A stretch of 64,000 bases of DNA, taken from Natrinema caseinilyticum (lineage in GTDB: Archaea > Halobacteriota > Halobacteria > Halobacteriales > Natrialbaceae). Both the position numbers and the translations under genes were made by a program. Positions 1 to 64,000 of this stretch are shown piece after piece. The first letter of the stretch is position 1, and every line of letters begins with the position of its first letter. The stretch spans positions 3,221,369 to 3,285,368 of the forward strand of contig NZ_CP100445.1 of assembly GCF_024227435.1 (NCBI RefSeq). The letters run 5' to 3'. Under the pieces are notes generated by a model. That model saw nothing but the letters and a program-made list of their open reading frames with translations. It had not been told where the DNA came from and searched no databases.

Positions 1-393
1 ATGTTCGAGGTCTTTTCGAGAGGCTACTATCTCGGACGTCTCTACGTGACACCGACCGATGGGGACCACGCACTCATGCACAGCCGACAACACGAGCACA
101 TCAACGAGGAAGTGTACGCGACCGGCGACGGCCTCGAGCGCCTCGACACGCCGCTGGTGATGAAACTCGAGTCGCATCACTTTCCGGTGCACGGAGCGGC
201 GGACGTTCCGACGAACACGCTCGCACTACCGGAATCGATGCTCGAGGGGACCGAAATCAGGAATCCGCCCTCGCTTCGCGAAGTGTTCCTCGCCCGACGA
301 GAGCGCGCCCGACAGCTCCTCGAGTTTTCGGGGGGGTGGCAGGCCGACCGCGTCGGATCGCCGGACGACGACCCGCCGGGCGCCGGAACCTAA
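1..393 (+). CDS. DUF5802 family haloarchaeal protein
   Basis: A 130-residue soluble protein whose ATG is the first base of the window, so upstream signals cannot be seen. The N-terminus (MFEVFSRGYYLGRLYVTP), the central LVMKLESHHFPVHG stretch and the NPPSLREVFLARR motif resemble the haloarchaeal family I know as DUF5802. Length fits the family, so the gene is probably complete rather than cut by the window edge. The last 25 residues are low-complexity and Pro/Asp/Gly rich. Function is unknown; there is no signal peptide and no membrane segment. It lies 29 bp before the Vms1-like gene on the same strand. Confidence 0.8.
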   Translation: MFEVFSRGYYLGRLYVTPTDGDHALMHSRQHEHINEEVYATGDGLERLDTPLVMKLESHHFPVHGAADVPTNTLALPESMLEGTEIRNPPSLREVFLARRERARQLLEFSGGWQADRVGSPDDDPPGAGT

Positions 394-422
394 AAGTACG
401 TCCGCTTCCCGTGTTCGGCCGG

Positions 423-1355
423 ATGCTCGACGAGTTACTCGGCCGTGCATCGCTCAAAGAGCGAATCGACGACCTCGAGGACGAAAACGAACGGTTGCGA
501 AAGCGCTACGAGGCCGAATCCGACCGCCGGGCCGAGGCCACTACCGCCAGGCAGGATGCCGAAGAGCGACTCAACCGGCTCCAGGATAGAATCGCCCAAC
601 TCGAGGGCGAACTCGACCGAGTGAACGAGCGTGACGCCGGGCTCGACGTTCACCGCCGCACTCAACTGCGCGGAGACCGCCTCGAAGAGGTCCTCGACCG
701 GCTCGCATCGTTCCGAACGGGCCCAGAAGGTGCGTTGACCGTCGGCGTCCGCGACGACGGGCTCTCAGAACCCGTCCGGACGCAGTTGGCCGACGTCCTC
801 GGCGAGCGGGTCGCGCTCGTCGACGACGCGGCGCCGTGTCTGTGTTGTATCGACGACGCCGGACTGATCGCCCTGACCGTGGAGCCACCGGTCGATACCG
901 AACTGGCGGCGACCTGGGACGACCGATTCGCCCTCGAGCGCGAGTGGTTCCTCCCGACCGGACGACACGCCCTGGCGTTGGTGCGAACCGATCTATTCGC
1001 CCTCGGCGTCTTCGAGGACGACGAACGCGTCGACTACCAGGGATTCGAAAGCGATGTCAAGGGAAATCACTCGAAAGGTGGGTTCTCGCAGGCCAGATTC
1101 GAACGGATCCGCGACGAACAGGTCGACGATCACCTCGAGCGCTGTCGGGCCGCCCTCGCCGCGTACGAACGCGGCGGTGAACGGACTGGGGTTCCACTGT
1201 ACCTCGTCGGTCAACGCGGCGTCGTCGAGGCGCTCGTCGCGGAATCGCGACTCGAACCGGCCGCGACGGCCGCCGTCGACGCGACCGGGGCGCCGAAGCG
1301 GGCGCTCGAGGACGCCGTTCGCTCTTTCTGGACGACCGAAGTCCGGATGCTGTAG
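423..1355 (+). CDS. Vms1/Ankzf1-type peptidyl-tRNA hydrolase (eRF1-like)
   Basis: A 310-residue protein. Residues about 10-75 form a long charged coiled coil. The rest is an eRF1-like (VLRF1) domain with the hallmark segment GNHSKGGFSQARFERIRDEQ starting at G214. In Vms1/ANKZF1 relatives this region carries the glutamine (Q223 here) that cleaves peptidyl-tRNA on stalled large subunits, so a role in ribosome rescue is likely. A longer reading frame exists upstream, but the ATG at 423 starts the conserved coiled coil (MLDELLGRASLKERI), and the upstream codons overlap the DUF5802 gene out of frame. Family identity is inferred from motifs; activity in archaea is by analogy with the eukaryotic enzyme. 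Confidence 0.8.
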   Translation: MLDELLGRASLKERIDDLEDENERLRKRYEAESDRRAEATTARQDAEERLNRLQDRIAQLEGELDRVNERDAGLDVHRRTQLRGDRLEEVLDRLASFRTGPEGALTVGVRDDGLSEPVRTQLADVLGERVALVDDAAPCLCCIDDAGLIALTVEPPVDTELAATWDDRFALEREWFLPTGRHALALVRTDLFALGVFEDDERVDYQGFESDVKGNHSKGGFSQARFERIRDEQVDDHLERCRAALAAYERGGERTGVPLYLVGQRGVVEALVAESRLEPAATAAVDATGAPKRALEDAVRSFWTTEVRML

Positions 1356-1373
1356 CTCGAACCCGGCCGACGG

Positions 1374-1568
1374 TCAGTAACCGTCGCCGTCGGAAAAACA
1401 GCGGCCGCAACGATTCGCGTCGGTGTCGGTAACCGCTCGCTCGATGGGGATCAGCCGAAGGTGTTCGTGGGCGACGTGGGACGTCGCACCACAGACCGTC
1501 TGAAAGTCGGACCGACCGGCCTCGTACTTGTGGATCTTGTTTGTCGTCTCGTTCAGGACACCGTCCAT
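1374..1568 (-). CDS. Small haloarchaeal protein with CxxC motif
   Basis: A 64-residue protein, convergent with the Vms1-like gene. It begins MDGVLNETTNKIHKYEAGRS and ends with a CGRCFSDGDGY tail. A cysteine (TVCGATSH), several histidines (SHVAHEHL) and the final CxxC could form one zinc site. An upstream in-frame start at 1604 would add 12 residues, but the ATG at 1568 is preferred because a TATA-like AT-rich stretch (cattaattg-like, near 1592-1598 on the top strand) lies about 25-30 bp upstream, as in leaderless haloarchaeal genes. I do not recognise a named family; the sequence type recurs in haloarchaea as a hypothetical protein. Confidence 0.65.
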   Translation of the reverse strand: MDGVLNETTNKIHKYEAGRSDFQTVCGATSHVAHEHLRLIPIERAVTDTDANRCGRCFSDGDGY

Positions 1569-2276
1569 GCCACTTGTTGACACACTCACTGTACATAATT
1601 GCATCGTCCGTTCATCGGCGAGCGGTGGGGCGGGTCAGATCCGTTCTACCGATGGTACTGAACGAACAGTTTCGGCCGACAAACGGGGAACGTTACACGT
1701 ATCGAAACAGAGGGGTACGGTCGTCGAAACGGTCAGTAGACGGCACCGATTCGGTCGGAACCGAATCGGCGCGCTTAACTCACGCCGGTTTTGGGCGTAA
1801 AATAATCGGATTTATGCGCGTACCGGATACGAGACACCATCGAACGACGACCGCTTCTTGCTGCAAGTAGCATCCCGTTTCTGTCAGCGACTCTAGCCGG
1901 CCACTTTCGGAACGTCAACGGCGGCCATCGTGGAACCACGTACGGCGGAAGCAGCAGGTCCGCGGTCCGATCACCGGCCTTTCGGTCCGTTCGGGCACGG
2001 ACGGCTCACCCGCGTCGGGCCGGTTGACCGCCGGCGTTCGCGAGAGTGTCGCTCTCGGACAGCAGACCGCTTCGCGTTCCGACCGATTCCCGCGGACGTT
2101 CCCGAGTCTGTCGTGTGAACGACCCGTTGGCACCCGTCGACAGGGTCGTTCGTCGGTCCGAACGGCCCGCTCGATCGGATCGGACGATCTCGTCTCGAGT
2201 CGCGCAACCCCGACGTCGTCCGATCGCGCCGTTCCGGGTGATCCATGGTTAAGTAAGCGGTCGACGATTGCCAGGT
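1569..2276. other. Intergenic region, no supported gene
   Basis: About 700 bp without a convincing gene. The open frames here have the arginine-rich composition of shadow frames. An AT-rich patch at about 1798-1815 (aaaataatcggattta) looks like a promoter and is followed by an 18-codon frame beginning at 1814, too short to call. An AAGTAAG stretch near 2250-2256 sits about 25 bp before dgcN and may be its TATA region. Confidence 0.5.
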
Positions 2277-3296
2277 ATGCGCGTCGCGATTCTCGCCCAC
2301 GAGCGATTTCCCGAGCGGGCCAAGACCGCCCTCGGCGTTCTCCGGTACGCCGACCACGACGTCGTCGCCGTCCTCGATCGGACGGCCGACGGTCGTCGCG
2401 TTTCCGACTTCGTCCCGGACGTCCAGGACGCGCCGATCGTCGCCGGAATGGCCGAACTCGAGCCCGACGCCGTCGACGCCTTGCTGATCGGCATCGCTCC
2501 GATCGGCGGTGGCTTCGACGAAACCTGGCGGACCGACGTCCGGACGGCACTCGAGTACGGCTGCGACGTGATCTCGGGGCTGCACTATTTTCTGGCCGAG
2601 GACGAGGAATTCGCCCGGCTGGCCGCCGAACACGACTGCGAGCTGAGAGACGTCCGCGATCCGCCGCCGGACCTCACGGTCAGCGACGGTGTCGCGGGCG
2701 ACGTCGACGCCGAAATCGTCCTCACCGTCGGCACCGACTGCTCGGTCGGCAAGATGACGACGACCATGGAACTCGCTCGCGATGCCCGCGCGGCCGGCTA
2801 CGACGCCGCCGTGATCCCGACCGGCCAGACCGGTATCGTGATCGAGGGCTGGGGAACCCCGGTCGATCGCGTCATCAGTGACTTCACCGCCGGCGCGGTC
2901 GAGTCGATGATCAGAGAGATGGGGGACGATCACGACTACCTGTTCGTCGAGGGACAGGGAAGCATCGTCCATCCTGCGTATTCGGCGGTCACCTGTGGGA
3001 TCCTCCACGGTTCCATGGCGGATCGACTCGTCCTCTGTCACGAGGCCGACCGCGAGTCGATTCACGGCTACGAATCGTTCTCGCTGCCGTCGATTCCGAC
3101 GTACGTCGACCTCTACGAGCGCCTCGCAGAACCGGTCGCGCCGAGCCGCGTCGTCGCCGGCGCGATCAATACGGCCGGTCTCGAGGACGCGGCTGCCCGC
3201 GAAGCTGTCGACGACTACGCCGACGCGCTCGGCGCGCCCGCGACCGACGTCCTCCGCTTTGGCACCGACGACCTGCTCGAGGTGCTCGTCCGATGA
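2277..3296 (+). CDS. dgcN: D-glutamate N-acetyltransferase DgcN (DUF1611)
   Basis: A 339-residue protein of the DUF1611 family. It has a P-loop-like GTDCSVGKMTT segment (residues 152-162), an LFVEGQGSIVHPAYS motif and a conserved FLAEDEEFA stretch. DUF1611 proteins beside an enolase-type epimerase were described as DgcN, which N-acetylates D-glutamate in a D-glutamate degradation route reported for marine Proteobacteria and haloarchaea. The start is the ATG at 2277 (MRVAILAHERFPERAK); a TTG three codons earlier is possible but unnecessary. The stop overlaps the start of dgcA by 4 bp (ATGA), showing a co-translated pair. The assignment rests on family and pairing, not on a demonstrated substrate here. 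Confidence 0.85.
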   Translation: MRVAILAHERFPERAKTALGVLRYADHDVVAVLDRTADGRRVSDFVPDVQDAPIVAGMAELEPDAVDALLIGIAPIGGGFDETWRTDVRTALEYGCDVISGLHYFLAEDEEFARLAAEHDCELRDVRDPPPDLTVSDGVAGDVDAEIVLTVGTDCSVGKMTTTMELARDARAAGYDAAVIPTGQTGIVIEGWGTPVDRVISDFTAGAVESMIREMGDDHDYLFVEGQGSIVHPAYSAVTCGILHGSMADRLVLCHEADRESIHGYESFSLPSIPTYVDLYERLAEPVAPSRVVAGAINTAGLEDAAAREAVDDYADALGAPATDVLRFGTDDLLEVLVR

Positions 3297-4345
3297 CCCT
3301 CGAGACCGCCTTCGAACGGCGCTCGCTCCCGCTCGAGTATCCGTTCGGGATCGCCCGCGGAACGACGACCGAAACCGAGGCCGTACTGGTACGCATCGCG
3401 GACGACGACGGAACGACCGGTCTCGGGGCCGCGTCGCCGTCCCCCCACTACGGGGAAACCGCTGCGACGGTCGAGGCCGTTCTGCCCGACCTGCTGGCGG
3501 TGGTCGAGGACGTCGGCGATCCCCACCACCTCGAACGCATCGAGCGCGAACTGGGCGAGACGGTCGGCCGGAATCCGAGCGCCCGCGCCGCGGTGAGCAT
3601 CGGCATTCACGATCTCGTCGCGAAGCGGTTCGACGTCCCGCTCTACCGGTACTGGGGACTCGACCCCGCCGAGACGCCCGAGACCTCGTACACCATCGGC
3701 CTCGACGACGAGGAGACGATGCGTGCGAAAACCGAGACGGCACTCGAGCGCGGCCACGAGACGTTGAAGGTCAAACTCGGGACCGATCGCGACCTCGAGA
3801 TCGTCAGGACGATCCGGTCGGTCGCGCCGGACGTCCGGCTGTTCGTCGACGCGAACGAGGCCTGGTCGCCTCGCGAGGCGCTCCGAAAGATCGATCGGCT
3901 CGCCGAGTTCGACGTCGCGTTCGTCGAGCAACCGGTTTCCGCCGACGATCCGAGCGGACTGAAATACGTTTTCGACCGCTCCTCGCTGCCGATCGCGGCC
4001 GACGAGTCCTGCGTGACGCTCGCGGACGTGCCCCGAATCGCGGACCGCTGTGACATCGCGAACCTGAAACTGATGAAATGCGGCGGCCTGCTCGAGGCCG
4101 GACGGTTGATCCACGCCGCCCGCGCACACGGCCTCGAGGTGATGTGTGGCTGCATGACCGAATCGAACGCCTCGATCGCGGCGGCCTGTCACCTCGCGCC
4201 GCTGCTGGATTACGCCGACCTCGATGGCTCCCTGCTTCTGGCCGACGATCCCGTCGAAGGCGTCCCGATGCCCGGCGGCCGGATCGATCTCGCCGGTGTC
4301 GACCGGCCGGGAACGGGCGCCGTCCTCGAGTCCGCGTTCGACTGA
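3293..4345 (+). CDS. dgcA: Enolase-superfamily N-acyl-glutamate/dipeptide epimerase DgcA
   Basis: A 350-residue enolase-superfamily protein annotated in many genomes as dipeptide (L-Ala-D/L-Glu) epimerase. The expected catalytic set is visible: lysines K159 and K161 in the KVKLG strand, metal ligands D187 (VDANEAW), E212 (VEQP) and D237 (ADESC), and the opposing lysine K262 (KLMKCGG). In the DgcN/DgcA route it racemises N-acetyl-D-glutamate to the L form. The 4-bp overlap with dgcN supports this over a peptidoglycan dipeptide role, which would make little sense in an archaeon without murein. The pair has no third gene; downstream is an unrelated Tat-exported protein. Confidence 0.88.
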   Translation: MTLETAFERRSLPLEYPFGIARGTTTETEAVLVRIADDDGTTGLGAASPSPHYGETAATVEAVLPDLLAVVEDVGDPHHLERIERELGETVGRNPSARAAVSIGIHDLVAKRFDVPLYRYWGLDPAETPETSYTIGLDDEETMRAKTETALERGHETLKVKLGTDRDLEIVRTIRSVAPDVRLFVDANEAWSPREALRKIDRLAEFDVAFVEQPVSADDPSGLKYVFDRSSLPIAADESCVTLADVPRIADRCDIANLKLMKCGGLLEAGRLIHAARAHGLEVMCGCMTESNASIAAACHLAPLLDYADLDGSLLLADDPVEGVPMPGGRIDLAGVDRPGTGAVLESAFD

Positions 4346-4458
4346 CGGCGGCTCGGACTCCGGTCGTGGTCTCACGCCCGCGGAACGACCAGTGTCGCGG
4401 ACTGTCACTGCGACGGGCAACGGGGTTTCACATCGACGTCCGGTGTGGAACTGCTGGT

Positions 4459-5334
4459 ATGCATGACGGTACCGACAGGCAGAACGTATCTCGGCGGTCG
4501 CTGTTGCGGGCATCGGCAGGAGCGGCCTCGCTATCGTCCGTCGGAAGCGTGCGCGGCGCGGGGGACGACTCGGGGCGGCGCGACGTTCGAGCGTTCGATC
4601 GGGAGTGTCCGGAGGCGACGCTCGAGCCCGGGATGACGGACTGCGATGGGACGACGACGGAGGGGTGTGCGGACGACCATCCGGCGACGACCGAACTCCG
4701 ATCGGCAGTGGGGGAGACGCTCGACCGGCGGTATCCAGACGTCGGGTCGCTGATCGACGCGGGATTCGTGCCCTATTTCGACGCGCTCGACGGCGGCGAC
4801 GACGGCTGGTCGCACTGGCTCAGTCCCGACTTCATCGGCGGGGACGCAGTGCTCGAGCCAGAACGCCCGGAATCGGTTCTCGTCGACAACGACTCCTGGC
4901 GGTCGATGGGCGTCATGTTCATCGCGACGGCCGGCGGGGACCCCGTCGATCCGCCGCCGGTGTACGACGAGGGCGGGTCCGACGGACGGTGTTCGCCGTG
5001 GCACGCACACGTCGGAGTACCCTCGCGGTTCGGGTGGTGGTACTACAGGCAGGCCTACGAGCGGGATTTCGCGGCGGGAACTCTCGAGGTCCCCTGTCGG
5101 ACACCCTGTATGCTCCACATCTGGACCGTCGACCATCCGGAAAGCGTCTACGCCCACGACGCGCCGCCGGCCGAGTACCGCGATCTCTCGCCCGCAGACG
5201 ACCCCGGCTTCCGAACTGATGCCGTTCCGGGCGAGGACGAACTCGGCTGGGACGTCCTTCCGGACGATCTCGTCCCCGAGCGGACACCCGACGACCTACT
5301 GACCCGTCCATTCGGTGTGGGTTCGGATCGTTAA
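4459..5334 (+). CDS. Tat-exported haloarchaeal protein of unknown function
   Basis: A 291-residue protein with a twin-arginine signal (SRRSLLRASAGAASLSSVGS, residues about 11-30), so it is probably folded in the cytoplasm and exported. The mature part has conserved-looking GWSHWLSPDFIGGDAVLEPE, an HAHVG segment after SPWH, and several cysteines (FDREC, MTDCDG, EGCADD, GRCSPW, VPCRTPC) that could form disulfides or bind metal. The ATG at 4459 gives the signal a normal position; upstream codons in frame are the dgcA shadow. I recognise it only as a recurring haloarchaeal secreted protein with no known activity. It ends 40 bp before the convergent DUF5813 gene. Confidence 0.75.
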   Translation: MHDGTDRQNVSRRSLLRASAGAASLSSVGSVRGAGDDSGRRDVRAFDRECPEATLEPGMTDCDGTTTEGCADDHPATTELRSAVGETLDRRYPDVGSLIDAGFVPYFDALDGGDDGWSHWLSPDFIGGDAVLEPERPESVLVDNDSWRSMGVMFIATAGGDPVDPPPVYDEGGSDGRCSPWHAHVGVPSRFGWWYYRQAYERDFAAGTLEVPCRTPCMLHIWTVDHPESVYAHDAPPAEYRDLSPADDPGFRTDAVPGEDELGWDVLPDDLVPERTPDDLLTRPFGVGSDR

Positions 5335-5374
5335 CGGGAGCGCGGCGATCGGCCGGACGCCCGTTTCGGGGACG

Positions 5375-5896
5375 CTACAGTGGCATCCCGCCATCGTCGT
5401 CTGCGGCCCGTTGCCCTCGGCTCTGTGCGTTCTCGAGGAGGGTCGCCGCCGGACCGCGGTACTCGTATCCGGGAACGATTCCCTGTGCGAAGGTCCCTTC
5501 GACGAACTCGATCAGGGCTTTGGCGTCCTCGACGCCCTCAGCGGCGTCCCAGGCGGTGTACTCGAGACGGACCCGGACTTCGTCGGCGTCGCGTTCGACG
5601 ACGGGATCGTCGTGCGTACTCGTGTGGGCGACGTCGAAGACGTCCCCCAGGCGGCGCTCGAGCGTTTCGTACCAGCCATCTTCGACGACGGTCGCGACGA
5701 CCTCGTCGGCCACGGCCGCGTCGAGGGTCGGGAGGAAAACGGTGACGCGGAACCGACCGTCGCGGTTCCCCTCCGCGTCCTCGGCCGCGACGGTCGTCTC
5801 GAAGACGGTCGTCGTGAGGGCGTATCCGTCGTCGCGCCGGTCGAACGCGTCGTGTGACTCGAGTTCGCGTTCGACTGGTTCCGGAAGGTCTGTCAT
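5375..5896 (-). CDS. DUF5813 family haloarchaeal protein
   Basis: A 173-residue acidic soluble protein (starts MTDLPEPVERELESHDAFDR). The order of segments, YALTTTVFETTVAAEDAEG, FRVTVFLPTLDAAVADEV, VEDGWYETLERRLGDV and VRVRLEYTAWD, matches the haloarchaeal family I know as DUF5813. Length is typical and no catalytic motif is evident. It is a single gene with its own upstream region of about 240 bp, transcribed away from the small gene at 6133. The role is unknown. Confidence 0.8.
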   Translation of the reverse strand: MTDLPEPVERELESHDAFDRRDDGYALTTTVFETTVAAEDAEGNRDGRFRVTVFLPTLDAAVADEVVATVVEDGWYETLERRLGDVFDVAHTSTHDDPVVERDADEVRVRLEYTAWDAAEGVEDAKALIEFVEGTFAQGIVPGYEYRGPAATLLENAQSRGQRAADDDGGMPL

Positions 5897-6132
5897 CGGG
5901 AGACAAGACGAGCGTGGCGGAAAAGGGTGTTACGTTGTTTCGGTCGGGACGATGTCAATTTCCGCCGGGTTACACGGGGTCGATTTCGGCGTGGGCCGCG
6001 GCCCGACCCGACGGGAGCAGATTCCGCGGGGAGACTCGTCGGACGGTGTCGGGATCGTTTCACGGAGAAGTACCGGGTTACGGCCGCAAAAGATCCGCAT
6101 TACAAGGGGGGAATCCGGCCTCGGTCCGAGCC

Positions 6133-6327
6133 ATGAGTTTAGACAGACGCGCCGCGGAGCGTCGTCGGTTCGCTCGCCTCCTCGGGACTGACGACGAGTA
6201 CGGTTCCGGCCTGCCGATCGGGCGCCAGGAGGCCGACGACGCGGAGGCCGAAACGGAGACGGATCCGGACGGGGAACCGAGATCGGTACGGCCGGACGAG
6301 ACAGTCAGGAAATCTCGCGTTCGCTGA
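6133..6327 (+). CDS. Small acidic/basic hypothetical protein
   Basis: A predicted 64-residue protein (MSLDRRAAERRRFARLLGTD at the N-terminus) with a basic start, an acidic middle (EADDAEAETETDPDGE) and a basic end. The ATG at 6133 lies about 30 bp after an AT-rich patch (cgcattacaagg). It runs 23 bp into the 3' end of the gene on the other strand, a tail-to-tail overlap. Composition is haloarchaeal and the start looks real, but I know no family, so it could be a chance frame. Confidence 0.5.
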   Translation: MSLDRRAAERRRFARLLGTDDEYGSGLPIGRQEADDAEAETETDPDGEPRSVRPDETVRKSRVR

Positions 6328-6694
6328 GGAACGAGTCGAGCGCCGTCGCTACTTCTTCGAAGTCCTTGACCGTGAGACCGTCCGTCGTGACGAAGACGCC
6401 CTCGCGGTCGTTCGTGACGCGGACCAGAAAGCCGTTCTCGAACACCCGAATCGTGTACTCGTACGCGCCGAGTTCCGACCCCTCGTAGGCGGTCTGGGTG
6501 GTCTTGAACCCGCGCCACTCGTGGCCGATGAACGTCGAGAGGTCCGCGTCGCGCTCTAAGTCCTCGCGGAGGTACATCTGCTCGTAGTCGTCTCGCGTGA
6601 AGTACGTGACCGAACGGAGGCTGTCACCGATGGCCGTCCGACAGGTCGCAACGATCTGTTCCGCCGCTTCCGACGTGAGTAACCCGGTCGGCAT
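6305..6694 (-). CDS. Haloarchaeal protein of unknown function (DUF7522-like)
   Basis: A 129-residue soluble protein. It starts MPTGLLTSEAAEQIVATCRT and contains FTRDDYEQMYLREDLERDAD, YTIRVFENGFLVRVTNDREG and a C-terminal helix (FEEVATALDSFLSEREIS). The pattern resembles small haloarchaeal proteins of the DUF7522 type, sometimes found near regulators; I am not certain of the family number. A GTTAAGG-like element 25-32 bp upstream of the ATG on the coding strand would suit a leaderless transcript. No enzymatic motif is visible. Confidence 0.7.
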   Translation of the reverse strand: MPTGLLTSEAAEQIVATCRTAIGDSLRSVTYFTRDDYEQMYLREDLERDADLSTFIGHEWRGFKTTQTAYEGSELGAYEYTIRVFENGFLVRVTNDREGVFVTTDGLTVKDFEEVATALDSFLSEREIS

Positions 6695-6849
6695 ACCTGA
6701 CCAGTCGGACTCGGTGACCTTAACGGCGAGGGCTGAACACAGTACTTTGAAAATACATGCGGCGACGACAGCCGTCGTTCTTCCCCAGCACGATCGCGGT
6801 CGGCCCTCGAGTGCGGGTCCCTCGATTACGGCGGTCGTCGATCGCCGAG

Positions 6850-8148
6850 TTACGCCTCTGCCTGCTCTATCGCCCGCTCGAGGTCGGCGATCACGTCGTC
6901 GACGTCCTCGATCCCGACCGAGAGGCGAACGAGGTCGTCGGTGACGCCGCTCGCGAGCTTCTCCTCCTCGGTGAGCTGCTGATGGGTCGTACTCGCAGGG
7001 TGGATGATCAGCGTCTTCGCGTCGCCGACGTTCGCCAGCATGCTGGTGAGTTCGACCTCGTTACAGACCGTTTCCGCGGCGTCGTAACCGCCCTCGAGCC
7101 CGAAAGTTATCATGCCGCCGTAGCCGCCCTCGAGGTACTCCGTGGCGTTCTCGTGGGTCTCGTGGCTCTCGAGGCCGGGGTAGTTCACCCACTCGACGGC
7201 CGAGTGATCTTCCAGGTATTCCGCGACGGCCATCGCGTTCTCGCAGTGTTTCTCCATCCGCAGGGGCAGCGACTCGAGTTTCTGCAGGGTGGTCCAGGCG
7301 TCGAAGGGCGCTTGCTGGTTCCCCAGGTCGCGCAGGCCGCGCGTGCGGGCGACGAGCGCGAAGGCCATGTCGCCGAACGTCTCGCGGAAGTTGACGCCGT
7401 GGTAGGCCGGGTTCGGTTCGGTGATTTCGGGATAATCGCCCTCCTCCCAGGGGAACGAGCCGCCGTCGACGAGGATCCCGCCGACCGTCGAGCCCGCGCC
7501 GTGGATCCACTTCGTCGTCGAGTTCCAGACGAGGTCCGCGCCGTGCTCGAGCGGTCGGCAGAGGTACGGCGTCGCGAAGGTGTTGTCGACGAACAGCGGG
7601 ACGTCGTGGTCGTGGGCGATGTCGGCGATCCGTTCGATGTCGGGGGTGACGAGCGCGGGGTTGCCGATCGTCTCGAGGTGGACGAACGCGGTGTCGTCGT
7701 CGATCGCCTCCTCGTAGGCGTCGTAGTCGAGCGTCTCGACGAACTTCGTCTCGATACCCCGCTTCTCGACCGTGTGAGTGAGGTAGGTGTAGGTCCCGCC
7801 GTACAGCGACGACGAGGAAACGATGTTGTCGCCGACCTCCGCGAGGATGAACGTCGCGAGGTCGAACGCGGCCATCCCGGAGGACGTGGCCAGCGCACCG
7901 ACGCCGCCTTCGAGCGCCGCGATGCGCTCTTCTAACATCGCGTTGGTCGGGTTCATAATCCGCGAGTAGATGTTCCCGAACTCCTCGAGTCCGAACAACG
8001 CGGCCGCGTGGTCCGTATCGTCGAACACGTAGGACGTGGTCTGGTAGATCGGCGGCGCGCGGGATCCGGTGGTCGGGTCCGGTTCCTGACCGGCGTGGAC
8101 GCTGTTCGTGGCGAATCGGTGGCCGTCAGAGTCTGAATCGTCGCTCAT
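6850..8148 (-). CDS. O-acetylhomoserine aminocarboxypropyltransferase / cysteine synthase
   Basis: A 432-residue PLP enzyme of the Cys/Met metabolism family. The Schiff-base lysine is K213 in NSTTKWIHGAGS, and the family landmarks HAGQEPDPTTGSRAPPIYQT (substrate-binding start), SSGMAAFDLA and FVDNTFATPYLCRPLEHGAD are present. It should make homocysteine (or cysteine) from O-acetylhomoserine (or O-acetylserine) and sulfide, in methionine synthesis. The start is the ATG at 8148 (MSDDSDSDGHRFATNSVHAG); a start 14 codons earlier exists but adds nothing conserved. No homoserine O-acetyltransferase is adjacent, although that is its usual haloarchaeal partner. Confidence 0.93.
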   Translation of the reverse strand: MSDDSDSDGHRFATNSVHAGQEPDPTTGSRAPPIYQTTSYVFDDTDHAAALFGLEEFGNIYSRIMNPTNAMLEERIAALEGGVGALATSSGMAAFDLATFILAEVGDNIVSSSSLYGGTYTYLTHTVEKRGIETKFVETLDYDAYEEAIDDDTAFVHLETIGNPALVTPDIERIADIAHDHDVPLFVDNTFATPYLCRPLEHGADLVWNSTTKWIHGAGSTVGGILVDGGSFPWEEGDYPEITEPNPAYHGVNFRETFGDMAFALVARTRGLRDLGNQQAPFDAWTTLQKLESLPLRMEKHCENAMAVAEYLEDHSAVEWVNYPGLESHETHENATEYLEGGYGGMITFGLEGGYDAAETVCNEVELTSMLANVGDAKTLIIHPASTTHQQLTEEEKLASGVTDDLVRLSVGIEDVDDVIADLERAIEQAEA

Positions 8149-8255
8149 ACCAGCGTCGACACATCCGGACCAAGTAAAACCACTAGACACTCACGTCGGG
8201 CGGATCCGTTCGGCTGCCTCGTCGTCGCGACGGACGGGGTGTGCGAGCCCCGGCG

Positions 8256-9269
8256 TCAGAACTCGAGGACGCTGACCACGCCGAGGCTCTCGAGGATCAA
8301 CCAGCAGACGAACGCGACGTACAGCACCAGTAACGTCCACGCCTCGCGTCGGGAGAGGCGCATTTCCGTCCGTGAAATGCCGAAGAACACGGTGGTCGCG
8401 AAGACCAGAAAGCTCATCATCGGGACGATGTGCGCGAAGTTCACGGTCAACGTGCCGGCGACGAGAACGCCGACGGGCACGCAGATGAGCAAGTCGAAGG
8501 TGTTGCTCCCGAGAACGTTCGCGATCGTGACCGTCGGCCGGTCGGCCTGTGCGGCCGCGATGCTGACGAACGCGTCCGGCAGGCTCGAACCGGCGGCGAC
8601 GACCGTCATCCCCCAGAGGAACGCCGGCGTTCCGAACGCTTCCCCGAGACCGACCGCCGACCGGACGAGGCCTTCGACCCCGATGACGATCGCGACGAGC
8701 CCGACGCCGAACCAGAGCCAGGCCCGTGTCAGATTGACCGACGTGTCCACGACGCGCCCTTCGTCCGCGACGTCGAGATACTGGGTGAAGATGTAGAGCC
8801 CGTACAGGGCGACGGGAAACAGCGCGAGCGGTCGGGAAACGTCACCGCGGATGAGTCCGTCGGTCGCGGTGACCGGGTTGTAGATGACCGCGAGCGAGAA
8901 CGTCAACAGCAGCGACGCGACCGCGAGCATGTAAAACAGCGCCTCTTTGTAGACCAGTTCCCGAGTCGTATCGATACCGCCGCCGATGATCACCGCAATA
9001 CCCGGAATCGCGAGGAGATTGAACACCGCGGAGCCGACGATCGACCCCACGCCGAGTTCGAACTCGCCGTGGACCAGGGTCGCGATCAGGACGCTCACCA
9101 GTTCCGGCATACTCGAGCCCACGGCGGCGATCACGGCCCCCTGGACGACCGTTGGCAACCCGTATCCGACCGCGATGTCGTTCGCCGCGTCCTCGAGTCG
9201 GACGCTGCCGTACCAGAGGACCACGGTTCCGGCGGCGGCGAGGCCGAACAGCGTGGCGATACCGATCAT
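8256..9269 (-). CDS. Sodium/calcium exchanger (CaCA family) membrane protein
   Basis: A 337-residue integral membrane protein with about ten hydrophobic segments and the two inverted alpha-repeats of CaCA antiporters: GSSMPELVSVLIATLVHG followed by GSIVGSAVFN in the first half, and AAGSSLPDAFVSIAAAQADR followed by NVLGSNTFDLL in the second. The acidic residues E and D in these repeats are the expected cation ligands. It should exchange Na+ (or H+) for Ca2+ across the cell membrane. The start at 9269 (MIGIATLFGLAAAG) begins directly with the first membrane helix; the 63 upstream in-frame codons are arginine-rich and not part of the protein. Confidence 0.92.
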   Translation of the reverse strand: MIGIATLFGLAAAGTVVLWYGSVRLEDAANDIAVGYGLPTVVQGAVIAAVGSSMPELVSVLIATLVHGEFELGVGSIVGSAVFNLLAIPGIAVIIGGGIDTTRELVYKEALFYMLAVASLLLTFSLAVIYNPVTATDGLIRGDVSRPLALFPVALYGLYIFTQYLDVADEGRVVDTSVNLTRAWLWFGVGLVAIVIGVEGLVRSAVGLGEAFGTPAFLWGMTVVAAGSSLPDAFVSIAAAQADRPTVTIANVLGSNTFDLLICVPVGVLVAGTLTVNFAHIVPMMSFLVFATTVFFGISRTEMRLSRREAWTLLVLYVAFVCWLILESLGVVSVLEF

Positions 9270-9645
9270 ACCGATGGCACCTGGTCCGGGGGAATCCGTT
9301 CGATCGATACCGCCGAGGGAGACCGTCGTTCGCGGTCGACCCGTCGAGCGGTGGCCCCTCGAGTGACGAGTCCGTCGATTCTCACGTTTCACTCGTCCAC
9401 GTCCATCCGTTTGACTGCTCCCCTGCACCGAGTCGCGAGGAGACGCTGTGGCGGGCACCCTGTCGAACGCGAACGAGCGGCCCGTTCTCCGAAAGAGCGG
9501 GCGATCTCAATACCGCTCGTGAGTGATACCCCATCGAGGGGACCGCTACTAGCAACGCACATACCCGCCGCGGACGTGAACTCGTCGTACGACCGTATGC
9601 GCGGCGGGGCTCCGCCGGCCCACCGCCGATCACCGTCGACAACAC
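9270..9645. other. Divergent intergenic region
   Basis: About 375 bp between the divergent antiporter gene and the 9646 gene. No gene is supported. A short inverted repeat CGGCGG-ggct-CCGCCG lies at about 9603-9618, roughly 30-40 bp before the right-hand gene; it could be a 5' hairpin but is short for such GC-rich DNA. Confidence 0.4.
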
Positions 9646-10074
9646 ATGCCCGAATCAACGCCGCACCCACCGACCGACGACGGGGAATCAGTCTACAAAG
9701 ACTACGTTCTGGACGTCCGGATCATCGAGTGCACGACGCCCGAAAGCGAGGACCCGCAGTATCGGTTCGAGGCACCCCAGCACACGCCGATCACGTTCGC
9801 GGATCCGGAGACGGCCACGCTGTATGCCGACGTCTACTTCGACACGAACGGCTTCCAGGAGGACGGAACGGGCGAGCGGGGAGTCCCACCGGAAGTGATC
9901 CAGGCGGGGCGGGACACGCTCGCCGCGTACTTTCTCACCATGCCCGGCACGGATCTGAACTGGGTCGCATCGTTCTACGGCAAGAAACCGCCGAAAATCG
10001 AGCGGTACGTCGCCTCCGTTCGGCAGCGCGCCCGGGAGATCCGATCGAACGCGGTCGACCGAGACGTCGCGTAG
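9646..10074 (+). CDS. Haloarchaeal hypothetical protein
   Basis: A 142-residue acidic soluble protein starting MPESTPHPPTDDGESVYKDY. Notable segments are YRFEAPQHTPITFADPETATLYADVYFDT and a C-terminal block AAYFLTMPGTDLNWVASFYG followed by KKPPKIERYVASVRQRA, which look conserved. There are no cysteines at metal-site spacing, no signal peptide and no membrane segment. I do not recognise a family. It ends about 110 bp before the left end of the TnpB transposon, which sits in the gap after it and does not interrupt it. Confidence 0.65.
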   Translation: MPESTPHPPTDDGESVYKDYVLDVRIIECTTPESEDPQYRFEAPQHTPITFADPETATLYADVYFDTNGFQEDGTGERGVPPEVIQAGRDTLAAYFLTMPGTDLNWVASFYGKKPPKIERYVASVRQRAREIRSNAVDRDVA

Positions 10075-10190
10075 CCGTGAGTCGTGGCTCGACCCACTCG
10101 AGCCCCAATCGTCGGTACTCGGTGACCGACTGCGTTCTCCCACATCGCACCGCCGTCACTCCGTTTTTCACAGGCGGTACGAGGCGGATG

Positions 10191-10211
10191 CCCCGACCCT
10201 TGAGGTCGGGG
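10191..10211 (+). repeat. Left-end subterminal hairpin of the IS1341-type element
   Basis: CCCCGACC pairs with GGTCGGGG around a CTTGA loop: a perfect 8-bp stem. Such imperfect palindromes near the ends are the structures recognised by Y1 transposases in the IS200/IS605 family. Confidence 0.8.
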
Positions 10212-10303
10212 AGGAAGCCGACAACCGATGACACAAACCACGCTACGATGGCGGGCCGACTCCCAAATGTATAAGTAACACCGACGGTATATGTGAAAAC
10301 ACA

Positions 10304-11521
10304 GTGGAATACCGTCGCACCGCCGTCATTAAACTCGACACTCCCGACGGAGCCGACCCGCTCCTCCGAGAGACGGTCGAGCAGTTCAAACACTGCGCCA
10401 ACACCGCGAGCGAGTGGTGCTGGCACGGCGACGACGGCTACCACGTCACCTCGAAAGCCAAAGCCGAACGCGCCCTCTACGACCGACTCCGCGACGAAAC
10501 CGACCTGACTGCAAATCTTGTCCAAAAAGGGATTCGCAGGGCGGTCGAAGCCGTCAAAAGCGGAGTCTCGCGTCTCGAACGTGGGGAGAACACGTCGCAA
10601 CCGCACTTTTCTGCCGACAGCGCGGTGTACGACAAGCGGAGTGCGACGTTCCACCGCGACCACGTATCACTGTCCACCGTAGACGGGCGCGTCGAGTGCG
10701 ACTACATCCTCCCCGACGACTCGGAGACGCCACCGACCAAGTACGTCTCCGACGAGGACTTCGAGTTTCGGATGGCACACTTGCAGTACCGCGACGGTGA
10801 CTGGTATCTCCACGCCTCGATGCGGAAAGTCGAAGCAGACGAGGAATCGCCCGAATCCGAGTCCAAGCACAGAACAGTCCTTGGTGTGGATTTGGGCGTG
10901 AACAACCTCGCCGTCGCTTCGACGGGGCGATTCTGGTCGGCAGACGAGTTCAACCATTGGCGTCGAGAGTACGAGAAACGTCGTGGGTCGCTTCAGCAGT
11001 GTGGCTCTCGCCACGCCCACGAGAACATCGAATCAGTTGGGCAGAAAGAGTACGGACGCTTCGAGATACACCTCCACACGGTGGCGAACGAACTTATCGA
11101 GGAAGCCGTCGAGAACGATTGCTCGCATATCGTGTTCGAGGACTTGACGTATATCCGTGAGAACCTTCCCGAAGCGACGTGGCAACATGTGTGGGCGTTC
11201 CGACGCCTCTACGAGTACGTCGAATACAAGGCCGAAGCAGAGGGTATCGAGGCCGTACAGGTTGAACCGCGCAACACGTCGAAGCGGTGTTCGACGTGTG
11301 GATTTACCCATGACGATAACCGTGACGGGGAGTCGTTTGAGTGTCAGCAGTGTGGGTACGAGAACCACGCGGACTACAACGCTTCCAAGAACATCGGTTT
11401 GCAGTATCTCCGTCGTCGGCAAAACGCAGACGATGGAGGCGCACCCGTAGATGTGCGCTTGAATCGCGGGACACTGAACGTGAGCGGGGAGTACGTGCCC
11501 CCTGCCTCTGTTGAGGCATAG
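10304..11521 (+). CDS. tnpB: RNA-guided DNA endonuclease TnpB (IS200/IS605 family)
   Basis: A 405-residue TnpB. The split RuvC-like catalytic triad is intact: D196 (LGVDLGVNNLAV), E279 (IVFEDLTYIRE) and D357 (ENHADYNASKNIG). The zinc ribbon between the last two has C329, C332 (CSTCG), C347 and C350 (CQQCG). TnpB nucleases cut DNA using a guide RNA (omega RNA) made from the transposon 3' end. The start is a GTG at 10304 (GTG GAA TAC); a TATA-like AATGTATAAGTAA lies about 28-38 bp upstream, so the message is probably leaderless. The full domain set suggests a nuclease that could still be active although tnpA is absent. Confidence 0.93.
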   Translation: MEYRRTAVIKLDTPDGADPLLRETVEQFKHCANTASEWCWHGDDGYHVTSKAKAERALYDRLRDETDLTANLVQKGIRRAVEAVKSGVSRLERGENTSQPHFSADSAVYDKRSATFHRDHVSLSTVDGRVECDYILPDDSETPPTKYVSDEDFEFRMAHLQYRDGDWYLHASMRKVEADEESPESESKHRTVLGVDLGVNNLAVASTGRFWSADEFNHWRREYEKRRGSLQQCGSRHAHENIESVGQKEYGRFEIHLHTVANELIEEAVENDCSHIVFEDLTYIRENLPEATWQHVWAFRRLYEYVEYKAEAEGIEAVQVEPRNTSKRCSTCGFTHDDNRDGESFECQQCGYENHADYNASKNIGLQYLRRRQNADDGGAPVDVRLNRGTLNVSGEYVPPASVEA

Positions 11522-11570
11522 AACGGGAGTCCACGCGAAAGCCTCGGGGCTTGACCCCGAGGCGATTTAC
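11400..11570 (+). ncRNA. Predicted omega RNA / sotRNA at the tnpB 3' end
   Basis: TnpB guide scaffolds overlap the 3' end of tnpB and run to the right end of the element. In Halobacterium such sense-overlapping transcripts (sotRNAs) were reported for IS1341-type genes. Here the 3' part of tnpB is followed by about 50 nt ending in the right-end hairpin. The 5' limit is a guess; the guide would be the DNA just right of about 11563-11570. Confidence 0.4.
11541..11563 (+). repeat. Right-end hairpin of the IS1341-type element
   Basis: GCCTCGGGG pairs perfectly with CCCCGAGGC around a CTTGA loop (9-bp stem). It marks the right end and probably forms the 3' structure of the guide RNA scaffold. Confidence 0.8.
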
Positions 11571-11759
11571 GTCGGTGCAACTCGAGTCCCGGTCTCGAGC
11601 GGCGACGACCGATCGGCGATCGACGAGCCGATCGCGCACGAACCTCACGGCCAGTCCGACCACCGAAAGCGCCATCGTAGCGGCGACGGCGACGATCGTC
11701 ACGCGGTATCGAGAATCGTGGTCACGCGCAATCGCTGAGCGGGTGGTAGCTCGACGGAG

Positions 11760-12101
11760 TCAGTCGTCGCGCCAACTCGGATTCTCTCGCGGCGGGCTAA
11801 AAATATCGACACCGCGAACGGTAACGTCCCCGCGGTTCTCGGCGGCGTGGGCCTGATCGCCCGGAATGCCGTAGGAGTCGCCGGGTCCGCAGACGACCTC
11901 CGCTCCGTCGACGATGAAGGTCAATTCGCCGTCGACGATGTATCCCGTCTGCTCGTGGGGGTGGCTGTGTTCGTCGACGACTGCGCCGGGTTCGATCTCG
12001 AAGTGCTGGACGTTCATCGATTCGGTCCCGGCCATCAGCGCCAGGTGGACGCCGTCAGCGGCCTCCGAAGGCTCGAGGTCAGCACGGGAAACGCGTTCCA
12101 T
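11760..12101 (-). CDS. Cupin-domain protein
   Basis: A 113-residue single-domain cupin. Motif 1 is visible as G(X)5HXHXXXXE(X)6G around EHSHPHEQTGYIVDG, giving a metal site from the histidines and glutamate. Motif 2 is PGDSYGIPGDQAHAAEN. Small stand-alone cupins of this kind are often called cupin-domain or quercetin-2,3-dioxygenase-like proteins; the substrate is unknown. The ATG at 12101 (MERVSRADLEPSEAADG) is chosen; an upstream frame would add a basic stretch not typical of the family. Confidence 0.85.
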   Translation of the reverse strand: MERVSRADLEPSEAADGVHLALMAGTESMNVQHFEIEPGAVVDEHSHPHEQTGYIVDGELTFIVDGAEVVCGPGDSYGIPGDQAHAAENRGDVTVRGVDIFSPPRENPSWRDD

Positions 12102-12245
12102 ACGTGACTTATATCGGCGACACACCACATAACTCCGCGGATCCCGGAGAGAGAGTCGGTGGAAGTGCTTCAGCTGACTCACTGTGATGCTCGAGACATC
12201 GACGGGCTGTGGATCGGTTCCGTTGGGGTGGGTGATAGTGAGTAT

Positions 12246-12625
12246 ATGACAGTAGACTCGAATCCTGAGCTCGAGGAGTGGTTCCGGTGCTCGGCAAAGC
12301 CGCGGATGCAGGCCAGCTAGTCAGCTTCACCAAGAAGTGGAAAGGCGCGTTCGGATCAAAGACGGGGAAAGCCACGAAGGTTCTTTCGAACACGCTGCTG
12401 CCCCATCTTCCCGACAAGGCCGCGCTGAAGATTCAGGACGCCCTCACGGGCGGCAAAGCGTCGAAATTGGGCGATGCGGGCTTATCGCGCAAACAGATCG
12501 GCGAACTCAGCGGGAGTGGAAAGCTGGACGATGTTGATCCGGACGAGGTCCAACGACTCGCCAAACAGGACGGAACCGAGCCGAAACACATCAAAACACT
12601 CGAGGGAGTCATAAAACGGCTCTCA
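12246..12625 (+). pseudogene. Frameshifted remnant of a larger haloarchaeal protein
   Basis: A GTG frame at 12278 encodes VLGKAADAGQLVSFTKKWKG followed by SKLGDAGLSRKQIGELSGSG and KLDDVDPDEVQRLAKQDG, which looks like real protein. A stop lies in frame at 12266. In another frame an ATG at 12246 gives MTVDSNPELEEWF just upstream, so a single shift near 12280 would join them into one N-terminus. After about 12625 the composition changes and the frame runs antisense into the next gene. Glycine/lysine-rich helical segments of this sort occur in pre-toxin regions of polymorphic toxin proteins, but the match is only by eye. Confidence 0.45.
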
Positions 12626-12664
12626 CACTCATTATATAGGTGTTTTGACTCGATAAGGACAGGG

Positions 12665-13336
12665 TTAGGCGTTCGTAGCTACTCGGCGGAACGGGCGGGA
12701 AACCCGACGTGGGAGCCAGACAAGGAATTGGACGACGGGAGTTACCCGACCCCACCGGGGCGGTTCCGCACGGTATTGATTCCCCACCTGCTCGATACGG
12801 CCCTTGCTTTGCAGAAACCCAAGAGCACTTCCGACGCGTGATTCGGTGAGATCAAGGTCAGTAGCAAGCTCTGTGGCTGTTTTCGGCTCAGAAGTGTCCC
12901 GAAGAGCTTGATACACGACGTTTAACGTCTGCATTCGGTGCATCACCTCACCCATCTCGTCGTCGAGGTCGGACACGTACTCGTGTTCCGTCCGAGATGG
13001 CTCGTCTTTGATGATCGTCACACCATCGAAGACGAACCAGAGGCCGACGAGGGCTAAGAGACCTCCGATCCATGAGTTCGGTGGATGGATAGCTGCAACG
13101 TATACACCTGCAATGAATACGGATGCCCCATAGGCAAGCCCGTTTGACCCCGCGGGAAGAGCATACATCTCGTCTACGACATTATGTGCCTCCACCGCGA
13201 CAAATATGACTAATATTGGAACAATACTTCGTAGCGTCATCTCGGTAAAAGTCACGAATCCACCGAGCACGACGACCGTGGCGACGATCACTCGGAGGAA
13301 CTTGTCCTCGTGAAGTGATGCGAGACGATGAGCCAT
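12665..13336 (-). CDS. Membrane protein with C-terminal winged-helix domain
   Basis: A 223-residue protein. Residues about 14-110 contain four hydrophobic segments (VIVATVVVLGGFVTF, SIVPILVIFVAVEA, YGASVFIAGVYVAAI, GLLALVGLWFVFDGV). A cytoplasmic half follows with a winged helix-turn-helix (VVYQALRDTSEPKTATELAT, then LTESRVGSALGFLQSKGRIE). This architecture, membrane anchor plus HTH, is common in haloarchaea and suggests a membrane-bound sensor or regulator. The gene lies in an AT-richer stretch next to a gene remnant and may be part of an acquired segment. Confidence 0.7.
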   Translation of the reverse strand: MAHRLASLHEDKFLRVIVATVVVLGGFVTFTEMTLRSIVPILVIFVAVEAHNVVDEMYALPAGSNGLAYGASVFIAGVYVAAIHPPNSWIGGLLALVGLWFVFDGVTIIKDEPSRTEHEYVSDLDDEMGEVMHRMQTLNVVYQALRDTSEPKTATELATDLDLTESRVGSALGFLQSKGRIEQVGNQYRAEPPRWGRVTPVVQFLVWLPRRVSRPFRRVATNA

Positions 13337-13730
13337 AAGTAGTTAAACAAATGGAAGAAACATATATCAGTATTGTGTCCGTGGTGAGTAGGTATGCCTA
13401 CTTATCGGCCAATTCACCAGGGAATCGAGTGTAGTCAACACCTGAGAATAGTTCTATGATACATTCTCTAAAATAATTTTAATTTGAGTGTAGATGTAAC
13501 TTTGAAATTGCGTTGTTCGTTCAGAGTGACTAGTTCATGTTCGTTCCATCGATTCATCTTGTAATTCCGCTGCCCCTTCGATTACGACGAATCAGTTTCG
13601 TTTTTCCGATCGTCTCTGACGGCTCAACTCGCTGAACGACTGGTCTCTCGAGTCGACGATCGACCGCCGTCCCGATCACGCTAGCTTCGCTTGCCGAAGC
13701 TTGAATTAGCAGGACGGCTCATATCGAGCC
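13337..13730. other. AT-rich intergenic region with inverted repeats
   Basis: About 390 bp, clearly richer in A+T than the surroundings, with no gene. It contains AGTAGG-tatg-CCTACT (13387-13402) about 50 bp upstream of the leftward membrane/HTH gene, a possible operator, and a hairpin AGCTTCG-cttgc-CGAAGCT (13683-13701) about 30 bp upstream of the rightward zinc-ribbon gene. Confidence 0.5.
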
Positions 13731-14255
13731 ATGTACGCCGTCGTCGGCTGTAGCGAGTGCTCGAACCTCTGGCTCATCGAGGGGCGTTCGGAGACGACCC
13801 AGTGCCCCCGCTGTGGCTCGCGCAAAGCCTACGAGAAGCGAAAGAAGTTCGTCGAAACCGACGACGCGGCCCACGCTCGCGACGTCCGGGCCTCGATGCT
13901 CGCGAACCGCCAGGGCGAGGGCGACGCCTTCGCGAGGCTCGACTCCTTCGCCGACCTCGAGGACGACGTGGCCGACGGCGTCGTCGACGAGTCGGAGTAC
14001 CTCGCGGAGTCCGGCCTGGACGTCGAGGAAGTGAAAGCGGCGGGTGAACGCGACCCGCGGGGCCCGACCCGTAACGGGAGCAAGACGGAAATCGTGAAAG
14101 GGTCGCTCGAGGCCTTAGACCGGCCGACCGAGGACGAAATCGTCGCGTACGCCCGAGAGCGCGGCGTGTCCGCCGAGTACGTCAGAAACGCGCTCGAGAA
14201 ACTGACGCGGCGCGGGGTCATAAGCGAGAGCCGTGGTCGGTATCGGTTGCTGTGA
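13731..14255 (+). CDS. DUF5817 zinc-ribbon / winged-helix protein
   Basis: A 174-residue protein. An N-terminal zinc ribbon is formed by C7 and C10 (CSECSNLWLIEG) and a second CxxC pair (CPRCGSRKAYEKRKKF). A long acidic linker leads to a C-terminal winged-helix-like domain (EIVAYARERGVSAEYVRNAL, KLTRRGVISESRGRYRLL). This matches the haloarchaeal DUF5817 family, probably nucleic-acid binding. The 5' hairpin at 13683-13701 lies just upstream and could affect translation. Convergent with hmgA, ending 38 bp from its stop. Confidence 0.85.
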   Translation: MYAVVGCSECSNLWLIEGRSETTQCPRCGSRKAYEKRKKFVETDDAAHARDVRASMLANRQGEGDAFARLDSFADLEDDVADGVVDESEYLAESGLDVEEVKAAGERDPRGPTRNGSKTEIVKGSLEALDRPTEDEIVAYARERGVSAEYVRNALEKLTRRGVISESRGRYRLL

Positions 14256-14293
14256 TCTGCGAACGCGAGAGGCGGTGACGTCGACCGCGGTCC

Positions 14294-15520
14294 TCAGCGA
14301 CCGAGATCCTCGTGTGCGCTCGCGAGGTGCCTCGAGGAGAGCGCGCCGAGCAGGGAGAGTTCGCCGGCGAGCGCGCCGACGGCGAAGATCTCGGCGAGCG
14401 CGTCGGCGTTCGACCCCGGCGGATCGCCGCCGCCACGGAGGCCGAGGATATCGAGCGCTTCGGCCTGGGTCGGCAGTTTGGTCCCGCCGCCGACGGTGCC
14501 GACCTCGAGCGAGGCGAGCGAGACGCTGGCGTAGAGATCGCTGGTACCGTCGTCGCGTCGACGCGCGTCCATCGTGGTGATCGTGTTGGCGGCCTCGACG
14601 ACCTGCGCTTCGTCCTGGCCGGTCGCGAGGAAGGCGGCGCCGACGACGTTCGCGGCGTGGGCGTTGAACCCGAGACTGCCCGCTTTGGCGCTGCCGATCA
14701 GGTTCTTGCGGGTGTTGGCCTCCGCGATGGCCTCGGCGGTCGTGTGGAGGCGTTCCTCGACGAGTTCGCCGGGCACGAGTACGTCCGCGGTCACGGAACG
14801 GCCCCGTCCCTCGACGGCGTTGACCGCGGCGGGTTTCTTGTCCGAGCAGAGGTTCCCCGAGAGCGCCACGAGCGACGCGGGGGTTTCGGACTCGACGAGT
14901 TCGCAGGCCGTCCCGGTGGCGATCGTGGCCATGTTCATTCCCATCGCGTCCTTGGTGTCGTAGGCGAAGCGCAGGAAGACGGAGTCGCCGACGACGTACG
15001 GTTCGACGTCGAGCAGTTCGCCGTGGCTCGTCGTCGATTCGGCGGCCTCCCGCAGCGCCTCGACGTTGTCCCCGACCCACTCGACGGTCTCGGCGGCCTC
15101 GACGACGCCGTCGACGCGAAAGACGGGCGCGCGAGTCATGCCGTTTTTCGTGACGCGCGCCTCGGCGCCGCCCGCGGCGCGGATCACGCCGAGTCCGCGA
15201 TTGACCGACGCCAGCAGCGCGCCCTCGGTCGTCGCGAGCGGCAGGTAGTGGTCGCCGTCGGCCGCGCCGCCGTCGACGGGAACGGGGCCCACGATGCCCA
15301 TCGGAACCTGTGCGGCGCCGATCATGTTCTCGATGTTCGGGTCCGCCTGCTCCGCGGCGAACGCGTAGTCGCCGATCGCCTCGAGTTCGGCACCCGATTC
15401 GCGTTCGACGAGTACGCGCCGCGCTTCGGCCGCCGTATCGTGATCCGCGTGGTCCTCGAGTTCGTGCAGTCTGAGGTCGCCGTCACGCACCCGTTCGGCT
15501 ATGTCCTCGGGGTCTGTCAT
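14294..15520 (-). CDS. hmgA: Hydroxymethylglutaryl-CoA reductase (NADPH), class I
   Basis: A 408-residue class I HMG-CoA reductase, the enzyme that commits acetyl-CoA to mevalonate and so to archaeal ether lipids and carotenoids. Seen in sequence: the substrate-binding ENMIGAAQVPMGIVGPVPV start, the catalytic glutamate E99 (LATTEGALLAS), the DAMGMNMATIATG cofactor motif with its aspartate, and a C-terminal SSRHLASAHEDLGR tail with the catalytic histidine. The ATG at 15520 (MTDPEDIAERVRDGDLRLHE) fits the family length; the 166 codons before it in the same frame overlap another gene. In haloarchaea this is the statin target. Confidence 0.95.
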   Translation of the reverse strand: MTDPEDIAERVRDGDLRLHELEDHADHDTAAEARRVLVERESGAELEAIGDYAFAAEQADPNIENMIGAAQVPMGIVGPVPVDGGAADGDHYLPLATTEGALLASVNRGLGVIRAAGGAEARVTKNGMTRAPVFRVDGVVEAAETVEWVGDNVEALREAAESTTSHGELLDVEPYVVGDSVFLRFAYDTKDAMGMNMATIATGTACELVESETPASLVALSGNLCSDKKPAAVNAVEGRGRSVTADVLVPGELVEERLHTTAEAIAEANTRKNLIGSAKAGSLGFNAHAANVVGAAFLATGQDEAQVVEAANTITTMDARRRDDGTSDLYASVSLASLEVGTVGGGTKLPTQAEALDILGLRGGGDPPGSNADALAEIFAVGALAGELSLLGALSSRHLASAHEDLGR

Positions 15521-15572
15521 GGATGGGTCGAGACGGTGGGGCGTCCTAACAGTTGCTGATTCCCACGCTCCG

Positions 15573-15971
15573 TTACCGCTCTCCCAGGTCGAGCGACCAG
15601 TCGGCACTCGAGGCCCGGTATCCGTCGAACGCCTCGTAACAGAGCAGTCCGAGTATCGAGCCGACCCCGACCGCCGCGATGAGCAGGGCCTGCAGTCCGG
15701 CCGCGCTGTCGGCGAAGGCGACGGCGAACGCGGCCGTCGCGATGGCTGCGAACCGGAGTCTGCTTTGCGACGTGGGCCCGGTGTCGCCATCGGTCGACGC
15801 GAGATAGAGCTGGGGCAGCACCACCGCGACGCCCGCAAACAGGACCAGCGACGGAAGCGGTCGGTCCCGAAGCGCGACCCCGAACTGGCGCTCTCCGACG
15901 AGTGAACCGGCCCGAACGAGGACGAACAAGAGGAACGATCCGAAGACGATGCGCCCCTCGCGGTCGAGCAT
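15573..15971 (-). CDS. Small haloarchaeal membrane protein
   Basis: A 132-residue protein with four hydrophobic segments (FGSFLLFVLVRAGSL, LVLFAGVAVVLPQLYL, FAAIATAAFAVAFADSA, ALLIAAVGVGSILGLL) and short charged loops. The start at 15971 (MLDREGRIVFGSF) puts a short charged N-terminus before the first helix. It lies 52 bp upstream of hmgA in the same direction, so the two may share a transcript, a neighbourhood often seen in haloarchaea. No functional motif is visible. Confidence 0.75.
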   Translation of the reverse strand: MLDREGRIVFGSFLLFVLVRAGSLVGERQFGVALRDRPLPSLVLFAGVAVVLPQLYLASTDGDTGPTSQSRLRFAAIATAAFAVAFADSAAGLQALLIAAVGVGSILGLLCYEAFDGYRASSADWSLDLGER

Positions 15972-16086
15972 ACGGATCGGCCAACGGGCGGACAGGTCAA
16001 ACTTGCGCTCCGTTGCAATTTCTCGAGTTCGGATCGCGACGCGGTGAGCGGTTCGATTTTTGGCCCTGGAGCGCAACCGACACTGC

Positions 16087-17070
16087 ATGGACGTTGGACT
16101 CATCGTGACCGCGTACGGTGACATGGACCTCGCGGACGTCGCCATTCGTGCCGAAGACCACGGGTACAGTGCGATCTGGATCGGCGAACTCTGGGGTGCG
16201 AACGCCGTGGTTCAGGCGACCGAGATCGCCTGTCGAACCGACGAGATCCGCATCGGGACGGCGATCCTGAACGTCTATTCGCGCACCCCGGCCGTCCTCG
16301 CGATGACCGCAGCCTCCCTCGAGGACGTCTCCGACGGTCGGTTCACGCTCGGTCTCGGGACGAGCACGAAAATCGCCATCGAAGGCCTCCACGGACGGTC
16401 GTTCGATCGACCGGTCCGGCGCGCTCACGAGACGATCGAACTCGTCCGCGCGTTCACCGCCGGCGACGGCGAGCCGGTCGAGTACGAAGGCGAGTTACTC
16501 GAGGCGTCGTCGTTCCCGTCGCTCGACGTGTCCGTCCCGATCTACCACGCCGGCCTCGGACCGGCCAACCGCCGCGTCGTCGGCCGACTCTGTGACGGCT
16601 GGATTCCGCACAACATCCCCTTCTCGCGACTCGACGAGGCGTTCGAGGAGGTCGCAGCGGCCGCGCGGGAACGCGACCGGGATCCGGACGAGATCGCCAT
16701 CGCACCGTACGTTCCGTCGGCGGTCAGCGACGACCCGGACGAGGCGCGCGATACCCTGCGCCGTCACATCGCCTACTACGTGGGAAGCGGCGAGGGCTAC
16801 CGACGGGCGGTCGCGTCGAAGTTCCCGGACGCGGCCGACCGGGTCGCCGAGGCCTGGCGCGGCGGCGACAAGGGGGACGCCGCGAACGCGGTGACCGAGG
16901 AGATGCTCGCCGATCTCGGGGTCGCGGGAACGCCCGCGGACGCGCGCGAACAGCTCCGGACGCTGGTCGACGAGACGGGGATCGACCATCCGATCGTCGT
17001 CGTCCCCGACCCGGCCTCGCGGGAGGTGACCGAGACAACGATCGACGCGCTCGCACCCGAGCGGCTGTAG
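16087..17070 (+). CDS. LLM-class (F420-type) flavin-dependent oxidoreductase
   Basis: A 327-residue TIM-barrel protein of the luciferase-like monooxygenase superfamily, in the branch close to F420-dependent methylene-H4MPT reductase (Mer). Typical segments: MDVGLIVTAYGDMDLADVAI, SAIWIGELWGANAVVQATEI, RIGTAILNVYSRTPAVLAMT, FTLGLGTSTKIAIEG and the flavin/F420-contacting GRLCDGWIPHNIP. Haloarchaea make F420 and have several such enzymes with unknown substrates. The ATG at 16087 begins the first beta strand; upstream in-frame codons are the shadow of the divergent membrane gene. Confidence 0.88.
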   Translation: MDVGLIVTAYGDMDLADVAIRAEDHGYSAIWIGELWGANAVVQATEIACRTDEIRIGTAILNVYSRTPAVLAMTAASLEDVSDGRFTLGLGTSTKIAIEGLHGRSFDRPVRRAHETIELVRAFTAGDGEPVEYEGELLEASSFPSLDVSVPIYHAGLGPANRRVVGRLCDGWIPHNIPFSRLDEAFEEVAAAARERDRDPDEIAIAPYVPSAVSDDPDEARDTLRRHIAYYVGSGEGYRRAVASKFPDAADRVAEAWRGGDKGDAANAVTEEMLADLGVAGTPADAREQLRTLVDETGIDHPIVVVPDPASREVTETTIDALAPERL

Positions 17071-17752
17071 CTATCTCTTTTCGAGGCGAGAATCCCCGCC
17101 CGTTAGGGCGGGTGTGACGCCGACAACTCCGACACGATCGTGAGCCCGCTTCGCCGTCGGGTTCGGGATCGGTTTCCGCAGCACACCGTAGCTGACGTAG
17201 TCGAACTCCTCGCGAACGTCGACGATTCGCGGCCCGGTGTCTTCCGTCCGGATGTCGCCGCTCTCGAGGACCGGTTCCCGCTGAACGACGCCGCCGAACG
17301 GCGATCGATGTCGATCGTCCCCCGAGTGCCGACCGCTCGAGTGCGCAGTGGGCGCGGGCGTCGAAGCTCGCCGGACACGAGGCGGTCACGCCGTCGCAGC
17401 ACCGACGTCTCGCGACGGTGCCGTCGGTGCTCGCGGGGAGCGCACGCTGTCGTGGGAAGGCCCCCCGATGGCGGCGAGTCGAATCGTACCCCGGGCCGGT
17501 TCGCGCCGCCGGTCTCGCCGCGTGACGTTCGAAAACGCGTCCTCGAGTACCGGACGCTCGGAACGAACGCCGCGAAAACGGACTTCGGTGACCGTGACTC
17601 TCGGCAGTGAACACCTGTCACGTCCGATGATACAACACCGATCGAGTTTCAGCCGCCGTATCAATTGGTGGTATTCCCACAGATCGTCCGTTCGAAGGAA
17701 AAAGTTATTCAATATCCCCCACTGATATGCGATCAACCACAGGTGACGTGAA
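17071..17752. other. Intergenic region with IS end and possible gene remnant
   Basis: About 680 bp. It starts with an IS1341-type left end (17086-17133). On the minus strand one frame to its right reads GGVVQREPVLESGDIRTEDT, then VDVREEFDYVSYGVLRKPIP with no start codon nearby and runs into the IS end, which looks like the C-terminus of a truncated gene; the family is unknown. The last 60 bp are AT-rich (AAAAAGTTATTCAATAT) and form the nadA promoter region. Confidence 0.4.
17086..17133 (+). mobile_element. Solo left end of an IS1341-type element
   Basis: GAGGCGAGAATCCCCGCCC, then GTTA, GGGCGGG and GACGCCGACAAC. It lines up with the intact element's left end at 10181 (GAGGCGGATGCCCCGACC ... 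GGAAGCCGACAAC): same GAGGCG start, same hairpin position, same GCCGACAAC end. The stem is CCCGCCC/GGGCGGG with a GTTA loop. No tnpB follows on the plus strand, so this is a remnant. Confidence 0.6.
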
Positions 17753-18886
17753 ATGGTCAAAATGGAAACGGCGGAGCTAGAAACCGATTTGAGTCTGTTC
17801 AAATACGACAACCTCGAGCAACTGCCGCCCCGATACCGGGATCTCGAGGCCGAGGAACGGACCGAACGCATCGAGGCGGCGCTCTCGGAACTCGGCGACG
17901 ACGTCGTCATCCTGGGTCACAATTATCAGCGACGGGAGATCGTCGAACACGCCGACTTCATCGGCGACTCGTACCAGCTCTCGAAGGAAGCGGCCAACGC
18001 GGACGCCGAGTACGTGATCTTCGGCGGCGTGACGTTCATGGCCGAGAGCGCGGACATCATCACGGACGACGACCAGTCCGTGATCCTTCCGAGCATGGAA
18101 GCGTCGTGTCCGATGGCGGGGATGGCCGAGGCGCTCCAGGTCGACAGCGCGTGGGCCGAAATCACCGATGCGGCCCCCGACGCGAACATCATCCCGATCA
18201 CCTACATGAACTCCTACGCGGACCTGAAGGCATTCTGTGCCAGCCAGGGGGGACTCGTCTGTACCTCCTCGAACGCGCACAAAGCGTTCGAGTACGCCTT
18301 CGAAAAGGGCGACAAGGTGCTGTTCCTGCCCGACAAGCACCTCGGAGAAAACACCGCCCACCGGCTCGGCATGGAAGACGAGATCGCCGAGTGGGACCCC
18401 TGGGACCCCGAGGGTAAGGACGCCGACGACGTCGCGGACAGCGACATCATCCTCTGGGACGGCTACTGCCAGGTCCACGAGCGGTTCCGGGTGGACCACG
18501 TAGACCGGGTTCGCGAAGCGAACCCGGATGCGAAGGTCATCGTCCACCCGGAGTGTCGCCGCGACGTCGTCGAGGCGGCGGACGTGGCCGGATCGACGGC
18601 GACGATCTGCGAGACGGTCGAAAACGCGGCCCCGGGCGACACCTGGGCCATCGGTACCGAAATTCACCTCACGAACCACCTCCAGCGCTGGCACCCCGAG
18701 GTGAACGTCGTGCCCCTCTGTGGCGACGCCTGCATGGACTGCAACGCCATGCGTCAGATCGACCCCAACTACCTCACCTGGGTTCTCGAGGAACTCGCCG
18801 AGGGTCGCGAACACAACGTGATCGAGGTCGCACCCGAGGAGAAGGAACTCGCGGGCGTCGCGCTCGATCGAATGCTCGAGATCTGA
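17753..18886 (+). CDS. nadA: Quinolinate synthase NadA
   Basis: A 377-residue quinolinate synthase, which condenses iminoaspartate and dihydroxyacetone phosphate to quinolinate, the second step of de novo NAD synthesis. The [4Fe-4S] cysteines are in EASCPMAGMAEA, HPECRRDV and the C-terminal CGDACMDCNAM. The family opening ILGHNYQRREIVEHADFIGD is clear. A Shine-Dalgarno-like AGGTGA ends about 8 bp before the ATG at 17753, unusual among the leaderless genes here; a second ATG three codons later would be too close. nadB follows after 25 bp, so nadAB is an operon. Confidence 0.96.
   Translation: MVKMETAELETDLSLFKYDNLEQLPPRYRDLEAEERTERIEAALSELGDDVVILGHNYQRREIVEHADFIGDSYQLSKEAANADAEYVIFGGVTFMAESADIITDDDQSVILPSMEASCPMAGMAEALQVDSAWAEITDAAPDANIIPITYMNSYADLKAFCASQGGLVCTSSNAHKAFEYAFEKGDKVLFLPDKHLGENTAHRLGMEDEIAEWDPWDPEGKDADDVADSDIILWDGYCQVHERFRVDHVDRVREANPDAKVIVHPECRRDVVEAADVAGSTATICETVENAAPGDTWAIGTEIHLTNHLQRWHPEVNVVPLCGDACMDCNAMRQIDPNYLTWVLEELAEGREHNVIEVAPEEKELAGVALDRMLEI
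18505..18527. repeat. Perfect 10-bp hairpin with GAA loop inside nadA
   Basis: CCGGGTTCGC pairs with GCGAACCCGG around GAA. It encodes part of DRVREANPDA. A single occurrence could be chance in GC-rich DNA, but the GAA loop matches the hairpins inside nadB. Confidence 0.5.
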
Positions 18887-18911
18887 TCGTGCTCACGAAC
18901 GTGATCCACAC

Positions 18912-20528
18912 ATGACCGAAACAGACACCGCCACGGCGACCACGACCGACGGCGAAACGACCGACGTCCTCGTCGTCGGCAGCGGCATCGCGGGCTGTGC
19001 GGCCGCGCTCGCGGCCGCCAGGACGGGCGCGGACGTCCTCCTGGTGACGAAGGCGACGAAACCCGACGACGCGAGCACCGACTGGGCGCAGGGCGGCATC
19101 TCGACGACTCGCGGGAACCCCGAATCGCTCAAGAAAGACATCATCGACGCCAGCGACGGCACCGCCGATCCGGACGCCGTCGACGTTCTGGTCGAACACG
19201 CCGACGACGTCGTCGAAGACGTTCTCATCGACACCCTCGAGGTGGGATTCGACGAGACCGACGACGGCGCGCTCGACTACACGCGGGAGGCCGCCCACTC
19301 CGAATACCGAATCCTCCACGTCGACGCCGCGACCGGCACGCACATCCTGCGACCGTTCCTGAACCACGTCGACGATCACGAGCGCATCGAGGTTCGCCAG
19401 GACACCGCCGCGCTCGAGTTGATCACCGCCGAGGGACGCGTCCACGGCGTCGTCAGTGACGAAGAACCGACCGGCAAGCCGATCTACGCCGGCACGACGG
19501 TCCTCGCAACGGGCGGTATCGGCGCGCTCTACGGCCGCTCGACCAATCCCGACGACGCGACCGGCGACGGCATCGCCATGGCCGCCCTCGCGGGTGCGGA
19601 CGTCGCCGACCTCGAGTACGTCCAGTTCCATCCCACCGCGTATGCGGGAAGCGAGGCGCGTAGCGCCTCGAAGCAAAGCGGCGAAGCCGCGGTGCGAGAC
19701 GACACGTTCTTACTCTCCGAGGCGCTGCGCGGTGAGGGGGCGGTCCTCCGCAACGGCGACGGCGAGCGGTTCATGGAGGACTACCACCCGCAGGGCGACC
19801 TCGCGCCGCGTGACGTGGTCGCTCGCGGGGTCGAGGCCGAACGCGACGCGACCGGTGAAGTCGTCCTCGACGTGAGTCCACTCGAATTCGAGGCGGAGTA
19901 TCCTGCCATCGCCGCGAAGTGTCGCGACCGGGGTATCGACGGCGACGAGATTCCCGTCGCGCCGTGCGAACACTTCCTCTGTGGCGGGATCGACGTCGAC
20001 GACCGCGGGCGCACGAGCCTCGATCGGCTCTACGCCGTCGGCGAGTGCGCCCGCACCGGCGTCCACGGTGCGAACCGACTGGCGAGTACGAGCCTGCTCG
20101 AGGGACTCGTCTGGGGGCTCCGAGCGGGCGGGGACGCGGCCAGCGAGGTGCAACGCGCCTCGAGGCGAAGCGGTGAAACCGCGGAGCGATTCGAACCCGA
20201 GGTCGTCGAGGCCCCCGACCTCCTGAATCGGGACCCGGAACTGCCCGAGCGCTTCGCCGCGGAGAAGTTTACCCGTCTGAAACGGACGATGGACGAGTAT
20301 CTGGGTCTCGAGCGCGATCCCGACGATATCGCACGCGCGAGCGCCGTCCTCAGGCGGCTCAAAGGCGAGGTCGACGCCTACACCCGCACGCGAACGGCTC
20401 GCGACCTGTACGAACTCCGCAACGCCAGCGTCACCGCGTTGTTGATAGCGCGCGCGGCGGGTGAGAACACCGAGTCGGTGGGTTGTCACTACGTCGCCGA
20501 CGACGAAGCGCCCCTCGCGGAACGATAG
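18912..20528 (+). CDS. nadB: L-aspartate oxidase NadB
   Basis: A 538-residue FAD enzyme that oxidises L-aspartate to iminoaspartate for NadA. FAD-binding GSGIAGCAAALAAA is at residues 23-36. The substrate-site regions DWAQGGIS, ATGGIGALYGRSTNP, LSEALRGEGA and the GVHGANRLASTSLLEGLVWG signature are all present. Two short in-frame segments stand out: SASKQSGEAAVR after FHPTAYAGSEAR, and RASRRSGETAER near the start of the C-terminal part. They are encoded by matching palindromic DNA (19652-19690 and 20155-20182) and lie where relatives have variable loops. The gene follows nadA by 25 bp. nadC is 1.4 kb further on, separated by an opposite-strand channel gene. Confidence 0.95.
   Translation: MTETDTATATTTDGETTDVLVVGSGIAGCAAALAAARTGADVLLVTKATKPDDASTDWAQGGISTTRGNPESLKKDIIDASDGTADPDAVDVLVEHADDVVEDVLIDTLEVGFDETDDGALDYTREAAHSEYRILHVDAATGTHILRPFLNHVDDHERIEVRQDTAALELITAEGRVHGVVSDEEPTGKPIYAGTTVLATGGIGALYGRSTNPDDATGDGIAMAALAGADVADLEYVQFHPTAYAGSEARSASKQSGEAAVRDDTFLLSEALRGEGAVLRNGDGERFMEDYHPQGDLAPRDVVARGVEAERDATGEVVLDVSPLEFEAEYPAIAAKCRDRGIDGDEIPVAPCEHFLCGGIDVDDRGRTSLDRLYAVGECARTGVHGANRLASTSLLEGLVWGLRAGGDAASEVQRASRRSGETAERFEPEVVEAPDLLNRDPELPERFAAEKFTRLKRTMDEYLGLERDPDDIARASAVLRRLKGEVDAYTRTRTARDLYELRNASVTALLIARAAGENTESVGCHYVADDEAPLAER
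19652..19690 (+). repeat. In-frame double-hairpin palindrome, copy A (in nadB)
   Basis: First stem CGAGGCGC-gta-GCGCCTCG (19652-19670), then AAGCAAA, then second stem GCGGC-gaa-GCCGC (19678-19690). From 19664 it matches copy B at about 29 of 34 positions and is read in the same frame. Confidence 0.75.
20155..20182 (+). repeat. In-frame double-hairpin palindrome, copy B (in nadB)
   Basis: Perfect palindrome CGCCTCGAGGCG (20156-20167), then second stem GCGGT-gaa-ACCGC (20170-20182). Compared with copy A the second stem has C to T on one side and G to A on the other, so pairing is kept by a compensatory change. Confidence 0.75.
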
Positions 20529-20568
20529 CGCCCATCCGTCGCGCCACTTCCGTCCCGTCCGTCGCTCG

Positions 20569-21750
20569 TTACGGACGCGAATCCGACGGTGAGCTTTCCG
20601 AATCTCCCGACACCGGTCGCCTCTGCTCCCGCCGCCGTGTCGGCGCTGCCCGTTCGGCGGTCGGCTCCGCCCACTCGGTGACCACGTCGTCGCTCGAGAC
20701 GCGGATCTCGCGCTGTGGGAACGGAATGTCGATGTCCGCGTCGGTCAGCGTCTTGTACATCGCTCTGTTGAGCTTGTGCGTCGCTTTGGCCGCGCGCGTC
20801 GGCGAGGCCACCCAGCACAGCAGTTCGTACTGGAGCGCCGAGTCACCGAACGATCGAAACCGCATCCGCGGCTTCGGCGAGTCGAGAACGAGCGATTCCT
20901 CCGCAGCGATCTCGAGAACGAGGTCCTCGAACGCGTCGATGTCCGTCCCGTAGCCGACGCCGATCGGGACTTTGAGTCGCTTCCGGCGCTTCGGAGCCGA
21001 CTGGTTGATCACCTTCGCGGCGTTTAGAACCGAGTTCGGAACGGTGACCAGCACTTCGTCGCGCATCATAAGCGTCGTCGAACGAATGCCGACCGAGACG
21101 ACGGTCCCCGCTTCACCGGAATCCAGTTCGATGTAATCGCCCAGCTTGTAGGTATCGTCGAAGTAGAGCGCGATCCCGCCGAAGAAGTTGGCGACGGTGT
21201 CTTTCGCGGCGAACCCGACGGCGATACCCGCGACGCCGGCGGCCCCGAGCAGCGGCGAGATGCTGTACTCCCACAGCGACAGCAAAACGGCGACCGTGCC
21301 GGCGAAGACGATCAGCGTCCAGACGTTCGAGAAGACGGGCGCGAAGTCGAACCGCGAGCCCTTGTCCTTGATCTCCTCGACGAACCGGTTGACGATCCGG
21401 TTCGAGGCGAACGCCCAGGCGACGATGATGACCGACAGCGACGGCTTTCCGAAGAACGTCTCGAGTTGGTCGTCGGTCACCACGACCGTTTCCGTGACCG
21501 AGGGAAGCTGCGTGAGCAGATAGACGCCCGTCAGCGCGGCCGTCACCACGATCGGCAATCGGAGTTCCTCGACGAGGATGTGATCGTACCGCGTCTTCGT
21601 CCGACTCGTGTATCGAAGCAGCGCCCGGAGAACGACCATCTCGAGGGCGATCGCGATGCCGAGGGAGATGCCGACGAGCAGGATCGTCGCCTGCCAACCG
21701 GGAACGCCGTCGAAGAGCCGCGTGAGTAGATCGAGGAGAGCCGCGTTCAT
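20569..21750 (-). CDS. MscS-family mechanosensitive ion channel
   Basis: A 393-residue small-conductance mechanosensitive channel. Three to five N-terminal hydrophobic segments lead to the pore-lining helix (LLGAAGVAGIAVGFAAKDTV) and the MscS beta domain (ALYFDDTYKLGDYIELDSGE, GTVVSVGIRSTTL, VTVPNSVLNAAKVIN). The tail is polar and disordered. It protects cells on hypo-osmotic shock. It lies on the opposite strand between nadB and nadC, so it breaks what would otherwise be a nadABC run. The start at 21750 (MNAALLDLLTRLFDG) is the first possible and fits. Confidence 0.93.
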   Translation of the reverse strand: MNAALLDLLTRLFDGVPGWQATILLVGISLGIAIALEMVVLRALLRYTSRTKTRYDHILVEELRLPIVVTAALTGVYLLTQLPSVTETVVVTDDQLETFFGKPSLSVIIVAWAFASNRIVNRFVEEIKDKGSRFDFAPVFSNVWTLIVFAGTVAVLLSLWEYSISPLLGAAGVAGIAVGFAAKDTVANFFGGIALYFDDTYKLGDYIELDSGEAGTVVSVGIRSTTLMMRDEVLVTVPNSVLNAAKVINQSAPKRRKRLKVPIGVGYGTDIDAFEDLVLEIAAEESLVLDSPKPRMRFRSFGDSALQYELLCWVASPTRAAKATHKLNRAMYKTLTDADIDIPFPQREIRVSSDDVVTEWAEPTAERAAPTRRREQRRPVSGDSESSPSDSRP

Positions 21751-21898
21751 ACGGGGAAAAGGAAGATGGACGAGGTAATAGTTTCTGAAGCCCGACTGTC
21801 AAATTTACGCGACCGTCCCCGAAGCGAACAGGTAGTTCCGCGGTCGGCACAAACGGGCCCTTTATTTCCGGCGGGGCCGCACCCGCATCCACGGCTGC

Positions 21899-22714
21899 AT
21901 GATCACCGACGCACAAATCGAACGCTGGCTGCGCGAGGACGTCGGCCACCACGACGTCAGCAATCAGGTCCCGGGCGAGACGACCGGTCGACTCGTTGCC
22001 AAAGAATCGGGCGCCGTCGCCGGCCTCGAGGCCGCGGCGGCCGTCTTCGGCTCTCTCGACGTGTCCGTGACCGATCGGCTCGAGGACGGGACCGACGTCG
22101 ACGCCGGCGACGAACTGCTCCGGGTCGTCGGTCCGGCACGGTCGGTCCTTCGGGGGGAGCGGGTCGCCGTCAACCTCGCGGGCCACGCCTCGGGGATCGC
22201 GACGCGGACGCGCGACGCCGTCGAGAACGCGCGGACCGAATCGGACGACGTGGCGATCGCAGCGACGCGAAAGACGACGCCCGGTCTGCGAGGGCTGGAG
22301 AAACGCGCCGTCGTCGCGGGCGGCGGCGACACCCATCGGCTCGACCTCTCTCACATGGCGATGGTCAAGGACAACCACATCGCGGAGATGGGCCTCGAGA
22401 ATGCGGTCGCTCACTTCCAGGAGGAGACGTCGTTCGTAACGAAGATCGACGTCGAGGTCGAAGACGTCGCTGACGCCCCCCGGGCGGCCGAGGCGGGTGC
22501 GGACATCGTCCTGCTCGACAACATGACGCCCGAGGAGACGCGGGCGGCCGTCGACGACCTCGCCGATTACGAGGGCGTCCTGACCGAAGCGAGCGGCGGT
22601 ATCACGGTCGCGGACGTCCCGGCGTACGCCGCGACGGGCGTCGACGTGATCTCGATGGGGTCGCTCACCCACTCGGCACCGTCGCTCGATCTGTCGTTTC
22701 GCACCGGCCGGTGA
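21899..22714 (+). CDS. nadC: Nicotinate-nucleotide pyrophosphorylase (carboxylating) NadC
   Basis: A 271-residue quinolinate phosphoribosyltransferase, converting quinolinate and PRPP to nicotinate mononucleotide. Seen: N-terminal EDVGHHDVSNQVPGE, the KTTPGLRGLEKRAVVAGGGD motif with catalytic lysine/arginine residues, HRLDLSHMAMVKDNHI, and the C-terminal SGGITVADVPAYAATGVDVI phosphate-binding part. A TTTATTT element 35-40 bp upstream indicates its own promoter, needed because the mscS gene separates it from nadAB. Confidence 0.95.
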   Translation: MITDAQIERWLREDVGHHDVSNQVPGETTGRLVAKESGAVAGLEAAAAVFGSLDVSVTDRLEDGTDVDAGDELLRVVGPARSVLRGERVAVNLAGHASGIATRTRDAVENARTESDDVAIAATRKTTPGLRGLEKRAVVAGGGDTHRLDLSHMAMVKDNHIAEMGLENAVAHFQEETSFVTKIDVEVEDVADAPRAAEAGADIVLLDNMTPEETRAAVDDLADYEGVLTEASGGITVADVPAYAATGVDVISMGSLTHSAPSLDLSFRTGR

Positions 22715-22730
22715 ATCCGCGCGCGCCGGG

Positions 22731-23294
22731 TCACTCCGCGGTCCAATTTTGCACGTCTGACTCCTCGAGGAACAGCGACGGGTCGTCGTGGGAGAAGCTG
22801 ACCCAGCCGTCGTCCGGGTCCGACAGGACGTGAATCAACAGTTCTTCGTCGACGAGCGCCGTTTCGAAGACGGAACGCGCCTCGGTGATGTCGTAGGAAA
22901 GCGGGACGAAGATCGCGGTTTCTTCGTCCTCGTCGCGCTCGACCGCGAGCGCGACCCGCCGATCGCTGCCCCCGTCGGCGAGCGGGCGGTAGTAGACGTC
23001 CGCGGCCGAGATCGTGATCCCGCCCGTTTCGATCCGGTCCGAGACGAGGTCGTACTCGTCGTCGGAGACCGTGACGTCGAGTCCGATCCGCTCGTCGCTC
23101 TCGACCGGCGAGACCCCGGTGGGCTCGAGAACGACGGCGTTCCAGCCGTCGTCGCGGTACTCCGCGGCGATGTCGCGTGCGTCTTCGAGGAGGTCGCCCC
23201 ACAGCGGCGCCGTCGAATTCGAGCCGTCCGGGTCAGCGTCCGCGTCGTCGTCGGCTGCCGATTCGTCCGTCGTTTCGGGCCGATCCTGCGTCAT
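22731..23294 (-). CDS. Acidic haloarchaeal protein of unknown function
   Basis: A 187-residue protein. Residues 1-30 are a disordered acidic leader (TTDESAADDDADADPDGS). The rest is a compact domain with APLWGDLLEDARDIAAEYRD, WNAVVLEPTGVSPVESDERI, FVPLSYDITEARSVFETALV and HVLSDPDDGWVSFSHDDPSL. It resembles a recurring haloarchaeal family (possibly DUF7529), but I am unsure of the name. No membrane or signal segment. Convergent with nadC, 16 bp between stops. Confidence 0.72.
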   Translation of the reverse strand: MTQDRPETTDESAADDDADADPDGSNSTAPLWGDLLEDARDIAAEYRDDGWNAVVLEPTGVSPVESDERIGLDVTVSDDEYDLVSDRIETGGITISAADVYYRPLADGGSDRRVALAVERDEDEETAIFVPLSYDITEARSVFETALVDEELLIHVLSDPDDGWVSFSHDDPSLFLEESDVQNWTAE

Positions 23295-23358
23295 CGTCTC
23301 CCCTCCGGTCGGTATCGTGACGTCATACTCGAGTAGGCCACCGCGGAACGGGAAAACG

Positions 23359-24060
23359 TTACCTGACGTCGGTTACCGTTTTCCGTGACTCCCCGACCAG
23401 CGCGTCCTCGAGTGCCACCCGAACGCGCTCCGGATCCGACGGCCCGTCCGCGTCTTCGACGGTTCCCACGGTCGACGGATCGAACGGCACCTCGAGCGCG
23501 CCGTAGACGCCCTCGAGAACGTCTGCGAGTTCGCCGCGGTTGGCCACGGGGACGACGCCGGCGACGAGCGCGGCGTCCTGTCGAACGCGCTGTGCGATAC
23601 CGACGAGTTTCCGCTGGCGTCCGACGGCGGTTCCGCCTGCCACCGATAGCGAGTGCGTTCCGGGACAGAACGAGTCCGCCGGCTCGCCGCGGCTCGGCTC
23701 CACGTCAAGCGATCGAAGCGCTCGCGCGACGTCGACCGTGGCCCGCTCGTATCGGTCGGCGGTTCCGGTCCGGAAATCGGCGGTCGGCTCGGCGCGAGCG
23801 AACGCCAGCGTCGTCTCGCCGTCGTACGCGACCGCCCGCCCGCCGACCGCGCGCTCGATCGGCGGAAAGCCGCGCTCGCGCGCGGCCTCGCGGGCGCGAT
23901 CGTACCCACCGCGGCGGGCGTCTCGGCGGCCGAAGGCGATCTGGCGGTGGGGGACCCAGACGCGGACGGCGCGGTCGCCGGTCGCGGCGATCGACAGTAG
24001 CTGCCGACTCACGTCGCGGTCGGCCGCGATCGAGGCCGCTCGCCCACGAAACACGCGCAT
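23359..24060 (-). CDS. Lipoate/biotin protein ligase-family protein (LplA-like)
   Basis: A 233-residue member of the biotin/lipoate A/B ligase fold. Visible motifs are RVWVPHRQIAFGRRDARRGG, the RAVGGRAVAYDGETTLAFA sheet, and GTAVGRQRKLVGIAQRVRQD with the conserved lysine that contacts the acyl-adenylate. It could attach lipoate or octanoate to glycine cleavage H protein or 2-oxoacid dehydrogenase E2. No such substrate gene is nearby, so the exact reaction is open. The ATG at 24060 (MRVFRGRAASIAADRD) is preferred to the one eight codons upstream. Confidence 0.82.
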   Translation of the reverse strand: MRVFRGRAASIAADRDVSRQLLSIAATGDRAVRVWVPHRQIAFGRRDARRGGYDRAREAARERGFPPIERAVGGRAVAYDGETTLAFARAEPTADFRTGTADRYERATVDVARALRSLDVEPSRGEPADSFCPGTHSLSVAGGTAVGRQRKLVGIAQRVRQDAALVAGVVPVANRGELADVLEGVYGALEVPFDPSTVGTVEDADGPSDPERVRVALEDALVGESRKTVTDVR

Positions 24061-24118
24061 AGCGGAACGTCGGACTCGATGCACCTAAACGCTCCCGCCG
24101 CCCAGTGTACGCTACTCG

Positions 24119-25000
24119 ATGGCCGTTACGCTTCCCGAAGTCGTGCTGGGGCAGTACGAACGCTTCTCGCTCTACAATTCGCCGTATCCGGCACACGACG
24201 GCGGCTGTGCGATCGACCTGTACCCCGGAACGCTGGTCGACGGCCGGACGACCGCCGCGCCGAGTCCGGTCGCCGGTACCGTTACCGAGACCCGCACCGT
24301 GCGCGCGCCGCCGAAACCCTACGCGCCCGAACACGACCACGTGACTCTGATCGATTGCGAGGGTCCCGCTGCGCTCGCTGGGCTGACGGTCCGCATCCTC
24401 CACGTCGAGCCGACCGTCGAGTCCGGCGATTGGATCGACCGCGGTGACTCGCTGGGCCGACTCGTCCGGGCGGGCTTTTTCGCGCCGTGGGTCGACAATC
24501 ACCTCCACGTCGGCTTCCGCGCCCCCGAGCAGAATCCGTACCGCGCGTCGGGGTCGCTCCCGATCGACCTCGAGGTCTCGCCTCGGCCGACCGCGTGGGA
24601 CGGCAACGGTCGGGTCGTCTCGAGCGGCGAGACCTACGCGGTGCTGGACGCACCCGCTCATCCCGACCCCGGCACGGGATTCGTCGGCGTACGGGCCGAC
24701 GGCGGCGGCGTTCTGGACGGCGGATTGCCACACTACGACGGCGGCGGCGTGTTCGGACGGCGCGGGTCGCTCGAGGACGGTTCCGAGTCGGTTTCGCTGA
24801 ACGGCGACCGACTCGGCGTCGCGGACGGCCGGACGATCACGTGGGACGACGTGACCGTCACGGCGAACGGCGACCCGATCACCGGTCTGTCGCTGTTCTG
24901 CGCTCGAGACGGCGATTTCGGCGCCAAGCTGATCTGTCCGGATCGCACGTTCGACGTCGGCGAGCGGGTACGTGTGCGGGTTCGGTCGTCCGAGTCGTAG
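24119..25000 (+). CDS. M23 (lysostaphin-fold) peptidase-like protein
   Basis: A 293-residue protein with no signal peptide. Residues about 22-135 resemble M23/LAS metallopeptidases: H26 and D33 in AHDGGCAIDLYP, PSPVAGTVTETRTV, an LHVEP segment (H95) and the HxH signature DNHLHVGF (H128, H130). These would supply two histidines and an aspartate for zinc. The C-terminal half is beta-rich and unrecognised. Since archaea lack murein and the protein is predicted cytoplasmic, its substrate is not a bacterial cell wall; it may be a non-catalytic or repurposed member. The H-x6-D spacing is longer than the usual H-x3-D, which lowers certainty. Confidence 0.6.
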   Translation: MAVTLPEVVLGQYERFSLYNSPYPAHDGGCAIDLYPGTLVDGRTTAAPSPVAGTVTETRTVRAPPKPYAPEHDHVTLIDCEGPAALAGLTVRILHVEPTVESGDWIDRGDSLGRLVRAGFFAPWVDNHLHVGFRAPEQNPYRASGSLPIDLEVSPRPTAWDGNGRVVSSGETYAVLDAPAHPDPGTGFVGVRADGGGVLDGGLPHYDGGGVFGRRGSLEDGSESVSLNGDRLGVADGRTITWDDVTVTANGDPITGLSLFCARDGDFGAKLICPDRTFDVGERVRVRVRSSES

Positions 25001-25109
25001 TCAAATAGGAACGGGAGGGACGTTTCCCGCTCGGGCGATGGACCGACGCGCTCGACCGGCGGAGGCGCGTCACTCTCTCGGCCACCGTCTCGAGTCCAGC
25101 TTTCGGACG

Positions 25110-25550
25110 TTACCGTTCGCGGTGGGCTGCTTTCGCTCGCTGGTAGGCGTCGTCGTCGCGGACGCGGGTCCAGTACGTCCGGAAAACGAGCGCGGCGGCT
25201 CGTTTGTCCCGGTCGGCCCAGCGGCGTGGTTCGCGTTCGTCACCGCTCTCGTCGTACTTCGTCCCGCCGGGATACTTCGCGTAGCGCATCGCTCGCGTGT
25301 ACCCCATTCGGAGGTATTTTTGGGCCATGTCCATCCCCGGAAATTCGTCGTCGTCGCGGTAGCGTTCGTACCGTTCGTAGATCGCCGTCGCGGACTCGCG
25401 GGCCGCCGCTGCGTCCGCGTAGGACCACAGCGGGAGGAGTTCGCTCTTGTACGGTTCGACTTTGAAGACGCCCGCCTCGCCGCGCCCGATCTCGTACTTT
25501 TCTGGATGCTCGCGAAAATCGACGTCGTATTCGGGGCCGTCGTCACTCAT
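25110..25550 (-). CDS. DUF4385 family protein
   Basis: A 146-residue protein matching DUF4385 by its order of segments: YDVDFREHPEKYEIGRGEAG, VFKVEPYKSELLPLW, DDDEFPGMDMAQKYLRMGYT, RAMRYAKYPGGTKYD and ALVFRTYWTRVRDDDAYQRA. The family occurs in bacteria and haloarchaea with no assigned function. The ATG at 25550 (MSDDGPEYDVDF) is chosen over one 17 codons upstream. Strongly charged, soluble, single domain. Confidence 0.88.
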   Translation of the reverse strand: MSDDGPEYDVDFREHPEKYEIGRGEAGVFKVEPYKSELLPLWSYADAAAARESATAIYERYERYRDDDEFPGMDMAQKYLRMGYTRAMRYAKYPGGTKYDESGDEREPRRWADRDKRAAALVFRTYWTRVRDDDAYQRAKAAHRER

Positions 25551-25700
25551 CGGACTCACCGCGGAAAGAGCCGTGTGCGACGTCTCCCGAGACAGTTGCA
25601 TCGGCCATCAACGCACGAACGGTCCGAAGCGGGAAGAACCCTCGTCGAGCGAAAATCGAGAAACGTAGCGGTAAAGTCGGTTGCACGGTGACGAGCGTAT

Positions 25701-26192
25701 ATGACGCGTGATATGCAGGCGCTGATCGAGGAGTTCGGTGACCTCGAGAGCGTGCTCCAACACTTTCTCGACGAGAATCAGGAGTTTCTCTCCTGGCTCG
25801 GAACGACGGTCGAGCACATCGGCGACGGCACGATGACGCTCGCGATTCCCTACGACGAGAAACTGACCAACGTGCGTCCGAACGCGCCGGACGACCGACG
25901 TGACGATCTTCACGGGGGCGTCGCCGCGACCCTCATCGATACCGTCGGCGGGTTCTCGCTTCGGACCGCGATCGAGGACGAGGAACCGTTCTCCGTCGGT
26001 ATGGCGACGATCAACCTGAACGTCAACTACCTCCGGCCGGCGACCGGCGACCTCGAGGCGACGGCGAACGTGATTCGGGTCGGCCAGAGCGTCGGCGTCA
26101 GCGAGATCACCGTCGAGAGCACGACCCCCGACGGGGAAACGAAGGCCGTCGCGACCGGGCAGGGCGCGTATCGAGTGTTCAGACACGACTGA
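25701..26192 (+). CDS. PaaI-type hotdog-fold thioesterase
   Basis: A 163-residue hotdog-fold protein of the PaaI/YdiI group. The helix with the HGGVAATLIDTVGGFSL motif carries the active-site aspartate, and the strands SVGMATINLNVNYLRPATGD and EATANVIRVGQSVGVSEITV complete the fold. It likely hydrolyses acyl-CoA or aryl-CoA thioesters; the substrate is unknown. The start at 25701 (MTRDMQALIEEFGD) has a second ATG four codons in; either is possible. Single gene. Confidence 0.88.
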   Translation: MTRDMQALIEEFGDLESVLQHFLDENQEFLSWLGTTVEHIGDGTMTLAIPYDEKLTNVRPNAPDDRRDDLHGGVAATLIDTVGGFSLRTAIEDEEPFSVGMATINLNVNYLRPATGDLEATANVIRVGQSVGVSEITVESTTPDGETKAVATGQGAYRVFRHD

Positions 26193-26258
26193 GCGGCTAT
26201 CGAGGGACGAGTGGCGACGGCAGGGTGAAGCGACGGGGCAGCGCCGACGATGCAGTCG

Positions 26259-26423
26259 TCAGGAGCCAGCGGTCAACGTTCGAAGTCGGAGTAAGAAAAA
26301 TCCCGTCAGGAGGACGAACGCGACGGCTGGCACCGCCGCGCCCGACGAGACGAAGTACCAGAGCGCGTACGCACTGATCGCGATTCCCAGCAGGTACACC
26401 GACCGCAATCGTCCCTCGTTCAT
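26259..26423 (-). CDS. Two-helix small membrane protein
   Basis: A 54-residue protein with two hydrophobic segments (VYLLGIAISAYALWYFV and VPAVAFVLLTGFFLL) and a basic tail. The ATG at 26423 (MNEGRLRSVYLLG) is a natural start for a membrane protein. Similar tiny two-helix proteins are common in haloarchaea. It lies 66 bp from the thioesterase stop, on the other strand. Confidence 0.6.
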   Translation of the reverse strand: MNEGRLRSVYLLGIAISAYALWYFVSSGAAVPAVAFVLLTGFFLLRLRTLTAGS

Positions 26424-26575
26424 TCCGAATCGTCCCCGTGTTCCGCTCCGGGTCGCGGTCTCGTCACTCGGTGCTCGAGTCGCGGATGCGGCGTGGCCAT
26501 GCAGACTCGTTCGAGGCGCCGCGACGAAAAGACGCCGGGATCGAGCGGGCGACGGCGGAAAGATGGCGGGATCGA

Positions 26576-27148
26576 TTACGCGAACTGGACGTTCTCGCTC
26601 GGATCCACTTCGCCGAACAGCCACGCGGCGTGATCCAGGGCGTACTCGTGGTGTTCGTCCTCGATCGCCCCGATGCAGTCCTCGACCAGGACCGGATGGA
26701 AGTCCCGGAGTCCGGCGCTGCCACCGGTGTGAAGGACGCAGACGTTCGCGAGCGTCCCGCAGATCACGAGGTTCTTGATCCCGCGGGCGTCCAGCCACCC
26801 CTCGAGTTCGGTGTTGTAGAAGGCGTCGTAGGTGTGTTTTTCGACGATGTGATCCTCGTCTTCGACGGGGAGTTCCTCGACGATCTCCGCCTCCCACGTT
26901 CCCTCGAGGACGTGTTTCCCCCACTGCTCGAACTCGTCGTAGTAGTGGGTGTCCTCGAACTGTTCGAGCGTGTGGACGTCGCGGGTGTAGACGATCTGCA
27001 CCCCGGCCTCGCGGGCTCTTTCGACGAGGTTCGCGATCGGCTCGATGACCTCCTCGCTGCCCGGCGCGTACAGCGACCCGTCCGGGTGACAGAACCCGTT
27101 TTGCATGTCGATGACCAGGACTGCCGTCCTGTCTGGGTCGAATCGCAT
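26576..27148 (-). CDS. Nicotinamidase/isochorismatase-family cysteine hydrolase
   Basis: A 190-residue isochorismatase-fold hydrolase. The catalytic triad is D14 (LVIDMQNGF), K104 (VEKHTYDAF) and C137 (GTLANVCVLHT). A nicotinamidase-like metal site is suggested by D57, H59 (TRDVH) and H68 (DTHYY). Nicotinamidase would turn nicotinamide into nicotinate for salvage by the nicotinate phosphoribosyltransferase at 39429. The metal site favours nicotinamidase over isochorismatase, but the substrate is not proven. Single gene. Confidence 0.82.
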   Translation of the reverse strand: MRFDPDRTAVLVIDMQNGFCHPDGSLYAPGSEEVIEPIANLVERAREAGVQIVYTRDVHTLEQFEDTHYYDEFEQWGKHVLEGTWEAEIVEELPVEDEDHIVEKHTYDAFYNTELEGWLDARGIKNLVICGTLANVCVLHTGGSAGLRDFHPVLVEDCIGAIEDEHHEYALDHAAWLFGEVDPSENVQFA

Positions 27149-27535
27149 ATGTACTCGATTCTAGGGATTGGACCGTAAAAACGATCACGTCTGGCTCGAG
27201 GTCGGTCGAGATGGCTGTCTGGCTGACGGCACCCAGTCAGTCGTCGCACTCGCCGAAGGGATCGACGAGCGACGACGCAGAGTCGCCCGTCGAACGGACG
27301 ACCGATGCGGATTCGATTCCCACCGTCGCGTCGGGGCGACGGTCGGTCCGGAATCCGCGCCGCAACGCGTCGGCCGGCTGAGCGCGGGTGACGGATACCC
27401 GACCGGCAACGTCGAGCCACGTGGCTGTGGGGACTCGAGGGAGACTGCGACAACCCCGTGTCGGGGGTCACGGGCGCGGGACGGACCCGCCCCAGCGACC
27501 AAACGACTAAATTCGTGCTCCCAGTGTGTTCGGTC
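27149..27535. other. Intergenic region, no supported gene
   Basis: About 390 bp between divergent genes; only arginine-rich shadow frames. A CTAAATT element at about 27507-27513 lies 23-29 bp before the next start codon and probably is its TATA box. Confidence 0.45.
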
Positions 27536-27808
27536 GTGTCACCGGAGACCGATGCGGTTCGGGTCTGGCTCGTCGAGCGTGGATACAACAACCGCGATCT
27601 GATCATCCTTCAGTACGCGACTCCCGACGGGGATCGGGTCTACCGACGGGAGCTCGCACCGCAGGCTCTCGAGACGGCGACAGTGACCGCCGCCAAGGAC
27701 GTCTCTCCCGGCGATCTCGAGGCCGTCGACGACGCGGACGTGCGGAAACGGTACGCGGCAGAAGCCGGACGGATGGCCGACGAGCACGACCCCGACGACG
27801 TGATTTGA
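27536..27808 (+). CDS. Small haloarchaeal protein
   Basis: A 90-residue soluble protein read from GTG at 27536: SPETDAVRVWLVERGYNNRD, ILQYATPDGDRVYRRELA, then two acidic helices (VTAAKDVSPGDLEAVDDADV). The TATA-like element 23-29 bp upstream supports a leaderless message from this GTG rather than the longer frame from 27458. I recognise the pattern from haloarchaeal hypothetical proteins but know no function. There are no cysteines and no membrane segment. Confidence 0.65.
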   Translation: MSPETDAVRVWLVERGYNNRDLIILQYATPDGDRVYRRELAPQALETATVTAAKDVSPGDLEAVDDADVRKRYAAEAGRMADEHDPDDVI

Positions 27809-28206
27809 CCGCCACTCGTCCGTTTCGGGTCGTGATTTCCCGCCGTCGCTCGCCGACGGAACGGCCGTCCGAGTTGCCAGAAGTGGTTCGGGGACGTCCG
27901 AGAGATCTCGTTTCTCTGTACTCACAGAGAGACGGGTGGAAGAAGTGTCTCGGTCGCGAGCGAGACAAGCAGCCATACGTCCGGCGTCGGGTTGCTGTCC
28001 GACCTGAGTCCGGAGTTCCTTCTCGGCGGTGCGCTAGCGGCGAGCGGTACCGGTCTCTCTCCGGGATGTACAATATGCGTAACGAACGGTTGGCTGTCCG
28101 CCAATAGCGCGGCCCCTCGAGGACACCGGATCCGTCCCGGAAACGAGGGACGGGCTACTGGCCGACGTTCGAAACGGAATACAATCGGGCGGCCGCGTTA
28201 CGGCGC
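27809..28206. other. Intergenic region, no supported gene
   Basis: About 400 bp between the small gene and the stop of the copper-binding gene. No protein-like frame, RNA or repeat was found. Confidence 0.4.
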
Positions 28207-28545
28207 CTACACCATCTCGCGGCACGACTCGGCGCACGCTTCGACGACGTCGGCACAGACCTGGCAGTGGTCGTGGTCGTGACGTCGACACTCCTCGGCG
28301 CACTCCTCGGCGGCTCCGGCGGTGGCTTCGGCGAGTTCGGTGCTGTAATTCGAATTGCGCGCCATGAATCGGGCGTGGTCGCTCGCGAGGTCGGCGACGT
28401 CCCGACAGAGGCGGATGCAGCGGGACATGTCCATGTCTTCGTCGAGACACTCGTCCGCGCACCACTCGCAGGCCTGCACGGCTTCGAAGCAGTTGTCTAT
28501 ACACTCGTCCTCGAGTTCGTTCAGGTCGAGTTCTGCAAGTGACAT
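28207..28545 (-). CDS. Four-helix bundle copper-binding protein (DUF326/Csp-like)
   Basis: A 112-residue cysteine-rich protein with 13 cysteines, mostly spaced CxxxC or CxxC along four helices: ECIDNCF, ACEWCADEC, RCIRLCRDV, ECAEECRRHDHDHCQVC and ACAESC. This is the DUF326 pattern of copper storage proteins (Csp), which line a four-helix tube with cysteines and bind many Cu(I). No Tat or Sec signal, so it is a cytosolic (Csp3-type) version. The ATG at 28545 (MSLAELDLNELEDECID) is preferred. A paralogue on the other strand lies at 30591; a DUF4396 gene is 70 bp away. Confidence 0.88.
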   Translation of the reverse strand: MSLAELDLNELEDECIDNCFEAVQACEWCADECLDEDMDMSRCIRLCRDVADLASDHARFMARNSNYSTELAEATAGAAEECAEECRRHDHDHCQVCADVVEACAESCREMV

Positions 28546-28615
28546 TGCGTGGAGAGGACGCCCCCGACGGGAAAGGGCGTTGTGCCTTCGCATCCAGTGT
28601 GCGTTCGGACGGCGC

Positions 28616-29293
28616 TCAGGCGCCCATCTCGCTTCCCATCTTCGCGGGATTCATCATTCCTTCCTTGACCCCGGCGTAGATGAGCAGAAGGTTGACCGGA
28701 TACGCCGCGACCAGCCCGACGGTGAGCGAGAAGACGAGGCCGGTCCAGAACAGCACTTCGCCCATGCCGGCCTCGCCGGCGAGCCAGAGGTCGGTGCCGA
28801 TGGCGACGATCTCCATCACGGTGATGCTCGCCGTCTCCGAGTAGAACGCGTCCCAGAGCGCCTCGCGCAGGCCGACGCCCTCTTGCATCAGCGGTCCGAC
28901 GGTCAGCGCGTACCCGAAGAGGTACGCCAGCGCGAAGGTGAGTAGCACGGTCCCGGTCGTCTTGAACGCGAGCAGTCCAACCGCGATGGAGATGCCGAGG
29001 ACTTCGCCGGTTCCACAGCCCGAATAGCAGTGGCTGACGGATCGAAACCCCTTCCGCCAGAACGAGTCGTGATCGATCTGCGTGCGCCCCGACCACCAGT
29101 AGCCGACGAGGCCGACCGGCCCGGAGTAAAGCACTGTAAAGCCCCAGACGAACTGCATCAGGCTCTTCAGTTCCGAATTGTTCCTCCGAAGGTCCCACGT
29201 GAGAACTGCGAGCGAGACGGTGACGAGGGCCCCCCACGCCGTGAGGTACGCGGGATTCGTCAGGACGTTTCGTAACGCCTGCTGGATTCCCAT
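28616..29293 (-). CDS. DUF4396 membrane protein
   Basis: A 225-residue integral membrane protein with about six hydrophobic segments. The core matches DUF4396: WGFTVLYSGPVGLVGYWWSG, SVSHCYSGCGTGEVLGISIA, LLTFALAYLFGYALTVGPLM, YSETASITVMEIVAIGTDLW and a C-terminal KEGMMNPAKMGSEMGA. The CxxxC in HCYSGC and the methionine-rich ends could handle copper or another soft metal. It lies directly upstream (70 bp) of a copper-binding protein gene on the same strand, which supports a metal role; this is inference. Confidence 0.85.
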   Translation of the reverse strand: MGIQQALRNVLTNPAYLTAWGALVTVSLAVLTWDLRRNNSELKSLMQFVWGFTVLYSGPVGLVGYWWSGRTQIDHDSFWRKGFRSVSHCYSGCGTGEVLGISIAVGLLAFKTTGTVLLTFALAYLFGYALTVGPLMQEGVGLREALWDAFYSETASITVMEIVAIGTDLWLAGEAGMGEVLFWTGLVFSLTVGLVAAYPVNLLLIYAGVKEGMMNPAKMGSEMGA

Positions 29294-29397
29294 GGGAGAG
29301 GGAAGACGGTCGACCTTTACCGGGATTCGGCATGCGAAAGCAGCGTCCCCCCATCTCTCCGGGAAGCTCGACGAGCCGGATTACGACGCGGCGGCAA

Positions 29398-29979
29398 TTA
29401 CCGAGGGGCCCCCACCTCGCCGTCCGCAGTCGGAGCCGTACGGAGCTGTCCCCGGAGATACTCCTCGCCGCGTCGCGTCAACCGGTACTTCCCGCGTTCG
29501 ACCTTCTCGAGGAGTCCGTTGGACTCGAGTTCGAGCAAGCGACGGTTCACCTCCTTTCGGCTGTAGCCGGTGTTGAAGGCCACGACGGACGGCGTCAGGA
29601 CGAGGCCGGTTCCGTGGAACGCGCCGAGAATCTCGTCGTCCATCGGCGTCATCCACTCGGCTGGCCGTCGAACCCGGGAGGGCTCGCTCAACAATGCGCG
29701 CGCCCACTCCGTCGTCCGTACGTCGTTCGTCACGGGATCGTAGAGACCGAAGATGACCAGCGCGGCGGCAGTTCCGTGGACCCAGTGGACGAGCGAGGGG
29801 GCGACCAGTTCGGCGAGCGGTCCGCCGATCACGGCAAGCACCAGCCCCGCGACGGTGACGAGAACGAACCGACGGTACGCCGTTACGGAGGCCTCGAGCG
29901 AAAGGAAGTAGAGGAGTTCGACGGCCACGACGATCCCGACCGCCAGGTTGTAGCCGACGAACGGAGGCAATCCGTTCAC
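29398..29979 (-). CDS. Membrane-anchored winged-helix regulator
   Basis: A 193-residue protein with four hydrophobic segments in the first 100 residues (YNLAVGIVVAVELLYFL, FVLVTVAGLVLAVIGGPL, and two more) and a C-terminal winged helix (GLVLTPSVVAFNTGYSRKEV, LLELESNGLLEKVERGKYRL). The DNA-binding domain implies a regulator tied to the membrane. It starts with GTG at 29979, overlapping the stop of the upstream membrane gene by 4 bp (GTGA), so the two are translated together and probably act as a unit. DUF4396 and copper-protein genes lie downstream, plausible targets. Confidence 0.75.
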   Translation of the reverse strand: MNGLPPFVGYNLAVGIVVAVELLYFLSLEASVTAYRRFVLVTVAGLVLAVIGGPLAELVAPSLVHWVHGTAAALVIFGLYDPVTNDVRTTEWARALLSEPSRVRRPAEWMTPMDDEILGAFHGTGLVLTPSVVAFNTGYSRKEVNRRLLELESNGLLEKVERGKYRLTRRGEEYLRGQLRTAPTADGEVGAPR

Positions 29980-30287
29980 GGCGTGTCACCTCTCGATCGA
30001 CCCCGGTGGAGCTGCCGATGGCGGAGGATCAACAGCCCGAGAACGATCGCGACGGTCGTGTTCGCCGCGCTCCGGAGCACGTGGAGGGCCAGCGGCTCCG
30101 GTCCAGTGACGAGCAACGTCGCGTGGTACATCGTCAGTGCGACCATCCCGAACGAGAGGAGCGCGATCGCCGTTCCGAAGGGCGAGTTCCGGAAGATTCC
30201 CCAGGACAGGAGCGCGAACACGCCGGCACCAGTTCCGGCGACGATCGCGAAGGGGAGACCGAAGAGATGGACGAGGGAGTGAGGCAT
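29976..30287 (-). CDS. Small three-helix membrane protein
   Basis: A 103-residue membrane protein (MPHSLVHLFGLPFAIVAG at the start) with three hydrophobic segments (GAGVFALLSWGIF, ALLSFGMVALTMYHAT, TTVAIVLGLLILRH) and a basic tail. Histidines and methionines occur in and near the helices (MVALTMYH). The stop overlaps the GTG start of the membrane winged-helix gene by 4 bp, a strong sign of functional coupling. Upstream in-frame codons are antisense noise. No family recognised. Confidence 0.75.
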   Translation of the reverse strand: MPHSLVHLFGLPFAIVAGTGAGVFALLSWGIFRNSPFGTAIALLSFGMVALTMYHATLLVTGPEPLALHVLRSAANTTVAIVLGLLILRHRQLHRGRSRGDTP

Positions 30288-30590
30288 ACCCCTGGCTCGG
30301 GGTTCGATCGTCGTGAAGCTGCGGCATGGGATTTCACCGCCGCGACGACGAGCCGGCGTGACGCAACGACGCATTTCGCCACTCGACGTCGCCACCCGAC
30401 GATAGGGAACCGAGTCGGCCTCGGTTTCTCGGCCGTGAAACCGTCTCGCCATCCGCCGATAATCGCTCGTATTGCGGCCCGTCAGATCGGTGAGGGCCGT
30501 GGTAGCTGCCGCGGAGAGCGTCCTCACCGTTTGGCCGGCCGCCGTGGGGAGCGGATAACAAAACCCGTCTGCGCCCACCGATCGACTGGT
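30288..30590. other. Divergent intergenic region
   Basis: About 300 bp between two divergent genes. No gene or clear repeat; it must hold the promoters of the leftward membrane/HTH operon and of the rightward copper-binding gene, so a shared operator is possible but I see no obvious palindrome. Confidence 0.4.
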
Positions 30591-30944
30591 ATGGCACTGA
30601 CCCAGATCGATCACGTGAGCGAGAACGAAGAGATGCAAGAGTGTATCGACAGCTGCTTCGAGTGCGTGCAGGCCTGCGAGTGGTGCGCGGACGAGTGCGC
30701 CGACGACGGCGAAGAAATGGCCGAGTGCCTGCGCCTCTGTCGGGACGTCGCCGATCTGGCGGAGATGCACGCGCGGTTCATGTCCCGCGATTCCGGTTTC
30801 AGAACGGACCTCGCCTCGATCACCGCCGACGCCTGCGAAGAGTGCGCCGACGAGTGCGAGCGACACGATCACGAGCACTGTCAGGTCTGTGCGGACGTCC
30901 TCCGCGACTGCGCGGAAACCTGCAGGAACATGGCCTCGGCCTGA
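30591..30944 (+). CDS. Four-helix bundle copper-binding protein (DUF326/Csp-like), paralogue
   Basis: A 117-residue paralogue of the protein at 28207, with 15 cysteines in the same helical pattern: ECIDSCFECVQACEWCADEC, ECLRLCRDVADLAEMHARFM, ACEECADECERHDHEHCQVC and DCAETC. The shared WCADEC and HDHxHCQVCADV blocks show recent duplication. Cytosolic, no signal. It faces away from the membrane/HTH operon, so the two copper proteins bracket the DUF4396 and regulator genes. Confidence 0.88.
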   Translation: MALTQIDHVSENEEMQECIDSCFECVQACEWCADECADDGEEMAECLRLCRDVADLAEMHARFMSRDSGFRTDLASITADACEECADECERHDHEHCQVCADVLRDCAETCRNMASA

Positions 30945-31275
30945 GCCACCCCTCGCGATTCGCCGTCCCGGGCGACGACCACGACCGCCCGAACGGAGCT
31001 CCGTTCTCGGAATAGCGACAGCACCCGACCCGGATGCCGCACGCGGACACGGTTACGAAACGGATCATCGGAAGCGACGACGGTTTCGATCGGTCTTCCG
31101 ACGTGTCGGTCACGCCCGCGGCCGGCTCGGTCTTCGAGAGCCGCCCCTTCGTGTGACTGCCCAATCGGGAACTCGATCCGTCGACAAGATATCGATCGGC
31201 GGCCGACGGTCGACGTCCGTCCCGTGCGCACACCGATCACCGATTCGAGTTCACGTCCACGTCACACCGTTTCCC
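30945..31275. other. Intergenic region, no supported gene
   Basis: About 330 bp before the GH15 operon. No protein-like frame; a CCGATTCGAG patch precedes the GH15 start, but no clear TATA box was found. Confidence 0.4.
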
Positions 31276-33183
31276 ATGCAGTACAAACCCCTCGAGAAAT
31301 ACGGCGCGATCGGCGACCGGAACGCGATCGCCCTGGTCGGTCGAGACGGCTCGATCGACTGGTGTCCGCTGCCGCACGTCGAATCTCCGAGCGTCTTCGC
31401 CGCGCTGCTCGACGCGGACCGCGGCGGTCGCTTTGCAATTCGTCCTGCGCAGTCGTTCGACTCGGTCCAGCGGTACCGCGATCGGACGAACGTCCTCGAG
31501 ACGACGTTCCAGACCGCCGGCGGGAGCGCGACCGTGACCGACTTCATGCCCGTGCCCGAGGCGACCGGGTCGACCGACCTGCCGCCGGCCCTCTTCCGGA
31601 AGGTGACGTGCGAGTCCGGGCCGCTCGAGCTCGAAATCGCGTTCGATCCGCGCTTCGACTACGCGCGGGACGTCCCCGAGATCGAACCCGTTGCCGACGG
31701 CGTCGTCGCAGTGGGCGACGACGAACGGGCGGTCCTCTCGAGCGACGTTCCGCTCGCGCCGTCGTCCGACGACCCTGGAGCGAACGGGGCGGTGACGCTC
31801 GAATCCGGTGAGACGAGCTGGTCGGTGCTCGGCTACGACGAAACGATTCCGCTGGAGCTGGCGCGATTTCAGGAGATACTCGACGGCGTCGTCGACTACT
31901 GGCGGGGGTGGACCCACGACTGCGACGGGTCGGACTGCCCCGTCGGCGGTCCGTGGCACGACCTCGCGACGCGCTCGTCGCTCGTTCTCAGGCTGCTCTT
32001 TCACGGAGAGACGGGCGCGGTGTGTGCTGCACCGACGACCTCGCTCCCGGAGGACCTCGGCGGCGTCCGCAACTGGGACTACCGGTTCAACTGGATTCGC
32101 GACGCGGCCTTCACCGTCCGCGCGCTCTCCGAACTGGGCCACCTCGAGGAGGCGCGGTCGTACTTTCAGCTGTGTCTCGATCACTGCCGACATCACGATC
32201 CCGCGTCGGTTCCGCCGGTTTACGGACTCCACGGCGGCGGCGACTTCGAGGAACGCGTGCTCGATCACCTCGAGGGATACCGCGGATCCGCCCCCGTACG
32301 CATCGGCAACGCGGCCAGGGAGCAACACCAACTCGACGTCTACGGCGAGTTGATCCTCGCCATATACGAGAGCGTTCGCTACGGCGAAGCGGTGACGACC
32401 GACGATTGGGCGGTGATGTGCGACCTCATCGAGTACGTCTGCGAGGGGTGGGACGAACCCGACGCGGGTATCTGGGAGATGCGCACCGACCGGGAGCAGT
32501 TCGTCTACTCGAAGATCATGTGCTGGACGGCGCTGGACCGGGGGATCGACCTCGCCGAGGCGGCCGACCGCGTCGACGCCCCTCTCGAGCGCTGGCGGTC
32601 GTGCAGAGCGGCCGTTCGGGAGGCGATACTCGAGCGCGGGGTCAGCGAGCGGACGAACAGCTTCGTGTGGTCGTTCGACGACGAGGCCACGCTCGACGCG
32701 GCGAATCTGCTCGTCCCGGTCGTCGGTTTCCTCCCGCCCGACGACGATCGCGTTCGGGGAACGATCGACGCGACGCTCGATCGGCTGGCGACCGACGACG
32801 GACTCGTCCGACGGTACGACGGCGACGACGGCCTCCCGGGCACAGAGAGTCCGTTCGTCGTCAGTTCGCTGTGGCTCGTCACCGCCCTCGCGCTCTCCGG
32901 GCGGACCGACGAGGCGGCCGACCGCTTCGACTCCGTCCTCGAGTACGCGAGCCCGCTCGGGCTGCTGGCCGAGGCGGTCGATCCGGAGACCGGCGAACAG
33001 CGCGGCAACGTTCCGCAGGCGTACAGCCACATCGGACTCATCAACGGGGCGCTCTCCCTCGCCGACGCGGACGACTCGGCCGACGGTCCGCCGGCGTCGC
33101 CGGCACCGCTGGGTCGCGACGAATCGATCGCAGACGTCGCCTCGAACCGGGAGATCGTCCGGCGACCGACCGACACCGAATGA
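31276..33183 (+). CDS. Glycoside hydrolase family 15 protein (glucoamylase/trehalase-like)
   Basis: A 635-residue cytosolic GH15 enzyme. The N-terminal beta-sandwich opens with YKPLEKYGAIGDRNAIALVG and DGSIDWCPLPHVESPSVFAA. The alpha/alpha barrel has TTSLPEDLGGVRNWDYRFNW, RDAAFTVRAL, DEPDAGIWEMRTDREQFVYS (first acid) and the C-terminal EQRGNVPQAYSHIGLINGAL (second acid region). GH15 enzymes cut alpha-glucosidic bonds; this cytosolic branch includes trehalases and glucodextranase-like proteins. The ATG at 31276 fits; the upstream 129 in-frame codons overlap the copper gene. Followed after 6 bp by the VKOR/SPW gene and then an SDR gene: a three-gene operon. Confidence 0.93.
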   Translation: MQYKPLEKYGAIGDRNAIALVGRDGSIDWCPLPHVESPSVFAALLDADRGGRFAIRPAQSFDSVQRYRDRTNVLETTFQTAGGSATVTDFMPVPEATGSTDLPPALFRKVTCESGPLELEIAFDPRFDYARDVPEIEPVADGVVAVGDDERAVLSSDVPLAPSSDDPGANGAVTLESGETSWSVLGYDETIPLELARFQEILDGVVDYWRGWTHDCDGSDCPVGGPWHDLATRSSLVLRLLFHGETGAVCAAPTTSLPEDLGGVRNWDYRFNWIRDAAFTVRALSELGHLEEARSYFQLCLDHCRHHDPASVPPVYGLHGGGDFEERVLDHLEGYRGSAPVRIGNAAREQHQLDVYGELILAIYESVRYGEAVTTDDWAVMCDLIEYVCEGWDEPDAGIWEMRTDREQFVYSKIMCWTALDRGIDLAEAADRVDAPLERWRSCRAAVREAILERGVSERTNSFVWSFDDEATLDAANLLVPVVGFLPPDDDRVRGTIDATLDRLATDDGLVRRYDGDDGLPGTESPFVVSSLWLVTALALSGRTDEAADRFDSVLEYASPLGLLAEAVDPETGEQRGNVPQAYSHIGLINGALSLADADDSADGPPASPAPLGRDESIADVASNREIVRRPTDTE

Positions 33184-33189
33184 GTGACA

Positions 33190-34719
33190 ATGAGCGACAC
33201 AGATACCGACTCGACCGACGAACCGACCGCAGTTACGACCGATGCGCGAGAGCGCCGCCCGCGACCCGCCGGCGACGGGGCCGGGGCGGTGGGCGTGAAC
33301 GGAAGCGGCGGCGATAGCGGTGGTAGCAACGGGAACGGCGGTAACGACGGAAACGGCGACGGCGGCGGTTCGATGCGGCCGGGCGAGATGATGCTGAAAC
33401 ATCCGACGAAGGAGATCTGGCCCCAGTACGCCGTCATCTCGCTTGGCATCTGGCTCGTCGCGACGGCGCCGGCGCTGGGCTACGAGAGCGCGCTGGTGTT
33501 CTGGAACAGCGTCGTCAGTGGGCTCGTCCTGATCGCGCTCGCCGGCTTGACGATCTACCGCGAGAGCGGTTACGCGAACTACGCCAACGGCTTCGTCGGC
33601 CTCTGGCTGGTGTTCGCCCCCCTCGCGTTCTGGGCCCCGACGGCCGCCGCGTACGCCAATCACGCGCTGGTGGGCACGATGGTGATCACGTTCTCCGTCC
33701 TGATCGTGATGCGCTCACAGATGGAGGGGCCGACCGTCCCGTCGGGCTGGACGTACAACCCCTCGACGCGCGCACAGCGCGCGCCGCTGATCGCGCTCGG
33801 GATCTTCGGCTTCTTCGCCTCGTGGTACATGGCCGCCTTCCAGCTGGGCTACATCGGCAGCGTCTGGGATCCGCTGTACGAGCCGGGGACACGGGCGATA
33901 CTCACGTCGAAGGTGTCGAAGGCGTTCCCGGTCTCCGACGCCGGACTCGGCGCCGTGGCGTACTCTGTCGAGGCGCTGATGGGATTCATGGGCGACCGGC
34001 GGCGGTGGCGAACGATGCCGTGGATGGTCGCCTTCTTCGGCGTCGTCGTGATTCCGCTCGGCTTCGTCCAGGTGCTTCTGGTCATCTTCCAGCCGGTCAT
34101 GGTCGGGACGTGGTGTACCCTCTGTCTGCTGTCGGCGTTCGGCATGCTCTGGATGATCTCGCTGACCGTCGACGAGGTCGTCGCGATGGGCCAGTTCCTC
34201 CTCAGGCTGACGCAGCAGGGCGACTCCCTCTGGACCGCCTTCTGGCTGGGCGGGACCATCCCCGACGAAGAATCGGGCGTAAGCGGCGGCGCGATGCGAG
34301 CGATAGACGACTCCCCCGTTCGCGAGCCGTTCTGGGGCGTGTCGATCCCGTGGACGCTGCTGGCCGCGATGGCGCTCGGCGTCTGGCTCATGCTCTCGCC
34401 GACGATCTTCGGGACGACGGGACTCATGGCCGACAGCAGCCACCTGGTCGGCTCGCTGGTCGTCTCCGTTACCGTGATCGCGACCGGTGAGCCCGCGCGC
34501 GCGATCCGGTTTCTCAACGTCCCGCTGGCCGCGTGGATCGTCGTCGCACCGTGGGTGATCGGCGGTGGGCCGACGATCGCAGCGATCAACGCCACCGTCG
34601 CGGGGGCGCTCGTGGTGGTCTGTAGCGTCCCGCGCGGCCGGATCGAGGACCGATACGGCGGCTGGGAGCGATACGCCACCGTCGAGTTCGCCGATCGACT
34701 GAACCCGCTCAGCAGCTAA
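33190..34719 (+). CDS. VKOR-domain / SPW-repeat membrane protein
   Basis: A 509-residue membrane protein. After a disordered Gly/Asn/Asp N-terminus (to about residue 60) comes a pair of helices of SPW-repeat type (WPQYAVISLGIWLVATAPAL ... FWNSVVSGLVL). The central part is a vitamin K epoxide reductase-like domain with the redox pair C309/C312 (GTWCTLCLLSAFGML), and a second SPW-like repeat region closes the protein. VKOR homologues regenerate disulfides in exported proteins using quinones. I do not see the extra loop cysteine pair of bacterial VKOR, so the redox relay may need a partner. Start ATG 33190, six bases after the GH15 stop. Confidence 0.82.
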   Translation: MSDTDTDSTDEPTAVTTDARERRPRPAGDGAGAVGVNGSGGDSGGSNGNGGNDGNGDGGGSMRPGEMMLKHPTKEIWPQYAVISLGIWLVATAPALGYESALVFWNSVVSGLVLIALAGLTIYRESGYANYANGFVGLWLVFAPLAFWAPTAAAYANHALVGTMVITFSVLIVMRSQMEGPTVPSGWTYNPSTRAQRAPLIALGIFGFFASWYMAAFQLGYIGSVWDPLYEPGTRAILTSKVSKAFPVSDAGLGAVAYSVEALMGFMGDRRRWRTMPWMVAFFGVVVIPLGFVQVLLVIFQPVMVGTWCTLCLLSAFGMLWMISLTVDEVVAMGQFLLRLTQQGDSLWTAFWLGGTIPDEESGVSGGAMRAIDDSPVREPFWGVSIPWTLLAAMALGVWLMLSPTIFGTTGLMADSSHLVGSLVVSVTVIATGEPARAIRFLNVPLAAWIVVAPWVIGGGPTIAAINATVAGALVVVCSVPRGRIEDRYGGWERYATVEFADRLNPLSS

Positions 34720-34721
34720 CC

Positions 34722-35741
34722 ATGTCAGAATCCACCGACTCTGAAGTCGTCGTCGTCACGGGTGCATCGGCCGGCGTCGGGCGAGCCACCGCTCTCGCGT
34801 TCGCCGAACGCGGCGCGAAGATCGGGCTCCTCGCGAGAGGCGAAGAGGGCCTCGAGGGCGCACGGGAGGACGTCGAACGAGCCGGCGGCGAGGCGATCGT
34901 CGTCCCGACCGACGTCTCCGATCCCGACGCGGTCGAAGCCGCGGCCGAGGCCGTCGAAGGCGCGTTCGGCCCGATCGACGTCTGGGTGAACAACGCGATG
35001 GTGTCCGTGTTCTCGCCGGCCGCGGAGATGACGGCCGACGACTACCGTCGCGTCACCGACGTCACGTATCTGGGGTACGTGTACGGAACGCAGGCCGCCC
35101 TCGAGCGCATGCGCCCGCGCGACGAGGGGACGATCGTCCAGGTCGGGTCGGCGCTCGCGTACCGCGGCATTCCGCTTCAGTCCGCCTACTGCGGCGCGAA
35201 ACACGCGATTCAGGGGTTTACCGAATCCGTGCGGACGGAGCTCATCCACGACGACTGTGACGTCCAGCTGTCGATGGTTCAGATGCCCGCCATGAATACC
35301 CCCCAGTTCGAGTGGTCGAAGAGCAGACTGCCGCGGAAACCCCAGCCGGTGCCGCCGATCTACCAGCCCGAGGTCGCCGCTCGAGCGATCACCTGGACCG
35401 TCGATCGCGGTGAAGACGAACTGTGGGTCGGACGCTCGACCCTGACGGCGATCCTGGGTAACCGCCTGATCCCGCGGCGGCTCGACGACTATCTCGCCCG
35501 CGGCGGTTACGAGTCACAGCTGACGGACGAGTCGATCGATTCCGACCGTGAGAACAACCTGTACGAACCGGTTTCGGGTGACTTCGGTGTGCACGGCCGG
35601 TTCGACGACCGGGCTCGAGATCGAAGCTACCAGCTTCGGGCGTCGATGCACCGGCGCGCGCTCGCGCTGCTCGTCGGACTCGCGGCCGCGATCGCGGCCG
35701 CGGCTCTCGGCCGGCACGCGGTGTCGACCGATCGCGAGTGA
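34722..35741 (+). CDS. Short-chain dehydrogenase/reductase with C-terminal membrane anchor
   Basis: A 339-residue classical SDR. TGASAGVG (residues 13-20) binds the nucleotide, VNNAM (89-93) is the NNAG-type motif, and the catalytic residues are S143, Y156 and K160 (YCGAKHA). The C-terminus adds a hydrophobic helix (LALLVGLAAAIAAAALG) absent from simple SDRs, so it is likely tethered to the membrane. It begins two bases after the VKOR/SPW stop and ends the operon. Proximity to the membrane redox protein hints at a joint oxidoreduction; the substrate is unknown. Confidence 0.88.
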   Translation: MSESTDSEVVVVTGASAGVGRATALAFAERGAKIGLLARGEEGLEGAREDVERAGGEAIVVPTDVSDPDAVEAAAEAVEGAFGPIDVWVNNAMVSVFSPAAEMTADDYRRVTDVTYLGYVYGTQAALERMRPRDEGTIVQVGSALAYRGIPLQSAYCGAKHAIQGFTESVRTELIHDDCDVQLSMVQMPAMNTPQFEWSKSRLPRKPQPVPPIYQPEVAARAITWTVDRGEDELWVGRSTLTAILGNRLIPRRLDDYLARGGYESQLTDESIDSDRENNLYEPVSGDFGVHGRFDDRARDRSYQLRASMHRRALALLVGLAAAIAAAALGRHAVSTDRE

Positions 35742-35771
35742 CGCGCTCGCGAGCATTCAATTAGCGCCCCC

Positions 35772-35864
35772 GTCGGTCCCGACTTGCCGTCTCGCAGCCC
35801 CTGTCGGCCCCATCTCGCCGTCTCGCAGCCCCTGTCGCCCCCGACTCGGCGTTCCGCGGTCCGC
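35772..35864. repeat. 31-bp tandem repeat, three copies
   Basis: Units start at 35772, 35803 and 35834 (GTCGGTCCCGACT, GTCGGCCCCATCT, GTCGCCCCCGACT). The first two share a 21-bp core beginning GCCGTCTCGCAGCCCCTGTC; the third is diverged. It fills most of the gap between the SDR gene and the surface metalloprotease gene. There is no spacer structure, so it is not a CRISPR. Confidence 0.8.
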
Positions 35865-35932
35865 TCGCGCTCGAGCGCCACAACCGTCGCGCTTTTTGCA
35901 ATCCCATTCGTACGGATAGCTATCCTGTCCAG

Positions 35933-37669
35933 ATGCAATCGACGTCTCCCCGCTCGTCCGTCGCCCTCTTCTCGGCGCTGCTCGCCGCGGTGGTCGTGAC
36001 CGGCGGGCTCGCCGGCCCGGCACTGGCGACCGGTGGGCCCGCCGGCCCGGAACCGGCGTCGGCCGCGGCCGCGAGCCCGACCGATCGGGCCGTCGCCGAT
36101 TCGACAGGGGCGGTCGCGTCGGCACCCCTCCAGGCGCAACGCGATCGACCCGAGAATCCCACGACGGAGGACACCGTCGGGTACGTCGCGGGCTACTGGT
36201 ACGACGACGAACTGCCGGTCGACGATCAGACGAACGCGGTCGTCGAGGACGACGAACTCGCCCCCGTCGTCTACCGGGCGATGGCCCGCGTCGAGCGCAT
36301 TCGGAACCTGACGTTCGAGGACGAGGTCTCCGTAGACGTCGTCTCTCGGGCGGAGTACCGACGGACCAACGGCGACCGATTCACGAATCTCACCGCGGCC
36401 GAGCGCTTGGAGCAGAACGTCGGCTACGAAGCGCTCTTTACGGTCGATCGGAACACGGCGGCCGCCGACGCGACGAAGTCGTTGTACGGCGGGGCCGTCA
36501 AGGGCTACTACGACCCCCAATCCGACGAGATCGTCATCGTCTCCGAAAATCCCGAGACGCCCGAACTGGACGAACTCACGCTCGGACACGAACTCGTCCA
36601 CGCCCTCCAGGACCAGCGGTTCAACCTGTCCGAACTCACCGGATCGACGCAGGACGAAACCCTGGCTACCGACGGACTCGTCGAAGGTGACGCAAAGCGG
36701 GTCGAACTCGAGTACGAGAACCGGTGTGCATACGAGTGGGCCTGCCTCAGTCCGAGCACCGACGATCGCGGTATCTCGTCCGACGTCAACTGGGGCATCT
36801 ACTTCGCCGTCTACCAGCCGTACAGCGACGGTCCCGACTACGTCACACACCGCCGCTATCAGGGTCGGGGCTGGTCGGCCGTCGACGCGGCCTACGACGA
36901 CCCGCCGACGACGACCTCGGCCGTGATCCATCCGGGCTCCGAACGCGAACCGGCGAACGTGTCGGTTCCGGACCGTTCGGGCGACGGCTGGCGACAGCTC
37001 ACCGTCGACGGCGACGCGGCGTCCGACACCGTCGGCGAAGCCGGCATGGTCGCGATGTTCGTCGCCGACGCGTTCGGATCGAACCGGCAACCGGTGATCG
37101 AGCAGGGCGACTTCCTCGACGGCGGTCCCGGGTACGACTACAATCAGTCGGTCACGAACGGCTGGGCCGGGGACCGACTGGTCGTCTACACGAACGACGA
37201 CGCGGCCAACGCGAGCGCGCCGTCGGCGGCCGGCGACGCCGGCTACGTCTGGCGGTCGGAGTGGCAGTCGGCCACTGACGCCCAGGAATTCGTCGACGGC
37301 TATCTCCGATTGCTCGAGACGCACGGAGCCGAGCAGGTCGACGACCGCCGGAACGCCTTCCGGATCGCCGACGGCGGTTACAGCGGTGCGTACTATCTCG
37401 AGCGAAACGGGTCGACGGCGACGATCGTCCGCGCGCCCTCGGTCGACGAACTGTCCGCCGTCGAGGCCGGTGTTGCACCTGCCGGCGAAGATTCCCTCGA
37501 GCTCCCGGCGAGCGACGAGTCGAACGAGTCCGACAAAATACCCGGCTTCGGGCCGTCCGCCGCGGCCGGAGCGATCTGTCTCGCCGTCCTCGGTGTCGGG
37601 ACCCGGATCGCGGTGAGTCGGGGCCGACTCCGAATCGATCCACGCGGTCGGAACAGGAACCGTGACTGA
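35933..37669 (+). CDS. Hvo_1808-family surface protein with HExxH motif and PGF-CTERM anchor
   Basis: A 578-residue exported protein. A Sec signal peptide (LFSALLAAVVVTGGLAGPALA) starts it and a PGF-CTERM sorting signal ends it (IPGFGPSAAAGAICLAVLGV then basic residues), so archaeosortase A would anchor it to the cell surface. The body carries a zinc-protease signature H219-E-L-V-H223 (LGHELVHALQDQRF) and a downstream acidic site (LVEGDAKRVELEYE) that could be the third ligand, as in gluzincins. Family members are annotated only as surface proteins. The next gene is a lipoprotein paralogue with the same motifs. Confidence 0.85.
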   Translation: MQSTSPRSSVALFSALLAAVVVTGGLAGPALATGGPAGPEPASAAAASPTDRAVADSTGAVASAPLQAQRDRPENPTTEDTVGYVAGYWYDDELPVDDQTNAVVEDDELAPVVYRAMARVERIRNLTFEDEVSVDVVSRAEYRRTNGDRFTNLTAAERLEQNVGYEALFTVDRNTAAADATKSLYGGAVKGYYDPQSDEIVIVSENPETPELDELTLGHELVHALQDQRFNLSELTGSTQDETLATDGLVEGDAKRVELEYENRCAYEWACLSPSTDDRGISSDVNWGIYFAVYQPYSDGPDYVTHRRYQGRGWSAVDAAYDDPPTTTSAVIHPGSEREPANVSVPDRSGDGWRQLTVDGDAASDTVGEAGMVAMFVADAFGSNRQPVIEQGDFLDGGPGYDYNQSVTNGWAGDRLVVYTNDDAANASAPSAAGDAGYVWRSEWQSATDAQEFVDGYLRLLETHGAEQVDDRRNAFRIADGGYSGAYYLERNGSTATIVRAPSVDELSAVEAGVAPAGEDSLELPASDESNESDKIPGFGPSAAAGAICLAVLGVGTRIAVSRGRLRIDPRGRNRNRD

Positions 37670-37723
37670 GCCTCGAGCCAATCGATCGAGTCGCCGGGTG
37701 CCGCCGGACCGACCAGCAGGCCG

Positions 37724-39226
37724 ATGAATCGAATCCGACTGCTCGCGGTTGTCGCGTTGGTGGTGCTCTCGGGGTGTACGCTCCCCGGCGAGACGACCGG
37801 ATTCGATTCCGACGGCGAACTCGGGCGCGTCGGCGAGTACGCACACGACGAGACGCTCGCGTTCGACACGGGCGGCGACCTCACCCGCGAGCAACTCGAG
37901 GCCGTCAAGTACCGAGCGATGGCGCGGATCGAGGTCGTCCGCGGGCGCCAGTTCACCCGCGACGTCGAACTCGAGGTGGTGACTCGCGCCGAGTATCGCG
38001 ACCGGCGGGCGGCCGGAACCGCGAACGCGTCGGCGTTCCGGAACGAACTCTGGCGCGGTGCGTTCGTCGTCGACGGTGAAACGGACGTCGGTCGGGCGTT
38101 CGACGACCTCTACGGCGACTCGATCCAGGGCTACTACGTCGACGATCGGATCGTGATCGTCGTCGAGGACACCGATCGGATCCGGATCGACCGATGGGTC
38201 CTGGTCCACGAACTGACCCACGCGCTGCAGGATCAGCAGTTCGGGATCTCGCGGGAGGCGGAGACGATAGACGGCATCCGAGCCGAGAACGGCGTGATCG
38301 AGGGTGAAGCGAACTACGTCACGCGTCGCTACGACCGCCGCTGTGGGGACGAGTGGCAGTGTCTTCCGGGCGGCGAGGGATCGGCGGCCACCGGCGAGGA
38401 GCTCGCCGACCGTCCCTTCGATACAGGTCTCTTCCTCTCGATCTACGTCCCGTACGCGGAGGGGCCGCGGTTCGTCGCCGATCTCGTCGAACGCGGCGAC
38501 TGGGACGCCGTCGACCGCGCTCATCGAGCCCCGCCACGGAGCACCGCCCAGTTGATCCATCCGGGCCACTATCCCGAGTCCGCGCCCGTCGAGGTCGCGA
38601 TTCCGGATCGTTCGAGCGACGACTGGCGACCGATCGAGGCGGGGACCGACGACGAGGGAGACCGCGCGGGTGCGCCCGCCCCCCGCACGGAGACGATCGG
38701 CGAGGCGACACTGTTCGCGATGCTGTGGGAAAACGGCGTGATCGACCGGCCGCTTACCGCAGGCGGGTCCGATCTGGCGCCGTACAACTACTCCCATCCA
38801 GCGACCGCGGGGTGGGCCGGGGACAGCTTCCGTGTCTACCGGCGTTCGTCGGACCCCGATCGAACGGGACACGTCTGGCGGCTCGCCTGGGACGGACCGG
38901 CGGACGCGACGGCGTTCGCGGACGCCTATCGAAGGCTCCTCGAGACCCGCGGAGCCGAAGCGGTCGAATCCGCGGGATCGACGCCCGGAACCGTCTATCG
39001 AATTTCGGACGGAGAGCCGTTTGCCGGCGCCTACCGAGTCGCCGTCGTCGACGAGACGGTCACGATCGTCGGCGCGCCGACGGTCGACGAGCTCGACGCG
39101 ATTCACGCTGCGAGGTCGGAGTCGGAGACGACCCCGACCCCGTCGCTCGAGCCTGCCTCCACCCTCGGATCGGCTGCCCGACCTCCCGGTCTCCTGGCGT
39201 CCGATCGGTCGGCGGTGACCACCTAG
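37724..39226 (+). CDS. Hvo_1808-family lipoprotein with HExxH motif
   Basis: A 500-residue paralogue of the preceding protein, but attached as a lipoprotein: signal MNRIRLLAVVALVVLSGC with the lipobox LSGC. The protease-like motif is H162-E-L-T-H166 (VHELTHALQDQQFG), followed by GVIEGEANYVTRRYD with the candidate third ligand. It lacks the PGF-CTERM tail and ends in a Ser/Pro-rich region. The 54-bp gap and equal order suggest a tandem duplication and one transcript. Keeping both the HExxH and the downstream E(G)xA motifs in both copies argues for a working metallopeptidase. Confidence 0.85.
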   Translation: MNRIRLLAVVALVVLSGCTLPGETTGFDSDGELGRVGEYAHDETLAFDTGGDLTREQLEAVKYRAMARIEVVRGRQFTRDVELEVVTRAEYRDRRAAGTANASAFRNELWRGAFVVDGETDVGRAFDDLYGDSIQGYYVDDRIVIVVEDTDRIRIDRWVLVHELTHALQDQQFGISREAETIDGIRAENGVIEGEANYVTRRYDRRCGDEWQCLPGGEGSAATGEELADRPFDTGLFLSIYVPYAEGPRFVADLVERGDWDAVDRAHRAPPRSTAQLIHPGHYPESAPVEVAIPDRSSDDWRPIEAGTDDEGDRAGAPAPRTETIGEATLFAMLWENGVIDRPLTAGGSDLAPYNYSHPATAGWAGDSFRVYRRSSDPDRTGHVWRLAWDGPADATAFADAYRRLLETRGAEAVESAGSTPGTVYRISDGEPFAGAYRVAVVDETVTIVGAPTVDELDAIHAARSESETTPTPSLEPASTLGSAARPPGLLASDRSAVTT

Positions 39227-39428
39227 CGAGCCACCAGAACCGTCACGGCAGGGACCGGACCCGTCGCCGCGCGTATCGGACCCCTTCGAACGAGTGATAC
39301 GGACGATCGCGGCGCCGATACTGCGGACACCGACGACGGGCGCCGGCGCGATCGCGGCAGGGTCGGTCGCCGTGTCTCGGTCGGCGCCAGACGGGTAGCT
39401 TTTTTGCCTCCCGGGAAAAACCGGTGAT

Positions 39429-40580
39429 ATGTCAAATCCGTTTGGAACGGTCCCCCCTGAAGCGATTCTCGAGGGGGAAGCGACCGACACCTACTTCGAG
39501 CGCACCCGGACCACGCTCGAGTACGCGGGCAAGAATCCGCGGGTGGTCGCCGAAGTGACCGCAGATCAATTTCCGACCGGGGAGTTCGAGGTTTTCACCG
39601 GCGTCGAAGACGTCGCGACGCTACTCGAGGGCCGACAACTCGACGTCGACGCGCTCCCCGACGGCCAGTTGTTCGACGGTGGGCCGGTACTTCGGATCGA
39701 GGGACGGTACCTCGAATTCGCCGAATTCGAGACGTCGTTGCTCGGTTTTTGTTCACAGCCCAGCGGGTTCGCGACGGCCGCACTCGAGGCTCGACTGGTG
39801 GCTCCGAACTCGCTCGTCCTCTCGTTCGGCGCGCGCCACGTCCACCCCGCGATCGCGTCGACGGTCGAGCGTGCGGCCTTGCTCGCGGGATTGGACGGGT
39901 TCTCCCACGTCGCGGCCGGTGAGATTCTGGGACGCGACGCGGGCGGGACGATGCCCCACGCGCTCATGTTCTGTTTCGGCGAGGGCAACCAGGCCGAGGC
40001 CTGGGAGGCGTTCGACGAGGCCGTTTCCGAAGACGTTCCCCGAATCGCGCTGGTCGATACCTTCTGGGACGAGAAAAGCGAGAGTCTCCTGGCGGCCGAA
40101 ACGCTCGGCGACGACTTAGACGGTGTTCGCATCGATACGACCGGCTCCCGTCGCGGCGACTTCGAACACATCATTCGCGAAGTCCGCTGGGAACTCGACG
40201 CCCGCGGCTACGAGGACGTCGACATCTTCTGTAGCGGCGGCCTCGAGCCCGACACCATCCGCCCCCTGCGCGAGATCGCCGACGGGTTCGGCGTCGGGAG
40301 CTACATCACCGGCGCCGATTCGGTGGACTTCAGCCTCGACATCGTCGCAATCGAGGGCGAACCCGTCTCCAAGCGGGGCAAACTCGCCGGCGTCAAGGAG
40401 GTCTATCGAACCCCAGACGGCGGCCACCACGTCGCTCTCGCGGATCGCGAGGGCCCGGCCGACGGCGATTCGTTGCTCGAGCCGCTGATTCGTGACGGCG
40501 AGGTCGTCCGCGAGTTCGATCTCGACGAGGCGACCGACCGCTGTCTCGAGGACGCCGAGACGGTCGGGTTCGGACAGTAA
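39429..40580 (+). CDS. Nicotinate phosphoribosyltransferase
   Basis: A 383-residue archaeal nicotinate phosphoribosyltransferase, which makes nicotinate mononucleotide for NAD salvage. Segments include EGEATDTYFERTRTTLEYAG, GARHVHPAIASTVERAALLA, LVDTFWDEKSESLLAAETLG, VRIDTTGSRRGDFEHIIREV and the phosphate-binding FCSGGLEPDTIRPLREIADG. A T-rich stretch (TAGCTTTTTTG) about 30 bp upstream is the likely promoter. The product of NadC and of this enzyme is the same, so the window supplies both de novo and salvage routes. Confidence 0.93.
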   Translation: MSNPFGTVPPEAILEGEATDTYFERTRTTLEYAGKNPRVVAEVTADQFPTGEFEVFTGVEDVATLLEGRQLDVDALPDGQLFDGGPVLRIEGRYLEFAEFETSLLGFCSQPSGFATAALEARLVAPNSLVLSFGARHVHPAIASTVERAALLAGLDGFSHVAAGEILGRDAGGTMPHALMFCFGEGNQAEAWEAFDEAVSEDVPRIALVDTFWDEKSESLLAAETLGDDLDGVRIDTTGSRRGDFEHIIREVRWELDARGYEDVDIFCSGGLEPDTIRPLREIADGFGVGSYITGADSVDFSLDIVAIEGEPVSKRGKLAGVKEVYRTPDGGHHVALADREGPADGDSLLEPLIRDGEVVREFDLDEATDRCLEDAETVGFGQ

Positions 40581-40663
40581 CCGACTCGAGTCCACCGTCA
40601 GTCGCCGATAGTTCACTCCCGATTCGTCGGCTTTTTTACAACGTATTCGAACTAAACGAATAT

Positions 40664-40924
40664 ATGAGTCCGACCGTTGCCCCCGGCGACGCACACTCCG
40701 ATATCGCGACCAGACTGGCGATCCGTCTCGTCGCCGTCGGTGCGTTCACCGGGTTCTGTAACTGGATCTTCCTCCAGTGGGCCTCGGTCCTTTCGGTGCC
40801 GTTTATCCTCCTCGTCGACGTGATCGCCGTCTGGTTCGCCGTCCACTACGCCTTCGATGCGTTGAACGACCTTCTCACCGTGAAACTCGCGGCTCTGGAC
40901 GAGCAGGCGCGGACGGGGGACTGA
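40664..40924 (+). CDS. Small two-helix membrane protein
   Basis: An 86-residue protein with two hydrophobic segments (LVAVGAFTGFCNWIFLQW and VPFILLVDVIAVWFAVHYAF) and charged ends. The promoter-like AACTAAACGAATATATG just before the ATG at 40664 suggests a leaderless message. Similar sequences recur in haloarchaea; no function is known. Confidence 0.7.
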   Translation: MSPTVAPGDAHSDIATRLAIRLVAVGAFTGFCNWIFLQWASVLSVPFILLVDVIAVWFAVHYAFDALNDLLTVKLAALDEQARTGD

Positions 40925-41001
40925 GGTATCGGAGCGACCGGTTCCCAGGGTCAGGGGTAGCTCTCCAGAAACGGATCGTCAGAAGAACGGTATGCAGTAT
41001 C

Positions 41002-41604
41002 TTAGACCTGTTCGATGCTGCCGTCTGCCTCTCGCTCGCGGAAGACCTGCCCCTCGAATAGCGTGACGACGACGTCGTCGTTCTGCCAGGCGCCGGGGGC
41101 GAGCTTGGCTTTTCGGCACGTTCGATCGAGATACTCGCGGGCACTCCAGTTGTTCTCGACGGGGACCGTCGGGTACAGCCAGCCACCTTCCCCGCCGCCG
41201 TCGATGGCGACGCCGTGGGTGCCGAGTTCGATGTCGGCCAACGGATCGTCGGTGAGAACGACGTTTTTGACGGTACACACCGAAACCGTGAGATTCGGAA
41301 GCTCCGATGGACTCACCTCGGAACCACAGGAGTCTCCGCTCGCGGCTTCGATGGCCGCGTCGACGATGACGTGGCCGAGTTGGTCGTCGGAACGGTAGCC
41401 GCCCGCACAACCCCGTAGGCTTCCCCGCCCACGGGTCGACTCGAGGCGGACGAACGCGCCGGTTCGCTCGTAGAACGCCTCGCGCATGCTGCCTGGTTGT
41501 TCTCGTTGTCCGTGTTGTACGTAAGATTCGACGGCCTCGCGCGCGAGTTCGACGGCGCGCGCACCGTCTTCGTAGGAGAGGTCGACGCCCTGTCGCTGGG
41601 ACAT
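41002..41604 (-). CDS. AMMECR1-domain (TIGR00296) protein
   Basis: A 200-residue AMMECR1-family protein. The hallmark LRGCAGG is present as SLRGCAGGYRSDDQLGHVIV, with SELPNLTVSVCTVKNVVLTD, GTHGVAIDGGGEGGWLYPTV and WSAREYLDRTCRKAKLAPGA. The family is nearly universal in archaea and eukaryotes with unsettled function; related Memo-AMMECR1 proteins suggest a role in radical or redox chemistry. The ATG at 41604 (MSQRQGVDLSYEDG) is chosen; another at 41616 adds four residues. Confidence 0.9.
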   Translation of the reverse strand: MSQRQGVDLSYEDGARAVELAREAVESYVQHGQREQPGSMREAFYERTGAFVRLESTRGRGSLRGCAGGYRSDDQLGHVIVDAAIEAASGDSCGSEVSPSELPNLTVSVCTVKNVVLTDDPLADIELGTHGVAIDGGGEGGWLYPTVPVENNWSAREYLDRTCRKAKLAPGAWQNDDVVVTLFEGQVFREREADGSIEQV

Positions 41605-41882
41605 ACAAATGTACATGGGAATCGTCGTCCTAAAACGCTTCCATTCGTTCGAGCGTTCGTACGGGGGACGACGGGCGAATTAATTCACGAACGCGACCGT
41701 CGATAACTGGCGGACGGCTCGTCCTCCCTGTCCAGTGCGAACGTTCAGCACGCGGCGTATGCAATCGAAAATTTACATTTCCCGTGCCCGCGGTCCGGAT
41801 TTCATCACGAGCGATCGCGAACCGGGTCCGATCGGCACGCACCATCGATACGACGCCGCGTGAGACGCCGTTAGCAGCTACT

Positions 41883-42773
41883 TCAGTCGGTCGTCCCGAA
41901 GTCGTCGACGACTCGATCGATGCAACCGATCGAACGATCGGGGACGAAGTAATCGCAGTGCTGGGGCACGGACGACGTCACGTCGACGTCGTGGTAGTTG
42001 TCGGGCGTCGATCCGTCGTCCCACCAGCCCCCACAGTCCGCGCCGTCACACCCGAGTCCGTCCTCGACGGTACTGAAGTCGTAAATCGTACAGACGACGG
42101 TATCGTCCTCGGAGCGATAGCTGTAGACTTCGTCCGCGGAGGTCCGAATTCCGGTCGAAAACCGACCGTCCTCACAGACCGAATCGTCCTCGACGGCAGC
42201 CCCGAGCAGCGAAACGGAATCGAGGACGACGTCGCCGTCGAGCTCGGAGAGCGTCTCGAGTATCACTCGAGTTCCCAGCGAGTGGCCGACGACGCGAATC
42301 GTCGTCTCTCCCGTCGATTGAAACACGTCGCGGAGCCAGTAACCGAGCCGAACGCCGGCAGCGTCGGCGTTGCTCTCCGCCTGCCAGAAGTTGAGCGTAT
42401 CCGACGCCCACGACGCGGCGATCACTCGTTCGGCGTAGCCCGCGTCGCGGAGGGCTTGCTCGAGCGCGTACGTTTGGCTGTCGCTGCGCGCTCTTCCGTT
42501 CCAGCCGTGGACGTAGAGACAGAGCTCGTCTTCGTCCAGTCCCAGCGGTTCGGGTCGCTCCTGTGTCAAATCGACCGTCGGGTACGTCTTCGGCGAGTCC
42601 GGCCAGTGAGCGCAGTCTTTGACGTTGCCCGCCGAGACGGAACCGCTCGCGCCCGCGAGTCCGATCGTGGTGCCAGTTGCAGCCGACGCGAGCCTGAGAA
42701 CGCGCCGCCGGGTCGGTCTTTTTGATTGCCTCTCTTCTCTCTCGCTTCCACGTACTTTGTCACCAATCCCCAT
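41883..42773 (-). CDS. Tat-exported alpha/beta hydrolase
   Basis: A 296-residue exported hydrolase. Twin-arginine signal RPTRRRVLRLASAATGTTIG (about residues 19-38) is followed by a mature domain with the nucleophile elbow GHSLGTR and the early strand LCLYVHGWNGRA. A histidine near DNYHDVDV could complete the triad. Several cysteines suggest disulfides. Substrate unknown: esterase or lipase type. The upstream region is AT-rich (ATATTGAGAATATTATGAT) and holds the promoter. Confidence 0.85.
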   Translation of the reverse strand: MGIGDKVRGSEREERQSKRPTRRRVLRLASAATGTTIGLAGASGSVSAGNVKDCAHWPDSPKTYPTVDLTQERPEPLGLDEDELCLYVHGWNGRARSDSQTYALEQALRDAGYAERVIAASWASDTLNFWQAESNADAAGVRLGYWLRDVFQSTGETTIRVVGHSLGTRVILETLSELDGDVVLDSVSLLGAAVEDDSVCEDGRFSTGIRTSADEVYSYRSEDDTVVCTIYDFSTVEDGLGCDGADCGGWWDDGSTPDNYHDVDVTSSVPQHCDYFVPDRSIGCIDRVVDDFGTTD

Positions 42774-42968
42774 ATTGAGAATATTATGATTAATAATGAT
42801 TTAAATAATTTTCGGAATCGATTTTTCACGGCCCGCGCTTCACCACAACTCGCTCGTCGAACGAAATCGGAGAGCGGGAGCGCAAAACCGTCTCGGGGAC
42901 TCGCCCCCGTAACCGAGAGCCGAACGCGACGACCGGGGGACTTATTCTTCGGAGGACCCAATTGGTAT

Positions 42969-43490
42969 TGGGAGAGAGAGCCCGACTGCCGCGATGGTCG
43001 TGCCGGCAACGGCGCGACCACAGGAAACGTTGGGCGACCTACCGGGTCGCCCAGCGCCCGCGAGGAAAGTCCCCCCACCCGTTCGGGCGGGTGACCGGGC
43101 GCAAGTCCGGAGCGGGAGACCGCTGGCTCTGGAACAGAAACGACACGTCTCGGCCCGACCAATGACGCGCGCGAACCCGACCGCGAGGAAGGGGAGCTAA
43201 CCCGCAGAGGGATCGAGCGACCCCGAGTGCGTTGCACGGGGGTCGCCAGGTGGTCGACCGATCACGGTTCGAACCCGTGGATCGCGCACGACACGTGACG
43301 GCGGTACAGCCGCCAGCCGACCTCGTCGTGATCGACCACTCGTGACGGCCGAGGATCGATGGAACGGCGAATCCTCACCGGTGCAAGTCCGCGCCGTGGT
43401 AGCCCGAACGCCCCACGGTTCCGCCGTGGACGGCGCGGATGCTCAGCCGAATGCCGGGCCGAACAGAAGGGGGCTTACTCCTCTCACCCA
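42969..43490 (+). ncRNA. rnpB: RNase P RNA
   Basis: The universal core is clear: CR-I GAGGAAAGTCCCCCC (43062-43076) and CR-V ACAGAAGGGGGCTTA (43463-43477), whose CCCCC and GGGGG form P4. The ends pair as P1 (TGGGAGAGAG at 42969-42978 with CTCTCACCCA at 43481-43490, one mismatch). Other hairpins fit type A archaeal RNA, including TGGTCG...CGACCA with a GCAA loop and TGGGCGACC/GGGTCGCCCA. An AT-rich promoter-like patch is about 25-30 bp upstream. The end points are approximate. The length (about 520 nt) exceeds the roughly 435 nt I recall for Haloferax, mainly through a long helix near 43250-43350. Confidence 0.88.
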
Positions 43491-43619
43491 GATTTGTATC
43501 CGAGAGCGATCGCATCGGTTCGCGCGGACCGTCCGCGTCCGACGGGTCGGTGCTGTTTCGATCGATGCATCCGGTCCGCTCAGCCCGTGCCGATCGGTCC
43601 TCGTCTCGAGCCCGTGGGC

Positions 43620-44927
43620 TCAGTCACCGTTCTCGCCGGGGCACATCTGCGTCTGGTCGTCGCCCTGGTCGTCACCGTTCTCGGAGTCGCGGGACGGCGT
43701 CCGAATCGCTGTCAGGCCGCCGTCGTCGATATAGACGGTCCGATCGGCGACCACGCACCGTTCACCCACGGTGGCGCTCTTCGTTCGCGAAAAGATCCAC
43801 CGTTCGCGTCCGGTGTCGACGTCGAACGCGACGAGCGAGTTCTCGTATCGCCCTCCCTGCAGGCCGAGGCTTACGAGGACCGCGTCGTCGGCGATCACGG
43901 GGTCACCGAAGGCGTGTGAATACTTTCCGACGGTCCACCGTTCGTCGCCGGTCTCGAGGTCGACGGCGACGAGTTCGTAGCGCGTGGCGAACGCCAGCGT
44001 GTCCTCGCTGACCGCGACTTGGCGAACGCCGCCGTGCCAGAGCTCCTCGCGCTCGCCGGTCGTCGAATCGTAGGCGGCGACGACCTCGGATTCCGTTCTG
44101 ACGAACACGGTGCCGTCCGTGGCGACGAGATCGTACAGATAGTAGTAGTCCGTCTCGATCGCCAGTTCGGACGTACCCGTCAGCGGATCGAAGGCCGCGA
44201 TCGTCCCCGCCTCGGCGATCGTGAAGATGCGGCCATCGGCGGAAGCCACACACCGCTGGAGTGCGCGATTGACGTTGCTCTGCTCTCCCGCAGGGCCGCC
44301 GACGGAAACCGAAATCGACTCGCGAGCCCATTCGACCGAGCCACTCTCGCAGTCGATGGCGGTCAGACTGCCCTCGGCCAAGGCATAGACCATCCCGAAC
44401 GCGACCGTGAGGGCTTCGATGGCGGCGTGGTCGGCACCGACGACAGCGGTCTGCCACCGAACGTCCCCGGTAGCGGCATCGAGGGCGGTTACGATGCCGT
44501 CGCCGCCGACGTAGACCGTTTCGTACGCGGCCGTCGGCTGGCCACTGGCCCCGATGTCCTCACTTCGCCACTCGAGGGCGCCGTCCGTCGTGTCGAAGGC
44601 GTGTACCACGCCTTCGACCGACAGGTAGGCTGTTCCGTCCGCGACGACTGGCAGGGCTTCGACGTCGGTCGTCCAGTCGGTCTCGAGGGCGTCGAAATCG
44701 AACCCGGACTCGAACCCGTCCACGGAACCGACGGCGGCCGTGCGTCCGTAATCGCCACGGTTCGTCGACCAGCCCGTGGCCATCTCGGGCGGTTGCGTCC
44801 GTAATTCGTCCGTTCCGGTCCGGCGATCGGTCGTCGCACCCGCCCCGCTCGATACCGAAAACATCCCACCGGCCACAGCGGCCGTTGCACACCCTTTGAG
44901 AAACTGCCGTCTCGCATTTCCACGCAT
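43620..44927 (-). CDS. Tat-exported PQQ-like beta-propeller protein
   Basis: A 435-residue exported protein with a twin-arginine-like leader (RRQFLKGCATAAVAGGMFSV) that may also carry a lipid-type cysteine (KGCATAA). The mature part is a PQQ-like beta-propeller with repeated AxDxxTGxxxW blades: VHAFDTTDGALEW, VTALDAATGDVRWQT, LTAIDCESGSVEWA, LVAVDLETGDERWTV and LVAFDVDTGRERWIF. Such proteins serve as scaffolds or, more rarely, quinoprotein enzymes; no catalytic cysteine pair is seen. The C-terminal tail is acidic. Confidence 0.85.
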   Translation of the reverse strand: MRGNARRQFLKGCATAAVAGGMFSVSSGAGATTDRRTGTDELRTQPPEMATGWSTNRGDYGRTAAVGSVDGFESGFDFDALETDWTTDVEALPVVADGTAYLSVEGVVHAFDTTDGALEWRSEDIGASGQPTAAYETVYVGGDGIVTALDAATGDVRWQTAVVGADHAAIEALTVAFGMVYALAEGSLTAIDCESGSVEWARESISVSVGGPAGEQSNVNRALQRCVASADGRIFTIAEAGTIAAFDPLTGTSELAIETDYYYLYDLVATDGTVFVRTESEVVAAYDSTTGEREELWHGGVRQVAVSEDTLAFATRYELVAVDLETGDERWTVGKYSHAFGDPVIADDAVLVSLGLQGGRYENSLVAFDVDTGRERWIFSRTKSATVGERCVVADRTVYIDDGGLTAIRTPSRDSENGDDQGDDQTQMCPGENGD

Positions 44928-45156
44928 GTCTCTCAGGAGTTATGTGATCCGCATCACTATGGCATAAATAACGAGATTACAGAAACAGAATCAACCCGTT
45001 GCAGTCGTTCTATTTTTGCAACGGGTCGCCGGGCCGCAGAGTGCGACAAGCAACGGTGCAATCGCTCGCCGAATCGCCCTCGCGATCGTGTTGCAAATCG
45101 TTCCGTTTGCGAGTGTGGTCGTCACCACCGATTCGTCGTCGTTGTGACTGTGAAAT

Positions 45157-45180
45157 CGTCCTGACGGGGATTCGAACTCG
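45157..45180 (-). repeat. tRNA-Arg 3'-end fragment (att-like)
   Basis: Begins CGTCCTGACGGGGATTCGAA. It matches the 3' end (T arm and acceptor) of the intact tRNA-Arg at 22 of 24 positions, 213 bp away and in the same orientation. The rest of a tRNA is absent. Confidence 0.65.
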
Positions 45181-45314
45181 CCGAGGGTGGTCCGGGCGTG
45201 CAACGCTTCGCGCCGTTCCTGGCCGCAACTCGTCTGTTCTATTCTCCACGAGTCCGGGTTCCCGAATACGGACGACTCGCTCCGTTCGTCGTGTTGTGCT
45301 CCGAAAACGTCCTG

Positions 45315-45351
45315 ACGTGCCTTACGCTCGCTTCGCTCGCGTAAGACACGT
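45315..45351. repeat. Strong hairpin next to tRNA-Arg
   Basis: ACGTG, c, CTTACGC pairs with GCGTAAG, a, CACGT across an 11-nt loop: a 12-bp stem with one mismatch. It lies between the tRNA fragment and the intact tRNA. The copy of CGTCCTGACG at 45308-45317 overlaps its left edge. Confidence 0.6.
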
Positions 45352-45369
45352 CATCGCAAATGAAGTGAG

Positions 45370-45442
45370 CGTCCTGACGGAGATTTGAACTCCGGTCCCT
45401 GGCTCCGCAAGCCAAGAGGATAGTCCACTACCCTATCAGGAC
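45370..45442 (-). tRNA. tRNA-Arg (anticodon GCG)
   Basis: On the minus strand, acceptor GTCCTGA pairs with TCAGGAC. The anticodon arm TTGGC-TTGCGGA-GCCAG gives GCG, reading CGC arginine codons. T arm CGGAG-TTCAAAT-CTCCG. No intron. The 3' CCA is not encoded, normal for haloarchaea. Confidence 0.93.
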
Positions 45443-45863
45443 TCATCTCATCGTAGCCGCGACGACATTAAAGCCCTTTCGAAAGGGACCGGTCGCCGCC
45501 CGTCGGATCTCGTCGATTGCGGACACGGCTCAGACTCGAGCACGGGGACGGGGACGCCTCGGCGATTCGAGCATCGATCGGACGGCCCGGGGTTCGGATC
45601 GCGAGTAACGAATCGGCCTCCTCGACCCGTCTCGGTCGGGTCTCGGTCGGTTTTCGGACTGGGTTTTTATAGTATGACGCGGCCAGCGGAACCCGTGATC
45701 CACCGCTTGCAGTATCTCGATTCGCCAACCAACCGACCCGGTTCGACGAGACAGCGTTCGGCCGATCCGACCGACACTGCCGCGCCCAGCATCGAACGCG
45801 GACCGCCGCTGGGATGCCGAATGGATAACGCTTATGCGCGGGCTACCCATGCACGAGCATAGA
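45443..45863. other. Intergenic region upstream of the ssDNA-binding gene
   Basis: About 420 bp with no gene. An AT-rich GCTTATGC stretch at about 45830-45838, roughly 27 bp before the chosen start of the next gene, probably is its TATA box. Confidence 0.45.
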
Positions 45864-47339
45864 ATGAGCGACATCGAGGGCGTATACGAGGACCTCGAGG
45901 CCGACGTCTCCCTCGAGGAGTTTCGCGAGGCCGTCGAGGCGAAAGTCGAGCAGATGGGAGGGCTCGCGGACGAGGAGACGGCGGCGATGCTCGTCGCTCA
46001 CGAAATCGGCGAGAGCGAGGTCGGTGGCATCGCCGACATCGAACCCGGAATGGAGGAAGCGAAGTTCGTTGCGAAGGTAACCGCAATCGGCGAGGTGCGC
46101 ACGTTCGAGCGCGACGGCGAGGACGAGGACGGCAAGGTCGTCAACGTCGACGTCGCCGACGAAACCGGGTCCGTCCGGGCTGCGTTCTGGGACGAACACG
46201 CCGACGCAGCCACCGAAGAACTCGAGGAAGGGCAGGTGCTGCGAATCAAGGGCCGACCGAAAGAGGGATTCAGCGGCGTCGAAGTCAGCGTCGACGACGT
46301 CGAACCCGACGACGAGACCGAGATAGACGTCACGGTTTCCGATACGCACACCGTCGAGGACCTCTCGCTCGGCCTCTCGAACGTCAACCTCGTCGGCCTG
46401 CTCCTCGATACGGACAGCGTCCGGACGTTCGACCGTGACGACGGCTCCGAAGGACAGGTCTCGAACCTCGTCCTCGGCGACTCGACCGGCCGCGTCCGCG
46501 TGACGCTCTGGGACGAGCAGGCCGAACTGGCGACCCAGTTCGACGCCGGCACCACCGTCGAGGTGATCGACGGTTACGTCAAGGAGCGCGACGGTTCACT
46601 CGAGCTTCACGTCGGCAATCGCGGCGCCGTCGAAGAAGTCGACGAGGACGTCGAGTACGTTCCCGAGAGTACGCCCATCGAGAATCTCGAGATCGATCAG
46701 ACGGTCGATATCGCAGGGGTCGTCCGCTCGGCCGATCCGAAACGGACGTTCGATCGCGACGACGGCTCCGAAGGACAGGTCAGAAACATTCGCGTTCAGG
46801 ATGCGACCGACGACATTCGCGTGGCTCTCTGGGGAGAGAAGGCCGATATCGATGTCGGCCCGGGCGACGAGGTCGCACTCGGAGACGTCGAAATCCAGGA
46901 CGGCTGGCAAGACGACCTGGAGGCCTCCGCGGGCTGGCAGTCCACGATTACGGTGCTGGAATCCGACTCCGACAGCGCCGCCGCGAGCGAGGATTCGGCC
47001 GACTCGAGCGATGCGAACGCCGGCCTGTCGGCCTTCGCTGGAGACGACGGCGACGGCGGGAACGACGAGACGGGCGCGGCGGACGAGGCCGATTCGGCCG
47101 GCGAGCCGAAGACGGAGGCCGGGGACTCGGGACGCGCGGATTCCGGGAGGGACACCCCGTCGGACGGGGACACGGTCGAGTTCACCGGTGTCGTGGTACA
47201 GGCCGGCAATCCGATCGTTCTCGACGACGGTGAGACGACGATGAGCGTCGCGACCGACGCCAACGTCGGTCTCGGCGAGGAAGTAACCGTCCGAGGGGTC
47301 GTCCGCGACGGCCGTCTCGAGGCAAACGACGTGTTCTGA
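45864..47339 (+). CDS. RPA-type single-stranded DNA-binding protein (multi-OB-fold)
   Basis: A 491-residue replication protein A homologue. After a helical N-terminus (to about residue 55) come three OB folds marked by the repeated pattern FERDGEDEDGKVVNVDVADE, FDRDDGSEGQVSNLVLGDST and FDRDDGSEGQVRNIRVQDAT, each followed by an xVRVxLWDE-type strand. An acidic linker (about 380-440) leads to a short OB-like end (TVEFTGVVVQAGNPIVLDDG). It binds ssDNA in replication and repair. Start ATG 45864 is supported by the TATA-like element; two earlier ATGs add ten residues. Upstream of histone and deacetylase genes on the same strand. Confidence 0.9.
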   Translation: MSDIEGVYEDLEADVSLEEFREAVEAKVEQMGGLADEETAAMLVAHEIGESEVGGIADIEPGMEEAKFVAKVTAIGEVRTFERDGEDEDGKVVNVDVADETGSVRAAFWDEHADAATEELEEGQVLRIKGRPKEGFSGVEVSVDDVEPDDETEIDVTVSDTHTVEDLSLGLSNVNLVGLLLDTDSVRTFDRDDGSEGQVSNLVLGDSTGRVRVTLWDEQAELATQFDAGTTVEVIDGYVKERDGSLELHVGNRGAVEEVDEDVEYVPESTPIENLEIDQTVDIAGVVRSADPKRTFDRDDGSEGQVRNIRVQDATDDIRVALWGEKADIDVGPGDEVALGDVEIQDGWQDDLEASAGWQSTITVLESDSDSAAASEDSADSSDANAGLSAFAGDDGDGGNDETGAADEADSAGEPKTEAGDSGRADSGRDTPSDGDTVEFTGVVVQAGNPIVLDDGETTMSVATDANVGLGEEVTVRGVVRDGRLEANDVF

Positions 47340-47405
47340 CGCTGCGAGCAACCTCATCGGCCGACTAGGAAAAGCGTTAAGGGAGTCAGCTTCGCCTATC
47401 ATGAT

Positions 47406-47837
47406 ATGAACGTCGAACTCCCGTTCGCCCCGGTTGATACGATCATCCGGCGGAACGCGGGCGATCTTCGGGTGAGTGCCGACGCGTCGAAGGAACTCGC
47501 AACGCGGATTCAAGAACACGGGAGCGAACTCGCGATCGACGCCGCCGAGGAAGCGACGGCGGACGGGCGCAAGACCCTGATGGCGGCGGACTTCGGCGTC
47601 GAAACGGTCGTCGAAAAGGCCGACCTCGAGTTGCCGGTCGCACCGGTCGATCGGATCGCCAGACTGGAGATCGACGACCGCTATCGCGTTTCGATGGACG
47701 CCCGCGTCGCCCTCGCCGACATCCTCGAGGATTACGCGGACAACGTCGCGAGAGCGGCGACGATCCTCGCACACCACGCCGATCGGCGGACGATCACCGA
47801 GGCCGACATCGAGACGTACTTCTCGTTGTTCGAGTGA
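47406..47837 (+). CDS. Archaeal histone, double histone-fold
   Basis: A 143-residue protein made of two fused histone folds. Fold one: ELPFAPVDTIIRRNAGDLRV then KELATRIQEHGSELAIDAAE. Fold two: ELPVAPVDRIARLEIDDRYR then VALADILEDYADNVARAATI. Both lack tails. As in other haloarchaea, the fused pair acts as a built-in heterodimer; the surface is acidic. It lies 66 bp downstream of the ssDNA-binding gene and 4 bp upstream of a histone-deacetylase-family gene. Confidence 0.95.
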   Translation: MNVELPFAPVDTIIRRNAGDLRVSADASKELATRIQEHGSELAIDAAEEATADGRKTLMAADFGVETVVEKADLELPVAPVDRIARLEIDDRYRVSMDARVALADILEDYADNVARAATILAHHADRRTITEADIETYFSLFE

Positions 47838-47841
47838 GCAA

Positions 47842-48870
47842 ATGCAGTTCGGTTACAGCGAGACCTGTCTCGCACACGATCCCGGTTCGCGCCACCCGGA
47901 GTCGCCGGACCGGCTACGGGCGATTCGGGAACGGTTGAAGCGCAAACACGGCGTCACCTACGTCGAAGCCGACCCCTGCGAACTCGAGACGATGGCGGCC
48001 GTCCACGATCGGGACTATCTCGAGTCCGTCAGAGAGTTCTGTGATGCCGGCGGCGGGAGCTGGGACCCCGACACCGCTGCCGTCGAGGCGACGTGGGACG
48101 CGGCCCGACAAAGCGCGGGTCTCGCTTGCTGGGCCGCTGAAGCGGCTCTCGAGGGCTCTGCGGGCCGGGAAACGCCGTTTTCGATCGGTCGGCCACCGGG
48201 CCACCACGCGGTGGTCGACGACGCCATGGGGTTTTGCTTCGTCAATAACGTGGCCGTCGCGGCCCAGCACGCGCTCGATCACGATGCGTACGACGTCGAT
48301 CGGGTGGCGATCGTCGACTGGGACGTCCATCACGGCAACGGAACGCAGGACATCTTCTACGACCGGGGCGACGTGTTCTTCGTCTCGCTCCACGAGAAAG
48401 GGCTCTATCCCGGCACCGGCGCCGTCGACGAGACCGGCGAGGGTGAGGGCGAGGGCACGACGATGAACGTCCCGATGCCCGCCGGGACGGACGATGCGGA
48501 ATACGTAACCGCCATCGAAGGTCCGATCAGTGCCGCGCTTTCCGAATTCGATCCCGATCTGCTCTTGATCAGCGCCGGCTTCGACGCCCACCGCCACGAC
48601 CCGATTTCGCGCATCCGGCTCTCGACCGAGGCCTACGGGCTACTGACCGATCGCGTCCGATCGCTCGCCGACGACGCCGACGCCGCGTTGGCGTTCGTTC
48701 TCGAGGGAGGCTACGGACTCGACGTCCTCGCCGAGAGCGTCGCGCTCGTCCACGAGACCTTCGACGGCCGCGAGCCGATCGAACCCGACGACGAACCCGA
48801 CGAATCGGTCGCAACGGCGCTCGAGGACGTCATCGACGCACACGATCTCGACGTCGAACTGGACGGGTAG
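47842..48870 (+). CDS. Histone deacetylase family protein
   Basis: A 342-residue arginase/deacetylase-fold protein. The active-site residues expected in class II deacetylases are visible: the H121-H122 pair (PPGHHAVVDD), zinc ligands D161 and H163 (DWDVHHGNGTQ) and a later aspartate in SAGFDAHRHDP; GGYGLD near the end carries the transition-state region. In haloarchaea these may deacetylate proteins or acetyl-polyamines. It starts 4 bp after the histone stop, so the pair is transcribed together; whether the histone is its substrate is an inference. Confidence 0.93.
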   Translation: MQFGYSETCLAHDPGSRHPESPDRLRAIRERLKRKHGVTYVEADPCELETMAAVHDRDYLESVREFCDAGGGSWDPDTAAVEATWDAARQSAGLACWAAEAALEGSAGRETPFSIGRPPGHHAVVDDAMGFCFVNNVAVAAQHALDHDAYDVDRVAIVDWDVHHGNGTQDIFYDRGDVFFVSLHEKGLYPGTGAVDETGEGEGEGTTMNVPMPAGTDDAEYVTAIEGPISAALSEFDPDLLLISAGFDAHRHDPISRIRLSTEAYGLLTDRVRSLADDADAALAFVLEGGYGLDVLAESVALVHETFDGREPIEPDDEPDESVATALEDVIDAHDLDVELDG

Positions 48871-48891
48871 AGCCGATCGACGCCGCCGTGC

Positions 48892-50415
48892 TCAGGGTCG
48901 GGGCTCGAAGTAAGCCGCGAGTTCAACGCCGAATTCGTCGATCAGCGCCGTGATCTCGTCGCCGACCAGCACCGCGTAGCCGTCCTCGAGCGCCGTTTCG
49001 ACGTGCGCACCGAGCCCGACGTCGAAGAGGCGATCGCTCTCGAGGAACGCGAGTGCGGACGTGAATTCCCGGTCGCGCTCGGTGACGTAGCGGTCGCCTT
49101 CGATGAACGGGCCGTAGGCATCGGGATCGTCCCGATAGGTGTCGTAGAACCCCGTGGCGTGGTTGCGGACGTGTATCGGCGGCCCCTCGTGGCGTTCGAC
49201 GGCGGGTCGGTCGCTGACGGCGAGTTCGACGAAGACGACGGCCGTTTCGTCGGCGATGGTCGTCGCTCGGAAGACGTCGAATCCGCGGTCGTTCAGCCCC
49301 CGCGTGATCCCGTGTTTCGATTTTCGGAGCTGCGGATACAGCTGGTCGTCGACGAGGTCGGGCGCCGTAAATCGGACGGCGACCGGGGTCGTCTTCCGGC
49401 GCGCGACGTGTGCGAGCAGGTCCGATTCCGAAAGCGGATCGGGCCGGTCGGGAACGAAGAGTTCGGCTCTCGGAGTCGCGAGAAACTCGCGCGCGTAATG
49501 CTGGAACCGGGCGACGTTGTCCGGCGAACAGACGGCGGCCACGTTGCGCTCGGGGTCCGTGGGGTCGACGACGATCAGCGGATCGTCGAACGACAGCTCG
49601 GCGGTGTCGGCCGCCTCGCGCGCACGGCCGTGGTCCTCGGGATCGAGTGTGATCGGCGGCTTCCAGTCGGCCGCGGCCTCGAGCAACGGCAGAAAGCCGT
49701 CGTACTCCCAGACGAGTAACTCGGTGAGATAGCCGCTGAAACCCCGAGTCCGGAGGTCGCTCCCGTAGACGCCGATCCCCGTCATGAACTGCTTCGTGAC
49801 CCGGACGTCGTCCGCGAGGTCGTCGTCGAGTCGCGCCTCGAGGTAGCGGGTGTGAAACGGCGTTCGATCGACCGCCGACCGGATTTCCGTGGCGGAGTCG
49901 AGCCGATAGCAGGGGACGACGTCGATGTCGAACCCGTCGACCGTCCCCTTGACGTAGGGATGTTCAGCATACTCCTCGTGGCCGTCGGGAAGCGTGGCGT
50001 GGCCGACCTCGAGGCCGTAGCGCTCTAAGGTTTCGCGGTCGAGATCGGGCGGAAAGCGGACGAAGATGTCGATGTCTCGGTCGCCGCTGATCCAGGTACC
50101 CCTGGCCGTCGAACCGACCTGCAGGACGTCGGCGTCCGCACAGCGCTCGGTCGCAGCGCGCTCGGCACGGTCGATCAGCCGGTCTGCGATCTCGCGGAGC
50201 TGTCTGCGTTCGTCCGCGTCGGGAGTCACCCGGGCCCGAACGTCGGCGATGACCTGCTCCCTGTCGTGGGCTCCGTTGCCATCCGCAACGACGTCACGAC
50301 CGTCGGCACGAGTGTTGCACTGACCGTTCGTGGAATCGTCTTCCCCGCCGTCACCGGTCCGTGGCCGACTGCTCGTGGGATCGCAGTCCACGTCGTCGAC
50401 GTCCTCGTCGCTCAT
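48892..50415 (-). CDS. cca: CCA tRNA nucleotidyltransferase (class I)
   Basis: A 507-residue archaeal class I CCA-adding enzyme. The nucleotidyltransferase motif is GSTARGTWISGDRDIDIFVR, with a third acid in GFDIDVVPCYRL. The poly(A)-polymerase-like core follows (VRVTKQFMTGIGVYGSDLRT, GFSGYLTELLVWEYDGFLPL). It adds CCA to tRNA 3' ends, needed because the tRNA genes here do not encode CCA. About 50 residues of acidic, disordered sequence precede the core. ATG at 50415 is used; another at 50460 is possible. Confidence 0.93.
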   Translation of the reverse strand: MSDEDVDDVDCDPTSSRPRTGDGGEDDSTNGQCNTRADGRDVVADGNGAHDREQVIADVRARVTPDADERRQLREIADRLIDRAERAATERCADADVLQVGSTARGTWISGDRDIDIFVRFPPDLDRETLERYGLEVGHATLPDGHEEYAEHPYVKGTVDGFDIDVVPCYRLDSATEIRSAVDRTPFHTRYLEARLDDDLADDVRVTKQFMTGIGVYGSDLRTRGFSGYLTELLVWEYDGFLPLLEAAADWKPPITLDPEDHGRAREAADTAELSFDDPLIVVDPTDPERNVAAVCSPDNVARFQHYAREFLATPRAELFVPDRPDPLSESDLLAHVARRKTTPVAVRFTAPDLVDDQLYPQLRKSKHGITRGLNDRGFDVFRATTIADETAVVFVELAVSDRPAVERHEGPPIHVRNHATGFYDTYRDDPDAYGPFIEGDRYVTERDREFTSALAFLESDRLFDVGLGAHVETALEDGYAVLVGDEITALIDEFGVELAAYFEPRP

Positions 50416-50552
50416 CGACTGCTCATACTCGATCCCCGCGTGAAAGAGTATCGACCTCACGGCATCCGCCCCGCACCGCCTGTGAAACGGTCTCGAATCG
50501 CGGGAAGTGAAAACGAAAGCCCTATCAAATCGACCCGGCTATCACAGGACGA

Positions 50553-50625
50553 GCCGAAGTAGCTCAGATGGTAGAGCACCTCGCTGTTAACGAGGTTGTC
50601 CCAGGTTCGAGTCCTGGCTTCGGCG
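50553..50625 (+). tRNA. tRNA-Asn (anticodon GTT)
   Basis: Acceptor GCCGAAG pairs with CTTCGGC. Anticodon arm CTCGC-TGTTAAC-GAG gives GTT. T arm CCAGG-TTCGAGT-CCTGG. A run of five T residues directly follows (50626-50630) and probably ends transcription. Confidence 0.95.
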
Positions 50626-50630
50626 TTTTT
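50626..50630 (+). terminator. T-tract terminator after tRNA-Asn
   Basis: TTTTT immediately after the tRNA 3' end; archaeal transcription usually stops in such runs. Confidence 0.6.
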
Positions 50631-50786
50631 CTGGAATCGCGAACCGACAGGAAGCAGACGCTCCGACCGAACGCGGGCGCCGTCTTCCGTTCCACGTGAC
50701 GTGGTGTCCAGCCGTCGGGCCCGCCGACCGTCCCTGAACACCGATTCGGGGGAGGGATTAACGTCGTCCGGCCCCGAGGTGAGCAC

Positions 50787-51371
50787 ATGACCACCGACAG
50801 CGACGACCGTCGGAGTACCGACCATCACGGCCACGACGTTATCGATCCGCTCTACGTCGGGATCGTGACCGTCTCGAGTTCGCGGGCGACCGAAACGGAT
50901 CCCGACGATCCGGGCGGAGACACGATCCAGTCGGCCTTCGAGGCAGACGGACACGAGGTTCGTGAGCGCCTGCTCGTCCGGGACGACTACTCGGCGATTC
51001 GGACCGCCGTCAGGGGACTGGTCGCACGCCGGGACATAGACGTCGTGTGTACGACCGGCGGGACGGGTGTCACCGCCGACGACGTCTCGCCGGAGGCGAC
51101 TTCGTCGCTGTTCGAGCGCGAACTCCCGGGCTTCGGCGAACTGTTCCGCTCGCTGTCGTGGGACGAAGTCGGGACGCGGGCGATGGCCTCGCGTGCGACG
51201 GCCGGAATCGCCGTCGATACGCCGGTGTTCTGTCTGCCCGGAAGCCGCGGTGCGTGCGAAACGGCCTGTGAGGAGTTGATCGTCCCCGAGACGCCCCACC
51301 TCGCGGGGCTGGCGACGCGTCACCGCACCGGAGAGGAAGCCCAGACGCTCGCCGATTACCAGGAGGACTGA
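50787..51371 (+). CDS. moaB: MogA/MoaB-family molybdopterin biosynthesis protein
   Basis: A 194-residue MoaB/MogA domain protein. Core motifs: YVGIVTVSSSRATETDPDDP, VCTTGGTGVTADDVSPEATS (substrate-binding loop), SLSWDEVGTRAMASRATAGI and FCLPGSRGACETACEELIVP. It should adenylylate molybdopterin for insertion of molybdenum or tungsten. The N-terminal 20 residues are polar and variable. Single gene between tRNA-Asn and tRNA-Met. Confidence 0.92.
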   Translation: MTTDSDDRRSTDHHGHDVIDPLYVGIVTVSSSRATETDPDDPGGDTIQSAFEADGHEVRERLLVRDDYSAIRTAVRGLVARRDIDVVCTTGGTGVTADDVSPEATSSLFERELPGFGELFRSLSWDEVGTRAMASRATAGIAVDTPVFCLPGSRGACETACEELIVPETPHLAGLATRHRTGEEAQTLADYQED

Positions 51372-51551
51372 GGTCGGCTCTGGCACCGCTGGCAGGTGAT
51401 CGGTCAGCTATCGCGGATGCGCACGTGATGGAGTGGCACTCGAGGTAGCGATCGGACCGGCGATACCGACCGGAAAGCACCCCTGTGTGATGTCGTCCGG
51501 ACGAACCGGACAGCAAGTGTTAATTACGGCGCGCGATTTCTCCCGACTGGA

Positions 51552-51626
51552 GGGCCCTTAGCTCAGTCTGGTGAGAGCGCTCGGCTCATAACCGAGTGGT
51601 CGATGGTTCGAATCCGTCAGGGCCCA
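51552..51626 (+). tRNA. tRNA-Met (anticodon CAT)
   Basis: Acceptor GGGCCCT pairs with AGGGCCC. Anticodon arm CTCGG-CTCATAA-CCGAG. T arm GATGG-TTCGAAT-CCGTC. The CAT anticodon could also be tRNA-Ile2 with modified C34, but elongator methionine is more likely. Its 3' end is repeated at 51710, marking an integration site. Confidence 0.9.
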
Positions 51627-51627
51627 T
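51605..51627 (+). repeat. att-like direct repeat, copy in tRNA-Met
   Basis: The last 23 bp of tRNA-Met (first 20: GGTTCGAATCCGTCAGGGCC) recur exactly at 51710-51732. tRNA 3' ends are the usual att sites for archaeal integrases. Confidence 0.85.
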
Positions 51628-51668
51628 GAATTCTGTGACGAGCGGACGCGAGGATCGAATTCGTGACG

Positions 51669-51684
51669 ACCTGACGGTTCGAAT
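51669..51684 (-). repeat. Inverted partial copy of the tRNA-Met 3' end
   Basis: CCTGACGGTTCGAATA resembles the reverse complement of the att sequence (CCTGACGGATTCGAAC) with one base missing. It lies between the two direct copies, next to a small hairpin GGAGC-ttc-GCTCC at about 51690-51703. Confidence 0.5.
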
Positions 51685-51709
51685 AAGGGAGGAGCTTCGC
51701 TCCGAGCGG

Positions 51710-51732
51710 GGTTCGAATCCGTCAGGGCCCAT
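51710..51732 (+). repeat. att-like direct repeat, second copy
   Basis: Exact 23-bp copy of the tRNA-Met 3' end, 105 bp downstream, without the rest of the tRNA. Everything from here to about 58.0 kb looks acquired. Confidence 0.85.
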
Positions 51733-52116
51733 CCGGATTTTGAGTGGTTTAGATCCACGGGACAGCGTCGGGTGTATTTAAACGGCGCACGATGCGGCGT
51801 TTAGAGTCCGTTCAATTTGTGAACGGGGGTCAGCGTCGTCGTGCGGTTCGCTAAGAGCCGTATTACGGTAGCAGTGTCTAACCGGTTCGTGCGGTCTCAG
51901 TAAGGATGAGAGCCCGGTACAAATCCCGGCCCAGAAAATAGCCGCTTGTTAGTTTCCGTTCAAACAGCGGCTGTGTAGGCCGCTGAAGACACGCCGAGTC
52001 TCGAGAGTGGGCCGTTTATCTGATCTAAGTGTGCCTGCTGATATTTGAGTCCAGCGAATCGCCGAGCAGGGCCTTGACAGGATTTATGATGTAATGCTGT
52101 CTCGAGTTAGAAAACC
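51733..52116. other. Noncoding leader of the island with hairpins
   Basis: About 385 bp, AT-richer, no gene. Hairpins: CCGTTCA-atttg-TGAACGG (51808-51826) and AGCCGCT ... AGCGGCT (51940-51972). A T-arm-like CCCGGTACAAATCCCGG sits at 51913-51929. The end, GGATTTATGATGTAAT at about 52080-52095, is a likely promoter for the next operon. Confidence 0.5.
52081..52090 (+). promoter_or_regulatory. Likely TATA box of the McrBC-like operon
   Basis: ATTTATGATG lies 27-36 bp before the ATG at 52117, the spacing of haloarchaeal core promoters with a short or no leader. Confidence 0.5.
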
Positions 52117-55100
52117 ATGACTGACGGTCGCCGGATGTCCACCGATCGATTCTACGGTGGAATCGAGAAACGCTTGGAGATCCTTTTCGATTTCCTCTCT
52201 CTGCTGGACGGGTCCGACGCGGAAGATGAAGGGGTATCTGGTGAAAGGATCATCAATTGGATTCTCACCAACACGAACGCGGAGGAGCAAAGTGCCGTCG
52301 AACGCCACCTGAGTTTCATCGAGTCGATCGGTCTGATCGAGAGCGATGACGGTCGCTATAAACTCACACGAATCGGCAAGTGCTATCTGAGGGATCGAGA
52401 TCCGCTAGTCCTCTACAACTGCCTCCGTACCGGAGTCAAAGGCTTTGATACGATCGTTCGCAGGTTGGCGATCGAACCGCGAGCCGACGACGAGTTGATG
52501 GAGCTGCTGATCTCCGAATTCGAGGAGTGCAACATGGGAACCTCTGCGGTGGCGAAGCGCCACCGAGAGTGGTTGCAGGTGATCGGCTACGTCGAACGGG
52601 TAGACGATCGAAACCGCCTCACCGATTCGGGGGAAGCGATAGCGGACCAACTGCGAGGCGTGTCTTCTCTTGACCTCGAACCCGGCTCGATCTACGAGCG
52701 GACAGAGTTACACTCGAGGCACGGAGGGAGCAGACAGAGCGGAATAGCGCCGTCTCGCGACGAACCGGTCGTCTTCCTTTTCACGGGTGGATCCGGGGAG
52801 GAACACGGCTACCGAGACGAAATCCGATCGGACGGGACGGTGATCTACACCGGCGAGGGACAGGTCGGCGATATGGAAATGATGCGTGGAAATCGAGTCG
52901 TACGGGACCACGTCGAGGAAGGTAGAGAACTCCACCTCTTCGCGATGGAAGAGGAGGGCGTGAGGTACGTCGGACAGTACATGTACGCCGGCCACTTCTT
53001 CGAAGAACTGCCCGATTCCGAAGGGGAACTTCGCGAAGGGATCCGATTCAACCTCGCGCCGATCGGAGAGACCTCAACCTCGGATGCGCTACAGCGCTCC
53101 ACAAGTACCGCTCGAAGCGAAACCGGCGAGTCGTTGAATTCGGATCTTCGGCAATTCTCGGATCCGACGGTCTACCAGGTTCCCGTTAAGACTGGCGACG
53201 GACCGATCCGTACCAATTTCGATCAAACGGTGATCGAAGGTGTTCCGCAGGAGCGGGTGGAGGACGTGTACGAGCCACCGATCGATCGCGACACGCTTCA
53301 CCTCTGGGGCAATCGCGAGGATGAACCCGCCGAAGAGGGCGACTACCTGTTGTTCGCCGATCGGGAGGAACGCCACGAGGGAACTTACACGATTCTAGCG
53401 CGGATCGCACACGCGACGGTCTTAGATCGAGACGTGGCGGCGGAGTTCACCGACGCGGTCGGGTGGGGCGACGTCACCGACACGATATTCCCCCACGTGA
53501 TGTTTCTCGAGCCGGTGTACGAAGCGGAACTCGATCGAGAGACGTTTTGGGGCGTGCTCGGATTCAAGGGGTGGCCCAACGACACCTTCAGCGCCGTCAA
53601 TTTCGACCGGCGCGGTTCGAGCTTCTTCGACGAGTACGACTCCGTCGGGGAGTTCATCGATCGGATCGAAGGTCGCCGACTGTACCCATCTGGGCCGGCT
53701 ACGGGGTACGACTCGATGGAAGCTGCCCTCTCGGACGTTCGAGCTAAACTTTCGGAATCCGATGAAGGGCGGTCGTGGATTGAGTCTCGCATCGGCGAAG
53801 TGATCATCGGAGACTGGTCGCATGCCCTATCGGGGTTCAAACCTTCCGACGAAGTGTCACCCGACGCCGCGTCCACGTTCGATCAGATCCGAGCGGCCTA
53901 CGAGGCGCTGGAGCCGGAATTCGAGACGAAAGCCGAAGAGCTCGGAATCGGGCCGCTGGGGCGGTATTCTCGGGCACGAACGCTGTTCCTCACGTTGGTT
54001 CGCATCATCCAGGACGACCGAGAGCTTCCCGGTGCGCCGCTCACTCAACCGCGGTTGAACAGCATCCTTAGGAACACCTACACGACGATTGGTCGAGATG
54101 ACGAACCCCACTCGATGGGAATCTCGAGTCACCCCGTTCTAGACCACATCCGAGAATCCGAACCCACCGTCTACAAGTTCACGGGCCCGCCGAATTACTG
54201 GCTCACGACCGTCGAGTACGGATCGGTCTCGTTCGAAGATCGACACGAGAACCGGTGGGAGGAGCTAGAGGCGGGCGACGTCGCCTTGCTGCATTCTCGA
54301 GCCGAACCATCGAACTCCGGGCTCGACAGTATGCCGTACGGGCTAATCGGTGTCGGGATCATCGGTGAAACGTTCGAGAAGGACGAACCCTGGTGGTGGG
54401 ACGAGCACCAGGCCGGTGACGGGAGAACCTTTGAAATGGTCGCGAGCTTCGACCGCCTATTCCTCACCGGTGATGTGGATGCTATCGACACCTCCCGCGG
54501 AATTACCGAGAAAGAGCCGTCGGAGATCGGACGCGAACTCGGCGCGCTGACGGCGAATCGTCTGCCGATCGAGACGGCTAATGAGATCTGCGCTGACACG
54601 TCCGGGACCGAATTCCCGGCACAGGGGATGTTCGCCAGGTTCCGAACGGACGACGACGAAATCGACCACGACCGACCGCTTGCCCTCCTCGAGGCCATGG
54701 CCGACGACTTGACCGAGGTCGCGACGATCAATCCTCACGAGACGTACGACGGGTCGTTGTCCCAGGAGATCCTCGACGGGCTCCATTTCCCGAACGACCA
54801 GGGCGGGCGGATCCTCGAGCAGATTTCGACGGCGATACGCTCCGGGAAGCACGTCCTCCTCACCGGTCCACCAGGGACAGGGAAGACCGAGATTGCCGAG
54901 CGAATCTGCGAGCACCTCGCGACGGAGTCTCACCCATATCTTTACTCCGGGTTCGAGATGACGACGGCCACCGCCGACTGGTCTACGTTCGACACCGTCG
55001 GCGGGTACATGCCAGGCGAGTCCGATGGCGGCGGCGAGGAACTCTCCTTCACACCCGGTATCGTCCTCAACCGCCTCAAAAACACCGAGACGAGCATCCA

Positions 55101-55779
55101 GTCGAACGAACTGATCGTCATCGACGAACTCAATCGGGCGGACATCGATAAGGCGTTCGGCCAGCTATTCACGCTCTTATCCGGACAATCCGTTCAACTT
55201 CCGTACACCGTCGACGGAAAAGAGGTTGAGCTGACGACGTACGAGGACGTCGATGGGATCCCCTCGGCCAACCAGTACGCCGTGCCGAACTCGTGGCGAA
55301 TCTTCGCGACGATGAACGCCTACGACAAGACCTCGCTTTACGAGATGAGCTACGCGTTCATGCGTCGATTCGCGTTTGTCCGCGTACCGACGCCCGAACT
55401 TCCGGAGGGCGCGGACGGCGAACGGACCGTGGAGGACGTCGTCTTCGAGTACGCCAGTGCTTGGGACCTCGACATTTCCCGAGACGAAGCGTGGGCGGTC
55501 GGTCGCGTCTGGCAAGAGACGAACCACGCCGTTGAGGAGCGCGCCATCGGACCTGCCATCGTCGAGGACGTCCTCCGATACGTCACCCAACATCCCGAAG
55601 AGGAGCTCGAGTATCACCTCACGCAGGCCGTTGTCAGTTACATCTTCCCGCAGTTAGAGGGCGTACCCAAGCGAAAGCGAATCGTCCGCGAGATCGCACA
55701 CGTTCACGAGATCGATTCGGCGCTGCTCGAAGCCGCGGCGCGCGAGATGCTCCAAGTTACCCTCTCCACGAATGAATAA
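52117..55779 (+). CDS. McrB-like AAA+ NTPase with multiple predicted DNA-reader modules
   Basis: A 1220-residue protein. By eye: two winged-helix-like segments (about 12-95 and 100-182); an SRA/YDG-like module (215-318) with GGSGEEHGYRDEI and IYTGEGQVGDMEMMRGNRVV; an EVE/PUA-like module (383-525) starting TLHLWGNREDEPAEEGDYLL; a helical linker; a second EVE-like module (672-845) with VYKFTGPPNYWLTTVEYG and WEELEAGDVALLHSRAEP; and an McrB-type AAA+ domain. The last has Walker A G917-T924 (GPPGTGKT), the DELNRAD motif at D1003 and ATMNAYDKTS. McrB proteins sense modified DNA and drive a nuclease with NTP. The stop overlaps the nuclease gene by 8 bp. Confidence 0.85.
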   Translation: MTDGRRMSTDRFYGGIEKRLEILFDFLSLLDGSDAEDEGVSGERIINWILTNTNAEEQSAVERHLSFIESIGLIESDDGRYKLTRIGKCYLRDRDPLVLYNCLRTGVKGFDTIVRRLAIEPRADDELMELLISEFEECNMGTSAVAKRHREWLQVIGYVERVDDRNRLTDSGEAIADQLRGVSSLDLEPGSIYERTELHSRHGGSRQSGIAPSRDEPVVFLFTGGSGEEHGYRDEIRSDGTVIYTGEGQVGDMEMMRGNRVVRDHVEEGRELHLFAMEEEGVRYVGQYMYAGHFFEELPDSEGELREGIRFNLAPIGETSTSDALQRSTSTARSETGESLNSDLRQFSDPTVYQVPVKTGDGPIRTNFDQTVIEGVPQERVEDVYEPPIDRDTLHLWGNREDEPAEEGDYLLFADREERHEGTYTILARIAHATVLDRDVAAEFTDAVGWGDVTDTIFPHVMFLEPVYEAELDRETFWGVLGFKGWPNDTFSAVNFDRRGSSFFDEYDSVGEFIDRIEGRRLYPSGPATGYDSMEAALSDVRAKLSESDEGRSWIESRIGEVIIGDWSHALSGFKPSDEVSPDAASTFDQIRAAYEALEPEFETKAEELGIGPLGRYSRARTLFLTLVRIIQDDRELPGAPLTQPRLNSILRNTYTTIGRDDEPHSMGISSHPVLDHIRESEPTVYKFTGPPNYWLTTVEYGSVSFEDRHENRWEELEAGDVALLHSRAEPSNSGLDSMPYGLIGVGIIGETFEKDEPWWWDEHQAGDGRTFEMVASFDRLFLTGDVDAIDTSRGITEKEPSEIGRELGALTANRLPIETANEICADTSGTEFPAQGMFARFRTDDDEIDHDRPLALLEAMADDLTEVATINPHETYDGSLSQEILDGLHFPNDQGGRILEQISTAIRSGKHVLLTGPPGTGKTEIAERICEHLATESHPYLYSGFEMTTATADWSTFDTVGGYMPGESDGGGEELSFTPGIVLNRLKNTETSIQSNELIVIDELNRADIDKAFGQLFTLLSGQSVQLPYTVDGKEVELTTYEDVDGIPSANQYAVPNSWRIFATMNAYDKTSLYEMSYAFMRRFAFVRVPTPELPEGADGERTVEDVVFEYASAWDLDISRDEAWAVGRVWQETNHAVEERAIGPAIVEDVLRYVTQHPEEELEYHLTQAVVSYIFPQLEGVPKRKRIVREIAHVHEIDSALLEAAAREMLQVTLSTNE

Positions 55780-57115
55780 GAACGAACTCCTCGAGCGGCT
55801 CACGGAGGACATCCTCGCTTACGTGATGCACGGGACTTTTCCCGAGCGCGAGCTCGCCCGGTCGATCAAGCCGGAGCAGTTGGACGAGCGCTTCGAGGAG
55901 TACGAGCTCTTGCTCGACCTCCACTTCATTCTGCAAGACGACGTCGTCGAATTCGTCAGGGTGCTTCCGGAGCACCTGCGAAGCATTCGAACGGAAACGA
56001 GGACGACGTCGCGGACGCGACGGGGGACCGTCGACGGTCGGATCAATTGGGGTGCTACCCTGAAGAAGCGGTACGCCGAGCACCCGCGGGATTCGTCTAT
56101 CTTCGTCTGCGACAACCGGTCCGAGAACTACGACATTCCCGAGAACCTCGTCCTTAAACAGCTCATTTCGGTCATTCATCGAACGATACGGGAGTCCGAG
56201 GAGTATTTGAGAGGAGACTACGATTGGGTAAGCGAGACGTGGCGCGGGAACGAGGACCTGATCGACGAACTACAGCGGATCATTGAGCGAAACGTCCACG
56301 TTCGACGGATCCGCGAACCCGACGCGTACGAGCCCACGGAGCGAATGCTCACGACGGCTGCGGACTCGCGCCATGAGGTGTATCGAAATGCCGCATCTCT
56401 CCTCAGAGCTCGACGACGACTTTTCCGCGGTGAAGCTGACGAGATACGTCGACTGCTCGAAGAGACCGCCATCGCACCGGACGACGAGGACACGCTCTTC
56501 GAACTGTTCGTTCTATTTCGCTTCGTCGCAACCCTCGAGGTCCTCCGGGAGAGTCAACCGCAATTCCAGACGATCGCGACCGACCGCCAGGAGGTCGCCA
56601 GGTTCGAGGGCGAGAAGGAGATCGTCCTCTATCATGACAACTCCGCTCGCGACCGGAACTTGTCCTTCGTCGCGGTGCCGGACGAGGAGGAGGAACACTC
56701 CCGATCCGATAAAGTCCAGCTCGTCGCGCAGGAGATTGCGAGCGACTACTTCGGAAAGGACTACCAGAATCAAACTGGCCGCCCCGACGTCATCGTCCTC
56801 GAGATCATCTCCGAGGCTGATGATGAGCACGAGTACCTGATTACCGAGGTGAAGAACAGTACCAACGAAGACACGATTCGCCGAGGGATCAAGGAAACCC
56901 TCGAGTACCTCGCGTTCCTCCGCGTCAACGAGGAGTTCGTTTTCGGGCGAGACGACGGAGACGTCTTTGGTTCCGGCTGGAACGGGATCCTCGTCACGCA
57001 GGATTTAGACGACGAAACCCCCTCGTTAGATGAGCAATCCGATCGCGAAATCGCCGTACTTCAGGCCTCCGAGTTGGAAGAGGATCTGGAAACGATACTC
57101 CGTGAGGTTGTATAA
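55772..57115 (+). CDS. McrC-like PD-(D/E)XK nuclease partner
   Basis: A 447-residue protein, the likely McrC of the pair. Its C-terminal half has a PD-(D/E)XK core: E244 (TLFELFVLFRFVAT), D339 (GRPDVIVLEI), E359 and K361 (YLITEVKNST). The N-terminal half has GRINWGATLKKRYAEHP and NYDIPENLVLKQLISVIHRT, as in McrC-family connector domains that bind the McrB ring. It overlaps the McrB-like gene by 8 bp, so the two are co-translated. Nuclease residues are intact, suggesting an active effector. Confidence 0.85.
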   Translation: MNKNELLERLTEDILAYVMHGTFPERELARSIKPEQLDERFEEYELLLDLHFILQDDVVEFVRVLPEHLRSIRTETRTTSRTRRGTVDGRINWGATLKKRYAEHPRDSSIFVCDNRSENYDIPENLVLKQLISVIHRTIRESEEYLRGDYDWVSETWRGNEDLIDELQRIIERNVHVRRIREPDAYEPTERMLTTAADSRHEVYRNAASLLRARRRLFRGEADEIRRLLEETAIAPDDEDTLFELFVLFRFVATLEVLRESQPQFQTIATDRQEVARFEGEKEIVLYHDNSARDRNLSFVAVPDEEEEHSRSDKVQLVAQEIASDYFGKDYQNQTGRPDVIVLEIISEADDEHEYLITEVKNSTNEDTIRRGIKETLEYLAFLRVNEEFVFGRDDGDVFGSGWNGILVTQDLDDETPSLDEQSDREIAVLQASELEEDLETILREVV

Positions 57116-57228
57116 CGAGGAATGAGTCCGCCACCGACACAGAGCTATGGACAGCGACCGTTATCATGCCGAAAACCTTCGAATTTGTTCCGCGATTATA
57201 ACTCAACTGATCCTCCGTCGATTACCAC

Positions 57229-57600
57229 TTAGCTAGACTGCTCGACGAATTCGAGTTCTGAATGCTCATATGTGTAGCACTTAATCCCGTTTTCTTCACA
57301 GTGTTCCGCCAACTTCCCGGGCCAAACCCCTTCTTCCTCGAAGTCACCTAAGAATGCGACGGTGACCGCAGCTCTATCTCCACCGTTTCCACTCTCGACC
57401 ACCACGGCCGTATTCGGATCGCTGTGGCTGGTCTTGATTATCCGATCGCCCGGCGCGTATGGATTCGCCGCGAAATCGAGGTTCTCGTGCTTGTACGTCC
57501 AGAGTTTGATGACCGTATCGTGGCAGCACGAAGCCAGGATCGCTAAATCACCATCTCCTCCGAGGTCTGCGCGGTCGTCGACGACTACCGCGAACACCAA
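57229..57600 (-). CDS. Hypothetical protein with internal repeat
   Basis: A frame of up to 123 residues whose first codon (57600) is a weak TTG and whose first 20 residues lie antisense to the integrase remnant; the real start is unclear. Protein-like sequence: CCHDTVIKLWTYKHENLDFA, then NPYAPGDRIIKTSHSDPNTA and a C-terminal GVWPGKLAEHCEENGIK. The segments IKLWTYKHENLDF and IKCYTYEHSELEF look like two copies of one motif. It may be a truncated gene of the island. Function unknown. Confidence 0.5.
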   Translation of the reverse strand: MVFAVVVDDRADLGGDGDLAILASCCHDTVIKLWTYKHENLDFAANPYAPGDRIIKTSHSDPNTAVVVESGNGGDRAAVTVAFLGDFEEEGVWPGKLAEHCEENGIKCYTYEHSELEFVEQSS

Positions 57601-57999
57601 CGGCTGGACGTGATGGACGAGTACGGTCGGGAGCCGCTACTCGCGACCAGCCGGGGGCGCGTAGCGACCGCGACGATACGGCGCTACGTCTACAAGCGGT
57701 CTAGGCCGTACGTCATCGATCGAGAGTGCCCGCACGACCGCGATCCGGATGAGTGTGAGGCGATAGACGTGGGTCACGCGTCGAACTGTCCGTCGAGCGT
57801 GACGCCCCACCCAATTCGTCGCGGGTACACAACGCACCTGCTGCAGGCTGGTGTGCCCGTCGACGTCGTCAGCGACCGGTGTAACGTCTCGCCGAAGGTA
57901 ATCGATCGACACTACGACGTTCGGTCCGAGGAGGACAAGATGCGCCAGCGTCGGGAGGTACTCGACGAGATTTTGGACGACCGCCTGAATGACCGCTGA
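57547..57999 (+). pseudogene. Tyrosine recombinase (integrase) C-terminal remnant
   Basis: From a stop at 57544 the frame reads EVCAVVDDYREHQRLDVMDE, then GREPLLATSRGRVATATIRR, RECPHDRDPDECEAID and HPIRRGYTTHLLQAGVPVDV, ending VSPKVIDRHYDVRSEEDKMR. This is the catalytic C-terminal half of a haloarchaeal integrase: box II HxxR (HPIRR) and the tyrosine in RHYD are there, but the N-terminal DNA-binding part and the first catalytic arginine are missing. A GTG at 57610 could start a short peptide. It is the likely remains of the enzyme that inserted the element at tRNA-Met. Confidence 0.8.
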
Positions 58000-58034
58000 T
58001 CGACTACGTTACTCCGGTACGCGATCGGCGTTTC

Positions 58035-58280
58035 TCACTCGTCTGCCGGCGGCCCGTCCGCGTACTTGCACGTTTCTTCGAACGGACACGACTCGCAGTT
58101 CGGGCTCGACGCGGTGCAGACCGCCGTGCCGAAGTCGATGAGCGCGTGAAGGAAGTCGTCGCACCGGCCCGAGGGCGCCAACCGTTTCGCGAGATCCCAC
58201 ATCCTGGGCGCCTCGGGTTCCGTCGCAGTTTCGGGTCCGAATACCCGACCCAACACGCTCGTGGTCTCGCCACGGAACGT
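58035..58280 (-). pseudogene. MutY/endonuclease III-type glycosylase, C-terminal fragment
   Basis: A fragment with MWDLAKRLAPSGRCDDFLHA and LIDFGTAVCTASSPNCESC, then PFEETCKYADG. The cysteines are spaced C-x6-C-x2-C-x5-C, the [4Fe-4S] cluster of MutY/Nth glycosylases. The catalytic helix-hairpin-helix part is absent: upstream the frame becomes unrelated and overlaps the start of the DUF429 gene. A full-length protein cannot be made from here. Confidence 0.75.
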
Positions 58281-58316
58281 TAAGACGGCCGACTTCGAAT
58301 CGGGAGGTGAGATCGG

Positions 58317-59127
58317 ATGGGCGAATCGAAACACACCGTCGGTGTTGACTGGGCGTCCGGCAACTGGATCGCCGTAGAATACCGGGACGAAGAGTACGAG
58401 TGCGTAACTCTGGTCAGTGATTTCGAGGAACTTTGGGAGTCGTTCGAACCGAAACCCGACCGGGTCCTCGTCGACGTGCCAATCGGGCTCTGCGACGAGA
58501 ACGACGACGAAATCGCGGAGCGGGGGCGAGAATGCGACGATTTCGCGAGAAATGTGCTCGGTTCGAGATCGTCGAGCGTCTTCACTCCGCCGACCCGGCA
58601 GGCTGCCGAGTTGGCAAGAGACGGGAAATCACACGAAACCGTTTCGGCGAAGAACAGGGACATCGTCGAGAAGGGGCTCTCGATCCAGGCCTATCACATC
58701 GCGCCCGGGATTGCCGAGGTCGACGCGTTCCTTGACCCCGCCGAGGACGAACGGAACCTCCGGCGCGAGCGAGTGGAAGAAGCACATCCCGAGGTGTGCT
58801 TCGTCGCGTTCAACGGCGGAGAGCTCGAGTACCCCAAAACGAGCGCCGTCGGATTCGGAGAGCGGCTTTCCGCCCTCGAGAACGTCGTGGACGAACCGGG
58901 CGAGACGTTCCGAAAGATTAGCCGCGAAACTCGCGGAACACGAAGACGAGATAGGCGTAGCGGACGTCGAGGCGGACGACGTACTCGACGCGATGGCGCT
59001 GGCGATCACAGCTTGCGCGAACGAGGATGAGCGACGGACGATTCCCGAACACCCGCCAAAAGATCAGCGACGGCTACCCATGCAGATGGTCTACAGAGCA
59101 GAGTCCCCGTTGGAGGTGAGTAGGTGA
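58317..59127 (+). pseudogene. DUF429 predicted nuclease, frameshifted
   Basis: The first 200 codons encode a DUF429 protein (RNase H-like fold): VGVDWASGNWIAVEYRDEEY, VLVDVPIGLCDENDDEIAER, SSSVFTPPTRQAAELARDGK, SIQAYHIAPGIAEVDAFLDP and EEAHPEVCFVAFNGGELEYP. After FRKI at about 58911-58918 the frame turns arginine-rich. The expected C-terminus (LAAKLAEHEDEIGVADVEAD, VLDAMALAITACANEDERRT) continues in the +1 frame to a stop at 59125-59127. One extra base (in the GAAAGA run) explains this. It is a mutation, sequencing error or recoding. The restored stop overlaps the next ATG (TGATG). Confidence 0.82.
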
Positions 59128-59972
59128 TGCGAGTACTGTCCTGGAACGTGAACAAGTCCTCGAACCGAGAAGGGAGAATAGAGGATCAGCTCGCGGTAAT
59201 ACGGGAGCACGATGTCGACGTTCTGTTCCTGCAGGAGGTTCGATACGGCACGGATATGAAGTGGCTTGAGGTGTGGCAGGACGGTTTGGAAGAACTCGGT
59301 CTAGCTTCGATCGAACACAGTTGCGAGTGGGCCGCGGAACTCGCGGAATCGACGGTTCCGCCGCACGGCGATATCGGACACGACAACGGACACATCACCG
59401 CCGTTGCCGAAGACTGGGATCTGCGGAGGAATGAACAGCTGATCAGACCCGATCTCGAGAGAACCGACCGAAGCAAGTTCGACACTAACTTTCCGGAGAA
59501 AATTCTGGTGACCGAAGTGGAGACTTCCGATATCGAAATCGAGTGTTGGAACGTCAGAGCCGTGCCCGGTCGGAGCTGGGGAGACGAGAAGATCAAAATC
59601 TTCGAAACTGTGTACGAACGGCTCGTGGAAGCGGGATCCGAGACGCAGCTGCTCGCCGGCGATTTCAATTCGCCTCGTCGCGAACTTCCGGACGGCCAAG
59701 CGATTCCGTTCGGTTACGACAAAGACGCCGCCGTTCAAGACAGGTGGGTGAGTGCCGAACTCAACGTCCTGAAAGGACTCGGGCGCGTGGACATGGTGGA
59801 CGCGTTTCGATACGTGCACGGATACGGAGAGATCGGTGTAAGGGATACGAGCTGGAAATCGAAACGGTTCGACCACATCTTCGCTTCGTCGTCGCTCCGT
59901 CCGAGCCGGTGCTATTACGAGTCGGTCGATTGTAGCGATCACGCGCCGATCATCGCCGAACTCGAGGCCTGA
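59127..59972 (+). CDS. Endonuclease/exonuclease/phosphatase (EEP) family protein
   Basis: A 281-residue EEP-domain protein (DNase I / exonuclease III fold). Motifs: LSWNVNKSS (metal-site asparagine), LFLQEVRYG (metal-binding glutamate), LLAGDFNSPRRE (catalytic aspartate/asparagine) and the C-terminal CSDHAPIIAELE with the aspartate-histidine pair. It probably cuts DNA or a phosphoester. The ATG at 59127 shares its A with the stop of the DUF429 gene, so the two are coupled and may form a functional pair. No signal peptide. Confidence 0.88.
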   Translation: MRVLSWNVNKSSNREGRIEDQLAVIREHDVDVLFLQEVRYGTDMKWLEVWQDGLEELGLASIEHSCEWAAELAESTVPPHGDIGHDNGHITAVAEDWDLRRNEQLIRPDLERTDRSKFDTNFPEKILVTEVETSDIEIECWNVRAVPGRSWGDEKIKIFETVYERLVEAGSETQLLAGDFNSPRRELPDGQAIPFGYDKDAAVQDRWVSAELNVLKGLGRVDMVDAFRYVHGYGEIGVRDTSWKSKRFDHIFASSSLRPSRCYYESVDCSDHAPIIAELEA

Positions 59973-60434
59973 GCTCGATCGACGCGTCGGTCCAGAATCA
60001 GCTTAGTCGCTCCCGTTCGAGACTCGCAAGCGGTGTCGGAGGGACAGCCCACGCTCGCGACGGGTGATCCGACCGCAAAAACTCGATCGAACGGGCGCGT
60101 CACGGCGCGCCCGTCGACGGAGCCCCAATCTTGTTGACTATGCCGAATATGCCAACATCGGAATCGAAGACGGGACACGACTATAATTATACCCTTACTA
60201 AAGAGTGGGCTATACCCGGCCTTTAAGTGATCAGGTGGGTGTCGAACCTCGACAGACACTTTCGAGACCGATTCTCCGTCCGCAATGCGCTTGGCGTCCG
60301 ACCGACTGAAGAAATGGGAGACCGGCTGAAGATCCTACCGGGACGTCAGTCGTTTTTGCCCCGACGACAACTCTTTGGCCTGTATGCGAGAGGGTGTCCC
60401 GGAATTTGGCCACCACCGTCGTCTCCGAGTCGTA
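59973..60434. other. Intergenic region, AT-rich at 60.1-60.2 kb
   Basis: About 460 bp with no supported gene. The stretch near 60175-60215 (CTATAATTATACCCTTACTA) is AT-rich like a promoter but has no gene with a good start close behind it. It may mark the right edge of the acquired region. Confidence 0.4.
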
Positions 60435-61337
60435 TTAGCACCCCTCCAGTTCTTCTTTTTCTGATTCCTGTTCCTCCGCTCCGTCTTCCGCCGGTTCTTG
60501 TTCCTTCGCTTCGTCTTCCTCCGCCGGTTGCTCTTCCACCGGTTCGCAGCAGTCCTTCGCGTCTCCGGGAACGACCCGAAGTCGGCGGCTTATGGAATCA
60601 TCACCGATAGATGCCGTCCACTCGTACTCCCCGACGGGGAGGCTGAAGATGTGGTACGTTCCCGTGAAGCCGCGAGGCTCGAACTCGATCGTTCCCCACG
60701 ATCCCGTTTCGTCGTCGACCACGCCCGCTTCGCCCTCGACCTCGTAGACCAACTCCTCCTCGACGGACTCGTAGTGATAGCTCGCGACGTCTATGGTGAA
60801 CGCAAACGTCGGTTCGTCTCCGCATCCAGACGTGGTCTTGACGATTTCCTGTCCCTCGGGATGATCGAAAAGTGAAAGGTAGAAGCCTCCGTCTCTGTCC
60901 TCGTAGTCGTCGTCGGCCGTCACCAGCACCGTCCCCGTTTCGGTCGCCTCGCCGGCGGTAATCGTCCAGTCGTATTCACCGGGGCCTAGACTCGTCGGAT
61001 GGACGTGGCCTATATTATCGCTCTCACTGTCGTTGGGGTCGATTTCGAACACGTCGACTTCTTCGTCGATATGAGCCATTTCGAGCGTAATCGGGACCGA
61101 GACGGGCTCGTCCCCGGTATTCCGCACACAGACGTCGAACTCGAACCTGTCTGCACTCGGGCTGATGTGTCGTGTCTCGGTTACATCAACCTCGAGTTCG
61201 AGGTCCGATTCCGTCGTCTCGGCTGGGCGCTGTTCGTTCGTCTCGGCTGTCCCCACCGCACCACCGGAAACGAACAGTCCACCAGTCAGGAGCGTCGCAC
61301 CACTTGCCAGTACCGATCGTCGCTGTCGATCAGACAT
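60435..61337 (-). CDS. Exported acidic protein with Glu-rich tail
   Basis: A 300-residue protein with a twin-arginine-like leader (DRQRRSVLASGATLLTGGLF). The mature region appears to hold two beta-sandwich-like domains (FEFDVCVRNTGDEPVSVPIT ... GPGEYDWTITAGEATETGTV, and FAFTIDVASYHYESVEEELV ... GEYEWTASIGDDSISRRLRV), the second repeating the first in outline. The tail is almost only E, A, P, Q, K (EEDEAKEQEPAEDGAEEQES) and ends in a lone cysteine (ELEGC). No catalytic motif. Probably a cell-surface or secreted binding protein. Confidence 0.72.
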   Translation of the reverse strand: MSDRQRRSVLASGATLLTGGLFVSGGAVGTAETNEQRPAETTESDLELEVDVTETRHISPSADRFEFDVCVRNTGDEPVSVPITLEMAHIDEEVDVFEIDPNDSESDNIGHVHPTSLGPGEYDWTITAGEATETGTVLVTADDDYEDRDGGFYLSLFDHPEGQEIVKTTSGCGDEPTFAFTIDVASYHYESVEEELVYEVEGEAGVVDDETGSWGTIEFEPRGFTGTYHIFSLPVGEYEWTASIGDDSISRRLRVVPGDAKDCCEPVEEQPAEEDEAKEQEPAEDGAEEQESEKEELEGC

Positions 61338-61852
61338 GCCAGTTCAGGTATCGGTTTATATCGTATTACTACACGTCGGATAAAACTATTCGCCCCTCTG
61401 CAACCGGGATGGTATGGCGGATTTCGCCCGAGCTTGCTCGATGAGCCGGGGGACTCCAGGGAGAATCCAGTATCGAGTCCGGTATTCGCGTCGAACTCGG
61501 TCTGGCGACGAACTGAACAGGAACGAAGACGATGTGATCGCTGTGACGACCGCGAGACGATTCGCACGGCGCGTTGCAACGCCGGGCGAGTCGCAACGGC
61601 GCCGTCTGCCGTTGCTCGAAGGTCCGAGCCCGGAACGGCCGTCGGACCGTGGTGAGAGTGGCGGATGAGACCGATGCCCAAATGCGAGTGCTGGGGCCGA
61701 TTCGCTGTGACCGCTCGCCCCGGATCTGGGACCTGGACGCTACTCGGAATGGTTCCCACAAGTCTCTGGATCCGGCAAGGTGCTATCAGCCGCGTCTCTG
61801 CAGGACCACGACGCTCGGCGGCGCGGCCGCTACGGGACAGGACTGACTCGAA
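61338..61852. other. Intergenic region, no supported gene
   Basis: About 515 bp. Only arginine-rich frames. A TATCGTATTACTACACG patch at about 61358-61375 upstream of the leftward exported-protein gene is its likely promoter. Confidence 0.4.
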
Positions 61853-62125
61853 TCACTCGAGGTATTGCTGTTCCCACTCTCGACGTTCTTCGATCGCCTG
61901 GCGGCCGTGGTCGCTGATCTCGTAATAATTCGTTCGCCGGTCGAGTTGGCCTTTTTCGACGAGCTCCTTGTTGACGAGCGTATCGAGATTCGGATACAAT
62001 CGTCCGTGATTGATCTCGCTGTTATAATACGTCTCGACTTCGTCTTTGACGTCCTGGCCGGACGGCTGATCGGCCCCTGCGATCACGTACAGAAGGTCTC
62101 GTTGAAACCCTGTCAGATCGTCCAT
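61853..62125 (-). CDS. PadR-family transcriptional regulator
   Basis: A 90-residue winged-helix protein of the PadR type. The signature region is LTGFQRDLLYVIAGADQPSG, VETYYNSEINHGRLYPNLDT and LVNKELVEKGQLDRRTNYYE ISDHG. It likely acts as a dimer repressing its own or a neighbouring gene. The ATG at 62125 (MDDLTGFQRDLLYV) matches haloarchaeal PadR proteins; a longer start adds ten odd residues. AT-rich promoter DNA lies just upstream (62155-62195). Confidence 0.9.
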   Translation of the reverse strand: MDDLTGFQRDLLYVIAGADQPSGQDVKDEVETYYNSEINHGRLYPNLDTLVNKELVEKGQLDRRTNYYEISDHGRQAIEERREWEQQYLE

Positions 62126-62523
62126 TGTTGTATTCCGGTGGACGAACGGGAACACGACTATTTGTTATCGATTTCGTATCAACCGTTTCTCATACGTTCA
62201 GCGCCACTAACTGAGTCAAGTCTGCCACTGTCTCTCGTTTCGCCTGGTAATCAGTGACTACAGTCGGCGACGCGAGCCCCGATTCGTTCGTACTACCGGT
62301 GGAAATCTGATACTACCGTTTCGCTGACCCGAACAGCTGACGGTCGCCACTGGTTCGAGACGAGGAATCCGCGTCGACGGGTAGCGGACGTCGGCGGTGT
62401 GGACTGACGGTATCACGGTGTCAACTGGTGACGCTGGCCGTCGCTGGCAGTCGCTGGTCGGCCGTTGTGTCTGGAAGAATGATAGTCGAATGTGAAACCC
62501 GTTACCGAACGTGAAAAGCCGTG
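62126..62523. other. Intergenic region, no supported gene
   Basis: About 400 bp between the PadR gene and the stop of the cold-shock gene. Short GTCGCTGG repeats occur near 62433-62460. No gene or RNA recognised. Confidence 0.4.
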
Positions 62524-62718
62524 TTACAGGCGGGTGACGTTGGTGGCGCGGGGGCCCTTGGGGGCCTGTTCGATATCGAATTCGATGTCTGTGCCTTCTT
62601 CGAGGTCCGGACCGCCAACGTCTTCCATGTGGAAGAATACGTCATCGTCCGCGTCGTCCGTCGAAATGAAACCGTAGCCGCCTGTGTCGTTGAAGAAATC
62701 AACGTTTCCTTTCGCCAT
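62524..62718 (-). CDS. Cold-shock domain protein (CspA family)
   Basis: A 64-residue cold-shock OB fold: MAKGNVDFFNDTGGYGFIST (RNP1-type GYGFI), DDVFFHMEDVGG (RNP2-type VFFH), GTDIEFDIEQAPKGPRATNV. It binds single-stranded RNA or DNA and acts as an RNA chaperone. A TATA-like GTATAACAGTTATGC lies about 25-40 bp upstream of the ATG at 62718. Haloarchaea carry several copies. Confidence 0.95.
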   Translation of the reverse strand: MAKGNVDFFNDTGGYGFISTDDADDDVFFHMEDVGGPDLEEGTDIEFDIEQAPKGPRATNVTRL

Positions 62719-63212
62719 TGCGTTTCGAGAGAGACGACCGATACGTATAACAGTTATGCTATGCTTCGAGTGTCGAAACAAAATAACTGGGGCGATGAGT
62801 CGAATGAATGGCGGCCGAAACCAGTAGAAACGACAGATTCGATTTTTCCTATTTAGCCGAGACGTTTCCGAGACGAGTTCTCGCTCGTGACCCACACGAG
62901 ACCACGCTGTTTGCGCCTCGAGTCCGGTGGGCGGTCGGTCGGCTGTGACCGGAACCGCCGGGAGCGGGTCGATCCCGCCGCATTTGACACCAGTCTAACC
63001 GACCGTTCGTCCAGAAGGGCCGGTCCCGACGGCGGAGCGACTCGAGCGAACTGCTGACGCGACGGTCGACGGTCGACGGTCGTTCGTCATCGCACGCGCA
63101 CACTCGACGCGGGCTCGTGCCCTCGCACGCGCATACTCGGCGCGTGTGCCGTGCACACTCGAATCGGCCACGAATAGCACCGTTTAGGTACGTCCGATGG
63201 ATACGCTGTGCC
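62719..63212. other. Divergent intergenic region with repeats
   Basis: About 490 bp between the cold-shock and transporter genes. Holds the cold-shock promoter at its left edge and the repeats at 63058-63144. No gene supported. Confidence 0.45.
63058..63144. repeat. Short direct repeats upstream of the transporter gene
   Basis: CGACGGT occurs three times in tandem at about 63060-63080. Then a 22-bp unit beginning TCGCACGCGCA at 63090 recurs at 63123 (20 of 22 identical, period 33), with a partial third GCACACTCGA near 63152. They end about 60 bp before the start codon and could be regulator sites. Confidence 0.55.
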
Positions 63213-63938
63213 ATGACAGAGGGACAGGCTCGCGCCGGGCCCACCATCGCGCAGGTCGCGTTGATCGGGCTCTTCGTGACCGCGTTGGTGACTGCACAGT
63301 TGACCGCGTCGAAAGTGCTCGCGTTCGAACTGCCGTTCGCCGTCCCGATTTCCGGATCGCAACTTGCACTCCCCGGCGCGGCGCTCGCGTACGCACTCAC
63401 CTTTCTCGCGAGTGATTGCTATACCGAGCTATACGGCCGTCGCGCCGCGCAGATCGTCGTCAACGTCGGGTTCGTGTTGAACTTTCTCGTCCTCGCACTC
63501 GTCTGGTCGACGATCGCCGCACCGGCGGCCGACTCGAGCGTCGATCCGGACGCCTTCGCGACGGCCCTCGGCGCGTCGACGAACGTCGTCGTCGGGAGCC
63601 TGCTCGCGTACGTCGTCAGTCAAAACTGGGACGTGATCGTCTTTCACCGCATTCGAGCGTCCACTGGTCCCGAGATGCTCTGGCTCCGAAATATCGCGTC
63701 CACGGCGAGCAGTCAGGCGATCGACACCATCATTTTCGTCGGAGTCGCGTTCGCCGTCGCACCCGCCGTTCTCGGTGTCGGGGTCGTCCTTCCGACGGAG
63801 GTCATCCTCTCGCTTATCGTGGGTCAGTACCTGCTGAAACTCGGAATCGCCGTCCTCGACACGCCCATCGTGTACGCCATCGTCTCGCTGGTTCGCTCGC
63901 GCGAAGGACTCGCCGCCGACGACGCCCACCCCGTCTAA
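63213..63938 (+). CDS. Queuosine precursor transporter (YhhQ/VUT family)
   Basis: A 241-residue membrane protein of the YhhQ/QPTR (VUT, DUF165) family with six or seven hydrophobic segments. Landmarks: AQVALIGLFVTALVTAQLTA, SKVLAF, LTFLASDCYTELYGRRAAQI and SLLAYVVSQNWDVIVFHRIR, then WLRNIASTASSQAIDTIIFV. Members import queuosine precursors in bacteria; in archaea the cargo is probably a precursor of archaeosine. The ATG at 63213 (MTEGQARAGPTIAQ) is chosen over a longer arginine-rich start. The gene is complete within the window. Confidence 0.9.
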   Translation: MTEGQARAGPTIAQVALIGLFVTALVTAQLTASKVLAFELPFAVPISGSQLALPGAALAYALTFLASDCYTELYGRRAAQIVVNVGFVLNFLVLALVWSTIAAPAADSSVDPDAFATALGASTNVVVGSLLAYVVSQNWDVIVFHRIRASTGPEMLWLRNIASTASSQAIDTIIFVGVAFAVAPAVLGVGVVLPTEVILSLIVGQYLLKLGIAVLDTPIVYAIVSLVRSREGLAADDAHPV

Positions 63939-64000
63939 GTCTGCACCTCGATCTCCGATGGTACCGTTCGACAGCCGACTCGTGTACCGAACGGAGAGCG

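Follow-up and report, generated by a model that had tools for sequence, protein, structure and literature searches.

We consider it fairly probable, with ample room for doubt, that the DNA directly behind the tRNA-Met gene of Natrinema caseinilyticum (51627-51732) is one unit of a non-coding element family that lies behind tRNA genes throughout the Halobacteriales and is moved by recombination at the tRNA T-loop, a judgment that takes in the family and the recombination together. The locus lies in the window, the whole stretch of 64,000 nucleotides that was analysed. Behind the 3' end of the tRNA (tail 1), the unit consists of a hairpin (A), an inverted copy of the tRNA tail, a second hairpin (B) and a direct copy of the tRNA end (tail 2), with 83 bp between both tail copies (Table 1). 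The original prediction had described an exact 23-bp repeat of the tRNA-Met end with a partial inverted copy in between; both are real, and the repeat, GGTTCGAATCCGTCAGGGCCCAT, recurs at a spacing of 105 bp. With up to 3 mismatches allowed, this repeat is confined to these two places in the whole source genome, so the third copy that the prediction proposed to look for is absent at this threshold, and the reversed repeat gave zero matches in the same search. The DNA folding of the unit is modestly better than that of shuffled sequences (z -1.43), and no Rfam family covers the units at the tRNA-Met locus or at 20 further loci fetched from other genomes.

Table 1. Parts of the tRNA-Met locus and of the island to its right (positions in the window)
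Feature	Position	Strand	Basis or remark
tRNA-Met(CAT)	51552-51626	+	ARAGORN
Tail 1: tRNA-Met 3' end, last 22 nt plus one flanking base	51605-51627	+	repeat search
Hairpin A region	51627-51669	+	sequence; this hairpin type also seen behind other tRNAs, e.g. at loci L047 and L050
GAATTC arms of hairpin A	both ends of 51628-51662		sequence
Inverted tRNA-tail copy, CCTGACGGTTCGAA (T-loop, T-stem, acceptor start)	51670-51683	-	
Hairpin B, type B1	51684-51709	+	stem-loop GGAGCTTCGCTCC at 51691-51703
Match of covariance model R1 in hairpin B region	51675-51720		53.1 bits
Tail 2: exact direct copy of tRNA-Met 3' end	51710-51732	+	repeat search
Island right of tail 2	51733-60028		right limit approximate; absent from G023; left end common to G018 and G013
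C-terminal remnant of SNJ2-type tyrosine integrase	57610-57999	+	virus-integrase comparison, Pfam

Distribution of the units behind haloarchaeal tRNA genes

Copies of a tRNA's own tail are frequent in this genome. We took tRNA loci from RF00005, with 46 ARAGORN predictions (among them some doubtful ones with introns), and searched up to 350 nt downstream for the 20-nt tail with at most 4 mismatches. A copy of the own tail followed 17 of the 46 predicted genes, while the tails of other tRNAs matched in 12 of 1684 tests, which bears out the view that the repeat is beyond chance. The same census in a control archaeon of another order, taking in 30 of its 50 tRNA loci with 32 predictions, returned 0/32 own-tail and 0/906 foreign-tail copies. 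Within the window, tRNA-Arg(gcg) (45369-45442, minus strand) is likewise followed by its own 3' end, copied at 45157-45175, 193 nt downstream on the tRNA strand.

As a query against relatives, the tRNA-Met locus gave short matches scattered across many genomes. Twenty of these places were fetched; 17 contain a tRNA when introns are allowed, 16 of which are followed by a partial copy of their own 3' end, and the fetched units share the plan of the tRNA-Met unit. R1, a covariance model built on 19 unit sequences and spanning the inverted tail, hairpin B and the direct tail copy, matched in 38 of 41 relatives. Among 392 sampled genomes of the phylum, R1 matched 77 of the 81 Halobacteriales genomes and none of the 311 others. 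Among the listed matches that were fetched, 64 of 68 lie within 300 bp downstream of a tRNA on the same strand; in a larger set the figure is 117 of 123 within 330 bp, behind tRNAs of 28 anticodons. These are undercounts for other types of hairpin B, because R1 was built from 19 such units and favours type B1, and further types are visible in the own-tail census. Hairpin B1 is near-identical behind unrelated tRNAs in several families. An exact pattern occurs in 21 stretches of named genomes, all of them titled as haloarchaeal (for example Natrinema, Natronococcus, Halorubrum and Halosimplex).

Cognate arms and signs of movement

Both tail copies are cognate to the tRNA that they follow. Compared with its own tRNA, the direct copy matches at 12.04 of 13 positions (7.70 with other tRNAs) and the inverted arm at 10.95 of 14 (9.49 with other tRNAs). 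Across the 107 of the 123 units that entered the arm analysis, both arms agree with the tRNA at 1427 aligned positions; the inverted arm alone deviates at 78 and the direct arm alone at 25, and a single position deviates in both, with the pairing kept. Pair counting on A1 found 15 cells changed on both sides compared with 4.7 +/- 1.7 in shuffles, much of this covariation being helix 1, because the tRNAs themselves vary. One inverted arm looks foreign, and we considered movement from a second Pro tRNA. This idea was dropped: the tail in question occurs once each, within units, in 3 of 5 genomes, and a decayed cognate copy suffices as explanation.

The units are patchy between close relatives. 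The source genome has a unit behind tRNA-Phe, while its congener G023 has none there; in G023 the flank follows the tRNA without interruption, and 76 of its first 79 bases match those of the source genome. Matches reach into a Phe unit in four other genomes (G015, G002, G016 and G030), and most other Natrinema matches end near the tRNA end. Since several genomes have this unit, the clean site may be a precise loss between direct repeats by ordinary recombination. Of 30 orthologous tRNA pairs in the source genome and G023, three have a copy in both, nine in the source genome only (three of these with a degenerate unit in G023), three in G023 only and 15 in neither. In G023, two different tRNA-Lys genes have units with 92% identity to each other, compared with 73% and 72% for their best matches in the source genome. 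We do not use G023 as a pristine empty tRNA-Met site, as its flank there resembles an SNJ2 left end; the clean site is that of tRNA-Phe.

In addition, units stack and exchange parts. A tRNA-Lys gene is followed by an array of four 111-bp units (G254) and a tRNA-Asp gene by two units of 165 bp (G368). Such arrays can hold identical units, and distal units are often, not always, more degenerate. Two His units of G297 have hairpin B in common and differ in A, and two Leu units of G254 have A in common and differ in B. Behind tRNA-Trp of G016, hairpin B is inverted between both tail cores with the orientation of A unchanged, and we read a second inversion of B in G008.

One might take the arrays of identical units, and the tails that alternate between direct and inverted with hairpins in between, for traces of faulty replication. 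If the template had been switched at the tRNA end, inverted and direct copies would result, which ordinary recombination would then amplify, with neither element nor enzyme involved. However, B1 has nearly the same sequence behind unrelated tRNAs of several families and the control archaeon has no such copies at all, and we regard this explanation as rather improbable.

The main rival is that the unit acts as RNA. The tRNA transcript would read through into the unit, where the inverted tail would pair with tail 2 or compete for tail 1 and steer 3' processing, termination or the release of a small RNA. The position of the R1 matches downstream of tRNAs and on the same strand, the predicted stability of the hairpins and the pairing preserved through two-sided changes all speak for such a role, and patchiness would reflect gain and loss of an accessory RNA. 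Nevertheless, 29 of the 46 tRNA genes of the source genome have no unit, the tRNA-Phe unit is cleanly absent from the congener, hairpin B can invert, much of the pair covariation stems from differences between tRNAs, and no Rfam family covers the units at the loci scanned. On this balance we think an RNA role unlikely, though clearly to be taken seriously.

Under the favoured recombination reading, an enzyme acting in trans would insert, stack, exchange and remove units, with the crossover placed in the T-loop (GGTTCRAAT). Every insertion would keep the tRNA intact and leave one further copy of its 3' end behind, and later entrants at the same tRNA would displace older elements outward. Recognition of the hairpins may take place at the DNA level, perhaps in folded single strands. 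Three observations make us favour the T-loop: it is where the direct repeats start in every tRNA type seen, B flips between T-loop cores, and A and B are exchanged at those cores. Against this reading, a circle of about 100 bp is very small for excision by an ordinary integrase, the hairpin flips amount to two cases, and no enzyme was found. It is also weakened by the exceptions to greater decay in distal units and by the degenerate units that G023 has at three of the nine tRNAs scored as having a copy in the source genome only. Two scans of viral contigs for the exact pattern returned nothing, and a phage search returned mostly tRNA genes, with no record covered to 80%. A plasmid search gave one partial match to the unit.

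We could speculate further, and only tentatively, that the units form an order-wide cassette system free of genes, in which a recombinase specific for the T-loop and acting on folded DNA inserts, stacks, flips and exchanges A and B hairpins set between alternately oriented T-loop-to-3'-end copies. A tyrosine recombinase of 351 aa (L244, 686-1738, minus strand), a candidate for this role, is present in all 81 Halobacteriales genomes of the phylum sample and in none of the 311 others (E <= 1e-50). It is a lead only, because any gene of the order's core genome might be distributed in this way.

The island behind the unit

In the source genome, the order is tRNA, unit, tail 2 and island. The original prediction had noticed an integrase remnant to the right of the repeat, and this is indeed present, 38-49% identical to the integrases of 12 haloarchaeal virus records (46% for SNJ2), with a weak Pfam match (PF00589, E = 0.0053) under the curated cut-off. 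The island thus has an integrase of the SNJ2 family at its end, as a C-terminal remnant only. As the prediction had stated, no distal copy of the repeat was found, so that the island lacks the core copies at both ends that SNJ2-type elements have; a deletion at the right end would explain this.

The circular SNJ2 genome has 14 bp in common with the tRNA end, CCGTCAGGGCCCAT, and its attP junction contains neither inverted tail nor hairpin B. The repeats of the unit, in contrast to this short acceptor-end core, start at the T-loop and come with an inverted tail. Thus, unit and island are different kinds of insertion at one tRNA, and the same junction rules out the unit as an arm of the SNJ2 attP. 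As the unit stands between the tRNA and the SNJ2-type island, either the island is the older insertion or it used tail 2 for its own integration.

Other genomes have the two kinds of insertion in other arrangements. At L181 and L182, units stand beyond islands with no tRNA close by; the tRNA type that matches the unit is found 15-18 kb upstream, and there is a partial core in front of the unit. Units in G007 and G003 likewise have a core in front of them. The proposal of serial insertions at one tRNA end is therefore supported, both by the SNJ2-type integrase remnant in the right-hand island and by stacked islands and units behind single tRNAs elsewhere.

The proposal that the roughly 80 bp are what deletion left of one integrated element did not hold. 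Integrases that target tRNAs are common and an SNJ2-type remnant lies nearby, which is what makes the idea attractive. However, a similar size and plan recur behind tRNAs of 28 anticodons, in nearly all sampled Halobacteriales genomes and at over a third of the tRNA genes here, the SNJ2 attP offers just its 14-bp overlap without inverted tail or hairpin B, and a 35-kb tRNA-Met island of G008 ends in a core without a unit. In addition, the repeat pair occurs without this island in G003, with two exact copies 102 bp apart and a different, SNJ2-like flank, and a genome of another family (G030) has three copies of the tRNA-Met repeat; the prediction itself had listed a result of this kind as one that would refute it. 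We therefore set this origin aside as highly improbable.

Several further features were seen at these islands. In G003, about 20 kb separate two tRNA-Met units that resemble each other (L072, 2126-2310; L073, about 2150-2250). An SNJ2-like left end adjoins the first unit and a core precedes the second, which looks as though a provirus had inserted itself into an array, between two of its units. Right behind the tRNA, two tRNA-Thr islands (L181 and L183) have in their left ends T-loop-like inverted repeats around a palindrome (AGGTTCAAA ... TTCGAACCT in L183), an echo of the unit plan. In the window, the island contains two overlapping genes (52117-57115). One encodes a protein of 1220 aa in which Pfam finds an AAA_5 domain, the other a protein of 447 aa without Pfam match, and the pair may resemble McrB/McrC restriction. 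At the DNA level, a fragment at 58004-58334 (minus strand) aligns with the final part of an ORF of 353 aa in G008; it may be a truncated MutY-type glycosylase. Pfam gave no match for 2 of 8 window proteins, and a 788-aa open frame with an integrase match proved absent on closer look.

Implications and comparison with known systems

If the favoured reading is true, over a third of the tRNA genes of the source genome carry a repeat family that is undescribed: in the literature searched, which included few subscription papers, we found no earlier account of a family that spans an order and has inverted as well as direct tail copies behind the tRNAs of haloarchaea. Such a family would add attachment-like sites at tRNA genes, which are frequent landing sites of archaeal viruses and islands, and would account for many haloarchaeal sequences that look like attR scars. 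It could then not safely be assumed that a tRNA end copied nearby marks an island boundary. Moreover, the units would offer a testable system for recombination, or for RNA processing, at the T-loop.

Among known small elements, the MITEs, PATEs and small mobile repeats (SMRs) of Haloquadratum are, like the units, short, transposase-free, palindromic and patchy (PMC3119063). That account does not define them by tRNA ends and describes PATEs and SMRs without target duplication (PMC3119063). Judged as a MITE, the unit has the tRNA tails as its inverted repeats, an autonomous relative was not identified, and the precise tRNA-Phe site is compatible with gain and with loss.

The units of Halobacteriales also recall larger systems. 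Casposons are large elements that encode their own integrase and insert at tRNA 3' ends with target duplication. The units would be like them in the place of insertion and the duplication and differ in being gene-free, and 83 bp cannot hold a casposase gene between the repeats. Integron cassette arrays have hairpin-forming recombination sites, and the units resemble them in architecture, with arrays and putative hairpin-forming sites; the units, however, carry no genes and their core is the tRNA T-loop.

At the tyrT locus of E. coli, 178-bp tandem repeats with copies of the tRNA 3' end lie behind the tRNA gene and are associated with the rtT RNA, and their processing and small-RNA release at the transcript level serve as the model for an RNA role. 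The haloarchaeal units too carry the tRNA 3' end in tandem, but they have an inverted tail and two hairpins, follow many types of tRNA and extend over a whole archaeal order. Finally, SNJ2-type viruses and islands use the same tRNA-Met 3' end, leave the tRNA intact and stack behind it, as the units do. They differ in having 14 bp of the acceptor end only, an integrase of their own and neither inverted tail nor hairpin B.
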